This document shows positions 1-64,000 of a DNA stretch of 64,000 nt, in pieces. The position numbers and the translations under genes were made by a program. Location: NCBI GenBank assembly GCA_003139095.1, contig PLHW01000043.1, forward strand, positions 1 to 64,000. The letters run 5' to 3'. The notes beneath the pieces are model-generated. The model was not told the origin of the DNA. It saw only the letters and a program-made list of their open reading frames with translations, and searched no databases. Positions within the stretch are counted from its first letter, which is position 1. Every line of letters starts with the position of its first letter. This DNA is from Acidobacteriaceae bacterium (GTDB taxonomy: Bacteria > Acidobacteriota > Terriglobia > Terriglobales > Acidobacteriaceae).

Positions 1-174
1 CGTCTCTTCCGGAGCGTTGTCGATCGAATCGAACGACCGGAACACGATCTTCGGGTTGTGCTTCTGCAATACCTTCGTGATCGCCGCCGTCAACGTCGTC
101 TTGCCGTGATCGATGTGACCATTCGTCCCAACGTTGCAGTGCGGCTTATTGCGATCAAATTTTTCCTTTGCCAT
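1..174 (-). CDS. tuf: Elongation factor Tu, N-terminal part (runs off window)
   Basis: Only the first 58 codons are in the window; the gene continues past base 1. The protein opens [20 protein letters not shown] and carries the G1/P-loop GHIDHGKT, followed by [10 protein letters not shown], the classic EF-Tu start. EF-Tu delivers aminoacyl-tRNA to the ribosome with GTP. It lies downstream of a tRNA cluster on the same strand, the ancestral bacterial tRNA-tuf arrangement. One small oddity is Asn where most EF-Tu proteins have Ile just before the P-loop ([11 protein letters not shown] instead of [11 protein letters not shown]). Confidence 0.97.
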
Positions 175-189
175 TTCCGTTTTTCCTTT

Positions 190-246
190 GTAGCGCCGGC
201 CAAGCCGGCTGGTCTCTTTCGTTGTTACGTCGGCGTCTCGCCGGCA
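190..246. repeat. Palindromic GTAGCGCCGGC-type intergenic repeat
   Basis: Between tuf and the upstream small gene there are two adjacent short hairpins. The first is GCCGGC-CAA-GCCGGC at 195-209, preceded by GTAGC. The second is around GTCGGCGTCTCGCCGGC at about 229-245. Similar GTAGCGC-headed hairpins occur at 20926-20993, so this looks like a dispersed REP-like element. No mobility function is visible. Confidence 0.5.
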
Positions 247-257
247 ACCCAAATCAA

Positions 258-590
258 CTATGAATACTGGTAAACCTTGTGAAACTTTAGCCGTAGCGCC
301 GGCTCAACCTCTTCCACCTTCGACAAGTAAAACTCCCGCACCTGCGCCTGATCCGAAACCGGCAGCGACTGATACAACGACCGCGCCGTTCCCGCCTTGC
401 TTCCAGCCACCGCGTCAATCAAGTTCGCGGCCAAGATCGCGTCTACATCGCGCGCCCGGATTCCGCGTCCCGCCAGCGCCTTCAAATACTTCGCCACCCG
501 GTCCGCCGCAAAAACCTGCTCGATCGAGCGCTTCAAGTTGTCAAACTCGCGCTCGCTTACAACCTTGATCGTTGCCTGCTCAAAACCCAT
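258..590 (-). CDS. Conserved small hypothetical protein in the tRNA-tuf cluster
   Basis: A 110-residue soluble, charged, mostly helical protein with no signal peptide or membrane segment and no domain that I recognise. It sits between tRNA-Gly(TCC) and tuf on the same strand, so it is probably co-transcribed with them. Residues 35-70 ([20 protein letters not shown] and following) are Ala/Arg rich. The overlapping plus-strand ORFs are Pro/Ser/Arg-rich shadows. Function unknown; called a gene because of its position, uninterrupted length and normal residue composition. Confidence 0.65.
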
Positions 591-601
591 GCGTCAATCT
601 C

Positions 602-676
602 TGGAGCGGGAGACGGGAATCGAACCCGCGACCAACAGCTTGGAAGGCTGTGACTCTACCACTGAGTTACTCCCGC
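602..676 (-). tRNA. tRNA-Gly (anticodon TCC)
   Basis: On the minus strand the acceptor arm GCGGGAG pairs with CTCCCGC and is followed by TCCA, so CCA is encoded. The anticodon stem CAGC/GCTG encloses CTTCCAA, giving anticodon TCC. The T-loop GGTTCGATTC is canonical. Confidence 0.96.
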
Positions 677-683
677 CCAAACC

Positions 684-712
684 CAGCTGTCAGCTTTCGG
701 CTGTCAGCTCAA
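684..712. repeat. Degenerate heptamer tandem repeat
   Basis: AGCTGTC/AGCTTTC/GGCTGTC/AGCTCAAC read as about four imperfect 7-bp units. It is one of many such intergenic tracts in this window. Confidence 0.5.
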
Positions 713-1051
713 CTTCAGCGGCTGAATGTAATCTTCAGCCGCGCCTTCTTTAAACACGCCCCTCTGGCCTTCCTGCCCCAAACCTCTTGCCAGAGTTACG
801 AGGCCATATAGGTAAATAACGCTCGCCGCCACAAAACAAGCTCGGCTGACTAAAACATTCTCAAAGATGTCAGGCACGGTCATGCCAACAAAATTTCCCA
901 CAACCACCGGCAAAATCGGCCCCGGCCGCAGCTGAGACAGCCTGCCACGAAATCGCAGAAATACAACGACAATTAGTACCAGATAGGCGATGGTAACCGT
1001 AAACCCAATCCACTTCACGATGAACCAAGAGCCGTTCATTGCACCTGTCAT
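704..1051 (-). CDS. Small hypothetical membrane protein between tRNAs
   Basis: 115 residues from the ATG at 1051. The open frame extends to 1087, but those extra codons come from a 7-bp tandem repeat (ACTCGCA units), so the inner start is preferred. Hydrophobic segments are visible at about residues 8-30 (WIGFTVTIAYLVLIVVVFLR) and 70-95 (ACFVAASVIYLYGLVTLARG). No catalytic motif is recognisable. The gene lies between tRNA-Thr(GGT) and tRNA-Gly(TCC) on the same strand and may be part of the same transcript. Its C-terminus overlaps another heptamer repeat tract near 704. Confidence 0.55.
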   Translation of the reverse strand: MTGAMNGSWFIVKWIGFTVTIAYLVLIVVVFLRFRGRLSQLRPGPILPVVVGNFVGMTVPDIFENVLVSRACFVAASVIYLYGLVTLARGLGQEGQRGVFKEGAAEDYIQPLKLS

Positions 1052-1091
1052 GACAGCCACTCGCAACTCGCAGCTAACAACTCGCAACTCA

Positions 1092-1167
<76 letters not shown>

Positions 1168-1185
1168 TCGTTACACCCTCAGCCA

Positions 1186-1401
1186 TCAATCCGCTGACTT
1201 CGATCCCGCCTGCTCTTCAATCCGCGTGCGCCAGTAAAACAGCGCCGACTTGAAAACCAGCAATCCCAGGATCAACAGCGTTCCAGTTCGCAGCTTGAGA
1301 TTCCAGCCCGCAATCGGAATCGCCTCATCCGATAGCGTCGTCCAGGCCAAAACGCCCAACACCGCATACGCGACTAAAGCCAGCGCGAACTTCTTTTGCA
1401 T
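1186..1401 (-). CDS. Small two-helix hypothetical membrane protein
   Basis: 71 residues from the ATG at 1401 (MQKKFALALVAYAVLG). Two hydrophobic segments are evident: residues 4-22 and about 41-58 (GTLLILGLLVFKSALFYW), followed by a basic/polar tail. It sits between tRNA-Tyr and tRNA-Thr(GGT) on the same strand. It resembles small inner-membrane proteins without a named function. It is not SecE: the single C-terminal SecE helix motif is absent. Confidence 0.55.
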   Translation of the reverse strand: MQKKFALALVAYAVLGVLAWTTLSDEAIPIAGWNLKLRTGTLLILGLLVFKSALFYWRTRIEEQAGSKSAD

Positions 1402-1493
1402 CGTCACACAAATTCCACGTTTCAAAGTTTCAAGGAACCCAGGGTGCGCGAAGACCTTCCTTGAGAGCTTGAAACTTTGAAACCTTCTTCATC

Positions 1494-1581
1494 TGGTGCA
1501 CAGGGGAGGATTCGAACCTCCGTACCTCCTGAGAGGGACAGATTTACAGTCTGTTGGCTTTAACCGCTCACCCACCTGTGC
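1494..1581 (-). tRNA. tRNA-Tyr (anticodon GTA)
   Basis: Minus strand GCACAGG acceptor pairs with CCTGTGC, followed by ACCA. Anticodon loop CTGTAAA between ACAGA and TCTGT gives GTA. The long variable arm (CCTCTCAGGAGG region) is expected for bacterial tRNA-Tyr, a class II tRNA. Confidence 0.96.
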
Positions 1582-1796
1582 AAATCCGAAAACCGCGCCG
1601 CCGTACCGCGCCAAGAACACACCTACGTCTCAGCTATCTCTCGCACGGCACGTTCACAGCTCGGGAAACGAAATGCGGGAACTTCTCGCCTGACAGCTAC
1701 ACTCGCCGGATAATTATCTGATGGAGTGCCTTATTACCGTTTGCGCCGCTCGCGCGCGTTTCCGCGCAGACCGCCATTGTTTCCGGAAATTATTTC

Positions 1797-1872
1797 TGGA
1801 GCTGGCGAAGGGATTTGAACCCCCGACCCTCTGATTACAAATCAGATGCTCTACCGACTGAGCTACGCCAGC
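1797..1872 (-). tRNA. tRNA-Thr (anticodon TGT)
   Basis: Minus strand GCTGGCG acceptor pairs with CGCCAGC, followed by TCCA. Anticodon stem TCTGA/TCAGA encloses TTTGTAA, giving TGT. It is the most upstream tRNA of the cluster that leads to tuf. Confidence 0.96.
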
Positions 1873-2020
1873 AGGGGAAGCAACTCCTTTCAAACACAAT
1901 ACTTCCCTAATCCCTTCCGCTTTGGCCGGGACAATTATTTAAGGTACCACAAGGGATATGGAGGCGCAACCGCAGGTTCGGTATACTCTCGCTCAAACGG
2001 TCTCCCCCTGATTTCCTAGC

Positions 2021-3868
2021 CTAGCTCCCCGCGCTATTTTTCCCAATCGCCGCGGCCGCTATCTGCGCCACATCCAGCAACTCCGGAGGATTCGCCGACG
2101 CCGCAGCCAAGCCGTCCCTCAGCATCGAGTTGCAGAATGGGCACGCCGCTGCCACAACGCTTGCGCCCGTCGCCACCAATTCCTCCGCGCGCTCACGATT
2201 TACACGCTTGCCCGACTCTTCTCCCAAAAACATCAGCCCGCCGCCACCGCCGCAGCAGAAGCCGCGTTCCCGGGCCCGAGGCGGTTCCACCACCTGTCCA
2301 AACCGCGCGATCACGTCTCGAGGCTGATCGTACACGCCCCGATAGCGCCCCAGATAACACGCATCATGAAACACCACGCTCTGCTTTTCGCCGCCGTCGG
2401 ATGGCAGCCGGTCCCGGAAGCGCGCCAGCAATTCGCTATGGTGTTCAATATCCACCGTGCCGCCGTGTTCTTTCCAATCCACGCCCATCGTGCGCACGCA
2501 ATGCGGACAGATCGACACCATCTTCTTCACGCCCGCCTCGCGAATCTGCTCCAGGTTCCCCTGCGCTAACTCGCCAAACAGATAATCGTTCCCCAACCGC
2601 CGCACCGGATCGCCGTTGCATTTCTCCTGCCGCAAAACACCGAAACTGATCTTCAAATAGCGCAGCACATCCGCCAGTGCCAGTAGAATCTTTCGCCCAT
2701 TCGGATCGTACGATCCGAGGCATCCCATCCACAGGCAGTAGTCCTGGGTGCCGTCGAAGTATGGCAAGCCATTTTTCTCGATAAACTTCTCGCGCTCCGA
2801 CGCCGGAAATCCCAGCGAATTCCCGTGCCGCTCCAGCGTCACAAATAGCTCGCCGCCATAACTGTTCTCCCACTTCCCCGTGTTCACCGCGCCCCGTCGC
2901 AAGCCCACAATAATCGGCAAATGCTGGATTCCCACTGGACACTGGAACTCGCACGACCCGCATGTCGTGCACTGAAACGCCGCTTCCATCGACAGATGTT
3001 TCCCCAAGAGCGGCTCTTCACTCTTCGGCCCGAACTCCTGAAGGTAATGGCGCGCGCCGAGGATGATCTCCTTGGGGTTAAGAATCTTGCCCGTGGCATT
3101 CGCCGGACAATGCTCGGTGCAGCGCCCGCATTCCACGCAGGTGAATGCCTGCAAGCTTGTGATCCGCGTCAGGTCTTTGCCCGTGTCGAGCCCGAAATCT
3201 TCATCTCCGACCAGCGGCGGAATCTGGCTGAACCCCGGCCGCTCCAAAAACACGGTGATCGGGCTCAGCACCAGGTGCATGTGCTTGGTGCCCGGAATCA
3301 GCGGCAGAAAAAATAACAGCACCAGCGTGTGCGCCCACCACAACCCCCACGCAGCTCTGGTTCCCTCCACCACCCAAAACCGGCCCAGGTACGTCGCCAT
3401 CAGCGCGAAGATCAGGAAAGCGATCAGCCCGGATTCCGGCGAGAGCGGCTCGAGCCATTTCGGACGGATCACAAACCTGCGAAACGCCAGGCCACTTATC
3501 GCAATGGCCACCACCAAAGCGAACACCGCGGCCGTCAAAAAATAAAAGCGCGAGAATCCGCCGTCCGACAGAAAACCTACGCCAAATCCCTCGGCAAAGT
3601 GATTCGCCGTCACCAGCGCAAATACGCAAAAGCCCCAGAACACTAGCGCATGCGCCAAACCCGGCAAGGGCCGCTGCCAGATCACCAACCCTTGTCCTAC
3701 GACCTCCCACAGCACCTTGCGGATGCGCGGCCCAATCGGCGAAAGTCGAAAGTCTGCGTCCGGCTTGGCCGCCAGAATGATCCGTAGAGCCGCCACAAAC
3801 TTCCGCAGAAACAGGCCCGCAGAAGCGATGATGAGAATCAGCAGAACAATACGCCCCGGCCAGTTCAT
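2021..3868 (-). CDS. Membrane-anchored Fe-S oxidoreductase (heterodisulfide reductase-like)
   Basis: 615 residues. The N-terminal ~200 residues hold about five membrane helices (for example RIVLLILIIASAGLFLRKF and GLIAFLIFALMATYLGRFWV) resembling NarI/DUF3483 cytochrome-type anchors. A double 4Fe-4S ferredoxin domain follows, with CVECGRCTEHCP and CTTCGSCEFQCPVG. Two CCG-type cysteine-rich domains come next: CLWMGCLGSYD...CPHC and HDACYLGR...CCGGGGG...CPFC. This architecture passes electrons between a soluble donor (often electron-transfer flavoprotein or an acyl-CoA/glycolate-type dehydrogenase) and the quinone pool. No etfAB or other partner gene is adjacent, so the substrate is unknown. 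Confidence 0.85.
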   Translation of the reverse strand: MNWPGRIVLLILIIASAGLFLRKFVAALRIILAAKPDADFRLSPIGPRIRKVLWEVVGQGLVIWQRPLPGLAHALVFWGFCVFALVTANHFAEGFGVGFLSDGGFSRFYFLTAAVFALVVAIAISGLAFRRFVIRPKWLEPLSPESGLIAFLIFALMATYLGRFWVVEGTRAAWGLWWAHTLVLLFFLPLIPGTKHMHLVLSPITVFLERPGFSQIPPLVGDEDFGLDTGKDLTRITSLQAFTCVECGRCTEHCPANATGKILNPKEIILGARHYLQEFGPKSEEPLLGKHLSMEAAFQCTTCGSCEFQCPVGIQHLPIIVGLRRGAVNTGKWENSYGGELFVTLERHGNSLGFPASEREKFIEKNGLPYFDGTQDYCLWMGCLGSYDPNGRKILLALADVLRYLKISFGVLRQEKCNGDPVRRLGNDYLFGELAQGNLEQIREAGVKKMVSICPHCVRTMGVDWKEHGGTVDIEHHSELLARFRDRLPSDGGEKQSVVFHDACYLGRYRGVYDQPRDVIARFGQVVEPPRARERGFCCGGGGGLMFLGEESGKRVNRERAEELVATGASVVAAACPFCNSMLRDGLAAASANPPELLDVAQIAAAAIGKNSAGS

Positions 3869-4307
3869 AGAACAGTGTCTCCCAGCAACCGGACAGTCTA
3901 AATGAGCCAGGCCTTCTGCGGGGAAAGCCGTTCAAAATCCACTATCCCGCGCCCACCTCGCCGCCCGCGCCTTGGCCGGGCCGAGCGCCCCAAAGGCGGC
4001 CCAATGAGCGCGCGAATTCCGGAGAATTCCCCCTGATCTGCTTTCTCCAGCTCAAAACACCAAAAAACCCGCCATACGTTCCAGGCCTTTCGTGGCAAAT
4101 CATGGCACTGGCCCGCCCTTTCAAGCCGGTATATACTGCCTGCGTACTGCTTGCAGACGCCCAGTTCTCACTGGGCCCGGAGCATTTCATTCTTAATACC
4201 GCTCCGGAATAGAACGCTGGCGCAGGGCATTTATCTCATTCGGCCCTGGAGACTGGCGCGGGTGCAAGGCATACATTGCTTTGCCTTCCCCCGATGGAGG
4301 TATCGCT
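3869..4307. other. Intergenic region, no supported gene
   Basis: About 440 bases between the divergent Fe-S oxidoreductase and YacL genes. It contains a perfect short hairpin CCCAGT-TCTC-ACTGGG at 4160-4175. The open frames here have no recognisable protein features. Promoters for both flanking genes should lie in it, but I could not fix them. Confidence 0.5.
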
Positions 4308-5432
<1,125 letters not shown>

Positions 5433-5552
5433 TCCCGTCCTGACCCAGGGTGTTTTCCTGCCTGCGCGCTTGTTGACATCTGTAGTCGTCGATCAGGAGG
5501 AGGAGAGCAGTTTCCCCGCACTCCCGGGGATGTACTATACTGATCGCCCCCA

Positions 5553-6275
5553 ATGAAGGTATTTGTCATTATCCCCGCAGCGGGACTCGGCACGCGCATG
5601 TCGCCGCCGTCGCCCGCGAAAACTCCTACCAAGCAGTTCAAGCATCTCGGCGGCGTTCCCATCCTCGTTCATACCTTGCGCGTCTTTGCCGCCAGTCCGT
5701 CGGTTTCCGAGATCATCCTCGCTCTGCGCAAGGACGAGATTGCAGGTTTTCGCGCTCAGCTTGAGCAGCAATACCCGGAAATCCTCGGCAAGCCATTGCA
5801 GATCGTCGAAGGCGGCGAACATCGCCAGGACTCGGTAGCCAGCGCGCTCCGCAACCTCAAGGCCGATCCCGATGACATCGTGCTCATCCACGATGCGGTT
5901 CGGCCATTCATCACGCAGGAAATTGTCGCCCACGTAATCGAGGCCGCGCAAAAACATCATGCCGCAATCGCCGGCTGGCCCGCGGTTGATACTGTGAAAC
6001 AGGTGGAGCGAACTTCCGATGGAGCCATCGTCAAATCTACGATTCCGCGCGCCAGCATTGTGATGGCGCAAACTCCTCAGGGATTTCGCTATGACATTCT
6101 GAAGAAGGCCTTCGATGACGCAAACGCGGACGGCTTTCTCGGAACCGACGAAGCCTCGCTGATCGAGCGCGCAGGTCTTCCGGTCGAAGTCGTAATGGGC
6201 TCGCCGCGAAACATTAAGATCACAACGCCCGCGGACATGGAATTAGCCGAGTTTTATTTGAGCAGCAGTCGTTAG
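5553..6275 (+). CDS. ispD: 2-C-methyl-D-erythritol 4-phosphate cytidylyltransferase
   Basis: 240 residues, normal for the family. The CTP-binding signature IIPAAGLGTRM is at residues 5-15, and the Lys-containing stretch follows after a short Pro-rich insertion (SPPSPAKTPTKQF). IHDAVRPF is at about residue 112 and DTVKQVE in the middle. IspD joins MEP and CTP in the non-mevalonate isoprenoid pathway. The next gene, ispF, acts two steps later, so the two probably form a small operon. Confidence 0.95.
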   Translation: MKVFVIIPAAGLGTRMSPPSPAKTPTKQFKHLGGVPILVHTLRVFAASPSVSEIILALRKDEIAGFRAQLEQQYPEILGKPLQIVEGGEHRQDSVASALRNLKADPDDIVLIHDAVRPFITQEIVAHVIEAAQKHHAAIAGWPAVDTVKQVERTSDGAIVKSTIPRASIVMAQTPQGFRYDILKKAFDDANADGFLGTDEASLIERAGLPVEVVMGSPRNIKITTPADMELAEFYLSSSR

Positions 6276-6312
6276 TCGTTAGTCGTTAGTCGTTTGTCGC
6301 CGGTCGTTAGTC
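6268..6312. repeat. Heptamer tandem repeat (AGTCGTT)n between ispD and ispF
   Basis: AGTCGTT occurs four times in perfect tandem and then decays through TGTCGCC, GGTCGTT and AGTCATT. It is the cleanest member of the heptamer family in this window. Confidence 0.8.
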
Positions 6313-6333
6313 ATTGGATTTCCTGCACACGAG

Positions 6334-6846
6334 ATGAATGCAGGCTCACGAGATCATTCTTTGAAACCCCAATTCCGCATCGGCCATGGTTACGACTCGC
6401 ACGAGTTCAAGCCCGGAATTCCGCTCATCATCGGCGGCGTCCAACTCGCCCACGATCGAGGTCTCGGCGGACATTCCGACGGAGATGTCCTGCTGCACGC
6501 CATCACCGACGCCCTGCTCGGCGCCATCGCTGGGCCCGACATCGGGTCGCTCTTTCCTCCGTCCGATCCGCAGTGGAAAGGCGCGGACTCATCAGTGTTT
6601 CTCCGCGAGGCGCTGAAGCGAGTCGAGGCCGCTGGCTACTCATTAGTCAATCTCGATTCCACGCTGATTCTCGCCGCCCCAAAAATCGGCCCGCATGCCG
6701 CAGCCATTCGCGAGCGAGTGGCCAATCTCTGCCAAATCCCCGCCGATTGCGTCGGCCTCAAAGCCAAGACGCCCGAAGGCACATACACCGAAAACGCCGC
6801 GATCGCGCACGTCACCGTGCTGCTGCAAAAAACGAGCACGGCGTAA
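6334..6846 (+). CDS. ispF: 2-C-methyl-D-erythritol 2,4-cyclodiphosphate synthase
   Basis: 170 residues. The metal site motif GHGYDSHEF is near residue 18, and GGHSDGDVLLHAITDALLGA carries the second His/Asp set. DIGSLFPPSDPQWKGADS and a C-terminal KAKTPEG are also typical of the family. The enzyme cyclises CDP-ME-2-phosphate with release of CMP. An alternative in-frame start near 6364 (KPQFRIGHGYD) would give the more usual 157-160 residue length. Confidence 0.95.
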   Translation: MNAGSRDHSLKPQFRIGHGYDSHEFKPGIPLIIGGVQLAHDRGLGGHSDGDVLLHAITDALLGAIAGPDIGSLFPPSDPQWKGADSSVFLREALKRVEAAGYSLVNLDSTLILAAPKIGPHAAAIRERVANLCQIPADCVGLKAKTPEGTYTENAAIAHVTVLLQKTSTA

Positions 6847-6917
6847 CGCTTCGCCCCATCGGCAGCCTTGCGTAATCTCAGCGTTCTCGGCGGCAGCGTT
6901 CTCGGCTGCCCCAGCGT

Positions 6918-7739
6918 TTAAAGGTTCGTTTTCGGCTGCAATATTTTCGCCTGATGCGACGGCGTCGCTCGCCGCTCCCGCGCCGCCTCGATGAACGCCC
7001 GAAAGATTTTCTCCGCCGACTCCGCTACCTCTCTCCCATCGTGCACCGAGCGCTCCGGATGCCACTGCACCGCCAGCACAAAATGATCGGGCGCGGTGCC
7101 TTCGAGCGCCTCGATGATTCCGTCGTCGGGCGAGTGCGCAACCACGCGCAGGCCCTCGCCAGCAATCAGCGCCGCTTGATGATGCGAAGAATTCACCGCG
7201 ATGGGCCCGCCATTCGTCGCGCCTACAATTTCCGCCAGGTGCGAATCGGCATCGACCTCGACCGTGTGCGCATTCGATACCGCGCGGCCCGCGCTGTGAT
7301 TGATCTCCGATTCGATGTGCTGCACCAGCGATCCCGACCGAAACACATTCAGCGACTGCAATCCATAGCAAATTCCAAGCACCGGCTTGCGCGCGCGGTA
7401 CGCGTCTTCGAGCAACAGACGATCGACCTCATCGCGCGCCGCATCGGCTGCCGCAGTTTTTTCGTGCCGCAGTTCATTGTATTTCTGCGGATCAACGTCG
7501 GCTCGACTTCCCGGCAGCAGCACGGCATCGCAATTCGCGATCTGTTTTTTCACATCGGTTGCCGACTGGCTCAACTCGATGCGCACCGGCTCCCCGCCCG
7601 CTTGCCGCACCGCAGTTTCGTATTGCGTTACGGCGCGCTCGGCGTAGTCGCGATCCACCGAATGCGGCATGGGGATGGCGATTCGCGGCACCGAGCTCCG
7701 ATCATTGCTGGGCTGGGTCATTGTCAATCGGGTCACCAT
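6918..7739 (-). CDS. Class I glutamine amidotransferase-like hydrolase (peptidase C26, PuuD-like)
   Basis: 273 residues. The nucleophile elbow LGICYGLQSLNV contains the catalytic Cys, and the His-x-Glu pair is in AVQWHPERS. LPGSRADVDP and VNSSHHQAAL match the gamma-glutamyl-GABA hydrolase subgroup. Such enzymes hydrolyse gamma-glutamyl amides, but the substrate here cannot be deduced. It is convergent with ispF. Upstream of its start lies a degenerate repeat rich in GATCGGGTCATC. Confidence 0.88.
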   Translation of the reverse strand: MVTRLTMTQPSNDRSSVPRIAIPMPHSVDRDYAERAVTQYETAVRQAGGEPVRIELSQSATDVKKQIANCDAVLLPGSRADVDPQKYNELRHEKTAAADAARDEVDRLLLEDAYRARKPVLGICYGLQSLNVFRSGSLVQHIESEINHSAGRAVSNAHTVEVDADSHLAEIVGATNGGPIAVNSSHHQAALIAGEGLRVVAHSPDDGIIEALEGTAPDHFVLAVQWHPERSVHDGREVAESAEKIFRAFIEAARERRATPSHQAKILQPKTNL

Positions 7740-7822
7740 CCCATCGGATCGTCGGGCGATCGGGTCATCGCGTGATCGGACAGCCAGGTCATCTTGGGAC
7801 CGACTAACTCGCGACTCACTAT

Positions 7823-8128
7823 TTAGTTACTCATTGCGCTGCGCTCGATTCCGGCTAGAATCCGGCGCTGGCGATAATTTCGAATTTCGATGGCCAGCGT
7901 AACAATCATCACGACCGCTCCAATGGCCAGCGCAATCGGAAAGGCGATGTGCCGGTAAGCGAACGCAAGATTGGGAGCGACGTGCTCAACCGCCGCATAA
8001 ATGACCGTTCCCAGAATGCTCAAGAGCAGCGCCACCGCAAATGACATCAGCGTCAGCAGAAAAGTGAAGGCAAAAACACGCGCCGAAATTCCGGCCCAGG
8101 GATGCCGACGCTCTTGAGTTCGCCCCAT
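7823..8128 (-). CDS. Small hypothetical membrane protein
   Basis: 101 residues with two long hydrophobic segments (about residues 18-47 and 62-84: FAFTFLLTLMSFAVALLLSI and HIAFPIALAIGAVVMIVTLA) and a basic C-terminal tail. No recognised family. It is a single gene on the minus strand, upstream of the amidotransferase-like gene. Confidence 0.6.
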   Translation of the reverse strand: MGRTQERRHPWAGISARVFAFTFLLTLMSFAVALLLSILGTVIYAAVEHVAPNLAFAYRHIAFPIALAIGAVVMIVTLAIEIRNYRQRRILAGIERSAMSN

Positions 8129-8472
8129 TCTCTCTCAGGGTACACCCGAGCGGGCATTTTGGCATTTTCTCCGAGCCAATCCCACAAAACCGGGTGGTCG
8201 TTTCCACGAAGAAGAACTCGCACCAGCGAACCTATAAGAGAAAGTGCAATAGATTGCACAGCCATGAGTGTTACATGAGCTTATTTATTGACTAAGATGC
8301 TTGACTTAATCCCTTAACAGGCGTAGAAATCGCGTGGTCAGTCCGAAGCGTTTTAGGGGATAAGCACCTCCGATCGAATCGGAACTCGTTTCAAGGGAAC
8401 CCCGTTTCAAGAAATCGTTTTTCCGGGCCACGATAATCAAAAACTAAACAATCGAGAAACTGGAGGATACAC
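8129..8472. other. Intergenic region upstream of the beta-helix gene
   Basis: About 340 bases between divergent genes. It holds the candidate plus-strand promoter at 8301-8329, a direct repeat GTTTCAAG (twice, about 8390-8417), and a strong GGAGG ribosome-binding site at 8462-8466. No coding potential seen. Confidence 0.5.
8301..8329 (+). promoter_or_regulatory. Candidate promoter for the beta-helix protein
   Basis: TTGACT (8301-8306), a 17-base spacer and TAGAAA (8324-8329). It lies about 145 bases upstream of the GTG start. Confidence 0.4.
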
Positions 8473-9762
8473 GTGTCTAAGAACTGCATTCGCCCCTTTC
8501 TGTTCGTAGGGCTTGTCCTGGCTGTATGTTTTGCCGGGCAAGCGGCTCAAGCGTCCGCCGTCTACGTCGGGACCTGCCACTCGGGTGGCGTTCAGTATTC
8601 GACGATACAATCTGCGGTCAATGCTGTCCCACCAGGGTCAACGGTCTACGTCTGCCCGGGCAATTACCCTGAGCAGGTAACCATCAACAAGAACCTCAGC
8701 CTGAAAGGGTTTGCCTCAGGAAGTTCGGGCGCCTCGATTATCACATCTCCGAGTGGTGGTTTGGTACAAAACGCGACAGGTTTGGGAGGTTCTCCAATTG
8801 AGGCACAGATATATGTGCAAGCGGGCGCAACTGTCACCATCTTGGGTATGACGACGGACGCCGCCAATAGCCAACTCGACAGCCTGGGCTGCACGGCCGA
8901 TCCGGTCGGAATCTATTATCAACGCGCCTCCGGGACAATCAAGTACGACTCCGTTCTGAATGACATCCTCTCTCCCGATCTTACCGGGTGCCAGGGTGGC
9001 TTGGGCATCCTGGTGGAGAGCGACCAGCCGGGGAACTCTGTGAGCATCACGAACAACAACGTGGAAAATTATCAGAAGAATGGAATCACAGTCACAGGAT
9101 TGGAGACCGGCTCCGGCCCATCCGCAACCATCTCCAGCAACACCGTGATCGGACAGGGACCATGGAACGGCGCCGGGCAGAATTCGATCCAGCTCTCTTT
9201 CGATGCCACCGGTACCATCTCCTCTAATACCGTTGGATCGGATGTGTGGGCTCCCGATCAATACGGGGACACCGGCGATGCGGCTGCCGGCATACTCGTC
9301 TATGCGTCGCAAAACGTGGCCATCTCGAAAAACAACGTCAGCGATACGCAGTACGGCATCGCCATCGTGAGCGATACCTCTTCCCAGTTCGGGTCCGGCA
9401 ATGGAGCGCAAATCAGCAGCAACACGATCTCGACGACTCACCTCTATGATGGAATCGACCTGTGCAGCAATCACAACTCCGCCACCAGCAATATAATCAA
9501 CGGCTCCGATGAGTCCGCCATACACCTGGATGACACGTGCGGCTCAACAGGCAACAACAATACCGTACAATCCAATACGATCAACTCCGCCTGTGCCGGC
9601 GTGCTGCTTGGTACCGGAACGACCGGCAATAGCCCTTCCAACACTTATTACAATACGGTCAACCAGACGTTGGCAGGCGACACGTGCCAGCCACCGCCGG
9701 CGCGCAACAGCCAGAAGACGGCGGCAAAGTCGCACGGGAAGTTCACTCCCGTAAGGCCGTAG
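8473..9762 (+). CDS. Secreted right-handed parallel beta-helix protein
   Basis: 429 residues. The GTG start follows GGAGG with 6-bp spacing. An N-terminal signal peptide (FLFVGLVLAVCFAGQAAQA) is followed by a pectinesterase-like opening (YSTIQSAVNAVPPGSTVYV), then many repeated ISSNTV / ISNNNV-type coils typical of NosD/PbH1 parallel beta-helices. Such folds bind or cleave polysaccharides or act as structural exoproteins; no catalytic triad is certain. The tail is basic (KTAAKSHGKFTP). It is followed by a strong terminator, so it is likely monocistronic. Confidence 0.82.
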   Translation: MSKNCIRPFLFVGLVLAVCFAGQAAQASAVYVGTCHSGGVQYSTIQSAVNAVPPGSTVYVCPGNYPEQVTINKNLSLKGFASGSSGASIITSPSGGLVQNATGLGGSPIEAQIYVQAGATVTILGMTTDAANSQLDSLGCTADPVGIYYQRASGTIKYDSVLNDILSPDLTGCQGGLGILVESDQPGNSVSITNNNVENYQKNGITVTGLETGSGPSATISSNTVIGQGPWNGAGQNSIQLSFDATGTISSNTVGSDVWAPDQYGDTGDAAAGILVYASQNVAISKNNVSDTQYGIAIVSDTSSQFGSGNGAQISSNTISTTHLYDGIDLCSNHNSATSNIINGSDESAIHLDDTCGSTGNNNTVQSNTINSACAGVLLGTGTTGNSPSNTYYNTVNQTLAGDTCQPPPARNSQKTAAKSHGKFTPVRP

Positions 9763-9809
9763 ACGACAGCAATCGGCCATTGCATGGTTGCTTCTTGACT
9801 GAGTGATTG

Positions 9810-9854
9810 GGCCGCGGGTGTTGGTGAAATTGACCTGCACCTGCGGCCTTTTTT
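9810..9854 (+). terminator. Rho-independent terminator after the beta-helix gene
   Basis: GGCCGCGGGTG (9810-9820) pairs with CACCTGCGGCC (9838-9848), an 11-bp stem with one G-U pair, followed by six T residues (9849-9854). Confidence 0.88.
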
Positions 9855-9955
9855 CCTCACGAGCAGCGGCCTGCGCCGGAACTACGATGATTGGAGGCCT
9901 CGCCGCGCCTTCCTGAATTCGGCCTTGGCACCTTCGCATACGCTACAATACACGC

Positions 9956-10693
9956 ATGTCGCAAGCTGCTTCGGCGATCACCCGCAGCCCCGCGGAGGTC
10001 GTCCAATCCAGTCCGGTGTCGCAGGCCGCCAACGGAATTTGCTATGCCCGCGCGGGCGAAGTCAATCTCGCCGAGAGCGACTTGGATCGCATGGTGGCCG
10101 CCGTTCCCGTGCCGATTGCGGCCGCCCTGGCGCGCAAGGCTTATTACTTCGTGCCACTGACCGTCAACCAGGGCGATGACACGGTGATTGCCGACCGCTA
10201 CGACGTTGCGCTCAGCGACAACGCCATTTGCCATCGCAACCTGAATATTGGTGACGCGCAGTGCGTTTTCATTTCGACGCGGCTGATGGACGACAAGTTT
10301 TCCATCGCGTTCGAGTTCTACATCAACGTAGGGCACGCGCTGGTAGAGCGCGCGGGAGTCTCCCAGACCTTCGCCGACCTGGCGTGGCAGCAGGTGGAGG
10401 CGGGCGCGCGCGGCGAAACCTCGCTCGACGCATGGGAGGCGCGCAAGCTGGCGACCGCGAATGGGCCGGACGCGGAAAAATACAAGAACGAATACCTGGC
10501 GGCCAGTTTCGCCGACGCCATCTCGATCTATTTGCTCTCGATCTACCTCGACGTGGATTACCACGATTTGCGGGAGCGGGATTATCCGCTGCTGGCGCCG
10601 CCCGCGATGGCGGAGCGCCTGCGCAAGGTCGCCGAAATCTTTCCGCCGAATCCGGGCTTCGAGTTCAATATTTATTACCGTCGCAGAGGGTAG
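9956..10693 (+). CDS. Conserved hypothetical protein
   Basis: 245 residues, apparently soluble and cytoplasmic, with no signal peptide. It is rich in Ala, Asp and Tyr, with stretches such as YYFVPLTVNQGDDTVIADRY and YLAASFADAISIYLLSIYLD. I do not recognise a domain. It stands alone between two terminators, so it is probably monocistronic. The overlapping minus-strand frame (9857-10753) is His/Arg-rich and looks like a shadow. Confidence 0.7.
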   Translation: MSQAASAITRSPAEVVQSSPVSQAANGICYARAGEVNLAESDLDRMVAAVPVPIAAALARKAYYFVPLTVNQGDDTVIADRYDVALSDNAICHRNLNIGDAQCVFISTRLMDDKFSIAFEFYINVGHALVERAGVSQTFADLAWQQVEAGARGETSLDAWEARKLATANGPDAEKYKNEYLAASFADAISIYLLSIYLDVDYHDLRERDYPLLAPPAMAERLRKVAEIFPPNPGFEFNIYYRRRG

Positions 10694-10755
10694 AGCCTGC
10701 CGGTGCTGCCAACCCGCGGACCAGCGTATCCGCGCCACACTCCATAAAAACAATA

Positions 10756-10783
10756 CAGGGGCCGGGTGTGGGACCGGCCCCTG
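10756..10783. terminator. Bidirectional Rho-independent terminator
   Basis: CAGGGGCCGG (10756-10765) pairs with CCGGCCCCTG (10774-10783). On the plus strand the tail is TTTGTTT; on the minus strand it is TATTGTTTTTATGG. It therefore serves both the gene ending at 10693 and the minus-strand gene ending at 10809. Confidence 0.88.
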
Positions 10784-10808
10784 TTTGTTTCACGAGCGCA
10801 ACTTGCGC

Positions 10809-11039
10809 TTACGGCTGCGTAAGTCCCGTGTAGTCCCCCACGACCTTCGAGTCGTAAGGCGCGTTGAGCTCGTTGAACCCGTTGCCCGCGACGCCGATTT
10901 GTCCATGGCTCAAGACGATGTTGTAATAATCGCCCGCAAGCGCTGCGCCCGCCATGCCGAGCACGAAACCGAGCACGGCGGCTGAGAAAAGAACTCTGCC
11001 TGGAAGTTTGGTGGACGGCGTCATGGAAGCTCTTTTCAT
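10809..11039 (-). CDS. Small secreted hypothetical protein
   Basis: 76 residues from the ATG at 11039; an upstream start at 11099 is open but adds a non-signal-like Arg/Ser stretch. The signal peptide (GRVLFSAAVLGFVLGMAGAALAG, with AxA-type cleavage) leaves a mature peptide of only about 40 residues (begins DYYNIVLSHGQIGVAGNGFN). Function unknown. A perfect 6+2+6 palindrome TTGTGC-AA-GCACAA lies upstream at 11200-11213 and could be an operator. Confidence 0.6.
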   Translation of the reverse strand: MKRASMTPSTKLPGRVLFSAAVLGFVLGMAGAALAGDYYNIVLSHGQIGVAGNGFNELNAPYDSKVVGDYTGLTQP

Positions 11040-11199
11040 GGATTCCCCGGCCCGGCTTCCGGCGACAACGATGCGTGATCGCGAGAAGCTTTCGGACACT
11101 TGAAAACTCTAGGCCGCGCGGCCAGTCGAGTTGTCAAGAAACTGTCACATTCATGTCAAATTGTTGGAAGCGGTGAGCGGAAAAACAACCCTTCACAAA

Positions 11200-11213
11200 T
11201 TGTGCAAGCACAA
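11200..11213. promoter_or_regulatory. Perfect 14-bp palindrome in a divergence region
   Basis: TTGTGCAAGCACAA is a perfect inverted repeat between a short secreted-protein gene and the 3' end of the glycosyltransferase gene. It may be a regulator binding site; no regulator is adjacent. Confidence 0.35.
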
Positions 11214-11264
11214 AATTGTCAGGCAAATCGGGCACGGGGCGCGCATCCGGTTATGACTCCCCAA

Positions 11265-12497
11265 TCAGCAAGTCACCGAATCCGCGACTGCGCCCGGTTG
11301 CGCAACCGCGTAGCACTTCTCGAGAATCTCCGACACTTCCGCCAGCGCGCGGTTCGAGTAGACGCCGGTTTTGCGGCGGAACTCAGCAAACGTCGCCGGA
11401 TCGATCATCCGCTTCACCGCCGGAGCAATCTCGCGGAAGCTGGGGACCACAATTCCGAAGCCTTTTTCTTTGACCCACTCGGCGTTGTACCGCTCCTGCG
11501 GCAGCGTCTTGCTATTGCACTCGACGATCACGGGCAGGTGGAATTGCATGGCTTCGCTGATCGAGCCGGGCCCCGGCTTGCCAATGAAGAAATCGGCCAG
11601 CGCCATGTAGTGCTCGACGTTTGTCGTGAATCCCAGAACCAGCTTGGGTTTTCGCGTCGGCAGAGCTCTCAGGTCGGCCTCGAGCTTTTGGTTGTGCCCG
11701 CAGATCAAAACGAGCTGTACGTCGGCGCCGCTCTGGTCGAGCCGCTTCACGATGTCTACCATCACGCTCGAGCCGTGACCGCCGAAGAGCACAATGCCGG
11801 TCGGGCAGTCGCGCTCCAGGCCCAGCCGCTCACGCTCGGCAACGCGCTCGACGCCGGTCAGCGCGAATGATTTTTCGTCGTAGAACTTAGGCTTCAGCAC
11901 CATTCCGGAAGTTAAGAAGACATGATCCGCGGGATGCCCCATGGCGAGCGCCTGCTGCCGCGCTTTCTCCGTGCCCGCGATGATGTACTCCGATTCGCGC
12001 TCAATCCAGAAGCGCGGCGGGTAATCTGCCAGGTCCGTAATCAGAGTAACGAAAGGCGGTTTGCACATCGCAGGCACGCGCGAATTTCCCGAACCGTTTC
12101 TGTTCGACCCGCCGGCGCCCCGCCCGGCGATACTCTCGGCTAACTCCCGATTGAAGTGTGGAATCACGGAGACAACGAGGTCGGTGGGATGTTCGGCCCA
12201 GTAGCCGGCGAGCAAGTTTACGATCGGCCGGTGGTAGACAAAAATCGTTGCCTGGAGAATGCGCAGCAGTTGGGGCGTGAATCGGGTCCAGCCGCGGCGG
12301 AGGATCTGGTTGTACGTTTCCTGAATTCGGATGCCGGTCAAACGGCGCAACAGATCGAGGGAGTCGAGTAATACCTGAAAATCGAGAAGCGTGACGTCCC
12401 AGGGATGCTCCTGGGCTGTGAGCGTGCTTCCCACTGCTTCGGCGGCATTGCGGTGGCCGCCGCCCGCGTTATGAAAGACGATTGTCAGTTTGCGCAA
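11265..12497 (-). CDS. Glycosyltransferase, MGDG synthase/MurG-like (GT28)
   Basis: 410 residues. The N-terminal motif FHNAGGGHRNAAEAV is the acceptor-side GGGH loop of MGDG-synthase/UgtP-type enzymes. The C-terminal nucleotide-sugar motif FFIGKPGPGSISEAM matches GT28 donors. These enzymes add a sugar to diacylglycerol or a related lipid on the cytoplasmic membrane face. The gene is 35 bases downstream of the LpxH-like phosphoesterase on the same strand, suggesting a shared envelope-lipid role. The exact acceptor is unknown. Confidence 0.82.
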   Translation of the reverse strand: MRKLTIVFHNAGGGHRNAAEAVGSTLTAQEHPWDVTLLDFQVLLDSLDLLRRLTGIRIQETYNQILRRGWTRFTPQLLRILQATIFVYHRPIVNLLAGYWAEHPTDLVVSVIPHFNRELAESIAGRGAGGSNRNGSGNSRVPAMCKPPFVTLITDLADYPPRFWIERESEYIIAGTEKARQQALAMGHPADHVFLTSGMVLKPKFYDEKSFALTGVERVAERERLGLERDCPTGIVLFGGHGSSVMVDIVKRLDQSGADVQLVLICGHNQKLEADLRALPTRKPKLVLGFTTNVEHYMALADFFIGKPGPGSISEAMQFHLPVIVECNSKTLPQERYNAEWVKEKGFGIVVPSFREIAPAVKRMIDPATFAEFRRKTGVYSNRALAEVSEILEKCYAVAQPGAVADSVTC

Positions 12498-12531
12498 GCG
12501 TCACCGGGCCGGCTGCGGCGCGTACTCGCCG

Positions 12532-13449
12532 TCAGCGGCCAACATTTTCGTATTCGCCATCCTCGACGAAGTCTGCAAAATCGGAATCGCCCTCGTGTTC
12601 GCCGACTTCAGAATGCACCGGATCGTACTCCTCGGCCGCATTTCGCTCGTCGGCACCGTAGATCGACTCGCCTCCGCGCGATGCCGTAAGCGCACCCGCG
12701 TGCTGGTCGATCTCACGATCGTGATCCGGGAACTCAAACGGCCCGTCATATTCATGTATCTGCACGCCGTCTTCGCCCACAGTGAGGTAGGTCAACCGCT
12801 CGTCGATCCACGCGCCGGAATTGTAATAGTCGGCTCCGTCGCTGTGCTTGTGCTGCGCGACGTGAGTATGCCCGCAAAATATGCGCGCCGCCCCATAATG
12901 CCGCGCGTGCGCGAGCGCGCCATCCGCAACCTTCTCGGAGAGCCGCTGCCAGCGCGTGCCCAGCCGGTCTAGAAATCGCGTGAGCGCCTTGCTCTTCGTG
13001 TCCCACTTCTGCAACTGGAGATATAAGAGCGTTCCAAACCAATAATTGAAGCGCACATTCTTGACCACGAAACTATCGAACTGGTGCCCGTGCACGGCAA
13101 TATGCCGCATGCCCAGATAATTCCATTGATACTTCTGGTACACGCGCACGCCTACCAGGTGCGACATGATTTCGGCGAGACCAAGGTCGTGGTTGCCCTC
13201 CACCCACACCACCTCGACATGACGTTTGGGATTCGACAGCTTGCGAATGAAGCCGAGAAATTTCCAGTGCTCTTTTTTCAGGCGGCCAAAATTCAGATCC
13301 GCAAAAATATCGCCCAGCAAAATGAGGCGGCGGTAGTGCGTGTTCTGCAAAACCTGCAACGCTTCGCGTGCGCGGCTCATGTCGGCGCCCAGGTGCAGGT
13401 CCGAGAGAATCAGCGTGTCGTATTGTGGTTCAACGACAGGCGCAGCCAT
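12532..13449 (-). CDS. Calcineurin-like phosphoesterase, LpxH-like
   Basis: 305 residues. The metallophosphoesterase motifs occur in order: SDLHLG, LGDIFAD, EGNHDLG, VHGHQFD and CGHTHVAQ. This pattern with the Gly-Asn-His block resembles UDP-2,3-diacylglucosamine pyrophosphatases that work after LpxC/LpxD in lipid A synthesis. A lipid A role fits the lpxC gene elsewhere in the window and the glycosyltransferase downstream. The acidic C-terminal ~70 residues (GGESIYGADERNAAEEYDPV) are not part of the core family. Confidence 0.82.
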   Translation of the reverse strand: MAAPVVEPQYDTLILSDLHLGADMSRAREALQVLQNTHYRRLILLGDIFADLNFGRLKKEHWKFLGFIRKLSNPKRHVEVVWVEGNHDLGLAEIMSHLVGVRVYQKYQWNYLGMRHIAVHGHQFDSFVVKNVRFNYWFGTLLYLQLQKWDTKSKALTRFLDRLGTRWQRLSEKVADGALAHARHYGAARIFCGHTHVAQHKHSDGADYYNSGAWIDERLTYLTVGEDGVQIHEYDGPFEFPDHDREIDQHAGALTASRGGESIYGADERNAAEEYDPVHSEVGEHEGDSDFADFVEDGEYENVGR

Positions 13450-13633
13450 GCGTCGATTGTCTCGAAAAAGTGTTACGGGGTGATGAATTGGGTACTACGA
13501 AGTTGGAGGAGGTAACCGCAGAGTAATGGGACTCGATGCCCCGCGCGCGGGAACGCCACCGGCGCGCGCGCCCCAAACTGCCCATCTGGCGCGGCATTTG
13601 CCGCCAGCGCCCGGCGCGCGTCACTCGCCGAAA

Positions 13634-13909
13634 TTAATGCGCGGGCGGAACGTACTCCTTCGGCGTCTCCCCTCCCTCGCCGAAAAAGTATTGCTCCATC
13701 TGATGCACGATGACTTCCTGGTCCTGCTTGCGCGCCGGGTTCAGGCGGTACTCGTTGAGCAGCATTTTGCAGTGCTCGCCCCATTGTTGCCAGGCCTGCT
13801 GCGAGACGTGTTCATAAATGCGTTGGCCGAGTTCGCTGTCGAAAGGAGGCTCGGCGAGACCGGGCAATTGTTGTTGCAACTTGGCGCAAAAAACCATGCG
13901 TTCTGACAT
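13634..13909 (-). CDS. yggX: Fe(II)-trafficking protein YggX
   Basis: 91 residues from the ATG at 13909; the frame extends upstream but MSERMVFCAKLQQQLPGL is the conserved YggX start. The single conserved Cys is at position 8, and LPGLAEPPF, GQRIYEHVS and WGEHCKMLLNEYRLNP follow. YggX proteins protect Fe-S enzymes from oxidative damage. Normal family length. Confidence 0.93.
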   Translation of the reverse strand: MSERMVFCAKLQQQLPGLAEPPFDSELGQRIYEHVSQQAWQQWGEHCKMLLNEYRLNPARKQDQEVIVHQMEQYFFGEGGETPKEYVPPAH

Positions 13910-14071
13910 AAATTTTCTTCTGAAATTATCGCACACGCGCAGCCGGTTCCATCGAGGCTGCACGGCGACTCTCATCGCCTGACGCGACAAGCTGCCCAAG
14001 GAACTGAACTGGGGCGCTTCCGAAATCGAACGGAGAGTTCTCGCAAAAGTTACACCACGATGAAATTTTCA

Positions 14072-14100
14072 TTGACAAATCACAAAGCAATGGCAATATC
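14072..14100 (+). promoter_or_regulatory. Sigma-70-like promoter before a tiny Lys-rich ORF
   Basis: TTGACA (14072-14077), 17-bp spacer, AATATC (14095-14100). The downstream leader contains a small AGTAGC/GCTACT hairpin around 14101-14117. Confidence 0.55.
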
Positions 14101-14203
14101 TAGTAGCAGGACAGCTACTCATACCACAAGTTGGGTAGCAATGGGCGTCAAGGAGCCCTGTCGAACCTTGGGAGACAAAATCGTTCCAACGGAGGGAAAC
14201 TTA

Positions 14204-14245
14204 ATGGCAACGAAGAAGAAAGCCGCCAAGAAAAAGAAACACTAA
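14204..14245 (+). CDS. Tiny Lys-rich peptide ORF (13 residues)
   Basis: The ORF encodes MATKKKAAKKKKH and is preceded by GGAGGG (14191-14196) with 7-bp spacing, an unusually strong ribosome-binding site. A promoter at 14072-14100 lies upstream and a hairpin at 14276-14305 lies downstream, so it looks like a complete small transcription unit. The peptide resembles the Lys/Ala tails of histone-like proteins. It could be a nucleic-acid-binding micropeptide or a chance translated leader. The longer frame from 14060 is less likely because the RBS points to the inner ATG. Confidence 0.5.
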   Translation: MATKKKAAKKKKH

Positions 14246-14275
14246 GCGGACACGGTCGTCCGGAATTCCCTAATA

Positions 14276-14305
14276 GCCTCTCGAGAGAAGCACCTCTTGA
14301 GAGGC
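14276..14305. terminator. Hairpin after the Lys-rich mini-ORF
   Basis: GCCTCTCGAGAG (14276-14287) pairs with CTCTTGAGAGGC (14294-14305), a 12-bp stem with one G-U pair. The plus-strand tail is only TTCACC, so termination strength is uncertain. Confidence 0.45.
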
Positions 14306-14396
14306 TTCACCGTCTGCGGCGCCCAACGAATGCCGCGCGCAATGGTCAATTCAAGTGGTTGAGGGAATCGTCAGACCAGAAAGGGCGCGCGCTCAC

Positions 14397-15581
14397 CTAG
14401 CTGTACACGCGCGGCACGCGCTGTGAAATCCCGCATAAAATTTCATACGGAACGCTTTCGCACCAGGCCGCCAGATCGACCGCATCCACACTCTTTGTGC
14501 CGCTCGCGCCAATCAGGATGACTTCATCTCCTACGGCAGCGCCCGCAATATGGCCCACGTCCACCATCGTCAAATCCATGGAGACGCGCCCGACCACCGG
14601 CGCATATTCGCCGCGCACAATCACGCGCGCGCGGTTCGAGAGCAGGCGCGGATATCCATCCGCATATCCCACCGGCACCACGGCGATCCGGCTGCGCTCC
14701 TGCGTAATGTACGTGCCCATGTAGCCGACCGCTTCGCCCGCCGCCACATCTTTCACCGTGAGAATCCGCGTCTTCCAGGAGAGCACGGGCCGCAGCGGCA
14801 GCGAAGACTCCGCGGTCACTTGTCCGTCGCGCACCGTCGGCAGCGCATATCCATAGAGCAGAATTCCCGGGCGCACCATCGTCTTCCAGGTCTCCGGCCG
14901 CGCGCTCACCGCTGCCGAGTTGCCCATGTGCACTAGCGGAGGATGCAGGCCCTGCGCGGCAAGTATGGCGAGCGCCTTCTCGAACCGCGCCGTCTGCCGC
15001 GAGGTCTCGTCCGAGTCCATCACTTCCGCCGCGGCGAAATGCGTGCTCACGCCTTCCACCCGCAGATGCTCGCAGGCCGCAAGTTTCTCGCACAACTCGG
15101 GAAGCGCCTGTACCGTCGTACCCAGGCGATTCATGCCGGTATCGACCTTCAAATGCACGGGCAGAACGACCTGCTGTTTGCGCGCCGCCTTCTCCAGGCG
15201 ATCGATGTGCCAGTTCTCCCAGACCGTGGGCGTCAGATTGTGCGCAACAATGCTGTCTTCCTCGCCGCGCCAGATTCCGGTCATGAGCAGGATGCGCGTC
15301 CAAATGCCGGCACTGCGAAGCGTACGGCCTTCGGCGGCGTCGGTTACGCCGAGCCATGGTGCGCCCTCCGCTTCAAGCGCGAGCGCGCACTCGGTCGCCC
15401 CGTGGCCGTAGCCGTCGGCCTTTACCACCGCGCAGATTGCAACCTGCGGGCCAACATGCTCGCGCACCACGCGAAAATTTTCGCGCAGCGTGGCCAGCGA
15501 AACCTCGGCCCAGGTGCGGCCATCGAGGGCGAGCGAGCGGAGATCGGGCAGGACTAGATGATCAAGGCGAGGCGCATTCAC
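14397..15581 (-). CDS. alr: Alanine racemase
   Basis: 394 residues. The PLP-lysine motif CAVVKADGYGHGA is at about residues 49-61. The second catalytic Tyr is in GEAVGYMGTYI. RPGILLYGY and VGRVSMDLTMVDV are also characteristic. It converts L-Ala to D-Ala for peptidoglycan. The first ~20 residues precede the usual core, so the exact start is not certain. No operon partner is immediately adjacent. Confidence 0.95.
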   Translation of the reverse strand: MNAPRLDHLVLPDLRSLALDGRTWAEVSLATLRENFRVVREHVGPQVAICAVVKADGYGHGATECALALEAEGAPWLGVTDAAEGRTLRSAGIWTRILLMTGIWRGEEDSIVAHNLTPTVWENWHIDRLEKAARKQQVVLPVHLKVDTGMNRLGTTVQALPELCEKLAACEHLRVEGVSTHFAAAEVMDSDETSRQTARFEKALAILAAQGLHPPLVHMGNSAAVSARPETWKTMVRPGILLYGYALPTVRDGQVTAESSLPLRPVLSWKTRILTVKDVAAGEAVGYMGTYITQERSRIAVVPVGYADGYPRLLSNRARVIVRGEYAPVVGRVSMDLTMVDVGHIAGAAVGDEVILIGASGTKSVDAVDLAAWCESVPYEILCGISQRVPRVYS

Positions 15582-15662
15582 TCAAACGATTATAGCGAGC
15601 GTATCGCGCGGAGTGCGCGGGAACTAGCTCCAGCAGGCACTCTCGTAATCCGTCGGCAAATT

Positions 15663-15795
15663 TTCGCCACGGAGAGACGGAGACACGGAGGAGTGAGCGA
15701 ATGCCAATTCGACCAAACAATGAGGATGCAAACCGATGTGTAAATAATGATCTAAGAATTTGCTTTTCTCCGTGGCTCCGTGTCTCCGCGTGAAA
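15663..15795. repeat. Inverted CACGGAGACACGGAG-type intergenic repeat
   Basis: The arm at about 15663-15690 (CCACGGAGAGACGGAGACAC) and the arm at about 15768-15795 (CTCCGTGGCTCCGTGTCTCC) are inverted copies sharing CGGAGACACGGAG. They flank about 75 bases without coding potential. This type of CACGGAG repeat is common in intergenic DNA of several environmental phyla. No transposase is present. Confidence 0.65.
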
Positions 15796-15820
15796 CGTAC
15801 TATCCCGCTGTAAGCGACCT

Positions 15821-16543
15821 CTACCCGGCCGCCAGCACAAAATTCACGGTGATCTCCGTCTCCACCTCGATCGGCTCGCCATTCAGCATGTACGGACGAT
15901 AGCGCCACTGCCGCACGGCCTCGACCGCGGCGGGGATCAGCATGGCGTGGCCAGTCAGTACCGACAGATTTTCAATGGTTCCACTCTTGCTGATGATGGC
16001 CCGCAGCTTGACCGCCCCCTGAATGCGCGCCTGTTGCGCGATCAGCGGGTACGCGGGTTGTACGCGGTGGACGAGGTTGCCTTCCGCCCATTCGGAAACG
16101 CGCAACGGGCGCGTGGCAACCGGCCGCGGGGGCGGCACAACGGACATCGCCATTTGATCCATGATCGAGCGCGCAATTCCTGGTCCGCCTCGCCCGGTTC
16201 CGCCAGTGACTGCGATATCGCCGATGTCGGGCGCCGCGGGTGCGTCCACATCGTTCAGCGGCGCGATGTTTCGCGGAATGCTTCGGGGTTCAAACAAGTG
16301 AGTGCCCACCGTTTCTGACGCCCGCATCGCGCGCTGCGCATTTGCCGCAACCGGCGGGGCGGGCGCAGGAGGTGGCGCAAAAAACGCCGCGTTGATCCAC
16401 TCCAGCCGTGGCGGTCCCTCCACGGTCACAAGCGGAATGGCAAGTAGCAGGCTCAGCCCGGCGGCTTGCGCGGTAAAGGATGCGGCCGCCGTCCATCCTC
16501 GGCGCGCAGAACTTTCCCAAGTACTTTCCAGTGCGTTGAACAT
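15821..16543 (-). CDS. TonB family energy-transducing protein
   Basis: 240 residues from the ATG at 16543, which has GGAGGA 5 bases upstream. The order is: one membrane helix near residues 17-40 (WTAAASFTAQAAGLSLLLAI), a Pro-rich linker (FFAPPPAPAPPVAANAQ), and a C-terminal TonB domain with VQPAYPLIAQQARIQGAVKL and a WRYRPYMLNGEPIEVET ending. TonB couples the proton-motive force to outer-membrane receptors, and one such receptor lies 2 kb away. No exbBD genes are nearby. Confidence 0.9.
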   Translation of the reverse strand: MFNALESTWESSARRGWTAAASFTAQAAGLSLLLAIPLVTVEGPPRLEWINAAFFAPPPAPAPPVAANAQRAMRASETVGTHLFEPRSIPRNIAPLNDVDAPAAPDIGDIAVTGGTGRGGPGIARSIMDQMAMSVVPPPRPVATRPLRVSEWAEGNLVHRVQPAYPLIAQQARIQGAVKLRAIISKSGTIENLSVLTGHAMLIPAAVEAVRQWRYRPYMLNGEPIEVETEITVNFVLAAG

Positions 16544-16676
16544 TTTGTCCTCCAGAGCGGGCCCCGCTTGCAGGTACAGACACCTGGCGTCCACGATTTG
16601 ATCCGAAAGACTGCGTGCCAAAAACTGTCACGCACAGAGACGAAAGGACTAAAGAGAAGAGACAAAGCAAAAAAAA

Positions 16677-16696
16677 GGACCGCAGTAAAGCGGTCC
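16677..16696 (-). terminator. Strong Rho-independent terminator (minus strand)
   Basis: GGACCGC-AGTAAA-GCGGTCC is followed on the minus strand by nine T residues. It is the second of two terminators behind the OmpH/Skp gene. Confidence 0.85.
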
Positions 16697-16718
16697 TTTG
16701 TTCAGCCGTGATTCAAAA

Positions 16719-16741
16719 GCGGGAACCCTCGGAGTTCCCGC
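16719..16741 (-). terminator. First terminator of the OmpH/Skp gene
   Basis: GCGGGAA (16719-16725) pairs with TTCCCGC (16735-16741), followed on the minus strand by TTTT. Confidence 0.75.
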
Positions 16742-16748
16742 GGTGTCG

Positions 16749-17477
16749 CTACTGTTTCGGCGGAGTCTTGGTCTCAGGCTTGGCCGCCGGCTTGGTGCCG
16801 GTGCCGGTCGTGCTCGCCGGTTTCGCCGGCTTGGTGCCAGCCGCTGGTGCCGCCACGCCCGAATCCTTGTTATATTGCTCAACCACCGGCTGCGTAATGT
16901 CGACAGCCGGCCCGTACCAGATCACCGGACCGCGCGGCCACTGCTGCGACGTGTCCAGAATCATGCCGTAGCCGTTTTCGCCGGCGTACTTCACGATGAG
17001 CGGCGCCATCTTGGTCAGGATCCTATTTCCAATCTCGCCCTGCTGGTTCTGGAAATCTTCCTGCGCGTCCTGCGACGAGCGGTCAAAGCTCTTCTGCTTG
17101 CTCTCAATCTGCTTGACCAGTTTGTCGCGCGCCTCGTCATTCAGCTTGTCCTGCTGCGCGTTGAGCTGTTTCTTCAGGCTGTCGATCTCATCAGCCTTGC
17201 CCTTCAGCTCGTTCTGCTTCGGCTCAAACTTCTTGCTCAGTTCCTGAAAGTCGCGCTGCCCTTCATTGGAGGCGAAAATCGCCTGTTCGATGTTGATGGT
17301 GCCGACCTTCGTGCCCATCGGCTTGACGGCATTGGCAGCGGCCGCCGACGGCGCGTTGGGCGTGGCGTCGGCTGCCGGTGCTCCGGCCGCGTGAGTGGCG
17401 GGCTGTTCCGCCTGTGCGAAAGCGAGGAATGAGAGGCCGAACACGACGGCCGCAATGCGCGCAAACTTGCTGATCAT
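16749..17477 (-). CDS. OmpH/Skp-family periplasmic chaperone
   Basis: 242 residues. The signal peptide (ISKFARIAAVVFGLSFLAFA, AQA cleavage) precedes an Ala/Pro-rich linker and a Skp core starting GTINIEQAIFASNEGQRDF. A long charged coiled coil follows (ELSKKFEPKQNELKGKADEI to QESQQ-like), and then ILDTSQQWPRGPVIWYGPAV. The C-terminal 35 residues are Pro/Thr/Lys-rich. Skp trimers escort unfolded outer-membrane proteins through the periplasm. Two terminators follow the gene, so it ends its transcript. Confidence 0.88.
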   Translation of the reverse strand: MISKFARIAAVVFGLSFLAFAQAEQPATHAAGAPAADATPNAPSAAAANAVKPMGTKVGTINIEQAIFASNEGQRDFQELSKKFEPKQNELKGKADEIDSLKKQLNAQQDKLNDEARDKLVKQIESKQKSFDRSSQDAQEDFQNQQGEIGNRILTKMAPLIVKYAGENGYGMILDTSQQWPRGPVIWYGPAVDITQPVVEQYNKDSGVAAPAAGTKPAKPASTTGTGTKPAAKPETKTPPKQ

Positions 17478-17710
17478 TGGATCTTTGAACTCCTTCGAGA
17501 TTGATCGGGAATGTCGATGCTTCCAGCTCGCCAGGTTCTACGAATGATCGCGTCGCGATCAGACCTGCACACCGAGCGCGCAGGCGCGTACCACGCCCGG
17601 CTCTTCACGCTCTACCAATGCGTGATCACCCACAGTCCTTGATTGGGTGTGAACGCCCAAATTATACGGAGCGCAAGGGAACAGCGTCAAACGGCGTGAC
17701 CTCGATTCCT

Positions 17711-18568
17711 TCACTTTTGTTTGATCGCCGCCCGCATGCTTTCCATCAATTCGGTCCTCGTCCAATTCGTGCCCCAGTAGTTCGCCACCGTGCCGTCGGG
17801 TGCAATGAGCACGATCACCATTGAGTGCGTGATCTGGTTTTCATCGCCCCCGTACTCAAGACCGAATGCGTCCGCCAGCCGGCGCATGTCGTCCGCTTTC
17901 GCGGATGCAAAGTCCCAGTGCGAGAATCCGCTCGCGTCGCCATCCAGATAACCCAGGCCGTATCTGCGCAGCACCGCGGGCGTATCGTACTTCGGGTCGA
18001 AGCTGATGGTCAGCAGATGCGTCTTTTCGTAGTCCTCCGGACTTTTCTTAAGTTCATCCTGAATCCGCGCGAATTCCCCGCTCAGGCGAGGACAGAAGTC
18101 CGGCATCGGACAGCGCGTGTAGATAAAGGTGACCAGCGTCGCCTTGCCCGCAAAATCCGCCAGGCGGATCTTTTGCCCGTCCTGATTGATGAGCGTCGCG
18201 TCCGGCGCCGTCATTCCCGGCATCAGCATCTTCGAGCCCGGCGGCAGCTTGATTTGTCCGCGCCCCGATTCGTCGGTGATGCGCACGTTTTCCAGCCAGT
18301 AGTCGCTGCGATCGCTGCCCACCACGACCTCGGCGGCGATTTTGTCGCCGGGCCGGATTTGCTGAATCGACGCCCGGTCTTTGACGCGATAGGGCATCGC
18401 CATCGCCTCCATGAAGCCGGGAATGTCTCCATGGTTCACCGTGATCTCGCCGGCCGCCTCGTTCGTCGCGACTACCTCGCCTTGCATCGGATATCTGTGC
18501 GTGCGGTTGCAGGCGGCGAAAAAGGTCAGCAGTAGCAGCGCCCACGTGACGAGGTATCGAGATTTCAC
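17711..18568 (-). CDS. Lipoprotein with copper-binding domain fused to SCO1/SenC
   Basis: 285 residues from a GTG at 18568 with GGAGGAG upstream; an ATG at 18676 is possible but overlaps the receptor gene. The N-terminus is a lipoprotein signal (LLLLTFFAAC, Cys 20). A CusF/YHS-like copper domain follows (YPMQGEVVATNEAAGEITVN, MEAMAMPYRV with Met ligands), then a SCO1/SenC thioredoxin fold with CPMPDFCP and the distal His in ITHSMVIVL. SCO1 inserts copper into cytochrome oxidase CuA. The gene is downstream of a TonB-dependent receptor and a Cys/His-rich protein on the same strand. Confidence 0.88.
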   Translation of the reverse strand: MKSRYLVTWALLLLTFFAACNRTHRYPMQGEVVATNEAAGEITVNHGDIPGFMEAMAMPYRVKDRASIQQIRPGDKIAAEVVVGSDRSDYWLENVRITDESGRGQIKLPPGSKMLMPGMTAPDATLINQDGQKIRLADFAGKATLVTFIYTRCPMPDFCPRLSGEFARIQDELKKSPEDYEKTHLLTISFDPKYDTPAVLRRYGLGYLDGDASGFSHWDFASAKADDMRRLADAFGLEYGGDENQITHSMVIVLIAPDGTVANYWGTNWTRTELMESMRAAIKQK

Positions 18569-18608
18569 AATATGGCTCCGTCTCCTCCGTTGATCGCTGA
18601 GTTTCGGC

Positions 18609-20885
18609 TCAATACTTGAAGCGATAGCGAACCTGCACATAAATTTGCCTCGGATCGTTCCAGTGAAACCCGCCAAACGTCAGGCTGTTATCCAGTTGCA
18701 CCCGGCGGTTCGCCACATTCACTCCGGTCAGCGAAATGGTGTACTTCTCGGCGAAGCTTTTTCCCAGAGCAAGATCGAACGTGGTGTGGCCCGGCAGATA
18801 GTCCCCAGGATATTGCACGCCGGGCAACCCGTTGGTGAAGCCGGAGCCGTAGTAGATATTTGTCGAGGCGTAGGTTTGCCAGGGCAAAGTTGTGTTGTAG
18901 CCAAAATTCAGAGTGTTTCTCTGATCGTGATCCACCGGCGCAAGTCCGGGCGGAACCTGGAAGATCAAGCCTCCCGTGATGGGCGAGGTTGCTTGCGCGA
19001 TTTGATTGGCATAGGCAAGGTGAAACTGCCCGCGGTGCCACAGGTTCGGCGAGCGCAGTGTCAGTTCCCACCCTTGAATCAGCGCATAATCCCAAGTGAT
19101 GGGCCAAAAGATGAGCGATTCTCCAATGTTGTTATGGTCCAGCCAATTGTGTGCGAAGGTTTGATAGGTATCGGCGTCCAGCGTCCAGCCGCGATACGGC
19201 ATCATGACTCCGTATTGCCATTCCCGGTCGCGCTCGCCGTAGAGAGGCTCAAAACCAAAACCCTGCTGCTTGCCCCCCTGTATCAATTGCTCGGTAGCGG
19301 TTGAGAGCGGCGGAGCCTGATAGTAGTAGCCATAAAATCCGCGGAAAACCCAGTTCAGCCGTGGAACTCTTATGGCAACTCCAAAGCGAGGTTCGGCTGT
19401 GTTCTCCGAGACCGACTTGTCTTCGAATTCGGTTGCCCGCAGCCCGGCGATCAAAGTCAGCCATGGCGTCACTTTGAGTTTGTCGTTGATGAATTCGGCG
19501 GCAAGTCCTCCGTTTACGCCGATGGAAGAGGGCGAAAAATTTGGCGTGCCGTCCGTGTAATCGTTAAAGAAATAATTGTACTGATGCTGAAAAAACCCGT
19601 ACACGCCGGCCTGGAGATCGTTTTTCCAGAAGTTCGCGCTTACGGCCGCCTGCATCCCGGCATAGTTGGCGGTCTGTGTGACCGTCGAGATGACGGGAAA
19701 ATCGTTCGGCCCGCCATGATAGTCGGCTCCGTTGTAGTGATAGAACGGAGAAACCGTGATCAGCGTGCTCGGATTGAATGTGTGTACCCATGAGAACGTC
19801 ACGTAACCGTCCGGCTCCGTCTCGCTATCGTGCAGCCCATAACTGGGGTAGTTCTGATTTCCAATCGAGTTAGGATCCGGATCGATGGGAATCTGGTAGT
19901 AGTCCCTGCGCAACGAACCGACCACGCGAAACTGATTCTTGGCATCGGGATTAAAAATGAATGTAGCGAATCCTCCATAGCCGTTCGCCGCGTCGTTGAC
20001 CACCTGTCCGATCGGGGTCTGCAGCCCGTATTGACTTCGACCTCCGTTCAGGCTGGCGTAGTAGGCAAAGCGCTGCGTGTGCCCTCCGCAACTGATCTGG
20101 TTGTCGGTTTGATAGAAATTTCCCGCGCTCAAGACAAGATCGCATTCCCGGTAACGTTCAAAGCCGGTTCGCGGCACCACGTTGAAAACTCCGTAGGTGC
20201 GATCTCCGTAATCGGCGTCATAGCTGCCGCGCTGCACTTCCAGATAATCGATGTCCTTCGGGTTAATCTGCGGTCCCAGATTGTTGGCAATGTTTGTATT
20301 CGGAATAGGCACGCCGTCAATCAGCCACTCCACCTGGTGCCCGCCCCGCATGTGCAGCATGTCATGCGTTACGTATGCCGCCGGCACGTAATCGGTGATC
20401 ATCTCCATGCCGTTGGTGCGGTCCGCTCCGGGAGTTTGCTGGATATCGATACGGTTCAGCATCGTCGTCGGCGTCACACTGTCCGTCGTCGCCTCCACGG
20501 GCGCTTCCGAGACGACGATGCTCTCCTTCGCGCCAGTAATCGCCAGTTCAAGATGCAACACCGGGTTCGTATCCGACCGGACAATTACATCCTGTTGCAT
20601 TTGCTGGAAGCCCTTCGCCAGGACTGTCACCGTGTAATTCCCGATGGGCGCCGAACCGAATTCAAAGCCTCCGCTATTCGTCGAGTCCTGGGACTCGCTC
20701 CAATCCGAGTTTTGCGCCTTCAGCGTAACGTGCGCGCCCTGTATGGGACGGTGCTGGGGATCGTGAATCACGCCGCGAACGGAGCCGAAAATCGTGGCCC
20801 ATGCGAGCGCGGGAATGAGCAGAATGGCGGATATCGGGATGAGCATGAAACGCGTCATTTTTCTCCTCGTCAATTTTGTTGTCAT
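18609..20885 (-). CDS. TonB-dependent outer-membrane receptor with carboxypeptidase-like N-domain
   Basis: 758 residues. A signal peptide (MLIPISAILLIPALAWA) is followed by a carboxypeptidase-regulatory-like beta-sandwich (GVIHDPQHRPIQGAHVTLKA). Next is a plug with a TonB-box-like ESIVVSE and GVPIPNTNIANNLG, then a 22-strand-type barrel ending in Phe (YVQVRYRFKY). It is the middle gene of a probable copper operon, 160 bases downstream of the Cys/His-rich protein gene and 40 bases upstream of the SCO1-fusion start. Substrate is inferred, not shown: copper or a copper chelate. Confidence 0.88.
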   Translation of the reverse strand: MTTKLTRRKMTRFMLIPISAILLIPALAWATIFGSVRGVIHDPQHRPIQGAHVTLKAQNSDWSESQDSTNSGGFEFGSAPIGNYTVTVLAKGFQQMQQDVIVRSDTNPVLHLELAITGAKESIVVSEAPVEATTDSVTPTTMLNRIDIQQTPGADRTNGMEMITDYVPAAYVTHDMLHMRGGHQVEWLIDGVPIPNTNIANNLGPQINPKDIDYLEVQRGSYDADYGDRTYGVFNVVPRTGFERYRECDLVLSAGNFYQTDNQISCGGHTQRFAYYASLNGGRSQYGLQTPIGQVVNDAANGYGGFATFIFNPDAKNQFRVVGSLRRDYYQIPIDPDPNSIGNQNYPSYGLHDSETEPDGYVTFSWVHTFNPSTLITVSPFYHYNGADYHGGPNDFPVISTVTQTANYAGMQAAVSANFWKNDLQAGVYGFFQHQYNYFFNDYTDGTPNFSPSSIGVNGGLAAEFINDKLKVTPWLTLIAGLRATEFEDKSVSENTAEPRFGVAIRVPRLNWVFRGFYGYYYQAPPLSTATEQLIQGGKQQGFGFEPLYGERDREWQYGVMMPYRGWTLDADTYQTFAHNWLDHNNIGESLIFWPITWDYALIQGWELTLRSPNLWHRGQFHLAYANQIAQATSPITGGLIFQVPPGLAPVDHDQRNTLNFGYNTTLPWQTYASTNIYYGSGFTNGLPGVQYPGDYLPGHTTFDLALGKSFAEKYTISLTGVNVANRRVQLDNSLTFGGFHWNDPRQIYVQVRYRFKY

Positions 20886-20925
20886 CGCTCACGCGCATGA
20901 CGTTGGTGCGCAACCGGACCTAACC

Positions 20926-20993
20926 GCGTCGCGCGGGCACTCCTGTCCCCGAACGGCTGCGTGTAGCGCGGACACTTTGTCCGCGAACGGCCC
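20926..20993. repeat. Tandem GTAGCGC hairpin repeats
   Basis: Two adjacent related units, GCGCGGGCACTCCTGTCCCC-GAACGGC and GTGTAGCGCGGACACTTTGTC-CGCGAACGGC, each with a GGACA/TGTCC-type stem and a shared GAACGGC tail. They sit between the receptor gene and the Cys/His-rich gene. REP-like, and possibly an mRNA processing or stability site within the operon. Confidence 0.6.
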
Positions 20994-21045
20994 TGCTTGG
21001 AAATTTCGCCAGGGAAGATCCGCGATGTACGAGTCAGTTGGGAAT

Positions 21046-21459
21046 CTAGCTGCGAGGAGGAGCGCGGGCCGATCCCGCGTCGATCAAGGGAGCAGACACG
21101 CGAGCGGCCACAAACCCGCCGGGCGCGGGCTCTATCAAGAGACTGCCAAGAGAAGGATGACTTGTAGCGGGCCGCGCCCACTCGGAGATTTTCGAATTTC
21201 GGCAGCAATCGCAGTGTGGGCAGCAGCAATCGAGCGATCGGAAGGAAACTTCGTTCGCAGCGCTCTGGGCTTGCGGCGCAGCTGCGGCCGCATCGTGGTG
21301 GCAGTGCATCGCCGGCTCGGCTGCCACGGCCGGCGCCGTCGCCAGCGGACGCCGCATGCAATGCATGCCCTGCTGCGGTGCGACGGTCGCCAGCGCCATC
21401 GGCCCGAAGACCGGCACGAGCATGACCAGCAGCACGAATCTGGCTGTCCAGCGAACCAT
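21046..21459 (-). CDS. Cys/His-rich metal-binding protein (DUF2946-like)
   Basis: 137 residues with an N-terminal signal peptide (FVLLVMLVPVFGPMALATV). Likely metal ligands are seen at MHC (residues 32-34), HCHH (52-55) and the cluster CCCPHCDCC (78-86). The C-terminus ends ARAPP, as is common in small copper-linked DUF2946 proteins. It is the first gene of the putative operon with the TonB receptor and the SCO1 fusion. The start region contains a tandem 14-bp duplication. The metal is inferred. Confidence 0.7.
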   Translation of the reverse strand: MVRWTARFVLLVMLVPVFGPMALATVAPQQGMHCMRRPLATAPAVAAEPAMHCHHDAAAAAPQAQSAANEVSFRSLDCCCPHCDCCRNSKISEWARPATSHPSLGSLLIEPAPGGFVAARVSAPLIDAGSARAPPRS

Positions 21460-21477
21460 ATTTAGCGAACCATATTT
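21450..21477. repeat. 14-bp tandem duplication across the start of the Cys/His-rich gene
   Basis: AGCGAACCATATTT occurs twice in tandem. On the minus strand the upstream copy reads ATG GTT CGC TAA, a three-codon mini-ORF directly before the real ATG GTT CGC start. Confidence 0.75.
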
Positions 21478-21651
21478 GCGGATTCTTACGCCGTTACGTT
21501 TTCCCCGCCCACATCAAAGTACGAGCCGAGCCCCACACAACGGATTGGCCGGAATCATAACACCGACAAACGCCGAATGGCGAACACGAATCCGAAGTTA
21601 CCGAGAACTGGCAACTGAGAACTGAGAACCGCTTCCTGTACCATTCTCTCG

Positions 21652-23148
21652 ATGCACGATCTCGCCCAACGGCTGATTAGAAAAATTCGCGAACATGAAT
21701 TCCTGCGGCCGGGCGACCGCGTGGCCGTCGCGGTTTCCGGCGGTGCCGACTCCGTTGCGCTGTTTTTTTTGCTCGAAGAATTGCGGGCCGAACTGGGGAT
21801 CGTTCTATCTATCGCGCACGTGAACCACAAACTCCGTGCCGCCGAGTCGGACGAGGACGAGCGCTTCGTCGCCCAACTTGCCGCCTCCCACGATCTTGAA
21901 TTTCACTCCGCCGACGCGCCCATCCCCGGCCGCGCCGCAATTATTGCTGCGAACCTCGGCGCGGAATGTGGCGCGAATGCTGGCACGGCCTTCGGCCCGG
22001 GCTCCGGCATCGAGGCCGCGGCTCGCGCGCTTCGCTACGAATTTTTTCGCGATCTCATCCGCCGCGGCTGCGTCAACAGAATCGCGACCGCCCATACCCT
22101 CGACGACCAGGCCGAAACCGTTCTTCTCCGCATGTTCCGCGGCACCGGCATTCGCGGGCTCGCAGGAATCCACCCCAAGTTGGCCAGCGAAGTCGTTCGC
22201 CCGCTTCTCACCTTCCGACGCGCCGAACTGCGCGATTACCTGCGCGCCCGCAAACAAACCTGGCGCGACGATTCCTCCAACAACGATCCAGCGTTCCTGC
22301 GCAATCGCGTTCGCCAACGCCTCCTCCCGATGATTACCGACGAATTCGGCGACGCCGCCATCCAGCACATCGCCGAACTAGCCGAGATCGCCCGCGCAGA
22401 AGAGGAGTACTGGGCCGAAAAAATCTCCGAGTGGAAAGTCGGCAGCAGAGCCGTCGAAGTCACTCCGACCCTCGAAACAAAGCCTCTCCTCGCTCAGCCG
22501 CTGGCCGCCCAACGCAGGCAAGTGCGGGCTTGGCTCCAGGCCCACGCCCCGGAAGCGAGCATTTCGTTCGCGCTCATCGAAGAAATTCTGGAGTTAGCCC
22601 GCGGCCCCGTCGGGAAAAAAATCGCTTTGCCCGGAAGCGGTATGCCTGCAAGAGCCAAGCGCAGCAAGGATTCCCTCCCCGCAGTCGGCACCCGCAATAT
22701 CCGCCGCACCCGCACCGCACTTGAACTCCAGCGCGCGCCCGCACCCGGCGCCGATCAATCTGCTCACTATGAATACACGCTGCCCGTGCCCGGAATAATT
22801 ACCGTCCCCGAACTTAACGCGCGCATTGAAGCCCGCATCGTCGATCTCGCCGCAACCGTCGAGCACGAGCGCAATCACCTCCTCGATCCCGCCCGCATTG
22901 GAGGAACTCTCACGCTCCGCAACTGGCGCCCAGGCGACCGCTACTGGCCCGCCCACACCGCCTCCGAAAAAAAAGTTAAGGAACTGCTCGCCGATCGCCA
23001 CGCCACCGGCGCGAAAAAAAAGTTATGGCCCGTCGCCGTCGACGCCAACGGCACTCTCGTCTGGATGCGCGGCTTTCACGCGCCCGCCTCGCTCCGCCCT
23101 CGCTCGTCGCAAGCAATTTCAATTCGAGAGATCGCCGGCTTGATGTAA
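21652..23148 (+). CDS. tilS: tRNA(Ile)-lysidine synthetase
   Basis: 498 residues. The PP-loop AVSGGADSVALFFLL is near residues 25-39 and IAHVNHKLR follows. HTLDDQAETVLLRMFRGTGI is the diagnostic N-type PPase block. The C-terminal TilS domain (LTLRNWRPGDRYWP) is present. TilS makes lysidine at C34 of tRNA-Ile, so AUA is read correctly; the gene is normally essential. It begins the conserved tilS-hpt-ftsH gene order. Confidence 0.95.
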   Translation: MHDLAQRLIRKIREHEFLRPGDRVAVAVSGGADSVALFFLLEELRAELGIVLSIAHVNHKLRAAESDEDERFVAQLAASHDLEFHSADAPIPGRAAIIAANLGAECGANAGTAFGPGSGIEAAARALRYEFFRDLIRRGCVNRIATAHTLDDQAETVLLRMFRGTGIRGLAGIHPKLASEVVRPLLTFRRAELRDYLRARKQTWRDDSSNNDPAFLRNRVRQRLLPMITDEFGDAAIQHIAELAEIARAEEEYWAEKISEWKVGSRAVEVTPTLETKPLLAQPLAAQRRQVRAWLQAHAPEASISFALIEEILELARGPVGKKIALPGSGMPARAKRSKDSLPAVGTRNIRRTRTALELQRAPAPGADQSAHYEYTLPVPGIITVPELNARIEARIVDLAATVEHERNHLLDPARIGGTLTLRNWRPGDRYWPAHTASEKKVKELLADRHATGAKKKLWPVAVDANGTLVWMRGFHAPASLRPRSSQAISIREIAGLM

Positions 23149-23196
23149 CATTCCTGTGACCGCGCTTGCGGTCCATTGGGAGGCGCCACCTCAACC

Positions 23197-23730
23197 ATGT
23201 CCACTTCGCCGGCCGCCACTTTGCGCCAGGTCATCTCCGCCGACCAGATTCAAAAACGAGTCCGCGAACTCGGCCGGCAAATCTCCGACGACTATCGCGG
23301 GCAGACCCTCGTCGCGCTCGCCATCCTCGAAAACAGTTTCATGTTCATGGCCGACCTCGCCCGCGCCGTCGACGTCCCCATGATCTGCACCTTCATCAAG
23401 CCTCGCTACAAGCAGGTGGAGCAGGGCGAGGCCCCCATGCTTGAGATTTACTTCAGCCACGAGCTCGATATCGCCGGGAAGCACGTGCTGCTCATCGAAG
23501 GCCTCGTCCACTCCGGCGTCACCAGCGACTTCCTGATGAGCGACCTGCGCGCCCGCCGCGCCGCATCGGTCAAGCTCGCAACTCTGCTCGACCGCCAGTC
23601 CGCGCGCCGCGTTCCCTTGCAGCCCGACTACTTCGGATTTCTCGTCGATGACGCCTACCTCTGCGGCTACGGCTTAGGCAGTCCCGAGCAGACCTCGCGC
23701 AATCTGCCGTATCTGGCCGCAGCGAGTTGA
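23197..23730 (+). CDS. hpt: Hypoxanthine phosphoribosyltransferase-like protein with altered PRPP motif
   Basis: 177 residues; the start at 23197 is preferred over 23176 because of GGGAGGCG upstream. The fold is HPRT-like (SFMFMADLARA; QPDYFGFLVDDAYLCGYGLG; RNLPYL near the end), and position between tilS and ftsH is where hpt normally lies. However, the PRPP motif, usually E-D-I-x-D-T-G, reads EGLVHSG (residues 101-107), and the LKG of loop I reads LEN (44-46). Both acidic PRPP/metal ligands are lost, so classical activity is doubtful. Confidence 0.75.
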   Translation: MSTSPAATLRQVISADQIQKRVRELGRQISDDYRGQTLVALAILENSFMFMADLARAVDVPMICTFIKPRYKQVEQGEAPMLEIYFSHELDIAGKHVLLIEGLVHSGVTSDFLMSDLRARRAASVKLATLLDRQSARRVPLQPDYFGFLVDDAYLCGYGLGSPEQTSRNLPYLAAAS

Positions 23731-23824
23731 GATACGAGCTTCGAGTCATGAGCCACACCCCAAGCGCGCCGACGACCCGGGCGGCCAGCTCTAGCGTTGG
23801 CAGCGCCCTACTGCTTACGCTTGC

Positions 23825-23853
23825 CCGTAGCTCGTAGCTCAAGGCTCGCAGCT
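23825..23853. repeat. Degenerate heptamer tandem repeat
   Basis: GTAGCTC/GTAGCTC/AAGGCTC/GCAGCTG in the gap between hpt and ftsH. Confidence 0.55.
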
Positions 23854-24020
23854 GTTTCCTGTGACTTCTGTCACCCCTGCTGGTTTTCCCGTTTTCCCCG
23901 AAAAGGTCTAGAATGATGAGACGGCTTTTACCAAATCCATTTCCCGCCGTCCGCATCTAATTGGTTGGTGTACTGCGGCTTTGCTACGGATGGAAAGAGC
24001 TGCACTTCGAGGAGTTCCAG

Positions 24021-25922
<1,902 letters not shown>

Positions 25923-25955
25923 GAGCATTGAACAGGAGTAATTCTCGTTTGTCGC

Positions 25956-25992
25956 GTCAATTTATTGACAACATCTGGCTGAGTGCTAAGAT
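25956..25992 (+). promoter_or_regulatory. Promoter and putative autoregulatory operator of the Fic module
   Basis: TTGACA (25965-25970), 16-bp spacer, TAAGAT (25987-25992). The -35 box is inside a perfect inverted repeat GTCAA-TTTA-TTGAC (25956-25969), a likely operator for the small first gene product. Confidence 0.6.
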
Positions 25993-26035
25993 AGGTCTCC
26001 TGAAGGCCGAATAAAAAGAGAAAGAGCAGGACACC

Positions 26036-26245
26036 ATGGCGGATCGAAAGCAATTCCTTGGAAACATTAAGGCCAATCCTGACCTGCAAAAGGCTCTGGA
26101 AAGATCCCGCGCAGTACAAGTAACAGAGGAAGAATTACGGGAACAGAGAATCAGTTTCGCGTTCGGGAACGCTCCCGCCAATGCCGAAAACATCACGAAA
26201 GAAAGTGTAAGGCAAACGTCCAAGAAGCTCCGGCTGTTAGCCTAG
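26036..26245 (+). CDS. Small antitoxin-like protein preceding Fic
   Basis: 69 residues, hydrophilic, mostly helical, no signal peptide. Its middle contains VTEEELREQRISFAFGNAPA and it ends ITKESVRQTSKKLRLLA, a pattern I associate with short regulatory proteins encoded before toxin genes. It precedes the fic gene by 34 bases on the same strand and is driven by a promoter with an inverted repeat. Antitoxin identity is inferred from position. The classic Fic-inhibitory S/TxxxE(G/N) is not clear: SFAFGN has Gly where Glu is expected. Confidence 0.6.
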   Translation: MADRKQFLGNIKANPDLQKALERSRAVQVTEEELREQRISFAFGNAPANAENITKESVRQTSKKLRLLA

Positions 26246-26279
26246 GAAACGGTCGCGGCCCGCCAGTCGCCGCCCACCC

Positions 26280-26885
26280 ATGTCCGTTCGCGAAAAGGAC
26301 AATCCCGATCTGTTTCGAAGGATTCAAGAGCAAAATCTATTGCGTCAGTACGACTTGCTTTCGAACTGTATCGAAATCGGACTGGGGAAAGGGATCGAAG
26401 CGTTTGATAAGTACACGCTTTGGGCCTTAAATTACGCGGCCGTCTCGAATATTGCGCAGTTCGGCGGGAGATTCCGCGAAGAGCCCATCTACGTGGGCAA
26501 TCATGTTCCTCCTCACTTCGAGAAGGTTCCTCATTTGATGGACTTGTTTTTTTCTTTCATTCATGAGAACTGGACGGTTGATGAACTCGGGGACCACCCG
26601 ACTGCGCTTGCAGCGTACGCGCTTTGGAGGCTGAACTGGATCCACCCGTTTGTTGAAGGGAATGGAAGAACCGCCAGAGCCGCCTGCTACTACCTGATCT
26701 GCCTCAAGCAAGGCAAACTGCTCCCCGGAACCAGAATAGTCCCCGAGCGCATTCGCGAAAACCGCCAACCTTACTATGAAGCGTTGAAAGCTGCGGATCG
26801 AGCTTGGGATGCGGGGCATATCGATGTGTCGGAGATGGCAAACTATCTCGAAACACTTCTTTTGGGCCAATTGACCGAAGAGTAG
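26280..26885 (+). CDS. Fic-domain AMP-transferase-like protein
   Basis: 201 residues. The catalytic Fic motif HPFVEGNGRTARA (consensus HxFx(D/E)GNGRxxR) is complete, at about residues 122-134. Flanking helices fit a small class I Fic: PHLMDLFFSFIHENW upstream and ACYYLICLKQGKLLPG downstream. Fic enzymes usually AMPylate a Thr/Tyr of a target such as gyrase, and small ones often act as toxins controlled by a separate antitoxin. Here the partner would be the 69-residue protein just upstream. Target unknown. Confidence 0.88.
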   Translation: MSVREKDNPDLFRRIQEQNLLRQYDLLSNCIEIGLGKGIEAFDKYTLWALNYAAVSNIAQFGGRFREEPIYVGNHVPPHFEKVPHLMDLFFSFIHENWTVDELGDHPTALAAYALWRLNWIHPFVEGNGRTARAACYYLICLKQGKLLPGTRIVPERIRENRQPYYEALKAADRAWDAGHIDVSEMANYLETLLLGQLTEE

Positions 26886-26928
26886 ATATACAAGAAGGGT
26901 TGTGCCAATGGGTGAGCGTTAGCCGACC

Positions 26929-27768
26929 ATGAACCTCTCTCTCGATTCCAAAGTGGCTCTCATCACCGGCGGTTCGCGCGGAATTGGCGCGGCCACAGTC
27001 CGCCTCTTCGTCGAAGCCGGAGCGAAGGTCGTCTTCAACTACCAATCGGCGAAAGCCAAGGCCGATGAGCTCGTGCGCGACTGCGGAGGCGCGAATTGCC
27101 GCGCCGTGCAATGCGAGCTCTCCACGCCTGCCGCCGCTGAGCGCCTTATCGCCGAAACCGTATCCGCCTTCGGCCGTCTCGACATCCTCGTCGCCAATCA
27201 CGGCATCTGGCCGCCCGAAGACACGCCCGTCGACCTGATGACCGACGAGCATTGGCTGCGCACGATGGCCGTGAACCTCAACAGCGTCTTCGGTCTGATC
27301 AAGCACGCTGTCGCGCAGATGAAAAAGCAGCGGAGCCCGGCGCGAGTCGCCAACTCGTCTGCTAATGCCGGTGTCGAGAAAACTTCGCTCGCCGATAACC
27401 CTCCCGCTTCCGCCGGCCACATCGTTCTTGTCAGTTCTACCGCCGGCCAGCGCGGAGAAGCCTTCCACTGCGATTACGCCGCCAGCAAAGGCGCTCTCAT
27501 CAGCATGGTCAAAGGCCTTTCCACCGAGCTCGCCCGCGACAACATCCGCGTCAATTGCGTCGCTCCCGGATGGGTCGCCACCGACATGTCCGCCGACGCC
27601 CTCAGCGATCCGCCGACTCGCGCCAAGGTTTTCGCGACTATCCCGCTCGGCCGCGTAGGCACGCCCGAAGAAATCGCCGGGCCGATTTTGTTTCTCTGTA
27701 CGCTCCACGCCGGCTTCATCACCGGCGAAATCTTCAACGTAAACGGCGGCGCCGTGCTTGTAGGGTAG
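26929..27768 (+). CDS. Short-chain dehydrogenase/reductase, FabG-like
   Basis: 279 residues. TGGSRGIGAATV is the nucleotide-binding glycine motif (residues 13-24). NHG and the catalytic Ser/Tyr/Lys (LVSST; YAASKGALISM) follow, and the C-terminal FITGEIFNVNGGAVL is typical of the family. A 25-residue insertion (ARVANSSANAGVEKTSLADN) between the NxxS strand and the catalytic Ser strand is unusual for FabG. The substrate is unknown; the nearest genes do not form a pathway with it. Confidence 0.85.
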   Translation: MNLSLDSKVALITGGSRGIGAATVRLFVEAGAKVVFNYQSAKAKADELVRDCGGANCRAVQCELSTPAAAERLIAETVSAFGRLDILVANHGIWPPEDTPVDLMTDEHWLRTMAVNLNSVFGLIKHAVAQMKKQRSPARVANSSANAGVEKTSLADNPPASAGHIVLVSSTAGQRGEAFHCDYAASKGALISMVKGLSTELARDNIRVNCVAPGWVATDMSADALSDPPTRAKVFATIPLGRVGTPEEIAGPILFLCTLHAGFITGEIFNVNGGAVLVG

Positions 27769-27775
27769 GAGCCCT

Positions 27776-28225
27776 TCACACCCCAAACTGCCGCAGATGA
27801 TGATCCAGATGCTTGTACGAGCCGCGGGCCCACTGCTGCGGCGTGAGCGGCCCAAAAAATGGATGCGGATGCCGCGTGCACTTCGCCTCGCCGCCCTCAT
27901 GAAATTCGCGCACCTTCGCCTTTAACTTTTCCTGCTCCCGCGCAAAATCCCGCGCGTCCGCCACTACCAGTTGCTTGTCGGTCGGCCCGTTTTTCGAAAA
28001 CGGTTTTTCATTCGTATAAATGGGTTTGAAGATCCGCCCAATCAGCCTCCCGATAAAAATTCGCGGCAAGTTCAGCCGCCCCGAAGCCATGTCCATCGTC
28101 GCCGAGCAGTGCGCCATCATCTGCGCCACATCCATCTTTCCCCACTGCCGCGCCGAGCCCGGCTGCAAAGTACCAATCCGCGCCACGATCTCCTCCGCGC
28201 CCTCCTGCTCAAATAGCGTTTTCAT
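27776..28225 (-). CDS. DUF1569 (DinB-like) protein
   Basis: 149 residues from the ATG at 28225 (MKTLFEQEGAEEIVARI). Motifs WGKMDVAQMMAHCSATMDMA, HPFFGPLTPQQWARGSYKH and LDHHLRQFGV are those of DUF1569, a four-helix DinB-related fold with His ligands for a metal. Function is unassigned. It is convergent with the SDR gene. Confidence 0.85.
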   Translation of the reverse strand: MKTLFEQEGAEEIVARIGTLQPGSARQWGKMDVAQMMAHCSATMDMASGRLNLPRIFIGRLIGRIFKPIYTNEKPFSKNGPTDKQLVVADARDFAREQEKLKAKVREFHEGGEAKCTRHPHPFFGPLTPQQWARGSYKHLDHHLRQFGV

Positions 28226-28352
28226 CCCGTGTCTCCCAAACGCGCCGTTTTTAATCCCCAAGCCGCAACCACTCGCCAGACAGCTAAAATACTCCTGTAG
28301 GCTTCTAACCTAAATAGAATTCAACATAGGCAGAGTCCCACCAACCCAACCC

Positions 28353-29258
28353 ATGAATCGTCTCGCGTCAATCTTGTTCCCGCTGCTTCTCTCCGGCCTC
28401 GCCTATGCCCAAGTCGGCACCGAGCCGCCGCCTCGCGCCGCCCTTCCCCCAGCGCCCAAAACACCTGTCAACCTCAACGACTCCGAGAGCGCGCACAAGG
28501 CCCGCGCCCTGCTCGACCAGACCATTCAGGCCCTCGGCGGCCAGCCTTATCTCACGTTCGAAAGCCGCAGCGAAACCGGACGCTACTATCCGCTCTATCA
28601 CGGGCGCACCAATTCCACCGGCCTGCCTTACAACTACTTCCTCAAATATCCCGACAAGGATCGTTTTGAAGTCATCGCGCTCAAGGACATCCACGTGTTG
28701 CCCGGCAGCATCGACATCGGCGGCGTCAAGTCCAGCCACAAAGTCGATCTCGCGCTCATCCACAACGGCAACCAGGGCTACGAGATCAGCTACAAAGGCA
28801 CTGCGGCCCAGGACAAACTCGACCTCGAAAATTTTCTTCGCCGCCGCGCGCACTCCGTCGAATGGGTCTTCCGCAAGTGGCTCACCGATCCCACCGTCGC
28901 GCTCTTCTACGATGGCCTCGACGTCGTCGACAGCAAGCCCACCGAGGGCGTAACCCTCCTCAACAGCCACAACGACTCCGTCACCGTCTGGATTGACCAG
29001 ATCACGCACTATCCCATCAAGATCAGCTATTCCTGGCGCGACCTGAAAGACAAGCAGATGGATAAAGAGGAAGAGGTCTACGACAATTACAAGCCCGAAG
29101 ACGGCATCCTGACGCCGCACTCCATCACGCGCTACTTCAACGGAGAAATGTCACAGCAGCGCTTCATCACGAAGGCAAAATACAACCTCGATCTACCCGA
29201 GTCGATGTTCGAAGCCAGCGTAACCTACGACCCCAAAGCGCCGATCAAAAAGCACTGA
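28353..29258 (+). CDS. Secreted LolA/outer-membrane-lipoprotein-sorting-like protein
   Basis: 301 residues with a signal peptide (ASILFPLLLSGLAYAQ). The mature part begins with a Pro-rich linker, then ALLDQTIQALGGQPYLTFES. Beta-strand-rich stretches such as VTVWIDQITHYPIKISYSW and EEEVYDNYKPEDGILTPHSI resemble LolA/LolB-like lipid-binding folds. The assignment to this superfamily is from pattern only; function is unknown. Confidence 0.65.
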   Translation: MNRLASILFPLLLSGLAYAQVGTEPPPRAALPPAPKTPVNLNDSESAHKARALLDQTIQALGGQPYLTFESRSETGRYYPLYHGRTNSTGLPYNYFLKYPDKDRFEVIALKDIHVLPGSIDIGGVKSSHKVDLALIHNGNQGYEISYKGTAAQDKLDLENFLRRRAHSVEWVFRKWLTDPTVALFYDGLDVVDSKPTEGVTLLNSHNDSVTVWIDQITHYPIKISYSWRDLKDKQMDKEEEVYDNYKPEDGILTPHSITRYFNGEMSQQRFITKAKYNLDLPESMFEASVTYDPKAPIKKH

Positions 29259-29463
29259 ACGCCAATCCGGGAGAACCACGTTAGTCCCGACCAGGTTTTT
29301 TTCCCGATCATTCGTGAAATCCGCGGAAAAAGAAGTTGATCCAAGCCCGTCCGCCACGACGACATCCCTAGAGAAAAGCCCCAAAATGCCCGCTGAACCC
29401 AGAAAAACACCCGCTTTCCCGGCCCCAAGCCATCCCCAAATGTCCAATTGCCATAGTGACTTA

Positions 29464-29512
29464 GCCATTCCGTCTTTGGGAATGGCCACGAACTGTGGCA
29501 ATTTTGCCACAG
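29464..29512 (+). promoter_or_regulatory. Two consecutive 8-bp hairpins in the lpxC leader
   Basis: GCCATTCC (29464-29471) pairs with GGAATGGC (29479-29486). Then CTGTGGCA (29493-29500) pairs with TGCCACAG (29505-29512). Both stems are perfect. They overlap the frame upstream of the conserved LpxC start, suggesting an RNA leader rather than coding sequence. Confidence 0.6.
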
Positions 29513-29568
29513 ACAACATTCCGCATCTTTCTGTAGTCTACCGACTTACGCCACACCATCCCATCCAT

Positions 29569-30468
29569 TTGACGCGCGAGCAAACAATTCGCTCGGCCGT
29601 GACTTGCACCGGCGTCGGACTGCACAGCGGCGCTCCCGTCAACCTTCGCCTTCTTCCCGCTCCCGCTGGCACTGGCATCGTTTTCCACCGCACCGACCTT
29701 GACAGCTTTGCCGTCGAGGCCAGCGGCCGCAACGTTGCGCGCGTCAGCTACGCCACCAGCCTGATGAAGAAGGGCGTCCTCATCTCCACCACCGAGCACC
29801 TGCTCTCCGCCCTCATCGGCGTCGGCATCGACAACGTCATCGTTGAGCTCGACAACCTCGAGCTCCCCATCCTCGACGGCAGCGCGCTCCCCTTCGTCGA
29901 GATGATCCAGCGCGCCGGCATTCGCCCGCAGCGCAAAGCCCGCACCTACCTGCGCATCATCCGCGAGATTGAGCTGCGCGAAGGCGACAAATTTATCGCC
30001 GTCTATCCCGCCGACACTTATTCCGTTTCCTACTCCATCAATTTTCCTCATCCGCTCATCGGCAAACAAAGTTTTTGCGTGCGCCTGACCAATGGCAGCT
30101 ATCTCGACCAGATTGCCGCCGCCCGCACTTTCGGCTTTTTGCACGAAGCCGACGCCATGCGCCAGCAGGGCCTCATCCGCGGCGCCTCCACCTCCAACGC
30201 CATCGTCATGAATCGCGAAGAGGTTCTCAATCCTCCGCTGCGTTTTCCCGACGAGTTCGTGCGCCACAAAGTCCTCGACTTGATCGGCGACCTCGCCCTC
30301 ATCGGCAAGCGCATTCTCGGCGCCGTCGTCGCCGACCGCGCTGGCCACGCCATGCACACCGCTCTCGTTTCCCGCATCCTCCGCGACCGCTCCTACTGGC
30401 AGGAAACCACCATGGAAGTTCCCGGCCGCGTTCCCGCACCTGCGCAAGAATCCGTCCTCAGCCTCTGA
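29569..30468 (+). CDS. lpxC: UDP-3-O-acyl-N-acetylglucosamine deacetylase
   Basis: 299 residues if it starts at TTG 29569, which puts 13 residues before TGVGLH, exactly as in E. coli LpxC. In-frame ATGs at 29482 and 29314 add 29 and 85 non-conserved residues. Zinc-site motifs: TTEHLLSALIGVGIDN, and RHKVLDLIGDLALIG carrying the His and Asp ligands. The catalytic His region is AGHAMHTAL. LpxC commits to lipid A synthesis and is a drug target and an FtsH substrate. Leader hairpins suggest possible post-transcriptional control. Confidence 0.93.
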   Translation: MTREQTIRSAVTCTGVGLHSGAPVNLRLLPAPAGTGIVFHRTDLDSFAVEASGRNVARVSYATSLMKKGVLISTTEHLLSALIGVGIDNVIVELDNLELPILDGSALPFVEMIQRAGIRPQRKARTYLRIIREIELREGDKFIAVYPADTYSVSYSINFPHPLIGKQSFCVRLTNGSYLDQIAAARTFGFLHEADAMRQQGLIRGASTSNAIVMNREEVLNPPLRFPDEFVRHKVLDLIGDLALIGKRILGAVVADRAGHAMHTALVSRILRDRSYWQETTMEVPGRVPAPAQESVLSL

Positions 30469-30646
30469 TCTCCAATCAATAAAGTTTCCCGTCAATCGCT
30501 GTTCTGTTGATGCGCAAAAGTTTGTCTTTAGCGCGCCTCCTATTTTTACCTTCCGTTGACAACTCCCCGCGGGTTACACTGCTACTCTGTCTCACAGGCC
30601 GAATGCGCTGACTTGCCGCGTCCATCGCGCCAACCGGGGGATCAAA

Positions 30647-32167
30647 ATGAATCAATCGACGCCACACTCGAAATCTATCTTTGTCTTGCTCGCCGCCTCA
30701 CTCGCCATCCTCGCATGCGCTCTCCTCGCGCCAGCGCCCGCCGCGGCCCAAACCGGCGCCTGGCTCACGCATTCCCATGACGAGCAGCACACCGCTCTCT
30801 CCACCGTCCAGTCGCAGCCCCTCTCCTCCATTCACTGGCATCTCCCCGTCGACCTTCAACCCCCGCAAGGAGAGATCTTCATCCACTACGGTTCGCCGCT
30901 CGTCACCGCGGCCAATACCGTCATCGTCCCCGTCAAGACCTTCGGCAACAGTTTCCGCGTCGAGGCTCACAACGGAGCTACCGGCCAGCGCATCTGGAAG
31001 CACAACACCGGTTGGGTCCCTCCTGGCGCCGACTTCATTCCCGGCCTCGGTCCCACCATTTCCGGCACTGAGCTTTTCATTCCCGACGTTGCCGGCCGCG
31101 TCCTCGCCCGCTCCAATCCCGATTCGGCCAAGGGCACCTTCAAGCACCTCTACTTCTACGGCCTGAAGAATTACCGCAAGGATCCGACCGCCTATAACCA
31201 AAACGTCCAGATCGACACGCCGCTCTCCACCGACGCCAACGGCAATCTCTTCTTCGGCTTTCTGGTCCTCGGCTCCACGCCCCTCAATCTGCAAAGCGGA
31301 CTCGCCCGCATCGGCGCCAATGGCACTGGCACTTACGTTTCCGCCGCCGCGCTCAGCGGCGATCCCTCCATCATCGAAGTCTCCATCAGCTGCGCGCCCG
31401 CTCTCTCGCCCGACGGCACCATCCTCTACGTTGCCGTCGATAACGGCACGACCGGATATCTTCTCGCCGTCAACAGCACCACGCTCGCTCTCATCAACCG
31501 CGTGCAGCTCACCGATCCCTCCTCCGGATGGCCCGCCTGGATCTTCAACGCCAGCTCCTCTACACCCACCGTCGGCCCCGACGGCGACGTTTACTTCGGC
31601 GTCATCGAAAATCCGTTCCCCAACCACAACGACCGCGGCTGGATGCTCCACTACAACGCCGACCTCACGCAAACCAAAATTCCCGGCAGCTTCGGCTGGG
31701 ACGACACGGCTTCCATCCTTCCCGCCTCCATGGTTCCCAGCTATAAGGGCACATCGCAGTACTTACTCATGACTAAGTACAACAACTATTGCGGCATCGG
31801 CACCGGAGACGGCCAGAACAAGATCGCCATTCTCGATCCCAACGCCACCGAACACGACCCCGTCCTGCCCAATACGTTGGTGATGAACGAAGTGCTCACG
31901 CACTTAGGAGTAACTCCCGATCCCGAGTGCCCCGGCGGCCTGAAAGAGTGGTGCATCAACACCGCCGCCATCGATCCCTTCACCAAGTCCGTAATTGCCA
32001 ACAGCGAAGACGGCAACTTATATCGCTGGGACATGACGACCAACACCTTTACACAAGTAATAACTCTGTCGAGCGGAATCGGCGAAGCCTACACGCCAAC
32101 CGTAATAGGCGCCGACGGCACAGTCTACGGCATCAACCAGGCCATATTAGACGCGGTGGGAAAGTAA
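30647..32167 (+). CDS. Secreted PQQ-like beta-propeller protein
   Basis: 506 residues with a signal peptide (FVLLAASLAILACALLAPAPAAA). Repeated Trp/Gly/Asp-containing blades such as NGATGQRIWKHNTG, DGTILYVAVDNGTTGYLLAV and EDGNLYRWDMTTNTFT fit PQQ/quinoprotein-like propellers. No cofactor-binding Cys pair or PQQ ligand set is clear, so it may only be structural. A second member of the type lies at 51433-52992. Confidence 0.75.
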   Translation: MNQSTPHSKSIFVLLAASLAILACALLAPAPAAAQTGAWLTHSHDEQHTALSTVQSQPLSSIHWHLPVDLQPPQGEIFIHYGSPLVTAANTVIVPVKTFGNSFRVEAHNGATGQRIWKHNTGWVPPGADFIPGLGPTISGTELFIPDVAGRVLARSNPDSAKGTFKHLYFYGLKNYRKDPTAYNQNVQIDTPLSTDANGNLFFGFLVLGSTPLNLQSGLARIGANGTGTYVSAAALSGDPSIIEVSISCAPALSPDGTILYVAVDNGTTGYLLAVNSTTLALINRVQLTDPSSGWPAWIFNASSSTPTVGPDGDVYFGVIENPFPNHNDRGWMLHYNADLTQTKIPGSFGWDDTASILPASMVPSYKGTSQYLLMTKYNNYCGIGTGDGQNKIAILDPNATEHDPVLPNTLVMNEVLTHLGVTPDPECPGGLKEWCINTAAIDPFTKSVIANSEDGNLYRWDMTTNTFTQVITLSSGIGEAYTPTVIGADGTVYGINQAILDAVGK

Positions 32168-32261
32168 GGGGTCAGGTCCGAGGTATCAGGTCTCAGCTCT
32201 TTGAATTATCGATAGTGGGGACGCGAGTTCCGCAATCAACACTCAGAGTCGGCTCCTCCAC

Positions 32262-32888
32262 TCAGTGCTGGTGCGCGTCGGGCGGTTCGTCGGACGCGCG
32301 CTGGGATTGCTCCGTCTGCGTTTCTGCAGCCTCGTTGTCTTTCTCGTTGCCCTTATTGGGGAGATCGACGGGCGCGCGGAATGGAGCGGTCATGACCTGG
32401 TCAGAAGGCGGGGCGAAGTTTGTATGGCGGAGATTGCCGGACGCGGTTTGCAGAGCGTAAAGCAGAAGGCTGGCGGTTTTGTACGGAATGGCCTGGGCGA
32501 GAAGCAGTCGCATAATCTTCATGAGAGCCACTTGAACGGAGTTGGCGTCCTCGAGAATGGGCATGAGGTCGGCCGCGTTCTCGCATTGCTCGCGGATGAA
32601 GTTATTTTGTAATAATTCCTCCTGTTGTTCCTTGTCCCTTTGCGAAGGCGGTATAAGTCTGTCACGCACGAAATCTCGCGGGTGTTTGTCCCGGTAGTCA
32701 TCGACGTAGCGGGCGAAGCTGTCGGGAGTTGAGGAGGTGGAGAGATGCCAGTTGAAATGGAAATGGCAGAGGAGCCGGCCACGGAGGGCTGGGCAGCCGC
32801 ACTGAGTACCGTCGACCTTGATGTGACGGCAGCGGACGGGTTGAGCTGGATTGGAAGCGGCGGGTAAATGAGAAGTCATGTCGGACAT
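32262..32888 (-). CDS. Hypothetical protein with WRC-like C-x9-C-x10-C-x2-H zinc motif
   Basis: 208 residues, soluble. Near the N-terminus (about residues 20-44) Cys and His are spaced C-x9-C-x10-C-x2-H: CRHIKVDGTQC, then CPALRGRLLCHFH. That is the spacing of the plant WRC zinc finger. A helical central region (VALMKIMRLLLAQAIPYKTA) and an acidic, Gln/Glu-rich tail follow. Zinc or DNA binding is inferred from the motif only. The type seems common among acidobacterial small proteins. Confidence 0.6.
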   Translation of the reverse strand: MSDMTSHLPAASNPAQPVRCRHIKVDGTQCGCPALRGRLLCHFHFNWHLSTSSTPDSFARYVDDYRDKHPRDFVRDRLIPPSQRDKEQQEELLQNNFIREQCENAADLMPILEDANSVQVALMKIMRLLLAQAIPYKTASLLLYALQTASGNLRHTNFAPPSDQVMTAPFRAPVDLPNKGNEKDNEAAETQTEQSQRASDEPPDAHQH

Positions 32889-33245
32889 GGATCACTCCCC
32901 CTCCCCCCTCCCCTGATCTTGTAAATCCATAAGATCATTAGGATTTAATCGGGGGCGGGATTAAAATCTATGATCCAAAAGGAGTTAGCGGCAAAACCAT
33001 GATATGAAGGCAGTTAGTAACTTAGTTACGAATTATGATTGCCGATTACTCGTTCTGGACCTGTAGTTAGTTTGGGGATAGTGCAGTTCTTAAGTCAAGG
33101 GAAAATTGTTTGGGATGGAGTGGAGGGAGTGCCGGAATGGGAAATCGTCAGCCATCAGCCGTCAGGTAAATTCCTTCGGCGGCTTTAGCGGCACGACCGA
33201 GGCCGTGCCCTACCCATTTGCTCTATGCTACGGACGGAGCGATCG
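32889..33245. other. Intergenic region, no supported gene
   Basis: About 350 bases of relatively A+T-rich DNA between divergent genes. It holds a small GTAAC-TTA-GTTAC hairpin near 33017 and a short run of pyrimidine-rich sequence next to the minus-strand start. Nothing else supported. Confidence 0.4.
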
Positions 33246-34199
33246 ATGACTGAACTACGCACCGGCACCGTTCCGGACATCTCCGATTCGTGGCCGGCAA
33301 TTCGGCTGGCTGACTGGAAGGATACCTATGCCACTCTGCATATGTGGATGCAGATTGTGGGAAAGATACGCCTGGCATTGACTCCTAGAGTCAATCACTG
33401 GTGGAACGTGCCGCTGTATGTAAGTTCGCGGGGGCTTACGACCTCGATTATGCCGTATGGGGATCGCGGCTTCGAAATGGAGTTTGACTTTCTCGAACAT
33501 AAACTCGCGATACGCACCACGGATTCGAAGACGGCGTCGGTGGCGCTGGCTCCGCGATCGGTGGCCGACTTTTACCGGGAGCTTATGAGTGCGCTCGGTT
33601 CGCTCGGGATCGAGGTACGCATCTGGAAGATGCCGGTGGAGGTGGCCGATCCGATTCCGTTCGATCAGGATCGGGTTCACGCTGCTTACGATGGCGAGCA
33701 CGCGCGGCGGCTGTGGCGGATTCTGCTGTCGGCGGATGAGGTATTCAAAGTCTTCCGGGCGCGTTTCATTGGGAAATCCAGTCCGGTACATTTTTTCTGG
33801 GGCAGCTTTGACCTGGCGGTGACGCGTTTTTCGGGCCGACGGGCGCCGGAGCGCCACCATGCCGATCCGGTGCTTCGCAAGATCATGCGGGAAGCGTATT
33901 CGCATGAGGTGATCAGCGCGGGATGGTGGCCGGGTGGCGGAGAAGTCAAGGAGGCTGCGTTCTATTGCTACGCGGCGCCGGCGGCGGCCGGATTTGAGAA
34001 GCAGGCGGTGCGTCCCGCAGAAGCCTTTTATGACGCCGGCCTGGGCGAGTACCTCTTTATGTACGACGCCGTGAGGCTGGCGAAGTCGCCGAGTGAGGCG
34101 TTGCTGGAGTTCCTCCAGAGCAGCTACGAGGCGGGCGCAATCACGGGAAAGTGGGACCGCAAAGCACTCGAGCGGCCTGCGGACGCGGACGCCATGTGA
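33246..34199 (+). CDS. DUF5996 family protein
   Basis: 317 residues from the ATG at 33246. Motifs WPAIRLADWKDTYATLHMWM, MEFDFLEHKLAIRTTD, SPVHFFWGSFDLAVTRFSGR and HEVISAGWWPGG are those of the DUF5996 family. These are soluble proteins of unknown function. No clear catalytic motif is assigned. Confidence 0.85.
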   Translation: MTELRTGTVPDISDSWPAIRLADWKDTYATLHMWMQIVGKIRLALTPRVNHWWNVPLYVSSRGLTTSIMPYGDRGFEMEFDFLEHKLAIRTTDSKTASVALAPRSVADFYRELMSALGSLGIEVRIWKMPVEVADPIPFDQDRVHAAYDGEHARRLWRILLSADEVFKVFRARFIGKSSPVHFFWGSFDLAVTRFSGRRAPERHHADPVLRKIMREAYSHEVISAGWWPGGGEVKEAAFYCYAAPAAAGFEKQAVRPAEAFYDAGLGEYLFMYDAVRLAKSPSEALLEFLQSSYEAGAITGKWDRKALERPADADAM

Positions 34200-34249
34200 G
34201 TCCGGCAGCGTCGCTCGGTGATCCAAACTCGGTGATCCAAAAGAGAACA

Positions 34250-34275
34250 GCCCGCAAGCCTTGCAGCCTGCGGGC
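34250..34275 (-). terminator. Rho-independent terminator of a minus-strand unit
   Basis: GCCCGCA (34250-34256) pairs with TGCGGGC (34269-34275). On the minus strand it is followed by TGTTCTCTTTT; on the plus strand there is no T-run. It therefore ends a minus-strand transcript. Confidence 0.72.
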
Positions 34276-34582
34276 CGTCCGGTGGACTGTTTGGGATTGA
34301 CTGAGGTGGTCACTCTTCGTGGCCCCTCGCCCAACCACCCCGTCACGCAAAAAGCGCGTGCCGGGGACCCCGGTCGTTCCGGTTCCCGATGCCACATGCA
34401 GCGGGAGGATCAGCCCAAATTCACGGATTGTTTGCGAGAAATTGTCCCTGCTTTCCCCGACCAAGGGTCTACAGGAACTCCTCTTAGAGCAACCGCTCTA
34501 AGTCTCAGCCACCTCACCTGGTCTTGTATTGCTACAACAATCACTTTCAGAAATTGTCATCCGACCACCTCCTTTCCGGTGT
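34276..34582 (-). ncRNA. Candidate structured small RNA / leader transcript
   Basis: This stretch lies between a promoter (34589-34618) and a terminator (34250-34275) on the minus strand, so it would be a ~330-nt transcript. Minus-strand hairpins: TAGAGC-GGTT-GCTCTA (34485-34500), CCGGGG-T-CCCCGG, CACGC-GCTTTTT-GCGTG and a longer-range GGGGTGGT/ACCACCTC pairing. It starts with a 20-codon ORF. It does not match tmRNA, SRP RNA, 6S RNA or RNase P consensus features that I know. The frames running through it are not convincingly coding. Confidence 0.5.
34498..34560 (-). CDS. 20-codon leader-type ORF
   Basis: It reads MTISESDCCSNTRPGEVAET and stop, with a perfect SD (AAAGGAGGT) 6 bases before the ATG and a promoter immediately upstream. 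It has a Cys-Cys pair. A hairpin starts at the stop codon (TAGAGCGGTTGCTCTA), as in translation-attenuation leaders. No homologue is recognised. Confidence 0.45.
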   Translation of the reverse strand: MTISESDCCSNTRPGEVAET

Positions 34583-34588
34583 AATCGC

Positions 34589-34618
34589 AGATTAGCCCAA
34601 GTCGGCCCAGCGGGTCAA
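34589..34618 (-). promoter_or_regulatory. Promoter of the minus-strand mini unit
   Basis: On the minus strand, TTGACC (34613-34618), 18-bp spacer, TAATCT (34589-34594). It is 7 to 10 bases upstream of the predicted transcription start near 34582. Confidence 0.55.
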
Positions 34619-34764
34619 CAGTACCCAAGGAGATTCCTCCCCTATGACGACGATCACTTGCCGCGGGCCAAGTGCAGATTGTGCGGCTCCGCGACCATCG
34701 ATCCGCGCCTCGCGCGTAACTTGTTTTGCGGCAAGGCAGTCGCTAGTCTCACGCTAGGAACTAC

Positions 34765-36783
34765 ATGCCGGATGTCGACCAAAGCCGTCCCGCGCGCGTC
34801 CGCGAAATTTCCGCGCAAGGCGAGCGCGAAGCGAAAAGCGCAGCGCAAAAGCCCGGCTCGAAAGGATGCGACCAGGAGGAAGCCGCCCCAAGCCTGCTCT
34901 TTCGCCCCGGCGTGATGGAAACGATAGCCTGTGCTGCCGCCGCGCTTGCCTATATCGCAACACTCGGCTTCGGATTCGTCTACGACGACGTCCCGCAAAT
35001 TCTGAAGAATCCCGCAATCCAATCCTGGCGATTCGTCCCGCAATATTTCACTTCGCACGTCTGGGCCGCAATCTATCCGAACTCTGCCGGAAGTTATTAC
35101 CGCCCAATCTTCCTGCTCTGGCTGCGCCTGAATTACGCCCTCTTCGGAACCGACGCGGCAGGTTGGCATGCGACGAGCGTTGCCTGCCACGTGGTTGCCA
35201 CCTGGCTCGTGTTCCGTATCGCGAAAGGACTTTCGCGCGATCGCATCACCGCTTTGCTCGCTGCGCTGATTTTCGCCGTGCATCCCGCTCACGTCGAAAA
35301 CGTAGCCTGGATTTCCGCCGTCACCGATCCGCTGATGACATGCTTTTTGCTGGGAAGCTTCTACGCGTTTCTGACTTTTCGCAATTCCCGAAAACGCGCG
35401 ACGGCGGCTCTCTCGATCGGCCTCTTCGCGCTTGCGCTGCTCTCGAAGGAAACTGCGGTCGTATTGCCACTGCTGATTTTCGTCTACGTCCTGATTCTTG
35501 GCGGAAACGAAGAGGAAGGCGTGCGAGAAGAGGCACGCGAGAGAGAAGAGAGTGAAAGAGAAGTACAGGATGGAAGAGAAGGAAAGAGGGAAAGAGAACA
35601 AGAGAGCGGAACAAAAGAAGTCGTTGCCGGCAAAGCCCACGTGGCCGAAGGCGTAAGCCATCGCCTCTGGTCCGCGTCCAGCGCGGCATTTCCGTATCTG
35701 GCGCTGGTTTTGGCTTATGCCATCGTTCGCTTCCGCGCCTTGCAAGGGTGGTCGCATGCAACCATCCCCATCGGCTGGAAATCGGTCTTCCTCACCTGGC
35801 CTTCAGTTCTCTGGTTCTACACGAAGCACGCCGCGCTCCCGCTGAAATCGAGCGAGTTCTATTCCCTCGATTACGTCTCGCACTTCAGTGCAAGCAGCGT
35901 GCTGCTTCCAGCAACAGCGCTCGCCGCCACCGCATTCGCGCTTTTCCTCCTGCTCCACTGGTTCGCCCGCGAAGACTCCCAGAAGCGCCTCGCGCGCTTT
36001 GCGCTCGCACTTATCCTGCTTCCACTTTTGCCCGTTCTCGATCTGCGCGCCCTCACCGTTGGCGATGTCGTACACGACCGCTATCTCTATCTTCCCTCCA
36101 TCGGATTTGCACTGCTGATTGCGCTTCTCGTCCGGGGAATGATCCGCCAGATTGAGCGCCGCAGCCCAACCGCTCCAGCGAAGCTTCTCGCTCTCGCTTT
36201 TGTCTCCCCGATCTTAATCGCGTACTCTGCGCTCACCATCTCCCAGCAAATGCAGTGGGCGAACGACATTCTCCTCTACACTCGCGGGCTCGAATCCGCG
36301 CCTGCGAACCTGACCGTGCGCGACAATCTTGCTAACTCTCTGCTCGCCGCCAACCAGCCCGACCGCGCCATTCCGCTCTACCTGGAAGTCCTCCATCGAA
36401 ACCCCGATTTCTGGCGCTCCAACTACAATCTCGGATTCGCTTACTACAAGACAGCCAATTTCCAGAGCGCCGAAGATTACCTTCACCGCGCCATTCGCGT
36501 CGACCCCTCGGATTCGGATCAATACATCTATCTCGCGCTCGCCGAGCTTCAGTTGCAACACCTTCCCGAAGCAGCCGACAACGCGCGCCAAGCCATCGCG
36601 CGCAGTCCGCACGCTCGCGGATATCACTCCGTTCTTGCCCTGATTTACGAGACTTCCGGCGATCGCGCTAGCGCCGCAGCGGAGCTCAAATCGGAGATCT
36701 CCGAGCATCCCGACAACGCCGCAGCAGTCGGCGCGCTCCAGAAACTGGAAGAAGCCGCGCCCAGACTGTCGTCCGTGCCATGA
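34765..36783 (+). CDS. TMTC-like membrane protein with TPR repeats
   Basis: 672 residues. About nine to ten membrane helices follow an initial FVYDDVPQILKNPAI loop, the DD motif of GT-C/TMTC protein O-mannosyltransferases. FAVHPAHVENVAWISAVTDP is also characteristic. The C-terminal third contains TPR units (for example YLEVLHRNPDFWRSNYNLGF and HRAIRVDPSDSDQYIYLALA). A charged Glu/Arg insertion (residues ~250-286) lies between helices. Such proteins may glycosylate secreted proteins; target and sugar donor are not inferable. Confidence 0.82.
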   Translation: MPDVDQSRPARVREISAQGEREAKSAAQKPGSKGCDQEEAAPSLLFRPGVMETIACAAAALAYIATLGFGFVYDDVPQILKNPAIQSWRFVPQYFTSHVWAAIYPNSAGSYYRPIFLLWLRLNYALFGTDAAGWHATSVACHVVATWLVFRIAKGLSRDRITALLAALIFAVHPAHVENVAWISAVTDPLMTCFLLGSFYAFLTFRNSRKRATAALSIGLFALALLSKETAVVLPLLIFVYVLILGGNEEEGVREEAREREESEREVQDGREGKREREQESGTKEVVAGKAHVAEGVSHRLWSASSAAFPYLALVLAYAIVRFRALQGWSHATIPIGWKSVFLTWPSVLWFYTKHAALPLKSSEFYSLDYVSHFSASSVLLPATALAATAFALFLLLHWFAREDSQKRLARFALALILLPLLPVLDLRALTVGDVVHDRYLYLPSIGFALLIALLVRGMIRQIERRSPTAPAKLLALAFVSPILIAYSALTISQQMQWANDILLYTRGLESAPANLTVRDNLANSLLAANQPDRAIPLYLEVLHRNPDFWRSNYNLGFAYYKTANFQSAEDYLHRAIRVDPSDSDQYIYLALAELQLQHLPEAADNARQAIARSPHARGYHSVLALIYETSGDRASAAAELKSEISEHPDNAAAVGALQKLEEAAPRLSSVP

Positions 36784-36912
36784 ACTAAAGTGTGCGCCAC
36801 CTCGCGGTACATGCCCGCCAGATATCTACCTTCGTTACTGCCCCGTCCATAGACTGAAAATACGCCGCGCAAGCGGAAGGACTCTCCCCAAAGTCAGCGC
36901 CCTGGGTGCGAA

Positions 36913-36955
36913 AAACTCGGAACTGGTAATCGGAACTGGAAACCGGCAACTCGGA
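36913..36955. repeat. Degenerate short tandem repeat
   Basis: CGGAACTGGTAATCGGAACT followed by GGAAACCGGCAACTCGG reads as imperfect 6-8 bp units in the gap before the UbiX-like gene. Confidence 0.5.
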
Positions 36956-36964
36956 GATGAGACG

Positions 36965-37567
36965 TCAGCCCTTCCATCGATACGCATTCGGCTGCGGCAA
37001 TCCGACATGCGCGAGCACGCGGTTGGCAAACTCCTGCGCCATCTCATCGGCGCTGGACGGATGGTTATAGAAGGTGGGAATCAGTGGAAAGATCGTAGCG
37101 CCCGCGTCGGCGGCGAGCGACATGTTGCGAATATGGACCTTGTTCAGCGGTGTTTCGCGCACGCAAAGAACCAGCGGCCGACGCTCTTTCAGCGACACGT
37201 CCGCGGCGCGCTCGATCAAGTGCGAGGCGATGCCATTGGCAATGCGGCCCAGCGTCCCCACGCTGCAAGGAATGATGACCATCGCATCGGATGGATATGA
37301 CCCGCTGGCGATATTCGCTCCGATGTCGGCGTTCGATTGCGGCTGAATTTTCGTCGATGCCGCGCCGATGAGCTGAGATAGAAGCCCGGAGCGGCCTTCG
37401 ATTCCGAGTTCCTCGGCCATAACGCGCAAGCCGCTGTCGGAAACGATGAAGTTCACCGTCTTAACGCGCGCATCGCGTTCAACGGTCAAAAGGAATTGCT
37501 TGAGGAAAATGGATCCGCTGGCGCCCGTCGTAGCGATCGTCAGATTTTCCGGAGGCAATACAGTCAA
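36965..37567 (-). CDS. ubiX: UbiX-family flavin prenyltransferase
   Basis: 200 residues. TIATTGASGSIFLKQFL is the FMN/prenyl-phosphate N-terminal motif. IGANIASGSYPSDAMVIIPC, SVGTLGRIANGIAS and ETPLNKVHIRNM are conserved in UbiX/Pad1. The enzyme makes prenylated FMN for UbiD-type decarboxylases; no ubiD gene is in the window. Its start overlaps the upstream region of the ChaN-like gene on the other strand. Confidence 0.93.
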   Translation of the reverse strand: MTVLPPENLTIATTGASGSIFLKQFLLTVERDARVKTVNFIVSDSGLRVMAEELGIEGRSGLLSQLIGAASTKIQPQSNADIGANIASGSYPSDAMVIIPCSVGTLGRIANGIASHLIERAADVSLKERRPLVLCVRETPLNKVHIRNMSLAADAGATIFPLIPTFYNHPSSADEMAQEFANRVLAHVGLPQPNAYRWKG

Positions 37568-37738
37568 AGTTGGTGCTCCCTAAGCGAGAATGCGCGCGTT
37601 GTCTGGAAACGCTTTGAGGATAGGGAGGCATCCAACCGAAGTCAAGCAGTACGACGGCCACCGAGCGAATTGCGCACTGCGCTCTTCGTCAACATTGCGA
37701 ACGACTGGCGTCGAAGAACTGAACACGAACGACGAAGT

Positions 37739-39511
37739 ATGGCAACCACCGGCATCTTACGATCGCGGCGCAGCGTCGCTCAGTGGCACGCCCTGGCCGG
37801 CGTCGAGCGCGAGATTCGCGCTAACGATTCCTCGGGCGCCAGCAAGTATGTTCGCGATTTTCGCGATGCCTATCGTTCGTATCAAAAAGTTCTCACCGCG
37901 GCCGCACTCCGCAGCCAAATCGCCGCCGCGGAAGTGGTTCTCGTCGGCGACTATCACGCGCTCCCGAATTCGCAGCGTTTTCTCGCCTCGCTTCTTCGCG
38001 ATCCCGCCCTCGACCAGCGTCCGCTCGCGCTCGGAGTCGAAACCATCTTTGCCCGTGATCAGCACATCCTAGACGAATGGCAGCGCCGCGAAATTGATGA
38101 AGGCGAACTTCGCCAACGCATTCGCTTCGATTCCGATTGGGGATACGATTGGGCCCCCTTCTACGAACTTCTCTCCTCCGCACGCGACCGGCAGGCCGCG
38201 ATTTACGGGCTGGACTGCATGCCGCGCGAAGATCTGCGGAAGATCGCCGCCCGCGACCGCCATGCAGCCGACAAGATTGTCGAGATTCGCCGCTCTCGTC
38301 CGGATACGCTTCTCCTCGTGCTTTTCGGCGAATCGCATCTCGCTCCCCAGCATCTGCCGGCTTGCCTCGCGCAGCGTCTCAACGAACAACCCGCCGGAAC
38401 AAACTCTTCGCGCCGATCTCTGCTGACCGTTTTGCAGAATGTCGACGCTCTTTACTGGCGCGCTGCCGGTGAGGCCTGTGAGCGCATCGAGGCCGTCGAA
38501 GTCCGCGATCGCGTCCTCTGCGCGTTCAACGCCACTCCGCTTGAAAAATATGAGAACTACCGCCTCTATCTCGAACGCTGGCGGCGCGACGACGATTGCG
38601 GCGCCGATCTGCGCCCCACGTTCTATAACCTCATCGAGGGTCTGGTTCGTTTCCTTGGCATCGATCAGTATTCTCCTCACAACTCGACGCAGCCGAAGCT
38701 TCTGGTCGATTCGATGCCCGAAGTCTACGCGCGCAGTTCCGACAGACTCCTCCGCCGCTTGCTCTCCCGCAGCGGATTTACGGCCTCGGCGCGCCGCGCG
38801 CTGCTCCAACGCGTCCGCGAGCGGGGCAGCATTTACCTCGCGCCCCTCAACGCGGTTTACGTGCGTGAATTCCGCATGACCTCGGCCGCCGAATGCGCCG
38901 CCCGTTTCCTCCATCACGCGTGCCGCGGTTTGCCCTGGAGAGGTCTGCCCCACCGCGGGCTGTCGCCTCGTTGCGTCACCACCCGCAAAGGGCACAAGCC
39001 GCTCCGGTCGCCGCTTTCGCCGGAGGATTTGTTTTACATGGCGGCCTTCGAGCATGCCCTCGCCTTCTTCGGATCGCGCGTGCTCCATCCCGCGCGTCCC
39101 GCCTTCCGCGATCCCGATCTTGCGGAAATGTACGATCTGACGCGCGAAGACCTCGAACAACAAACCGGCCTCTCCTTCGCGGACGCGGTTGAAGTTCTCG
39201 ATCTCGTGACTGCTCTTCGCGCCTTTGATCGCGCGCGTGGCCCCGCTCAGCGCCGCGATTCCGCAAGACGCAATGCCACAACAAAAGACGCGGTCGCCTC
39301 CTCTGGCCTTGCGCGATCCCTCGCCCTCACCGGGCGCAAGTACGAGTGCCTCGCCGAGCAACTCGGAAGTCTCGCCGGCAACGACCTGTACGACGCCTAC
39401 GTTCAGGGGCGTCTCACCCCCGCTGCGTTGCGAAAACTGTTCCTCGCGCACATCGACGAGTCCGGCGCCGCCCGCGAACAGTATCGTCAATTGACCACCC
39501 GCCTCCGCTAA
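37739..39511 (+). CDS. ChaN-like (haem-uptake/Tiki superfamily) protein
   Basis: 590 residues from the ATG at 37739; the open frame begins at 37496, but that part is not conserved-looking. The ChaN/EreA-Tiki signature is VVLVGDYHALPNSQ, then GVETIFARDQHILDEW and LLLVLFGESHLAPQHLP (His/Glu pairs). No signal peptide, so probably cytoplasmic, unlike the iron-regulated lipoprotein ChaN. The C-terminal 200 residues (HRGLSPRCVTTRKGHKPLRS onwards) have no domain I can name. Confidence 0.78.
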   Translation: MATTGILRSRRSVAQWHALAGVEREIRANDSSGASKYVRDFRDAYRSYQKVLTAAALRSQIAAAEVVLVGDYHALPNSQRFLASLLRDPALDQRPLALGVETIFARDQHILDEWQRREIDEGELRQRIRFDSDWGYDWAPFYELLSSARDRQAAIYGLDCMPREDLRKIAARDRHAADKIVEIRRSRPDTLLLVLFGESHLAPQHLPACLAQRLNEQPAGTNSSRRSLLTVLQNVDALYWRAAGEACERIEAVEVRDRVLCAFNATPLEKYENYRLYLERWRRDDDCGADLRPTFYNLIEGLVRFLGIDQYSPHNSTQPKLLVDSMPEVYARSSDRLLRRLLSRSGFTASARRALLQRVRERGSIYLAPLNAVYVREFRMTSAAECAARFLHHACRGLPWRGLPHRGLSPRCVTTRKGHKPLRSPLSPEDLFYMAAFEHALAFFGSRVLHPARPAFRDPDLAEMYDLTREDLEQQTGLSFADAVEVLDLVTALRAFDRARGPAQRRDSARRNATTKDAVASSGLARSLALTGRKYECLAEQLGSLAGNDLYDAYVQGRLTPAALRKLFLAHIDESGAAREQYRQLTTRLR

Positions 39512-39520
39512 CTCCTCGCA

Positions 39521-39570
39521 CTCTGAAACCTTGAAACCTCGCAACCCTGAAACCTGGCACCTTTGCAACC
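39521..39570. repeat. Degenerate 8-mer tandem repeat
   Basis: TGAAACCT-TGAAACCT-CGCAACCC-TGAAACCT-GGCACCTT reads as imperfect 8-bp units between the ChaN-like and Rieske genes. Confidence 0.55.
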
Positions 39571-39600
39571 CGGCCACGCTGCGTTATTCTCACCTTTCTC

Positions 39601-40716
39601 ATGCTTGAAGACTTTCTACCCGAACAGCAGACGCCGGACGCGCTCATGCTCTTTGGCTTCTGGTATCGCGCGCTTCCGTGCGACGCCGTCAAGCCCGGCG
39701 AAATACGTCCGGCCATGCTCCTCGAACAGGCGCTGGTAGTTGGCCGCGATCAGGAAAGCCGCGCCTTCGCGCTCCGCGACGCATGCCCGCATCGCGGCAT
39801 GCCGCTCTCCTGCGGGCGTCTTGACGCCGGGCAAATCGAATGTTCGTACCATGGCTGGAGATTCGACGCCCGCTCCGGCCAATGCACCCTGATTCCCTCG
39901 CTCGTCGCCGATCAGAAACTCAAGGTCGATCGCATCTACGCCGGCAGTTATCCCTGCGAAGAGCGTGACGACTTTATCTGGGTTTTCATCCCCGATCCCG
40001 GCCCCGCCGGCGCCGGGTTCACCAAAGCCGCGCCCGCTCCCACGCCGGCGCCGGAAGTTCCAAAATTCAGCGACCGCTACAAGCTTGCCTACCTCACCGC
40101 CGATCTCCCGTGCTCGGTCGATCACGGCGTCATCGGCCTCATGGATCCTGCGCACGGCCCGTTCGTCCATCAATCGTGGTGGTGGCGCACCCGCCATTCC
40201 ATCCACGAGAAGCGGAAAAACTTCGAGCCCATTCCGTTCGGCTTCCGCATGAGCGCGCACACGCCCAGCTCAAACAGCGCGCCCTACAAGCTGTTGCGCC
40301 TGTATGCCAAGGCCGATTCGATTACGACGACGATTGATTTCGTTCTGCCGAATCTGCGCTCCGAGGTGATTCGCGCCGGCAAGTACTGGTTCTCCAGCCT
40401 CACCACCGTCACGCCCATCACGCGAAGCCGTTGCCGCATCGACGTCGTCGCCGCGTGGAATCTTTTCCGCTGGATGCCCTTCGCCGCCGATCTGCTCAAA
40501 TTTGTCTTCGCAAAATTTGTCGAGCAGGATCGCCGCACCATGGAATTGCAGTCCGAGGGCCTGAAGTACAATCCTCACCTCATGCTGATCGACGACGCCG
40601 ATCGCCCCGCGAAATGGTATTTCGGCCTGAAGAGCGCGTATCTTGATATGAAGAAGACCGGCGGCGAATTCCGCCATCCCATGAGCGGGCCGGTAACGCT
40701 GCGCTGGAGAAGCTAG
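39601..40716 (+). CDS. Rieske non-haem iron oxygenase (PaO/ring-hydroxylating type)
   Basis: 371 residues. The Rieske 2Fe-2S motif is CPHRGMPLSC...CSYHGW (C-x-H ... C-x2-H), near residues 62-83. The mononuclear iron site is LMDPAHGPFVH, the D-P-x-H-x4-H pattern of plant-type pheophorbide a oxygenases. DHGVIG sits next to it. It would hydroxylate or oxidise an aromatic or ring substrate using electrons from an unidentified reductase. Substrate unknown. Confidence 0.9.
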   Translation: MLEDFLPEQQTPDALMLFGFWYRALPCDAVKPGEIRPAMLLEQALVVGRDQESRAFALRDACPHRGMPLSCGRLDAGQIECSYHGWRFDARSGQCTLIPSLVADQKLKVDRIYAGSYPCEERDDFIWVFIPDPGPAGAGFTKAAPAPTPAPEVPKFSDRYKLAYLTADLPCSVDHGVIGLMDPAHGPFVHQSWWWRTRHSIHEKRKNFEPIPFGFRMSAHTPSSNSAPYKLLRLYAKADSITTTIDFVLPNLRSEVIRAGKYWFSSLTTVTPITRSRCRIDVVAAWNLFRWMPFAADLLKFVFAKFVEQDRRTMELQSEGLKYNPHLMLIDDADRPAKWYFGLKSAYLDMKKTGGEFRHPMSGPVTLRWRS

Positions 40717-40769
40717 CACTCAGTTGTCAGGTCCCGGTTGTTAGTGCAAACCCAGTGCAGAAATCCTGC

Positions 40770-41150
40770 CTACCAGATGACCTTGGTTCCCTGATACAAC
40801 TCGAATTTCTGATCGGGCGTGACAATCGCAATATCCTCGCACAGCGCCTGGGCAATGAGCTGGCGATCGAATGGATCGCGGTGATGCATGGGAAGCTCGA
40901 ACATTTTGAAAGCATGCTCCGCACTGAAGGGCAACACGCGAAGGTCCATGTCGGCGATCGCCTGATGCACGGTTGCAGCGGAAAAGCCGAGCTTGCCGAG
41001 CGACGCCTTGACGGCGATCTCGGTAAGGGAAACGCAACTCAATTCGCGGATGTTGTCCGGGTTTTTGAGAACGTTGGTGGCGCGCTTGCTTAGCCGATCC
41101 GGGGCCTCGACGGCAAAAATCAATACTGCCGTATCCAGCAGAACGCGCAC
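40770..41150 (-). CDS. vapC: VapC-type PIN-domain toxin
   Basis: 126 residues from a GTG start. The PIN acidic residues are in LLDTAVLIFAVEAPDR, SLTEIAVK, HRDPFDRQLIAQA and VTPDQKFELY. It follows the antitoxin stop with one base between (TGA-A-GTG), so the two are translationally coupled. VapC toxins cleave tRNA or rRNA when freed from antitoxin. Confidence 0.88.
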   Translation of the reverse strand: MRVLLDTAVLIFAVEAPDRLSKRATNVLKNPDNIRELSCVSLTEIAVKASLGKLGFSAATVHQAIADMDLRVLPFSAEHAFKMFELPMHHRDPFDRQLIAQALCEDIAIVTPDQKFELYQGTKVIW

Positions 41151-41151
41151 T

Positions 41152-41397
41152 TCACTCGCCCCCGCCGAACAAATCTTCCACTTCCTTGTCAGTCATGGGT
41201 TTCCACCAGTCGGGGTCATAGATCTGAATCTTGCCTTTCAGCGTGCCGAACCTGGGCTTCTTGCGTGTAGCACGCCGCGTGCGTACAAGATCGGCCACCG
41301 GCACACCGCGACGGCAGATTGTGACGGTCTCGCCAGCTTCAACCGCCTTGATCAGTTCGGGCAGCTTGTTCTTGGCATCGGCGACGCTGAATTCCAT
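41152..41397 (-). CDS. vapB: Phd/YefM-type antitoxin of the VapBC module
   Basis: 81 residues. The Phd/YefM N-terminus MEFSVADAKNKLPELIKAVE is a DNA-binding fold; the C-terminal part (PDWWKPMTDKEVEDLFGGGE) would wrap the toxin. Its promoter has the operator in the spacer, and the mRNA seems leaderless because the -10 ends 6 bases before the ATG. Confidence 0.88.
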   Translation of the reverse strand: MEFSVADAKNKLPELIKAVEAGETVTICRRGVPVADLVRTRRATRKKPRFGTLKGKIQIYDPDWWKPMTDKEVEDLFGGGE

Positions 41398-41403
41398 TTC
41401 TCA

Positions 41404-41432
41404 ATGATAGCTATTTTAGATAGCTATGTCAA
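41404..41432 (-). promoter_or_regulatory. Promoter with embedded operator for vapBC
   Basis: TTGACA (41427-41432), spacer of 17, TATCAT (41404-41409). A GATAGCTAT-TTTA-GATAGCTAT direct/inverted repeat fills the spacer (41406-41427). VapB bound there would block RNA polymerase. Confidence 0.75.
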
Positions 41433-41470
41433 GAAAGAGCAGTGTTTTCAGAGCGCAGGAAAGGATCGAG

Positions 41471-41833
41471 CTAGGTTTCCACCAGCCACTCCAGCGCCTC
41501 TTCCCGCGTCTTGAACGTCACGATTTCGCGCTGCGAAAAAGTGTGGAAGTTTTCCATGAACGCATGTGGAATGTGCTCCGCCCCCACCCATGCCGCCTTT
41601 TTCACAAACGGCCGGTCCAGCGTGAGCACTTCTTTAATCTTCATCGCGACCGCATGGTCCACTTCCGCGCCCTCGTAGTCGGCGAGAATAATGACCGACT
41701 CCCGCCCCTGCTTGCCAACCGTGGCGCGCACGTACTCCAGCAAAAGCTGCATCTGCGGAGCCGTCGCTTGCGAAAAATCAAGCAGCAGAATCCGCGTGCC
41801 TTTGTGCTCGATGAAACGAATGCGATCGTCCAT
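41471..41833 (-). CDS. STAS-like hypothetical protein
   Basis: 120 residues from the ATG at 41833. Alternating strand-helix pattern with RILLLDFSQATAPQMQLLLE, SVIILADYEGAEVD and EIVTFKTREEALEWL recalls STAS/SpoIIAA-like folds. Function unknown. It sits between vapBC and alaS on the same strand. Confidence 0.6.
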   Translation of the reverse strand: MDDRIRFIEHKGTRILLLDFSQATAPQMQLLLEYVRATVGKQGRESVIILADYEGAEVDHAVAMKIKEVLTLDRPFVKKAAWVGAEHIPHAFMENFHTFSQREIVTFKTREEALEWLVET

Positions 41834-41964
41834 GGAGGCCTCACCCCGCAACACGCCAATCAGGACTCAATACCGCGAATGCAACGCCATCCCGTGCGTT
41901 CTTCGCGACCCATGGTTCATGGTCTCGATGAACCACGCGGTTCTCAGCGTATCACGGAAGAATC

Positions 41965-44793
41965 TTACCCCAGCAGCGATTCGACCACCCCATACACATC
42001 CGCCAGCGCCGAATCCAGCGCCCCCGCATCTTTGCCGCCCGCTTCGGCAAGGTCCGCGCGCCCCCCGCCTTTGCCGCCAACTTTTTCCGCCACCTTGCCC
42101 ACAATCTTGCCCGCCTGCACGCGCGCCGTCAGGTCTTTCGTCACTCCCGCAATCAGCGCCACGTTGCCATCCGTCGCCGAGCCCACAACCACCACGCCCG
42201 ACCCAAGTTTGTCGCGCAACTGGTCGACCAGCGTGCGCAACTGCGGCCGTTCCAGGTTGTCCACGCGATGCGCCAGCACTTTGATGCCGCGCACCTCTTT
42301 GATTTTGTCTCCCAGATTCGCCGCGCCCGATGACGCCGATTTCATCCGCGCCTGGTCCAGTTCCCGCGTCAGCCGCTTGATCTCGGCGTCGCGCCGCTCG
42401 ATCTCCGTACGCAAAGCTTCCGCCGGTGACTCGGCCTCTTTGCTGGTCAGCGATGCCACCACGCCTTCCAGTTGATGATCCTTGCGAAAATGCCGCAGCG
42501 ACCCCTCGCCCGTGATGGCATCGATCCGCCGCACGCCCGACGATACGCTGCCCTCTTTCAAAATCTTGATTAGCCCGATCTCGCCCGTCGCCAGCGTGTG
42601 CGTGCCGCCGCAAAGTTCGGTCGAAAAATCTCCAATCTTAATCACGCGTACCTTGTCGCCGTACTTTTCGCCGAACAGCGCCATCGCGTGATACTCAGTG
42701 ACGGCCACGTCAATCGGCACGTTCTCGATGATCTGGACCTTCTCGTTGCGCAGGACTTCTTTGTTGATGATGTCTTCAATATCCTGCAACTCTTCGTCCT
42801 CAACTCCGGTGAAGTGCGAAAAGTCAAAGCGCAAATGGCTCGGCGAAACCAGCGACCCGGCCTGCTTCACATGCTTGCCCAAAACCTCGCGCAGCCCCGC
42901 ATGAAGGAGATGCGTAGCCGTATGATTGCGCATAGTGGCTTCGCGAATCTCTGTATTGACAACCGCATCGACCTTGTCGCCAACGTGAATCGGTTGTTTA
43001 GCGATGACTTGATGCGCGCGGACGCCTTGGATCGGGTAGTAGGTGCCGGTTACCTCGGCCACGATCGTGTTGTGATCGTCCGAGTAGAGCAAACCGCGAT
43101 CGCCCACCTGCCCTCCGGATTCGGCGTAGAAGGGCGTGTGGTCAAGAATGATCTCGCCCGACTCGCCGGCTTTGAGTTCCTGCGCGCCTTGCCCGCCCTT
43201 GATGATTGCGAGCACCTCGCAATTGTCCGACCGCGTCTGCCGATATCCTTCAAACTCCGATTTCGGCAGTTGCTGGTATGCGGGATTCGCAGTCTGCTTG
43301 ACCGCGCCTTTCCAGGAGGCACGAGCGCGGGCTCTCTGCTCGCCCATCGCCTGATCGAAACCTGCTTGATCGAGAACCACGCCGGAGTCCCGACAGGTGT
43401 CCGATATGAAATCAACAGGTAAGCCAAAGGTGTCGTAAAGCTTAAATGCCTTTTCCCCCGGGTAGACGATGCTCAGCCCACGGTCTTTTAACGTCGACAC
43501 AAACATATTTCTTGCAACAGTCTGAGGCACATCGGGTCCCGGGAACGATCCGCGTTCGCGCATAGCATGGTCAAACAGTGAATCAATATCTTCTTCGAGC
43601 TTTGTAAGGCCTAGCTCAAGGGTATGGGCAAAACGCTGTTCTTCCGATTTGACGACCTCAGCGACCCTTTCCCTGGACTCCCGCAGTTCTGGGTAAGCGT
43701 CCTGCATTAGGTCTGTAACGCCCAAGACCATTTCCCAGAGAAACGGTCGAGATGCACCTTGCAAATGGCCGTGCCTAATTGCTCTTCGTATGATCTTTCG
43801 GAGTACATATCCTCTGCCATCATTCGAAGGCAAAACACCATCAGATATCAGAAACGTCGCAGCCCGCGCATGATCTGCAATAACCCGCAATGAAGCAGCA
43901 ACGAACGGCTGATTCGGAGCGACTATTTTCCCTTTTGGGTTCTGCCTAAAGATCAACTCGGCAGCCCGACTAATGAGAGGCTCGAACAAATCCGTGTCGT
44001 AGTTCGAAGTCTTACCTTGAAGCACCGCTGTCACGCGCTCAAGTCCCATCCCGGTATCGATCGACGGCTTGGGGAGCAGTCGGAACGAAAACAACGAAAT
44101 CCCATCGACCACCCCTACCTGCCGGTCGTACTGCATGAATACTAGGTTCCAGATTTCGACGTAGCGTCCGCAATCGCATGGGAACCTACAATCGGTATGG
44201 CCCTGCTCGGACGCGCTCACACCCATGTCATAGTGAATCTCACTGCACGGACCACACGGTCCGGTATCGCCCATCTGCCAGAAGTTGTCTTTCATCCCCA
44301 TGGCAAAGATGCGCCCTTTCGGGACACCCACTTCAAGCCAGAAATGCTCGGCTTCATCGTCGCGGGGAATGTCAGCGTGCGGCGTATTTGCGCCCTCAAA
44401 AATCGTGACGTACAGCTTTTCCTTCGCAATTCCAAACCACTCCGGCGACGTGATCAGCTCCCACGCATACGCGACTGCATCTTTCTTGAAGTAATCGCCG
44501 AAAGAAAAATTTCCCAGCATCTCAAAAAATGTGTGATGGCGATTGGTGAAGCCGACATTTTCCAGGTCGTTGTGCTTCCCGCCCGCGCGCACGCACTTCT
44601 GCGACGTCGTAGCGCGCGCGTAATCGCGCTTCTCCAGCCCAAGGAAGACGTCCTTGAACTGGTTCATGCCCGCATTGGTGAAGAGCAACGTCGGGTCGTT
44701 GGCCGGCACCAGCGACGACGAGTGCACTTCGCGGTGTCCCTTTTGAATAAAGAAGTCGAGAAATTTGCGGCGGATTTCGGAGCCAGTAAGCAT
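41965..44793 (-). CDS. alaS: Alanyl-tRNA synthetase
   Basis: 942 residues, longer than the usual ~875. Class II motifs [34 protein letters not shown] and the editing domain [16 protein letters not shown] and [15 protein letters not shown] are present. A C-terminal C-Ala domain follows with a Gly-rich tail ([11 protein letters not shown]). An internal stretch (about 43.4-44.35 kb) is clearly poorer in GC than the flanks, suggesting mosaic origin. Confidence 0.96.
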
Positions 44794-44810
44794 GGAAGCT
44801 TAAATTCTAA

Positions 44811-44843
44811 ATCAGTTCTCAGTTGTCAGTTGGCAGTTCTCGG
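44811..44843. repeat. Degenerate heptamer tandem repeat
   Basis: AGTTCTC/AGTTGTC/AGTTGGC/AGTTCTC, four imperfect 7-bp units upstream of alaS. Confidence 0.6.
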
Positions 44844-45063
44844 TAAGAACGCGGCCTCGGAAACCTGAGTGAGAGCGCTGCCAAAAAAGCAAAGAGCGAC
44901 TCCCACGCGGGAAGACGGAACGCAAAAGGGAACCGCGGCCTCAGACGAGAATCCGGCGGGAGCCGAAGTTCACTCGCCTTGGAGGCCAAATCGGGGGGTG
45001 AACGGGCGGGCGCCCGTCCCCACATCTGCATCAGTTATCTGGTCTTGCGCGCCAGGCGGGAGC

Positions 45064-45444
45064 TTACTTCACCGCGTCGCCGGTCTTTTCCGCGCCTTTC
45101 TTCACGCCGTGGCCAACGGCCTTCGTGCCCTTCTTGATGCCGTGCCCAGTGTCTTTGGCTGCGGTCTTGGTGGCGTCGCCAGTTTTGTCGGCGGCTTTCT
45201 CGGTTGCTTTACCAGTATCCTTCGCGCCCGTCTTAGTGGCTTTCCCCGTATCTTTGGCTGCGGTTTCGGTCGCGTCACCCGTCTTCACGGCGGCTTTCTT
45301 GGTCGCGTGCGCCGTCTTCTTGGCCGCCGTATCGGTCGCTTTCCCGGTATCGTCGGCGGCATTCTTCATTTCGGTGCCGGCTTGTCCATACGCAAATGTA
45401 GCTACACCCAGAACACACGCCATCATCAAGAACTTCACTCTCAT
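45064..45444 (-). CDS. Secreted LEA-like Lys/Ala/Thr repeat protein
   Basis: 126 residues with a signal peptide (FLMMACVLGVATFAYG). The mature part is a repetitive amphipathic helix built of ~11-residue units such as KTGDATETAAK / DTGKATKTGAK / DTGKATEKAAD, ending in a Gly-His-Lys-rich tail. It resembles group 3 LEA proteins and could protect membranes or proteins on drying. Function inferred from repeat type only. Confidence 0.6.
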   Translation of the reverse strand: MRVKFLMMACVLGVATFAYGQAGTEMKNAADDTGKATDTAAKKTAHATKKAAVKTGDATETAAKDTGKATKTGAKDTGKATEKAADKTGDATKTAAKDTGHGIKKGTKAVGHGVKKGAEKTGDAVK

Positions 45445-45563
45445 GTTTCCTCCAGAAAAAAACTGATCGAATCGATGGTTTGATTTTTATCAGAGCAAGC
45501 GGGGTGTTCGCAACTGCGGAATGCAGAGCGCGCTCGGGCGCCATGCGATTGCGGCGGGAATCA

Positions 45564-45662
45564 CTACCACGGATCGGAACAGCTCAAATAGAAGCCGCAC
45601 TTCCGGCACACCGCCTTGCAACGATGCCCCCGCAACTCGGTCGAGCAGTTCGGGCAAAACAT
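45564..45662 (-). CDS. Tiny zinc-ribbon protein (~32 residues)
   Basis: From the ATG at 45662 it reads [19 protein letters not shown] and [13 protein letters not shown]. The Cys pattern C-x2-C-x8-C-x3-C-x2-C-x5-C fits a double zinc ribbon. The frame continues upstream to 45791 but that part lacks features, so the start is uncertain. Function unknown. Confidence 0.5.
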
Positions 45663-45938
45663 CGACGCATCCACCGCCCGCCTGACGACACCGGCCTTCG
45701 CGCCTGCGATAGAACAACTTAAGGCATCCGCGCCGTCGCGAATCGCGTCCGGCACGCGAGAAGAACCAGCGTTCCGATCCTCAATGCCCATTTGTCAACC
45801 CTGCTCCGCACTCACAGTCCGCAATTTGTAGCACAGATCGAACCCGCGGAATAGATACATACTGCATACCGGACAAGCCTCCGCCCGCTCGAAGCCCGCA
45901 TCCAAAGCCCGCGCCTCCCGTGCTATTCTCCCTTTCTC

Positions 45939-46565
45939 GTGCCCACGCGTTACAACCTGATCGCCGGCCAGAACCTTGAGCGGCTCGCCGCGCTGAGCGA
46001 TGGCATCTTCGCCGTCGCCATGACGCTTCTTGTGCTCGATCTCCGCGTCCCCGCGCGTGAACTCATTCACAGCCCCGCCGAACTCCGCAGCGCCCTCGCG
46101 GGTCTCGCTCCCCAGTTCGTCGCCTACCTGATGAGCTTCATCACGCTCGGCATCTTCTGGATCGGCCAGCAAACGCAGCTCAATCACCTCATCCGTTCCA
46201 GTCGCGGCCTCTCCTGGCTTCACCTCGCGTTTCTCTTCGCCGTCTCGGTCATGCCCTTCTCCACGCACCTGCTCGCCGAGTTCATCTCTTATCGCACCGC
46301 GCTCCTCGCGTACTGGCTCAACATTTTTCTTCTCGGTGCCACGCTCTATCTAACTTGGAATTGCGCGCTCGCAAGCGGCCTCGTCAAAGACGACATCTCC
46401 CCGGAAGTCACCACCGCGATCAAACGGCGCATCCTGATCGCGCAGTCGTTATACGCCCTCGGCGCGGCGCTGTCCTTCATCAGCACCTACTGGAGCATCG
46501 GATTCATCGTCCTCGTGCAACTAAACTACGCCTTCGCGCCCCGCCTGCCCGGCCGTCGCCAATAA
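45939..46565 (+). CDS. TMEM175-family potassium channel-like protein
   Basis: 208 residues, GTG start. The signature LSDGIFAVAMTLLVLDL (F/L-S-D-G-I-F-A-x-A) is the TMEM175/DUF1211 pore helix motif. Further membrane segments follow (LAPQFVAYLMSFITLGIFWI; LAFLFAVSVMPFSTHLLAEF; SLYALGAALSFISTYWSIGF). Bacterial members form K+ channels, probably tetramers of this six-helix unit. Confidence 0.85.
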   Translation: MPTRYNLIAGQNLERLAALSDGIFAVAMTLLVLDLRVPARELIHSPAELRSALAGLAPQFVAYLMSFITLGIFWIGQQTQLNHLIRSSRGLSWLHLAFLFAVSVMPFSTHLLAEFISYRTALLAYWLNIFLLGATLYLTWNCALASGLVKDDISPEVTTAIKRRILIAQSLYALGAALSFISTYWSIGFIVLVQLNYAFAPRLPGRRQ

Positions 46566-46660
46566 TGGGAGCCTCAAAGGCGCTTATTCCGCGTTCCGCC
46601 CGAATCGCGCATAATATTCATTCGGAGATTTACTTCACTTCCAAGGAGCGGGTGTCTTCC

Positions 46661-47077
46661 ATGAGATGGATCCTGGTTTTGCTGGCGCTGTTCGGTATCG
46701 TCGTTTCCGCTCTCGCCTTGCGCGAGCATTACCGCACCGACGCCTCGCCCTGCAGCATCAACGAACGCTGGGATTGCGGCATCGTCAATCACAGCCCGTA
46801 TGCCATGTTTCACGGCGTGCCCGTGGCCGTGATTGGCATGATGGGATATTTCCTGCTCGGCATTCTCGCGGCCCGCCGAGCCTACGCCTGGATGCTCCCC
46901 TTTGTCACCGTCGCCTTCACCTTCGCCGTCCACCTCGCCGACGTCGAGTCCATGGTCCTGGGCGTCTGGTGCATCTACTGCGTCATCTCGCTCGGCATCA
47001 TCTCGCTGATGACGCTGCTCGTCATCGGCACGGTCATTGCCGAATCGACGAGCCGCTCGCGACAAAGTTACTCGTAG
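46661..47077 (+). CDS. Vitamin K epoxide reductase (VKOR) family protein
   Basis: 138 residues from the ATG at 46661 (GTG at 46652 is possible). Four membrane helices. The loop cysteines are in SPCSINERWDCG and the active-site pair is CIYC (C-x2-C). VKOR re-oxidises DsbA-type enzymes with quinone, so it supports periplasmic disulphide formation. No DsbA gene is fused or adjacent. A thioredoxin gene lies 1 kb downstream but is cytoplasmic. Confidence 0.85.
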   Translation: MRWILVLLALFGIVVSALALREHYRTDASPCSINERWDCGIVNHSPYAMFHGVPVAVIGMMGYFLLGILAARRAYAWMLPFVTVAFTFAVHLADVESMVLGVWCIYCVISLGIISLMTLLVIGTVIAESTSRSRQSYS

Positions 47078-47157
47078 CGCAGGCTCTCGATCGGGTCGAG
47101 TTGCGCCGCGCGAATCGCGGGCACCACGGCAGCTTTCGCCGCGGCCACATCTGACAT
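47068..47157 (-). pseudogene. Remnant C-terminus of a MacB/FtsX-type ABC transporter permease
   Basis: In frame from 47157 to the TAA at 47068 the minus strand reads VVPAIRAAQLDPIESLRYE, the stereotyped end of MacB-like permeases. Only 29 codons remain, and the rest of the gene is missing. Its stop overlaps the 3' end of the VKOR gene on the other strand. Confidence 0.65.
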
Positions 47158-47178
47158 CCTGCCATGCATGCCTGAAGA

Positions 47179-47952
47179 CTACTCCGACTTCACCCCGCCC
47201 GCCGCCGGCCCGCCCAACTTCCACTGAATCTGACGCAGCATTCCCAGCCACAGTTCCGCGTCCGCCGCGCTCAGTTCTATCCGCCGCACCATCCGCCGCA
47301 ACTTCTCCTCCGTCGCCCGTGCCACCCGCGGCTTCACGTATCCACTCGCGTTCAGAACATCAAACAGCAACCGCGTCAGCCGCTCCGTTTCTCCAACCGA
47401 GGCCGCGCTCTGTTTCACGCGCCGCCCCGCGTCGTCTGTCGCCGCCGTTTTTTCGCGCGTGCCCGCTCCCCGCACCAGTTCGTACAAGCACACCGCCACC
47501 GCCTGCCCCAGATTCATCGACCCCTGTTCTTCCCGCGTCGGAATCCGCATCACCCAGTGGCAGTGACTCATGTCCTCATTCGACAGTCCCACCTTCTCCG
47601 AGCCAAACAGCAGCGCCACCGGGCCTGCCTTCAGCCGCTTTCGAATCGTTGCCGCCCCAGCATCCAGCCGCCGCAACTCCAGCTGCAACTTCCGCCGCCC
47701 CGCGGCCGTCGTCCCCACCACCAGGCCGCAGTCCGCCACCGCCTCAGCCACGCTCCCATACTCCGTCGCCTTAGCCAGCAAATCCGCCGCGCCCACCGCC
47801 GACCGCGCCTCGCGAAACGCCAACTCATAAGGATTCACCACGCGCAGATGCCGCGCTCCGAAATTGCTCATCGCCCGCGCCGCCGCGCCCATGTTCAGCG
47901 GATTCCGCGTCCCCACCAGCACGACCCGCAGATTTTCCAGATTGCTTTTCAT
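47179..47952 (-). CDS. TrmJ-like tRNA 2'-O-methyltransferase (SPOUT)
   Basis: 257 residues from the ATG at 47952. SPOUT knot motifs: VVLVGTRNPLNMGAAARAMS (N-terminal), LLFGSEKVGLSNEDMSHCHW and MRIPTREEQGSMNLGQAVAV (AdoMet knot). TrmJ methylates position 32 of several tRNAs. The C-terminal helical extension (LRRMVRRIELSAADAELWLG) matches TrmJ rather than TrmL. No operon neighbour. Confidence 0.88.
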   Translation of the reverse strand: MKSNLENLRVVLVGTRNPLNMGAAARAMSNFGARHLRVVNPYELAFREARSAVGAADLLAKATEYGSVAEAVADCGLVVGTTAAGRRKLQLELRRLDAGAATIRKRLKAGPVALLFGSEKVGLSNEDMSHCHWVMRIPTREEQGSMNLGQAVAVCLYELVRGAGTREKTAATDDAGRRVKQSAASVGETERLTRLLFDVLNASGYVKPRVARATEEKLRRMVRRIELSAADAELWLGMLRQIQWKLGGPAAGGVKSE

Positions 47953-48074
47953 CTCGATCCGTTTTTCATCCGCTCTTCGGGTGACATTTCGCGCCGCACA
48001 TCGCCGCCGCCCCTGCGTCCTTCCCGCCTCCCCAGCATCCAATACTCAGTGCTAGGATAGAAGGTTCGCCCCAA

Positions 48075-48090
48075 CGGGACCAGCGTCCCG
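48075..48090. repeat. Short palindromic hairpin upstream of thioredoxin
   Basis: CGGGAC-CAGC-GTCCCG, with flanking CCCAA/GGGGG. REP-like hairpin similar to those at other intergenic sites. Confidence 0.45.
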
Positions 48091-48135
48091 GGGGCAACTC
48101 GCTGCTCACAATTTTCTTAAAAATCTGGAGGATGA

Positions 48136-48468
48136 ATGGCAAGCAACGCCATCGTCGAAGTCACTGACGCAAATTTTGATTCGGATGTATTGAAATCCGA
48201 TAAGCCCGTGCTCGTGGATTTCTGGGCCGCCTGGTGTGGCCCCTGCCGCGCTATCGCTCCCATCGTCGAAGAGCTCGCCGGCGAATATCAGGGCAAAGTC
48301 ACCGTCGGCAAAATGGATGTCGACCGCAACGGCGCCACCCCCATGCGCTACAAGGTCACCGGCATTCCCACTCTGCTGGTTTTCAAAAATGGCCAGGTCG
48401 TTGAGCAGCTAGTAGGCTACCGCTCCAAAGACGACATCCAGAAAGCGCTGGACCGCCACATCGGGTAA
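48136..48468 (+). CDS. trxA: Thioredoxin
   Basis: 110 residues, cytoplasmic. Active site AAWCGPCRAIAP (WCGPC) and the cis-Pro loop GIPTLLVFKNGQVV are intact. RBS GGAGG lies 7 bases before the ATG. Normal family length. Confidence 0.96.
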   Translation: MASNAIVEVTDANFDSDVLKSDKPVLVDFWAAWCGPCRAIAPIVEELAGEYQGKVTVGKMDVDRNGATPMRYKVTGIPTLLVFKNGQVVEQLVGYRSKDDIQKALDRHIG

Positions 48469-48572
48469 ATCAGGTCAGATTGCAGAAGTCAGATTGCAGA
48501 AGTGAAGACCCAAGAGTTCGGCGATGCAGTCGGCCCCTAAGGGTTTTAACTTCTGCCTTCTGACCTCTGACT

Positions 48573-49193
48573 TCAGTACTTCCGCAGCACTCCAATCACT
48601 CGCCCCTGCACCTCGACCGCCGCCGCCGGAAAAATCATCGGCTTCATCGCGGCATTCGATGGCTGCAGCCGAATGTTTTCACCCTCGCGGAAAAATCTCT
48701 TCAACGTCGCGTCCGACCCATCCACCAACGCCACCACAATATCCCCATTGTGCGCGGTCTTGGATTTCTCCACCAGCACGTAGTCGCCGTCCAGAATCGC
48801 CTCGTCCTGCATCGACTCGCCGCGCACCTCGAGCACAAACACTTCCTTTGAGCGCACAAAATCCGCCAGCGAAATCGTCTCCGGCGTCTCCACCGCCTCA
48901 ATCGGGCGTCCCGCCGCAATCCGCCCCACCAGCGGCAGCACCACCGCCGTATTCACCGCCATCGACTGCTTCAGCTTGCCCTTCGGAGGCAGCAGATCGA
49001 TCGACCGGCTGCGATTGTAGTCCCGCGTCAGCAGCCCTTTTTTCTCCAGGTTCGTAACATGCTTGTGTACGGTCGCAAGCGAATTAAGTCCCATCGCCTC
49101 GCGAATTTCCTCAAACGAAGGGGAGTATCCCTTCTCCGAAACAAACCGCGAGAGGAAGTCATACAGCTCATGTTGCCGCCGAGTGATCGCCAT
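48573..49193 (-). CDS. lexA: LexA repressor
   Basis: 206 residues. N-terminal winged helix (SFEEIREAMGLNSLATVHKH). Self-cleavage site Ala94-Gly95 in VGRIAAGRPIEA, Ser127 in VRGESMQDE and Lys165 in DATLKRFF. It represses the SOS regulon until RecA-stimulated cleavage. The -10 of its promoter ends 6 bases before the ATG, so the transcript should be leaderless. A direct repeat GCGAAT-N5-GCGAAT lies in the promoter spacer and may be the LexA box. Confidence 0.95.
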   Translation of the reverse strand: MAITRRQHELYDFLSRFVSEKGYSPSFEEIREAMGLNSLATVHKHVTNLEKKGLLTRDYNRSRSIDLLPPKGKLKQSMAVNTAVVLPLVGRIAAGRPIEAVETPETISLADFVRSKEVFVLEVRGESMQDEAILDGDYVLVEKSKTAHNGDIVVALVDGSDATLKRFFREGENIRLQPSNAAMKPMIFPAAAVEVQGRVIGVLRKY

Positions 49194-49199
49194 GCGCGC

Positions 49200-49228
49200 A
49201 GCATAGGCGAATAAGAAGCGAATGTCAA
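49200..49228 (-). promoter_or_regulatory. lexA promoter with candidate LexA operator
   Basis: On the minus strand TTGACA (49223-49228), 17-bp spacer, TATGCT (49200-49205). The spacer contains ATTCGC-TTCTT-ATTCGC (plus strand GCGAAT at 49207-49212 and 49218-49223). Confidence 0.65.
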
Positions 49229-49268
49229 GCGGGAGCTTGCGGAGATGTCTAGCTAAGTGGAATCCCGA

Positions 49269-49288
49269 CCCATGGCTCACGCCATGGG
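49269..49288. repeat. Palindrome CCCATGGC-TCAC-GCCATGGG
   Basis: A perfect 8-bp stem with a 4-base loop, upstream of lexA. The same layout is typical of dispersed short palindromes in this phylum. Confidence 0.6.
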
Positions 49289-49541
49289 CTGCACTCTGAC
49301 GCCGCTTCGCGGCTAACGCAGTGAATCAGGCTTTCGCCGGACCTGGCGACCGACCTAAGGCGATTCTCCATCAACACGATGCCGCAGGCGGTGACGATGC
49401 TCACGCTAAATTTGGTCGCTTTCACAGGTCGGCGCTCCTGACGCGCATGATCGAACGTGCCATCTGCCCTGAGTCCCTCGCGCCGGATGAGATCGTCTGC
49501 TTCCCGTCATTGCGCTTTTACCATCGGGCGATTATTTTCTA
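49289..49541. other. Intergenic region between lexA and the next gene
   Basis: No gene supported. The open frame 49321-49542 on the plus strand has no recognisable features. A weak -35/-10-like pair (TTGCGC ... TATTTT) ends at about 49540, just before the next start. Confidence 0.4.
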
Positions 49542-50066
49542 ATGTTCCGCGAGCAACGCCCCTGGCCCATGCACAAGCTTCCAGAAGTCGAAGACGCGAA
49601 AGCATTGATGGAAGACGCGATCGACTGGTCCGTATTTACGTGGCTGTGGGAGAAGAAGAAAGTCCGCCAGGCCGCCGACGTAGCCAATCATGTTCTCGAC
49701 CAACTGAACAGGAAAATCAAAGCCTCCTGGAGCGATGAGACAAAAGCCGCCTACCGCGAGTTAGTGGAGGAATCCCGCCGCAAGGGAAAAAAGCAGAACC
49801 AGGCCAAGGCGAGGCCGGAAATAAGTTCGCAGGTCGCCAGCGAACGCGCGGATTCCGACCTCATCTCCCTGTTGAAAAAAGTAAAGGACGCCGACGACGA
49901 AGCCCACGACGCCCGCATGGATGCCGAGGCAACGTTCGACGAAGCCGACAGGCAGATGAACCTCAGCCTCGCAAGAGAAGGATGCGGCAAGGCCATTCTT
50001 TCCTGGGAACTGCACGAGAAGGCCATTCGCAGGGCAGAGGCGGTTGCCAAGTTAGGCAAAAGTTAA
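49542..50066 (+). CDS. Conserved helical hypothetical protein
   Basis: 174 residues (alternative start ATG at 49569, MHKLPEVEDAK). It is highly charged and helical with heptad-like stretches (ISLLKKVKDADDEAHDARMD, RQMNLSLAREGCGKAILSWE). No signal peptide or membrane segment and no recognised domain. It is 13 bases from the NIPSNAP gene, so the two may form an operon. Confidence 0.65.
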   Translation: MFREQRPWPMHKLPEVEDAKALMEDAIDWSVFTWLWEKKKVRQAADVANHVLDQLNRKIKASWSDETKAAYRELVEESRRKGKKQNQAKARPEISSQVASERADSDLISLLKKVKDADDEAHDARMDAEATFDEADRQMNLSLAREGCGKAILSWELHEKAIRRAEAVAKLGKS

Positions 50067-50079
50067 AAGGCCGATCCCC

Positions 50080-50394
50080 ATGATCGTCGAAATGCGCACC
50101 TACAAGCTCAAGCCCGGCAAGCGCGCCGAGTTCCTCGAGATCTTCCGCACCCGCTCCGTTCCTGCCCACGACGAGATTGGAATGAAAATCCTCGGCCCGT
50201 TCCTCTCCATCGAAGATCCCGACACTTTCTTCTTTATGCGAGGTTTCCCCGACCTCGCCTCCCGCGAGCCCATGAAAGCCAAGTTCTACGAAGGCGAACT
50301 CTGGAAGCGCGAACTCGAAAATCTCCTCATGCCGATGATCGAGAAATACGACGTCGTCCTGGTCGACGATCCCGAGGAGAAAATTCGCTGGTAG
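50080..50394 (+). CDS. NIPSNAP-family protein
   Basis: 104 residues. IVEMRTYKLKPGKRAEFLEI at the N-terminus and FFFMRGFPDLASREPMKAKF are the NIPSNAP ferredoxin-like fold motifs. Members bind small molecules; enzymatic activity is not established. It follows the 174-residue gene by 13 bases. Confidence 0.87.
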   Translation: MIVEMRTYKLKPGKRAEFLEIFRTRSVPAHDEIGMKILGPFLSIEDPDTFFFMRGFPDLASREPMKAKFYEGELWKRELENLLMPMIEKYDVVLVDDPEEKIRW

Positions 50395-50443
50395 CTTCGC
50401 CGCAATATCGCCGGTCACCCCGCCGCGAGTTTTAGAATGACCT

Positions 50444-51397
50444 GTGCCCGCATCCCCCACCCGCGCTGACATCGACCACGCAGCCAGACTCCTCCGCGCG
50501 GGCCGCCTCGTCGCCTTCCCCACCGAAACCGTCTACGGCCTCGGCGCCAACGCGCTCAACCCCGCCGCCGTTGCCCGCATCTACGCCGTCAAAGGCCGCC
50601 CGCCGACCAGCCCGCTGATCGTCCACGTCGCTTCCATCCGGATGGCGCAGTCCCTCGTCACGTCATGGCCCGACTCCGCCGAGCGCCTCGCCCGCCGGTT
50701 CTGGCCCGGCCCGCTCACTCTGGTCCTCCCGAAGCAGGCCGCCATCCCCGCCATCGTCACGGCAAATCTCCCCACCGTCGGCCTCCGCTTGCCCGCGCAT
50801 CCCGTCGCAAATGCGCTCATACGCGCCGCCGGCATTCCTCTCGCCGCGCCCAGCGCCAATCGTTTCACCGAACTCTCACCCACCACCGCCGAGCACGTGC
50901 GCAAAAGTCTCGGCAACGACGTGGATTTCATTCTCGACGGCGGTCCCTGCCAGGTCGGAATTGAGTCCACCGTTCTCTCGCTCGCAGGCCCACAGCCCGT
51001 GCTGCTTCGCCCCGGCGGCATCTCTCGCCGCGATCTCGAGTCCATCGTAGGCCCTGTCGAGACCGCAGAAAGCCCGGCCGACGGCGCTCATTCCGCTCCC
51101 GGAATGCATCCGCGCCATTACAGCCCGCGCACTAAATTGTTATTGATCTCCGACGGAATTTTGCCCGAGCAGGGCCAGGGAATTTATCTGCAGCACACGA
51201 GACCGCCGCACCAACACGTGTCCGAGGTGCGGCAGATGCCCAATTTCGCCGACGAGTACGCTGCCGCGCTATACCGCCAGCTTCACGAAGCCGATGCCGG
51301 CAACTACGACTGGATCGCGGTCGACCTTCCTCCCGCCGCGCCGGAGTGGGAAGCGGTCCTCGACCGCCTGCGCCGCGCTGCCTTCAAATCTCCATAA
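50444..51397 (+). CDS. tsaC: Threonylcarbamoyl-AMP synthase (Sua5/TsaC)
   Basis: 317 residues, GTG start. N-terminal YrdC motifs: FPTETVYGLGANALN, AVKGRPPTSPLIVHVAS and APSANRFTELSPT. A Sua5 C-terminal domain follows with the linker SAPGMHPRHYSPRTKLLLIS, so this is the longer Sua5 form. It makes the threonylcarbamoyl-AMP used for t6A37 of ANN-decoding tRNAs. Confidence 0.92.
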   Translation: MPASPTRADIDHAARLLRAGRLVAFPTETVYGLGANALNPAAVARIYAVKGRPPTSPLIVHVASIRMAQSLVTSWPDSAERLARRFWPGPLTLVLPKQAAIPAIVTANLPTVGLRLPAHPVANALIRAAGIPLAAPSANRFTELSPTTAEHVRKSLGNDVDFILDGGPCQVGIESTVLSLAGPQPVLLRPGGISRRDLESIVGPVETAESPADGAHSAPGMHPRHYSPRTKLLLISDGILPEQGQGIYLQHTRPPHQHVSEVRQMPNFADEYAAALYRQLHEADAGNYDWIAVDLPPAAPEWEAVLDRLRRAAFKSP

Positions 51398-51432
51398 CTC
51401 GCCCAACTCGCGGCCCCGGGCGGTCGCAAAAA

Positions 51433-52992
51433 TCACTGCAACAATCCATACGCCACCACACTGTTGTTGCTGTCCACGTAAACCTTCCCATTGGCGACCA
51501 CGAAGTTCGCAAAATGAGGCAGCGGCGGAAGCACATCCTGCCCGTTGTGCGCTTTCGAGCTTTCGTAGAGTCGAACCAGGCTCGTAGCGTTGTAGGCCGC
51601 CAGGCTCCCGCCATTGAGCTGCCAAAGCACGCCGCCCGAGGTGCCGTTCGACGAAATCTCCGGCGAGTGGCCGCCCGCCGCTTTTCTTGACTCCGCGATT
51701 GGCGTTTGTCCAATCACCCCATTTGTAACCGCCAGCGCCGTGATCGGAGCCCCATTCCCCGACGTATAAATCGCATTGTTCCAGTACAGCAGCGCGCCCG
51801 TATTGCGGGCGAACGCCGGAATCTCCTCCACGATCTGCGTGTCGCTATCCTGGCACGACCCGCAGAATTGCCCCATATTGTCGCGGTTCAAAAGGTAGAT
51901 TGTTCCTTCCTTGCCAATCGCCGCCGCCAGATGCGGATACGGCCCCGTTTGATCGGGCAACACCAGCACCGGTTCGCTGAGGTCCAGGTCATGCTCATCC
52001 AGGTATTCCTCGTTATAAGGAGTAAACCAGTCCGCGAGTTGCAGCGCGCCATCTCCCTGCGCCAACTTGAATACCGATTGCCCGAGATCGACGCCGTCGG
52101 TAAACGGGCCATCGCCAGTCGCTCCATAGATGTAGCCCTCAGCGTCGGCGGAAAGCCCGCCGCCCCTCTGCCAGATCGCCGCCGCCGATCCCGAAGGCTC
52201 AACGTCGAATGCTCCCGCCGGTTGCAGCGTTTCGGCATTGTAGGCAATCACCCATCCTTCTTCTTTGCCGCTCCGGCATCCATTCGATCCGAAAGCGATA
52301 TAGATCGTGCCGTTATTCAGCAGCAGTCCGGGGCGGTTGACCTGCATCGCATCCACAAAAATGTCATTTTGCCCGTCATATTCGTAGCTCGCCGCGATTA
52401 CGACCGGGCTGCCCGTCTCCTCCAACCCCGTCGCCACATTGAGTGCGTGCAGCCGATGCACGAACAATGACGACTTCTCATAGGTTTTTGCCACCACGTA
52501 CAGGATCCCCGCCACCGGATCGATCACCGGCGTTGACACAATTCCCACCTGCTTCCATCCTGTCGTTCCCGCGCACCCCTGCACGGAGGCGGGCACGGGC
52601 GTCACTCCCTTCGACAGAAAACTTGTGTGCCAAAGCGGATTGGCATTCGCGCCCTGGTTGCTGTCGGCGTCAAATGCATACACGCTGTCGTTCATGGTAG
52701 CGACGTACACCACGTTATGCACTCCGGCGCCCGCAATCGTCACGTTGGGCAAATAGAGCGCCTGCCCGATGACCGCTCCATCCACCGTTTGCGTGAAAAG
52801 CTTGCCGAATGAATTGATATTTACGGTTTTCGGAGTCAGTATCGTCTCGCTCGAGTTCACCCCTGAGCGCAGATTGTCGTAATGCCACGTGGTGACCGGC
52901 GCCTGCCCATAGATCGCTTGCGCCCCGGCCATCAGCAACATGACACATGAAATAACGCGCGCCTGCGCGCTCAGAGACTTGGAACCTCTCAT
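51433..52992 (-). CDS. Secreted PQQ-like beta-propeller protein
   Basis: 519 residues. A signal peptide (VISCVMLLMAGAQAIYG) precedes repeated blades such as VVYVATMNDSVYAFDADSN, GILYVVAKTYEKSSLFVHRL and GTIYLLNRDNMGQFCG. This is the same broad family as the protein at 30647-32167 but not a close copy. Cofactor and substrate are unknown. Confidence 0.75.
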   Translation of the reverse strand: MRGSKSLSAQARVISCVMLLMAGAQAIYGQAPVTTWHYDNLRSGVNSSETILTPKTVNINSFGKLFTQTVDGAVIGQALYLPNVTIAGAGVHNVVYVATMNDSVYAFDADSNQGANANPLWHTSFLSKGVTPVPASVQGCAGTTGWKQVGIVSTPVIDPVAGILYVVAKTYEKSSLFVHRLHALNVATGLEETGSPVVIAASYEYDGQNDIFVDAMQVNRPGLLLNNGTIYIAFGSNGCRSGKEEGWVIAYNAETLQPAGAFDVEPSGSAAAIWQRGGGLSADAEGYIYGATGDGPFTDGVDLGQSVFKLAQGDGALQLADWFTPYNEEYLDEHDLDLSEPVLVLPDQTGPYPHLAAAIGKEGTIYLLNRDNMGQFCGSCQDSDTQIVEEIPAFARNTGALLYWNNAIYTSGNGAPITALAVTNGVIGQTPIAESRKAAGGHSPEISSNGTSGGVLWQLNGGSLAAYNATSLVRLYESSKAHNGQDVLPPLPHFANFVVANGKVYVDSNNSVVAYGLLQ

Positions 52993-53318
52993 CGGTATCT
53001 CCTCAAAGCCAGTAACGATTCAAAAGTGGCGGCGGGGGCTTGATTTGGCCCGAATAACTCTCATTGCGAGCCCGTGTGTATCGAGAAACAATAGCCCACG
53101 ATCGTTCCCTCGTCAAACCCGCTTGAACGGGGTTTCAGTCCACTTTTGTGAGCCCGCGCTCGCACCACGCCAGGCACTGCCCACCTGCGCACTCCTGAAT
53201 TGATTCGCCGCGAAGGAGAACACGAACGATTATTGGCACCCCAATATCGGTGTAGTAGACTGCGCTCGAACTCTTCAAAAAAATAGGGGGATGAGCCGAT
53301 CTATCGGCGCGGCCAAGC
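52993..53318. other. Intergenic region with the radical SAM operon promoter
   Basis: About 325 bases between the divergent propeller gene and the precursor gene. It holds the promoter at 53233-53261; a competing 41-codon frame (53291-53416) overlaps the precursor start. Confidence 0.5.
53233..53261 (+). promoter_or_regulatory. Candidate promoter of the RiPP-like operon
   Basis: TTGGCA (53233-53238), 17-bp spacer, TAGACT (53256-53261), about 55 bases before the precursor ATG. Confidence 0.5.
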
Positions 53319-53501
53319 ATGACCGAGAACGAAACTTCTGGCGAGAATCCGTCACCGCTCCCCGAAACCGCGGAGCCCAAAAGGGGGGCCTACGAGAAAC
53401 CCGCTTTCCGTCATGAGCGGGTCTTCGAGACCGCCGCTCTCTCCTGCGGCAAAATTGCGGGCACGTCCTGGCTATGCAACTCCTCGCGAAAGGTCTCGTG
53501 A
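53319..53501 (+). CDS. RiPP-precursor-like peptide (60 residues)
   Basis: An acidic, Pro/Glu-rich N-terminal leader (residues 1-22) is followed by YEKP at 25-28, the YxxP motif that PqqD/RRE domains recognise in lasso-peptide leaders. A short segment (AFRHERVFETAAL, 29-41) leads to the core-like SCGKIAGTSWLCNSSRKVS (42-60) with Cys43, Cys53, Trp51 and a terminal Ser60. No signal peptide. The last codons overlap the next gene (GTGA), and all following genes encode modification enzymes. Assignment as precursor rests on size, leader/core layout and context. The start has no clear SD. Confidence 0.65.
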   Translation: MTENETSGENPSPLPETAEPKRGAYEKPAFRHERVFETAALSCGKIAGTSWLCNSSRKVS

Positions 53502-54103
53502 CTCTGCAGCTTCCGCCAAAAGATTCCTCCGTGGACTGGAACGCGGAGCAAGTGGCAATCGCGGCAGCAAGCCTGCGCGCCAGCGGCCGTCTCCGTCTTC
53601 GAGTGCGCGGCGAGAGCATGTTGCCCGCTCTTTGGCCGGGCGATGAGGTCGAGATCGCGCGCTGTTCCGTCGACGAAGTGCGCGACGGAGAGATCGTCCT
53701 CGCGCTGCGCGAAGGCCGGTTCTTTCTCCATCGCTTCCTCGCTCGCTCCGGCGATGCCGGCTTTCTGCTCCGCGGCGACTCCATGCCCGCCCCCGATCCC
53801 GCATTCGAAAATGCGGCCTTACTCGGACGCCTGGTGAGTCGCAACAGCCGTGCCGCGCCTGCGCACAGGCCTCACCATCGGCAAGGCAGAAATGCTGTTC
53901 AAAATCCGTCAACAACTCGCCCGTTCCTGCCGCCGAGCCTTTGCTCCCGCGCGCTGGGGCGAGTGTTCTGCCATTGCGGACCGGCGCGCCGCCTCGCCCT
54001 TCATCTGTACGCCAATCGCCCTTTCGCGCGGCGTGCGCGCAACCGCGGCATCAACCTGCCTTCGCGCGCGCAATTCCAACCGGAGCGTCGCGATGTCCTC
54101 TGA
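53498..54103 (+). CDS. S24/S26 (SipW/Sec11-like) serine peptidase
   Basis: 201 residues from GTG 53498, overlapping the precursor stop (GTGA); the ATG at 53474 is an alternative. GESMLPALWPGDEV carries the catalytic Ser40, and FLHRFL supplies His78 in place of the usual Lys, as in Sec11-type enzymes. GDSM (about residues 93-96) is a second conserved loop. No membrane helix is visible, unlike ordinary signal peptidases, so it may be a soluble, dedicated leader peptidase. The C-terminal 80 residues are basic and not family-like. Confidence 0.65.
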   Translation: MTLQLPPKDSSVDWNAEQVAIAAASLRASGRLRLRVRGESMLPALWPGDEVEIARCSVDEVRDGEIVLALREGRFFLHRFLARSGDAGFLLRGDSMPAPDPAFENAALLGRLVSRNSRAAPAHRPHHRQGRNAVQNPSTTRPFLPPSLCSRALGRVFCHCGPARRLALHLYANRPFARRARNRGINLPSRAQFQPERRDVL

Positions 54104-55004
54104 ACATACCGCGTGCGTCGAAATCGGCGGCGTCCCCATCGCTCTCTCCACTACCAGCTACCACTTTTTCGCGCTCTTGTTGCGGCGCTATGAAAATTTT
54201 CTCAGCGCCTCGGTTCCCGAGTTCGCGCTCGACTTCGAGATCGTCGATGCCCGCCCCGCGACCGATGAAGATACTTGCGTGCGCCGCGATGGCGAGGAGT
54301 GGCTGATCGAGCGCGGCGACTTCTCCGCGCGCTGGAATGCGCGCGAGGGAACCGGCCTCGTCCGCCAAAATGCCAACCCTTATTCCCTCGATGCCGTGCT
54401 GCGCATTCTGCACAGCCTGATTCTTGCCGGGCGCGGAGGCTTCCTGCTGCACGCGGCCAGCGCCATCTGCGAGGGTCAAGCGTACTTGTTCTCCGGAATT
54501 TCGGGTGCCGGAAAAACAACCATGACGCGCCTCGCGCCCTCCGACGTCACTTTGCTCACCGACGAAATTTCTTATGTCCGCCCCGAAGTCCGCGACGAAG
54601 TCCGCGACGAAGTCCGCCACGACGCGGCCCGTGCCAGCGCCGCCTACCGCGCCTTCGGCACGCCCTTCGCCGGCGAATTGGCCAAGCCGGGCGAGAACAC
54701 GAGCGCTCCCATCGGCGCGCTGTTTTTCCTCGAGAAAGGTCCCCAAAATCGCATCGAGCCGATGCCCGCTAGCGAAGCGGTCCGCCGCCTGATGCGCAAC
54801 ATCCTCTTCTTCGCCGAAGATCCGGCGCTGGTCGAAAAACTTTTCGCCTCCGCCTGCGAACTCGTTGCGTCACTTCCCATCCGCCGTCTCACGTTTTATC
54901 CTGACCCCAGGGTGTGGGAGGAAGTACGCCGCTTCGGCCGGGACCACCCGCGCGGGCGGAGTTTGCACGACGGGGTGAAACAGGAAAAGCTTGCGCATGC
55001 CTGA
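54090..55004 (+). CDS. HPr-kinase-like enzyme of the RiPP operon
   Basis: 304 residues from ATG 54090, whose first codons overlap the previous stop (ATGTCCTCTGA). P-loop FSGISGAGKTTMTRL at about residue 134, Asp/Glu motif TLLTDEISYV and the sequence LLHAASAI belong to the HprK-related fold. In lasso-peptide clusters such kinases phosphorylate the C-terminal Ser of the precursor; here the precursor ends in Ser. A 12-bp unit is repeated three times (EVRD-EVRD-EVRH). Confidence 0.78.
   Translation, partial: AMSSEHTACVEIGGVPIALSTTSYHFFALLLRRYENFLSASVPEFALDFEIVDARPATDEDTCVRRDGEEWLIERGDFSARWNAREGTGLVRQNANPYSLDAVLRILHSLILAGRGGFLLHAASAICEGQAYLFSGISGAGKTTMTRLAPSDVTLLTDEISYVRPEVRDEVRDEVRHDAARASAAYRAFGTPFAGELAKPGENTSAPIGALFFLEKGPQNRIEPMPASEAVRRLMRNILFFAEDPALVEKLFASACELVASLPIRRLTFYPDPRVWEEVRRFGRDHPRGRSLHDGVKQEKLAHA
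54585..54620 (+). repeat. In-frame 12-bp triple repeat inside the kinase gene
   Basis: GAAGTCCGCGAC at 54585-54596 and 54597-54608, then GAAGTCCGCCAC at 54609-54620. It adds four residues per copy, so it can expand or contract without frameshift. Confidence 0.9.
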
Positions 55005-55299
55005 CATTTACATCGCGCGCAGTTCCGCAATCGCCGCCCGCATCCTGGCGGGCGAGATGATGATCATGAACTCGGCCGACTCCACCTTCTTCACGCTCAA
55101 CGAAGTTGCCACCGCCATCTGGCAGGCCGCCGACGGCCGCACTCCGCTAAGCCAAATCGTGCGCGAGCATATCTGCGGGCAATACGACGTCGAGGCCGGG
55201 CAAGCCCAGGCCGACGCCGAGCAATTTGTCGCCGATCTCTCCCATCACGGCATCCTGCTCGTCTCCGATCGCCCCTTCGCGCCCCAGGCTTCCGCATGA
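54997..55299 (+). CDS. PqqD-like RRE protein
   Basis: 100 residues; the ATG (54997) overlaps the kinase stop. IARSSAIAARILAGEMMIMN, TFFTLNEVATAIWQAADGRT and VEQ-like DAEQFVADLSHHGIL match PqqD. PqqD proteins present the leader of RiPP precursors to radical SAM enzymes. Its stop overlaps the start of the radical SAM gene (ATGA). Confidence 0.88.
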   Translation: MPDIYIARSSAIAARILAGEMMIMNSADSTFFTLNEVATAIWQAADGRTPLSQIVREHICGQYDVEAGQAQADAEQFVADLSHHGILLVSDRPFAPQASA

Positions 55300-56402
55300 G
55301 CCTGATGATCGAAGCCGGTCAGAAAGCCTTCGACCTTGGCGTCCCCATCGCCGTTCATCTCGATGTCACCTATCGCTGCAACGAACGCTGCGTGCACTGC
55401 TATCTTGACCACGACGACCACGGCGAGATGACCACGGCCGAGATCAAGTCTGTGCTCGATCAGCTTGCCGATGCCGGCGTATTTTTTCTCACCCTGAGCG
55501 GCGGCGAAGTTTTCATGCGCCGTGACTTCTTCGAGATCCTGGAGCACGCCCGCCGCCTGCTGTTTGTCGTCAAAATCAAAACCAATGGCGTCATGATCGG
55601 CGCGGCCGAAGCCGAGCGCCTGCGCGCCCTGAATGTCGACACCATCCAGATCAGCCTCTACTCGCACCGCCCCGAGGTTCACGATGCCATCACCAAACTG
55701 CCGCATTCGTTCGAACGCACCGTCAAGGCCATCCGCTTCCTCCGTGACCACGGCTTGCGTGTGACCATCGCCAACGTGCTCATGACCGCAAATCTGGCCG
55801 ATCAATCGGGCGCGCAAAAACTCGCGGCGGATTTAGGCGTCCACTACACCCTCGACCCCACCATTACGCCGATGATGGATGGCGACCTCTCGGTGCTCGC
55901 GCTCCGCATCCCCGGAGAAGAATTGGAAGATGTGTTCCGCAATCCCGCGCTCGTTCCCAACCAGGAAGAATTTTGCGCGCCCCCGAAACCGCCGTCCGAC
56001 GCGGATTTAGAAGGCTACTCGTGCAGCGCCGGCCACTCGTTTTGCTACATCTCGCCCTACGGCGATGTTTTCCCCTGCGTACAATTTCCCCTGCCCACCG
56101 GCAATGTGCGGCGGCAGAACTTTCTCGATATCTGGAACGGCTCGCCGCAGATGCGCGAGGTGCGCTCCATCCAGGCGCGCGACCTGACCACCTGCTCCTC
56201 GTGTTCCCACGTCTCCACTTGCACGCGTTGCCCGGGCCTGGCTTATATGGAAGGCAATATGCGCGGTCCCTCGACCGCCGACTGCGAGAAATCTTTCTAC
56301 CGCACCGGCGTGCCTACCGCCAATATGCTGCAACAGGGTTTATCCCGGCCACGCACCACCGCGCCCCTCGTCCAGATTCGGCTGGCCGCGGCCTCCGCAT
56401 GA
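55296..56402 (+). CDS. Radical SAM/SPASM peptide-modifying enzyme
   Basis: 368 residues. CNERCVHC (Cys 28, 32, 35) is the AdoMet-cluster motif. LTLSGGEVFMRRDFFEIL follows. The C-terminal SPASM region has CSAGHSFCYISPYGDVFPC, CSSCSHVSTCTRCPG and a final DCEKS, giving the usual two auxiliary 4Fe-4S sites. SPASM enzymes make thioether or C-C crosslinks in RiPPs. It is the last gene of the operon and depends on the PqqD-like partner just upstream. Confidence 0.93.
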   Translation: MSLMIEAGQKAFDLGVPIAVHLDVTYRCNERCVHCYLDHDDHGEMTTAEIKSVLDQLADAGVFFLTLSGGEVFMRRDFFEILEHARRLLFVVKIKTNGVMIGAAEAERLRALNVDTIQISLYSHRPEVHDAITKLPHSFERTVKAIRFLRDHGLRVTIANVLMTANLADQSGAQKLAADLGVHYTLDPTITPMMDGDLSVLALRIPGEELEDVFRNPALVPNQEEFCAPPKPPSDADLEGYSCSAGHSFCYISPYGDVFPCVQFPLPTGNVRRQNFLDIWNGSPQMREVRSIQARDLTTCSSCSHVSTCTRCPGLAYMEGNMRGPSTADCEKSFYRTGVPTANMLQQGLSRPRTTAPLVQIRLAAASA

Positions 56403-56473
56403 AGTGTCCAGTCTGAGATTTTGAAACGTTGGAGTTTGAAGCGTTGATGAACGACCGGGGTTGTCGTTTGGCC

Positions 56474-59251
56474 CTATCCGCGGGCCACCGCACCGTCGGC
56501 GCGTTGCCGATCGAAGTTCGCCTCCGCCGCCGACAACTGCTCTACAATCCGTTGCAGCGCAACATGTATCTCGCGATTCGCTACATTGAATTTGATGGCC
56601 GCTCCAATTCCCATGTCCATCCGTATCACTTCGCTTTGCACCTCGACCCCGGTCTGCGCCAGCGAAAACTTCATGTTCACACTCAAACCGGGCATCAGCA
56701 GCGCGCCGCTTTCGACGTAGCAGCCTCCAATGCTCAAATTGGTGACGATGCCCAGCACCGGGAGTTCCTGACCCGCAATCGCCATTTCCGCCGTCATCCG
56801 TCCGTTCACCCGCGGATAAAGCCGCCGGTTGCCCCGCGTCGGCTGGCTCTGCTTTTGCAGATACATCCGCTTGTCCGCCTCGGATAGAAGTTTCTCCGCA
56901 TCCAGCCCATCTTCCGGATAGAACGCCTTGCCCACGCTCAGCGAGAGAATTTCCTCGTTGCAGATTTCCTTTCCCGCCATCTGCGCCAATTCCCGCATCT
57001 GTTCCGCCTTGCGCGCCGCCGCTTCCAGCGTCAGCCCCGGAGCGATGACCACAAACTCGTCTCCACCCATGCGCGCCACGTAATCGTACTCGCGACAGGT
57101 TTCCTTGAGCGATCGCGCGAACAACTGGAGCACGCGATTGCCCTCCAGGTGGCCGAACCGGTCATTGATCTGCTTGAATCCATCCATATCGCTGACCATC
57201 ACCGTCAAAGACGTTTGCTCGCGCTTGCATCGGGCCACTTCACGATCCAGTTGCATAAATAAAGACCGCGCGTTGGGAAGGCCAGTCAGATAATCGGTAA
57301 CCGCCGAATTCTCCGCCTGCTCATATTTCATCGCGTTTTCGATGGCCATCGCCATCTTCGAACTCACCGCTTGCAAAATACGCAGGTGATCGGCACTAAA
57401 GAAATCTTTTTCGGCGTGATAAAGAGCGACCACGCCTACCACCCCCTTCAAGCCCTCGAGCGGAACCGCCAGCGCCGAGGTTAGCGTGCTGTACTTGGAA
57501 TCGTCGTTCAGATAACCGGGCTCCACCGACGGGTTCCCGTTCAGGATCGGCTTCCGGTTCAGCGCTACCCAGCCCGATAGTCCTTGCCCCATCGGAATTC
57601 GCAACGACGCGAACAGCCGGAAGTTGTCACCGTTGACGTATTCCGGAATCAGTTCGTCGCCATGCTTCACATAAATCGCGATCGCGTCATACGGCATCGC
57701 CCGGCGCAACTTCACCGAGAATACCGAGAGCGTTTCACCCAGACTCAGCGAGGCGCCCAGGTCCTGACTCAGTTCAAAGAGGGTTTGCGCTTCCTGCCGC
57801 GCCGCCGCAATCGAGCTCAGAAAATTCGTGTCGTGCGAGGGCGCCTTGCTCTGCGCCGCGAAGCCCGCCGCCGGCTCAATGGCCGCCTGTGCCTTGGTGG
57901 GCTTGCCTTTTTCGACTTCTGCCACTGGTAATTTTTGCTTGTCCGCTTGCGTGCGCTCGTGCACCAGCCGCTCCAGTTGCACATATCGCCGCTCCAGCAC
58001 GCGCACCACTTGTGGATCGAATGACTTCCCCGATTCCTTCGAGAGCTGCGCCATCGCCTCGTCCAGAGGCAGCGCCCGACGGTATTGCCGGTCCGAGGCC
58101 ATCGCATCCAAAAAATCGACCGCCGCCAGAATCCGCGCCCCAATCGGAATCTGTTCTCCTTCCAGTCCCAGCGGATACCCGGTCCCGTTAAATTTTTCGT
58201 GGTGCGCCCGCACGATCGGCACAACCGGATAAGGGAACTGCACCCGTTCCAGAATGTCCGCTCCCACCGAGGGATGAATCTTCATCTTCTCGAATTCTTC
58301 CGGCGTCAGCCTTCCCGGTTTCGAAACAATGTGCTCTGGGATCGCCAGCTTCCCAATGTCATGCAGCAAAGCCGCCGCTTGCAGCGCTTCCATCTCCTTC
58401 GGCGGCACGTCGAGTTCTTTCGCCACTTCAACGGCGTATACCCGCACCCGTTGCAGGTGGTCGTGCGTGGTCTGGTCCTTTGCTTCAATCGCCAGCGCCA
58501 GCGCCTCGATGGTGCGCATGTGCAGATCCGCCATCTCCTCCACGTGGCGCTTTTCGTCCTCCAGTTTGCCGAGATACAGCCGATAAGAGCGGTAAATCAG
58601 GTAGACCACCGGCAGCATCAGCAGCGGAGTCTGCCAGTCCGTGAAGCTGTGCAGCCAATGCATCATGCCGACAATTCCGGCTCCCACCAGGTAGTACGGG
58701 AAGCTCCAGAAGTAGCACTCCGACCAGATTTTGCGCAGCAGGCGCCGCTCCGTCAGCGAAATCACGATCGCCACCGGAAGCGTGTTCGCGATGAAATAAA
58801 TGCAGGCCGCCAGGAACAGCAGCGTCGACGGATTCCCGGCCTTGCTGTGCATCAGCGAATAACGATAAAGAAAAAAAGTAGCCGCAATCGCCAGCGCCGT
58901 GGAGCACACATTGAAAGCCACCTGGATCGGCACCGGCCGCTCGCGCCCCAGGCATTGCACCACTACCGCCGCGCACCCCAACGCCATCGTCTCGGCAAAG
59001 CTCAGTTCCAGCACGGCCAGAAGCAGAAACAGAAAATTCACGGACATCGTGCCGCTGATTCCGGGCAGGTTCACTTTCAGCCGCGATGCGGCCAGCGCGA
59101 TCACCAGGTAGCAGAAGAATTTGACCGGATTTTGGCTCCGGCCCTGCAACAACGCATACATCAAAACGATGGAGCCGAACACTAACACGACGGCGATAAA
59201 GCCGCGCGCGCGACCGTTAATGTCCTTCCACGTTAAAGGGCGTTGTGCCAT
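56474..59251 (-). CDS. Membrane HD-GYP / GAF / GGDEF / PilZ protein (cyclic di-GMP turnover)
   Basis: About 925 residues from the ATG at 59251; a TTG/GTG pair at 59305-59300 is possible. In order: seven to eight membrane helices, HD-GYP phosphodiesterase (LLHDIGKLAIPEHI; FNGTGYPLG, about residues 297-360), a GAF domain (about 490-620), GGDEF cyclase (ARMGGDEFVVIAP) and C-terminal PilZ (RLYPRVNGRMTAE; NLSIGGCYVE). All synthesis, breakdown and effector parts for c-di-GMP are in one chain. The GGDEF and HD-GYP motifs both look intact. Confidence 0.92.
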   Translation of the reverse strand: MAQRPLTWKDINGRARGFIAVVLVFGSIVLMYALLQGRSQNPVKFFCYLVIALAASRLKVNLPGISGTMSVNFLFLLLAVLELSFAETMALGCAAVVVQCLGRERPVPIQVAFNVCSTALAIAATFFLYRYSLMHSKAGNPSTLLFLAACIYFIANTLPVAIVISLTERRLLRKIWSECYFWSFPYYLVGAGIVGMMHWLHSFTDWQTPLLMLPVVYLIYRSYRLYLGKLEDEKRHVEEMADLHMRTIEALALAIEAKDQTTHDHLQRVRVYAVEVAKELDVPPKEMEALQAAALLHDIGKLAIPEHIVSKPGRLTPEEFEKMKIHPSVGADILERVQFPYPVVPIVRAHHEKFNGTGYPLGLEGEQIPIGARILAAVDFLDAMASDRQYRRALPLDEAMAQLSKESGKSFDPQVVRVLERRYVQLERLVHERTQADKQKLPVAEVEKGKPTKAQAAIEPAAGFAAQSKAPSHDTNFLSSIAAARQEAQTLFELSQDLGASLSLGETLSVFSVKLRRAMPYDAIAIYVKHGDELIPEYVNGDNFRLFASLRIPMGQGLSGWVALNRKPILNGNPSVEPGYLNDDSKYSTLTSALAVPLEGLKGVVGVVALYHAEKDFFSADHLRILQAVSSKMAMAIENAMKYEQAENSAVTDYLTGLPNARSLFMQLDREVARCKREQTSLTVMVSDMDGFKQINDRFGHLEGNRVLQLFARSLKETCREYDYVARMGGDEFVVIAPGLTLEAAARKAEQMRELAQMAGKEICNEEILSLSVGKAFYPEDGLDAEKLLSEADKRMYLQKQSQPTRGNRRLYPRVNGRMTAEMAIAGQELPVLGIVTNLSIGGCYVESGALLMPGLSVNMKFSLAQTGVEVQSEVIRMDMGIGAAIKFNVANREIHVALQRIVEQLSAAEANFDRQRADGAVARG

Positions 59252-59305
59252 TTTCTGCGCCACGAAACTCTGCTCGTTGGGACCGAGCCTTTCGTAGGAC
59301 ACCAA

Positions 59306-59641
59306 ACGTACAATTTATTCTTACAGGTGGGGAACTCTCAGGAAAGCTCAAGGTGGCAGGCCCTAAAACTTCCGTAACTATAGGGCTAATTGGCATAACG
59401 TCTAACACTTGCAGATCTCTAAGTCGGCCGATTGTTCTGAAAAACTTGAATTTAAGTTCTTTCGCATTGACTTGGCGGCCGGCTAACTGGCGGGCTATCG
59501 TTTTGAATTCGTAGTCCCTCGTCCGAACACCCGCCTTTTCGAAACGCGATTTCGTAAACTCGCATTGACCTCTAGCCCCCAATTGCCATTCGCAAGTCAC
59601 AAACATCGGCGCCCTCTGATACCCTTCTTCTTCGGTTCTGC
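59306..59641. other. Intergenic region, no supported gene
   Basis: About 335 A+T-richer bases between divergent genes. TTGACC/TTGACT-like boxes occur but with no convincing -10. No gene supported; the long minus-strand frame here is not coding-like. Confidence 0.4.
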
Positions 59642-60838
59642 ATGAAGGCTCTTCTGCCCCAACTCGCCGCCGTGGCCGCCCTTTGCGCCCTGCTCTCCAG
59701 TTGCGCCCAGATCGGCGCACCGCTGCCGCCCTCGCTCGAACTGCCCCGCCCGCCCTCCGACTTAAGAGCCGTTCGCAAGGGCAGCCGTGTCACCTTGACC
59801 TGGAGCGAGCCCACCTTGACCACCGATCGCCAGAGCGTGCGCTACCTCGGGCCCACTCTGGTTTGCCAAAGCGCGGGGCCTGACATGGTCAACTGCGGAG
59901 CGCCGGTCGCAACTCTGTCCCCGCCCGCCGCCGCTCAATCAACCAAGTCTTCCAGAGAGTCAAAAAAGAAATCGCAATCCAGTCAGCCCCCACCGCTCCA
60001 GAGTTTCACCGCCGAACTGCCCGCGAGCGCCCTCGGCGACAACCCCGATGCCGAACTCATCTATGCGCTTGAGGTCCAGAACCGCAACGACCGCAGCGCC
60101 GGGCTCTCCAATCGCGTCCACGTCTCCGCCATTCGAACCCTCCCCGCCCCCGCCGATCTCGCCGCGAAATTGACGGGCGACGGCGCTCTCCTGACCTGGA
60201 CCAGCATCGGCCTACCCTCCCCCAGGCCTGGCGTCCGCCATGTGTATCGCATCTATCGCCGCAATGAAACCGATGCCCTCGAGAGTTCGGGCCAGGGCGG
60301 AGCAGTCGCCGGGGATACGCGATTTCAGACTGCGAACAATAAGAACAATAAAAAAGATGTCGTCGCCGGCGAAGTGCCGGTCGGCACCCCTGGCCCGGCC
60401 CAGTTCCTCGACAGCATCGAGTGGGAGAAAACTTATTCGTACTGGGTCACGGCGGTCACCATCGTCACCCGCCCTGAAAGCGAGGTGCAGGTCGAGGGCG
60501 ACGACAGCCCCATCGTGCGCGTGGTCGCCCATGACATCTTCCCCCCGGCTGTCCCCGCGGGCCTTCAGGCCGTCTATTCCGGCGAGGGGCAAAAACCCTT
60601 CATCGATCTCATCTGGGCTCCCGTCGCCAGCGCCGACCTCGCCGGCTACAACATCTATCGCAGCGAGCCGAGCGGCGCGCCCATCAAGCTGAATTCCGAT
60701 CTCATTAAAACACCGTCCTATCGCGACCCCGCCGTCCAACCGGGCCGGACCTATACCTACACGGTTTCCGCCGTCGACGTGCGCGCAAACGAAAGCGCCA
60801 AGTCCGAGCCCGCCAGCGAAACCGTCCCCGCGCAATAG
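59642..60838 (+). CDS. Lipoprotein with fibronectin type III-like domains
   Basis: 398 residues. The lipoprotein signal peptide is MKALLPQLAAVAALCALL followed by SSC. Two or more FN3-like modules are suggested by PSDLRAVRKGSRVTLTWSEP, PADLAAKLTGDGALLTWTS and PAGLQAVYSGEGQKPFIDL. Each has Tyr/Trp-containing strands (YNIYRSEPSG; YTYTVSAVD). Low-complexity Ser/Lys linker near residue 95. Likely an outer-membrane surface-facing adhesion or scaffold protein. Confidence 0.75.
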   Translation: MKALLPQLAAVAALCALLSSCAQIGAPLPPSLELPRPPSDLRAVRKGSRVTLTWSEPTLTTDRQSVRYLGPTLVCQSAGPDMVNCGAPVATLSPPAAAQSTKSSRESKKKSQSSQPPPLQSFTAELPASALGDNPDAELIYALEVQNRNDRSAGLSNRVHVSAIRTLPAPADLAAKLTGDGALLTWTSIGLPSPRPGVRHVYRIYRRNETDALESSGQGGAVAGDTRFQTANNKNNKKDVVAGEVPVGTPGPAQFLDSIEWEKTYSYWVTAVTIVTRPESEVQVEGDDSPIVRVVAHDIFPPAVPAGLQAVYSGEGQKPFIDLIWAPVASADLAGYNIYRSEPSGAPIKLNSDLIKTPSYRDPAVQPGRTYTYTVSAVDVRANESAKSEPASETVPAQ

Positions 60839-60931
60839 CCCTCACAGATACTTCGTTGGCAAAAGGTCTTTGCGGAAAAAGATTGGGATTATGACTGAGT
60901 AGACCGGCGACCGATTTCTATGCTCCGGCCT

Positions 60932-61957
60932 CTATGCCCCGGGATGAATCAACCGCACGAGCCAGAACGCAATAGCCGCCACCAGCGCCGCCGCCGGAAT
61001 GGTCACAACCCAGGCCCACACGATGCGCGCCGCCACTCCCCAGCGCACCGCCGAAAGCCGATTCACCGCTCCCACGCCGACGATCGCGCCCGTAATCGTA
61101 TGCGTGGTGCTCACCGGAATTCCGGCCAGCGCCGTCGAGAACAGCGTGATCGCGCCCGCCGCCTCCGCGCAGAACCCTCCCACCGGTTTGAGCTTGGTGA
61201 TGCGCGATCCCATGGTGTGAACAATCCGCCAGCCCCCAAAATATGTTCCCAGCGCTATCGACAAATGCGCGGCCAGAATGATGGGCCAGTGAAATTTTCC
61301 CCAGTTGCCCGCCAATTCTTTGGAACTCAAATAATGCGCCCCATACAATGCCGAGGCCACGATTCCCATGGTTTTCTGCGCATCGTTGCCCCCATGCCCC
61401 AGGCTGTAGGCCGCCGCTGAGAGAAGTTGCAGCTTGCGAAACCACGCGTCGATTCGCCGTGGCGCTTTATTTTGCAGAAGCCAGTAGACCGCCACCATGA
61501 ACGTGAACCCCAAGACCAGTCCCATGATGGGCGCCACCACAATGAAGATCAGGGTCTTGTACCAGCCCTCGGCAATAATCACGTGCCATCCGGAGTGCAT
61601 CACCGCCGCCCCCGCATACCCGCCGATCAGGGCGTGCGACGACGAAGTCGGCAGCCCCCACCACCACGTCAGCAAATCCCACACGATGGCGCCGAACAGT
61701 CCCGTGATTACCACATACTGAGTCACGCTTTCGACGTGAATCATTCCTCCACCGATCATCTTCGCCACCGCCGTCCCCAGAAGAAATGCCGCCACGAAAT
61801 TGAAGAACGCCGCCCACAACACCGCCAGCTTGGGTGACAGCACGCGCGTCGATACCACCGTGGCAATGCTGTTGGCGGCATCGTGAAATCCATTCAGGAA
61901 ATCGAAGATCAGTGCGACCAGGATGGTGACGATCAGCAGAAGGAGATCGGGCTTCAC
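60932..61957 (-). CDS. Inorganic phosphate transporter, Pit family
   Basis: 341 residues, about ten membrane helices. The two halves carry the repeated PHO4 signature: GFHDAANSIATVVSTRVLSP and GGNDAQKTMGIVA. LAGIPVSTTHTITGAIVGVG is another conserved helix. It co-transports metal phosphate with protons. The DUF47 gene 30 bases upstream on the same strand is its usual partner. Confidence 0.93.
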   Translation of the reverse strand: MKPDLLLLIVTILVALIFDFLNGFHDAANSIATVVSTRVLSPKLAVLWAAFFNFVAAFLLGTAVAKMIGGGMIHVESVTQYVVITGLFGAIVWDLLTWWWGLPTSSSHALIGGYAGAAVMHSGWHVIIAEGWYKTLIFIVVAPIMGLVLGFTFMVAVYWLLQNKAPRRIDAWFRKLQLLSAAAYSLGHGGNDAQKTMGIVASALYGAHYLSSKELAGNWGKFHWPIILAAHLSIALGTYFGGWRIVHTMGSRITKLKPVGGFCAEAAGAITLFSTALAGIPVSTTHTITGAIVGVGAVNRLSAVRWGVAARIVWAWVVTIPAAALVAAIAFWLVRLIHPGA

Positions 61958-61987
61958 TAATTTTCCTATTCGGCAAATATTGCAGCT

Positions 61988-62602
61988 TTATGTGTTTTTC
62001 AACACAACCGTTTCCAGCACGTTGGCAACGTCTTCTGCCTTGTCGGTCGCCCGCTCCAGAAATTCCAGCAGTTCCTTGATTTTGATCAGGTTGATCGGAT
62101 CCTTCTCGTGTTCAAACAGCGTGGCAATCGCCTGCTGCGCCACTACGTCCGCCTCGTTTTCCAGTCGGTTGATCTCCACGCAATGGGCCAGGATGTTGCC
62201 GTTCTTTTGCATCAGAGACACCGCCTTCTGCAATTCCTGGCATTGCATCAGGATAATCGTGGCCAATTCTCCGGCGGCCGGCGGCGGCGCCGTAATGCGA
62301 TACATCGCGATCCTCGCGCCCGACGCATTGATGAAATCCAGCACATCGTCCAGTTTCGAGGCCAGTTGATGAATGTCTTCGCGGTCAAACGGGGTGATGA
62401 AGGTCTGGTTCAGTTTGGTCAGAATCGCATGCGTCAGTTCATCGCCCTCGCGTTCGATGCGGTGAATCTCGTCGATTTTCTTCCCCACATCCGAATAGTC
62501 TGAGAACAGACCGACCAGCGTGCGAGCCCCGGCGATAAGATTGTCCGACATCGCAGAAAACATCGCAAAGAAGCTGTTATCCCTGGGAATCAGACGGATC
62601 AT
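61988..62602 (-). CDS. DUF47/PhoU-like Pit accessory protein
   Basis: 204 residues, all-helical. IPRDNSFFAMFSAMSDNLIA, FITPFDREDIHQLASKLDDV and INRLENEADVVAQQAI are typical of DUF47/PhoU-like regulators encoded next to Pit transporters. It likely modulates transport; 30 bases before the pit gene. Confidence 0.92.
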   Translation of the reverse strand: MIRLIPRDNSFFAMFSAMSDNLIAGARTLVGLFSDYSDVGKKIDEIHRIEREGDELTHAILTKLNQTFITPFDREDIHQLASKLDDVLDFINASGARIAMYRITAPPPAAGELATIILMQCQELQKAVSLMQKNGNILAHCVEINRLENEADVVAQQAIATLFEHEKDPINLIKIKELLEFLERATDKAEDVANVLETVVLKNT

Positions 62603-62755
62603 TTTGGGAGCGGCAGACCTGAGAGCGTCTACATCTCATTGCAGTGATTGGAGCAGGCAAATATCTCACGTGACGCCGAATTCCGTCAAATGAGTTGCAT
62701 CGTATCCGCGAGCGCGGAGTGACGCCTGCGGGAAAGTTCAGTCAGGCGATCGCGG

Positions 62756-62890
62756 TTAGTCGGATTTTCGCCGAATGACGATTGCGGAACGGCGTGGCAT
62801 TCCCAGCCGCACCACCACTAGCAGCACAAGTACCACTCCCGCTCCCCACGCGATCCGCTGAAGAAAGTCGAGAAAGAGATCCATTCCCAT
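62756..62890 (-). CDS. Short membrane protein ORF (44 residues)
   Basis: MGMDLFLDFLQRIAW then GAGVVLVLLVVVRLGM and a basic end (RRSAIVIRRKSD). A single hydrophobic helix with positive flanks; the opposite-strand frames are unconvincing. No recognised family. Start not confirmed by a strong SD. Confidence 0.4.
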   Translation of the reverse strand: MGMDLFLDFLQRIAWGAGVVLVLLVVVRLGMPRRSAIVIRRKSD

Positions 62891-63101
62891 TAACGCAATT
62901 GTGCAGCGATCGAGCAGCCCATACGAGATAACGATGGTAATGGGCCGCCACTAGACCTTCGCTTTTTCTCCCCGCCCTCTGCTGGTTTTTCTCCGCGCCC
63001 CCGGCGGTCAAAAGCTCCCCTTCATGGCCTTGCAACCACGCCCCGGGAATTTTCCTTTACCTCGCCCCTCGCACCGGCGTAATCTGCGGATTCCAACTCT
63101 C

Positions 63102-63905
63102 ATGCGATATTGCCGCTTTCAGTTCAATCAATCCGCCCACTACGGTCTCGTCGAATCCGTTTCCGGGGTCGACCACATCACGCGCATCTTTCTCCAGTCT
63201 CCGCATCTCAGCGATGGCGATCTCGAGGGCCTTCCCAGCCGCCGCATCGATCGCATCCCCTTCGCCGACGCCTCATTGCTCGCTCCCGTCGAGCCCTCAA
63301 AGATCGTCTGCGTCGGGCGCAATTATCGTGAGCACGCCGCCGAACTCGGCCACGAAGTCCCCGCCGAACCACTCATTTTCATGAAGCCGCCCAGCGCCCT
63401 GCTCTCGCCCGGCGGCACCATCCTGCGCCCAAAAATTTCGGAGCGCACCGACTACGAGGGCGAGCTCGGCGTCCTCATCTCCCGCCGCTGCCGCCATCTG
63501 CGCGATGACGAGGACGTTCATCCCTACATCCTCGGCTACACCTGTGTCAACGATTTCACCGCCCGCGATCTCCAGAACAAAGACGGTCAGTGGACCCGCG
63601 CCAAGGGTTTCGATACTTTCTGTCCCGTCGGCCCCCTCGTCGCCGACGGTCTCGATCCCTGGGCCGGCATTCCCGTCGAAACCCGCGTCAATGGCGATGT
63701 CCGTCAGTCCGGCAACACACGCGATTTCATCTTCGCGTTAGACGTCGTCCTCCGCTACATCTCGCGCGTCATGACCCTCAACCCCGGCGACCTCATCGCC
63801 ACCGGCACGCCAAAAGGCGTCGGCCCCGTCGTTGCCGGAGACGTCGTCGAAATCTCCATCCCCGGCATCGGCCAGTTGCCGAATCCTGTCGCCGACGAAA
63901 GCTAG
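63102..63905 (+). CDS. Fumarylacetoacetate hydrolase family protein
   Basis: 267 residues from the ATG at 63102; the frame also opens at 63024. Motifs: KIVCVGRNYREHAAELGHEV, PLIFMKPPSALLSPGG, TDYEGELGVLI (metal ligands), GYTCVNDFTARDLQ and LIATGTPKGVGPV. FAH proteins hydrolyse or isomerise acylpyruvate-type or related substrates with a divalent metal. The substrate is not fixed by sequence. Confidence 0.93.
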   Translation: MRYCRFQFNQSAHYGLVESVSGVDHITRIFLQSPHLSDGDLEGLPSRRIDRIPFADASLLAPVEPSKIVCVGRNYREHAAELGHEVPAEPLIFMKPPSALLSPGGTILRPKISERTDYEGELGVLISRRCRHLRDDEDVHPYILGYTCVNDFTARDLQNKDGQWTRAKGFDTFCPVGPLVADGLDPWAGIPVETRVNGDVRQSGNTRDFIFALDVVLRYISRVMTLNPGDLIATGTPKGVGPVVAGDVVEISIPGIGQLPNPVADES

Positions 63906-63911
63906 AAACGT

Positions 63912-64000
63912 TCAGTTCGCGCGTATGACCCGTTCGCGCACTACGCGTTCAATAATCTCCGCCGCCCCCTGCAGAGCGGTCAGTTCACCCGGGCCCAGCA
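63912..64000 (-). CDS. Partial gene, C-terminus only
   Basis: The minus strand reads LGPGELTALQGAAEIIERVV then RERVIRAN and a TGA at 63914-63912. The rest lies beyond the window. Convergent with the FAH gene. The short segment does not allow a family assignment. Confidence 0.4.
   Translation of the reverse strand, partial: LGPGELTALQGAAEIIERVVRERVIRAN

Follow-up and report, generated by a model that had tools for sequence, protein, structure and literature searches.

A conserved five-gene operon of Acidobacteriota predicted to make a radical-SAM-modified, phosphorylated peptide, and a propeller protein that shares the precursor's genome distribution

The nearest known family to the operon described here is that of the linear polyphosphorylated peptides (LPP) of Bacillota (Popov et al. 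2026, PMC13381572). According to the available part of that paper, LPP are restricted to Bacillota, their leader is cut after FET by the peptidase LppS, and the phosphate that LppK adds sits on core Ser3 rather than on the C-terminal Ser, as with the related kinase BsfK. Lasso peptide kinases, as described in the accessible sections of PMC9266682 and PMC8498205, phosphorylate the C-terminal Ser, a residue that is extremely conserved where the cluster has a kinase. The SynChlorMet cassette (NCBIfam ScmC-ScmF) resembles the present operon in that an HprK-like protein, PqqD and SPASM enzymes occur together. That cassette has two radical SAM (rSAM) enzymes; we know of no precursor for it, and no open paper on it was found. 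The maturases of sactipeptides and ranthipeptides, PQQ and mycofactocin likewise pair a SPASM rSAM enzyme with a PqqD-type RiPP recognition element (RRE), and to our knowledge a kinase, an S26 peptidase and a propeller are not part of those pathways.

Gene content and conservation of the operon

The window, which is the whole stretch of 64,000 nucleotides that was analysed, contains five overlapping genes on the + strand at 53319-56402, as read directly from the sequence. The features are as follows:

53233..53261, + strand: promoter-like site TTGGCA-17-TAGACT, a consensus match only (9/12)
53319..53501 (ATG to TGA), + strand: putative RiPP precursor of 60 aa, from its conserved homologous frame and motifs
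53433..53498, + strand: predicted core AALSCGKIAGTSWLCNSSRKVS, assuming leader cleavage after FET as at the LPP site (available part of PMC13381572)
53498..54103 (GTG to TGA), + strand: soluble S24/S26-type leader peptidase, archaeal-type signal-peptidase-like, with Ser40/His78/Asp100, from Pfam and conservation
54093..55004 (ATG to TGA), + strand: HPr-kinase/PEPCK-like P-loop kinase, from invariant motifs, weak profile matches and a fold model
54997..55299 (ATG to TGA), + strand: PqqD-type discrete RRE (PF05402, 58.3 bits, cut-off 23.4)
55296..56402 (ATG to TGA), + strand: radical SAM/SPASM peptide maturase (Radical_SAM 88.8 bits and SPASM 45.7 bits, above the Pfam cut-off)

These are the five genes that an earlier note on this DNA had listed, and each junction was confirmed by reading: the precursor stop (TGA 53501) and the peptidase start (GTG 53498) overlap as GTGA, the peptidase stop (TGA 54103) lies beyond the kinase-like start (ATG 54093) in an ATG...TGA overlap, the kinase-like stop (TGA 55004) and the PqqD start (ATG 54997) share ATGCCTGA, and the PqqD stop (TGA 55299) and the rSAM start (ATG 55296) form ATGA. 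In terms of the single promoter that the note had placed in front of them, a promoter-like site is present there, and the evidence for its function is weak because 53000-56700 holds two such sites where shuffled sequence would give 0.6.

Of 80 related loci, 66 have all five genes in one and the same order on a single strand, which is more than chance. This co-conservation, together with that of the precursor, supports the single RiPP pathway, joining a SPASM rSAM enzyme with lasso-type tailoring, that the note had proposed, and the product of the operon is very probably a small peptide bearing chemical modifications. The whole set is also carried by a cultivated strain, Granulicella mallensis X5P3. 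The set of five is conserved but not complete, since relatives add an NTP_transf_5 gene (within the fetched stretch of 37/80 loci) and an ABC-2 exporter (ATPase, PF00005, in 21/80; permease, PF01061, in 23/80). In the window genome these partners lie together on contig C75, unlinked to the operon, and NTP_transf_5 was found only there.

The absence of a nearby lasso cyclase and B2 protease held for the window's whole contig, C5: Asn_synthase (PF00733) has seven matches genome-wide and none on C5, and the single genome-wide match of Transglut_core3 (PF13471) is on contig C28. A separate lasso-like cluster is located on contig C28 of the same genome, and an ordinary PQQ operon on contig C50.

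The precursor and the enzymes encoded beside it

Judged by its conservation, the 60-aa frame is a genuine precursor. It contains Y25-E-K-P28 (a motif of RRE type), F36-E-T38, C43-G-K45 within the core, C53 and a C-terminal Ser60. A homologous frame is present in 71 of the 80 loci, and 70 of these frames are intact to the end; no recognisable precursor was found in five loci having upstream sequence (L044, L058, L061, L088, L110). Y, P, F, C, K and C, including Y25 and P28, are invariant in an alignment of 68 sequences that leaves out the frameshifted L041 and the precursors whose start is unclear (L036, L091, L097). As the earlier note had expected of a real precursor, its frame is conserved: the terminal Ser, the two core Cys and C-x-K occur in 71/71 intact copies (the window and 70 loci, with L041 left out and L091 truncated at the N end).

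The terminal Ser is the only Ser found in every core, and it is encoded by all four TCN codons; as a baseline, among 518 long ORFs from these loci, 10% end in Ser. That the overlap with the next gene's start forces this residue was rejected because neither the stop codon nor the preceding base is constant, and ATGA or GTGA stands at the precursor end in only 20/71 loci. An independent scan of the order, many of whose genomes overlap with the first locus set, recovered 37 precursors in 29 genomes, so extra copies exist, and isolated copies occur without the enzymes. The terminal Ser and two core Cys are present in 36 of the 37; the exception (G012 C29) lies away from the enzymes and has lost the normal tail. 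Ten distant precursors were chosen by eye from regular-expression matches, other matches being judged chance (e.g. in L137, L140, L144, L192, L195, L208, L209), and for 3/10 (L202, L210, L211) a P-loop protein was absent within about 1.5 kb.

The peptidase has a longer in-frame start (ATG at 53474). It matches Peptidase_S24 at 24.8 bits, just above the Pfam cut-off of 23.3, and its best NCBIfam match is a weak one to archaeal signal peptidase I (18.2 bits). Its catalytic residues Ser40 (73/74), His78 (74/74) and Asp100 (74/74) correspond to LppS S29, H68 and D93, and the window protein lacks any strongly hydrophobic 19-residue stretch (maximum mean 0.67). A hydrophobic-E/V-small tripeptide begins exactly 11 residues after Y in 71/71 precursors retaining Y. 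Because of this fixed spacing and the LPP precedent, the leader is most likely cut after F-E-T; a cut at S42/C43, within AL[SAT]|CGK, is kept as the alternative, with Ala at -3 in 70/71 and a small residue at -1 in 65/71, as in ordinary signal peptides.

The mechanical ORF of the kinase-like gene starts at GTG 53850. Its protein has no Pfam match above the cut-off (best PEPCK_ATP, 15.6 bits), and its NCBIfam matches are weak: 30.9 bits against a cut-off of 125 for ScmC, and about 16-18 bits against 200 for HprK-related kinases A/B. H120, K141, D157 and E158 are present in 74/74 of these proteins, where lasso kinases have H-K-D-D. The model (pLDDT 90.9) aligns best to PEPCK, with Z about 16, and no HPr kinase entry is among its best 50 structure matches. 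Together the profile matches, the invariant motifs and the fold point to a kinase, which by analogy with lasso kinases would phosphorylate the C-terminal Ser; conservation of that Ser could also have another cause. Five loci without the kinase keep the Ser, and dispensability of the kinase is not supported, because all five genomes carry a kinase elsewhere (52-56% identical). Three of the five matched spans contain one TGA, probably because the alignment extends beyond the stop of the gene itself. No kinase was found in the genome of L085, whose contig starts inside PqqD.

The best NCBIfam match of PqqD is the lasso PqqD model (32.4 bits, under the cut-off of 80), and those of the rSAM protein all fall below their own cut-offs. 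The latter matches the mycofactocin maturase (MftC) model over nearly its whole length at 134 of 265 bits and the PqqE model at 100.2 of 381.35 bits, and membership of the mycofactocin and PQQ families was rejected on these scores. The closest solved structures are SkfB (53 bits) and PqqE (41 bits). The CX3CX2C motif and C227, C243, C261, C300, C303, C309, C312 and C330 are present in 80-81 of 81 proteins, and C250 in 74/81. The radical chemistry most likely acts on the core, where thioethers formed from the two invariant Cys would be the likeliest outcome; nothing observed sets them apart from other radical chemistry.

The propeller partner and possible roles of the peptide

Outside the 64-kb window is encoded the most conspicuous partner, a propeller protein whose genome distribution equals that of the precursor. 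Its gene was counted in 46/80 related loci, a number free of those short members of the computed propeller cluster C666 that were precursor read-through. In the order, precursor and predicted secreted propeller occur in the identical 29 of 200 genomes and in none alone, with a limited number of candidates scored per genome. The rSAM gene is present in 31/200, of which 29 have both. The remaining two are decayed: in G187 the rSAM and NT genes are split over frames and the kinase is a remnant, and in G165 precursor and peptidase are absent and the kinase starts late. Three further genomes have only distant rSAM relatives. The propeller gene lies within 6 kb of 22/37 precursors and not of the other 15, the window's included; a second precursor of the window genome is 0.2 kb from one. 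Shared ancestry accounts for part of this agreement between the genome sets (12/57 genera). A Fisher value for the co-occurrence takes no account of relatedness and is given no weight here. The one distribution common to both genes suggests that the peptide and the propeller work together.

From the observed gene content, conservation, catalytic motifs and co-occurrence we infer the following order of steps, and the operon product is probably a short secreted RiPP, both radical-SAM-modified and phosphorylated, that works with the propeller. PqqD would bind the 60-aa precursor at its Y-x-K-P leader motif, and the SPASM enzyme would then place at least one link on the core. Thioethers formed by the two invariant Cys are the most likely kind, and the invariant Lys of C-x-K would be important. 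The HPr-kinase-like enzyme would phosphorylate the C-terminal Ser as paeninodin-type lasso kinases do, after which the Ser/His S26 peptidase would remove the leader. The NTP_transf_5 enzyme perhaps decorates the phosphate, and the ABC-2 exporter would secrete the peptide. Outside the cytoplasm, the product would work with its dedicated propeller as carrier, receptor or ligand-binding partner.

A tentative extension is a two-part extracellular device, in which the modified, C-terminally phosphorylated and possibly phospho-glycosylated peptide would be the obligatory ligand or prosthetic group of the secreted propeller. Many Terriglobales-type Acidobacteriota would have conserved it, and additional precursor copies would each have additional propellers as partners. 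Open-licence papers yielded no comparable pairing of a RiPP with a propeller.

It is unlikely that the product is instead a self-contained antimicrobial or signalling RiPP of sactipeptide or ranthipeptide kind, with the kinase and nucleotidyltransferase serving self-protection or export and the propeller acting as immunity or receptor protein. A Cys-containing core, a SPASM enzyme, an ABC exporter and extra precursor copies (37 in 29 genomes) would suit such a system, and the patchy distribution of lasso peptides and LPP is read as typical of conflict in the available part of PMC13381572. The propeller, however, is in every precursor genome and no other of the 200, even where unlinked. Conflict peptides usually diversify, whereas the core here (C-x-K, second Cys, Ser) is conserved across 12 genera.

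A linear phosphopeptide of LPP kind that merely acquired an extra rSAM tailoring enzyme is likewise doubtful. An RRE and an SpI-type peptidase are common to both, as far as the LPP paper's available text goes, and a kinase and an NTP transferase probably are as well, but the rSAM gene adjoins PqqD throughout, its Cys are invariant in at least 80/81 with C250 excepted, and the two invariant core Cys suggest that the pathway centres on its reaction. Other families also have related sets of PqqD, kinase and rSAM genes, in which the peptidase was not detected.

We regard as rather improbable a peptide-derived cofactor, made in the manner of PQQ or mycofactocin and carried by the propeller as prosthetic group. 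In its favour, PqqD and a SPASM enzyme form the pair typical of PQQ pathways, the resemblance of the rSAM protein to the MftC model covers almost the full protein (134 bits, cut-off 265), and the propeller model is eight-bladed-like, with quinohemoprotein alcohol dehydrogenase 1kv9 at rank 50 of the best 50 Foldseek matches. Designed propellers, YxaL and BamB nevertheless fit the fold better, the propeller has no Pfam match and hence no PQQ-repeat match, 22 aa plus a phosphate would make a large cofactor, and the genome already has its PQQ operon. That the 60-aa frame is a chance or regulatory ORF is extremely improbable and already largely refuted, since frame, motifs, length and last residue have been kept despite changes in codons and stop codons, and isolated copies occur without enzymes, even if no Pfam or NCBIfam profile matches it.

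If the peptide does work with the propeller, the matching distribution offers a concrete handle on the purpose of such peptides, including phosphorylated lasso peptides and LPP. The short, uniform, easily expressed precursors and the cultivated Granulicella mallensis X5P3 make the kinase site, the cleavage site and the radical chemistry directly testable.

Comparison with known systems

A conserved precursor beside an RRE and a modifying enzyme identifies the operon as a RiPP system in general terms. GeoRSP membership was rejected, the match being under the NCBIfam cut-off, as was SynChlorMet membership (ScmC 30.9/125, ScmD 28.4/100, ScmE 114.5/400 bits against cut-offs). None of the sactipeptide/ranthipeptide, PQQ or mycofactocin maturase models scored above its cut-off. 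The phosphorylated lasso peptides paeninodin, pseudomycoidin and Bsf share with the operon or its relatives a YxxP leader and PqqD-like B1, an HprK-like kinase (putative here), a C-terminal Ser acceptor (predicted here), an NTP transferase and an ABC exporter (available parts of PMC8498205, PMC9266682 and PMC10368454). An rSAM/SPASM enzyme and an S26 peptidase stand here in place of their macrolactam cyclase and B2, and lasso identity was rejected because neither of the latter is on contig C5.

No paper on a cassette of this composition was found among the open-licence literature, in line with the earlier note, which knew of no named family with this exact set, yet LPP come close. In the available part of PMC13381572, LPP have a precursor with YxxP and FET, a discrete RRE, an HprK-like kinase, an NTP transferase, an exporter, no lasso cyclase, and a soluble archaeal-type signal-peptidase-like leader peptidase with Ser/His/Asp. 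The same peptidase type and a discrete RRE (PF05402) are found here; a kinase of that type is suggested by invariant H, K, D and E and a PEPCK-superfamily fold, with all family matches below cut-off, and an NTP transferase lies in the fetched stretch of 37/80 relatives and, in the window genome, only on contig C75. The leader departs from the printed consensus YxxPxVLxHQxIxFETxxS: YxxP and FET/FVT/FEV are present and HQ is absent, the spacing from Y to FET is 11 instead of 13, and Ser is the third residue after FET in 0/72 precursors. Relatives have a separate ATPase and ABC-2 permease (PF00005, PF01061) where LPP have an MsbA-like transporter. The LPP product is linear, with no cyclising or cross-linking enzyme, whereas an rSAM/SPASM gene adjoins PqqD here and belongs to the core set; the paper's available text mentions neither radical SAM nor propeller. 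LPP have variable C termini and phosphate on Ser3, in contrast to the two invariant Cys and invariant C-terminal Ser of the present core, a propeller partner co-occurs here, and the host phylum differs.

Since LPP share the RRE and SpI-type peptidase, and probably the kinase and NTP transferase, what is new relative to them, as their paper's available part describes them, is only the rSAM version, the C-terminal-Ser precursor and the propeller. If the scheme is right, the signal-peptidase-type leader peptidase known from that part of the LPP paper extends outside Bacillota, and radical SAM modification and HprK-type phosphorylation, which the cited papers treat apart, are joined in one pathway of soil Acidobacteriota.

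Anatomy and conservation of the five-gene operon

Direct reading of the operon recovered five genes whose neighbors share a few bases at each junction, and the gene list and overlaps described in the earlier note were found to be correct.

53319-56402, first gene: 60-aa frame (P0001), the precursor
53319-56402, second gene: S24/S26-type peptidase lacking any strongly hydrophobic stretch
53319-56402, third gene: P-loop protein, the HPr-kinase/PEPCK-like kinase
53319-56402, fourth gene: PqqD
53319-56402, fifth gene: SPASM radical SAM enzyme
56474-59305, minus strand, downstream of the operon and opposite to it: large HD-GYP/GGDEF-like protein (by eye)

The same promoter hexamers were also recovered, as a consensus match only, and neither a lasso cyclase nor a B2 leader peptidase, both reported by the earlier note as missing from the ~9 kb to the right edge, is present on the window's contig. 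Since 20 loci, the window counted, have a homologue of the HD-GYP/GGDEF-like protein within the fetched stretch, this gene may be a conserved flank of the operon.

To check for co-conservation of the five-gene neighborhood, as the earlier note suggested, genomes were scanned with the radical SAM enzyme; it was confirmed at 130 loci, and the 80 best of these were analyzed. Their record titles are nearly all Acidobacteriota (Terriglobia, Acidobacteriaceae, Ca. Sulfotelmatobacter and similar), with one titled Burkholderiales. A cultivated strain, Granulicella mallensis X5P3, also carries the cluster (L096). The neighborhood is conserved: all five genes occur on one strand and in identical order in 66 of the 80 loci, and at least one gene is missing from the other 14, in at least 4 cases because the contig begins within the cluster. 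Within the order, the genome scan detected the radical SAM enzyme at high score in 31 of 200 genomes. Among 24 distant loci of the phylum, drawn from 58 genomes above threshold, a kinase of the operon's kind adjoins the radical SAM gene in 20 (script reading), which indicates that this combination is a wider theme within the phylum.

Other clusters were seen along the way. A second related set in relatives (L150, L151, L153) has a radical SAM enzyme about 31% identical, a kinase-like gene about 30-34% identical, and a large protein whose frame starts with an S24/S26 domain, followed in L151 by DUF11 repeats; a PqqD-like gene lies 5' of the radical SAM gene in L151 and, judged from position and start, in L153. 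A distant cluster from another family (L140 in genome G205, about 5649-11171) contains NTP_transf_5, kinase, PqqD and radical SAM genes, a 51-aa precursor with a final Ser, a B12-binding radical SAM protein, and an S26 peptidase. The window genome itself carries a lasso-like cluster (L117, contig C28) with PqqD, an APH-type kinase-like protein, B2, a prolyl-oligopeptidase-like protein (by eye) and an Asn-synthase-type cyclase candidate, and, judged by eye, an apparently ordinary PQQ operon (L118, contig C50) that includes PqqD and a PqqE-like protein.

The precursor and its enzymes

The precursor frame proved to be conserved in relatives with its C-x-K motif and final Ser kept, being found in 71 of 80 loci and intact to the end in 70. 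The last residue is Ser in 71/71 precursors (the 70 intact loci and the window copy). Of 518 long ORFs in the same loci, 10% terminate in Ser. Because the Ser codons vary (TCC 27, TCG 20, TCA 14, TCT 10), as do the stop codons, it is the residue and not the DNA that is conserved. C-x-K has an invariant Cys and an invariant Lys, two Cys are present from this motif onward in all 71, and the segment from the motif onward is 18 residues long in 56. A separate profile scan, which shares many genomes with this set, found 37 precursors in 29 of 200 order genomes; the final Ser and two core Cys are kept in 36, the exception being a lone copy in G012 that has lost the normal tail. Ten further candidates in other families of the phylum, chosen by eye among motif hits, show Y-x-[KR]-P, an FET-type tripeptide 11 residues after it and a Cys region, and they too end in Ser.

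The peptidase retains Ser40 in 73 of 74 sequences and His78, Arg79, Asp94 and Asp100 in 74/74; for the linear polyphosphorylated peptides (LPP), the leader peptidase LppS needs S29, H68 and D93 (PMC13381572). The kinase has H120, Walker-A K141, D157 and E158 in 74/74, and its predicted model (pLDDT 90.9) aligned best with PEPCK (Z about 16). These residues read H-K-D-E, in contrast to the H-K-D-D motif described for lasso kinases, whose target is the C-terminal Ser (PMC9266682); LppK (PMC13381572) and BsfK phosphorylate another site, Ser3 of the core. As the C-terminal Ser is the only Ser shared by every core, it is the predicted site of phosphorylation by the kinase. Five loci (L066, L067, L069, L070, L071) lack the kinase and still keep this Ser; all five genomes encode a kinase elsewhere (52-56% identity), in two of them as part of another full set of the five genes (L146, L147). 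The radical SAM enzyme retains its conserved cysteines in relatives, and no named NCBIfam family matched it above cut-off.

The predicted propeller protein and the putative export module

In 46 of 80 loci the fetched stretch encodes a predicted propeller protein, 34 times upstream of the precursor and 12 times downstream of the radical SAM gene. These proteins span roughly 600-700 aa; they begin with what looks by eye like a signal peptide, and their C terminus is conserved. The protein had no match in Pfam. Its predicted model (pLDDT 76, pTM 0.84) aligned with eight-fold designed propellers (Z 30), YxaL (Z 27) and BamB (Z about 25). The propeller is present in exactly the 29 of 200 order genomes that bear the precursor, and 171 have neither. 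Two genomes have the radical SAM gene without precursor and propeller, and their clusters are decayed: in L184 (G187) the radical SAM and NTP_transf_5 genes are split and a kinase remnant is left, and L183 (G165) is without precursor and peptidase. Genus g6 includes genomes with every part, but also G161 and G171, which have neither precursor nor propeller and only distant radical SAM relatives; this mixed presence means that inheritance within a single clade does not by itself account for the precursor-propeller link. A propeller gene lies within 6 kb of 22 of the 37 precursors, and G092 has three precursors on three contigs, each with a propeller gene nearby. In the window genome, C53 carries a second precursor that is remote from the enzymes and has a propeller gene 212 bases away; C20 bears a further propeller gene. 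The conserved propeller tail (...[C]A[VI][QK]x[ST]Qx.LQ-like) is loosely resembled by the C-x-K...TQ stretch of the precursor, perhaps by chance.

In close relatives, ABC ATPase and ABC-2 permease genes lead straight into the operon; both genes precede it in the same orientation in 19 of 80 loci, and an NTP_transf_5 gene lies within the fetched stretch in 37. The window genome has these three genes on contig C75 (69%, 74% and 52% identical), so its module seems to be detached rather than absent. For pseudomycoidin, an enzyme of the NTP_transf_5 kind is described as putting hexoses onto phosphate (PMC8498205, PMC9266682).

Proposed pathway and comparison with LPP

From the gene anatomy and co-occurrence observed here we infer the following chemistry and function. 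PqqD would recognize the RiPP precursor, the radical SAM enzyme would modify it, the kinase would phosphorylate its last residue, and the signal-peptidase-like enzyme would cut it, after which the peptide would be exported and used jointly with the dedicated propeller protein. The simplest account of the operon's product is a modified, phosphorylated and exported RiPP with a propeller partner.

No description of the five-gene cassette was found in the open-licence papers searched. According to PMC13381572, LPP clusters comprise a precursor, kinase, RRE, SpI-type peptidase, NTP transferase and exporter, and the peptides are called linear and confined to Bacillota. Neither the word radical nor the word propeller appears in the main text of that paper. 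Membership in LPP was considered and rejected, because three features that define LPP (exporter type, leader consensus and the absence of a cross-linking enzyme) all fail here. The operon nevertheless appears to work in LPP fashion.
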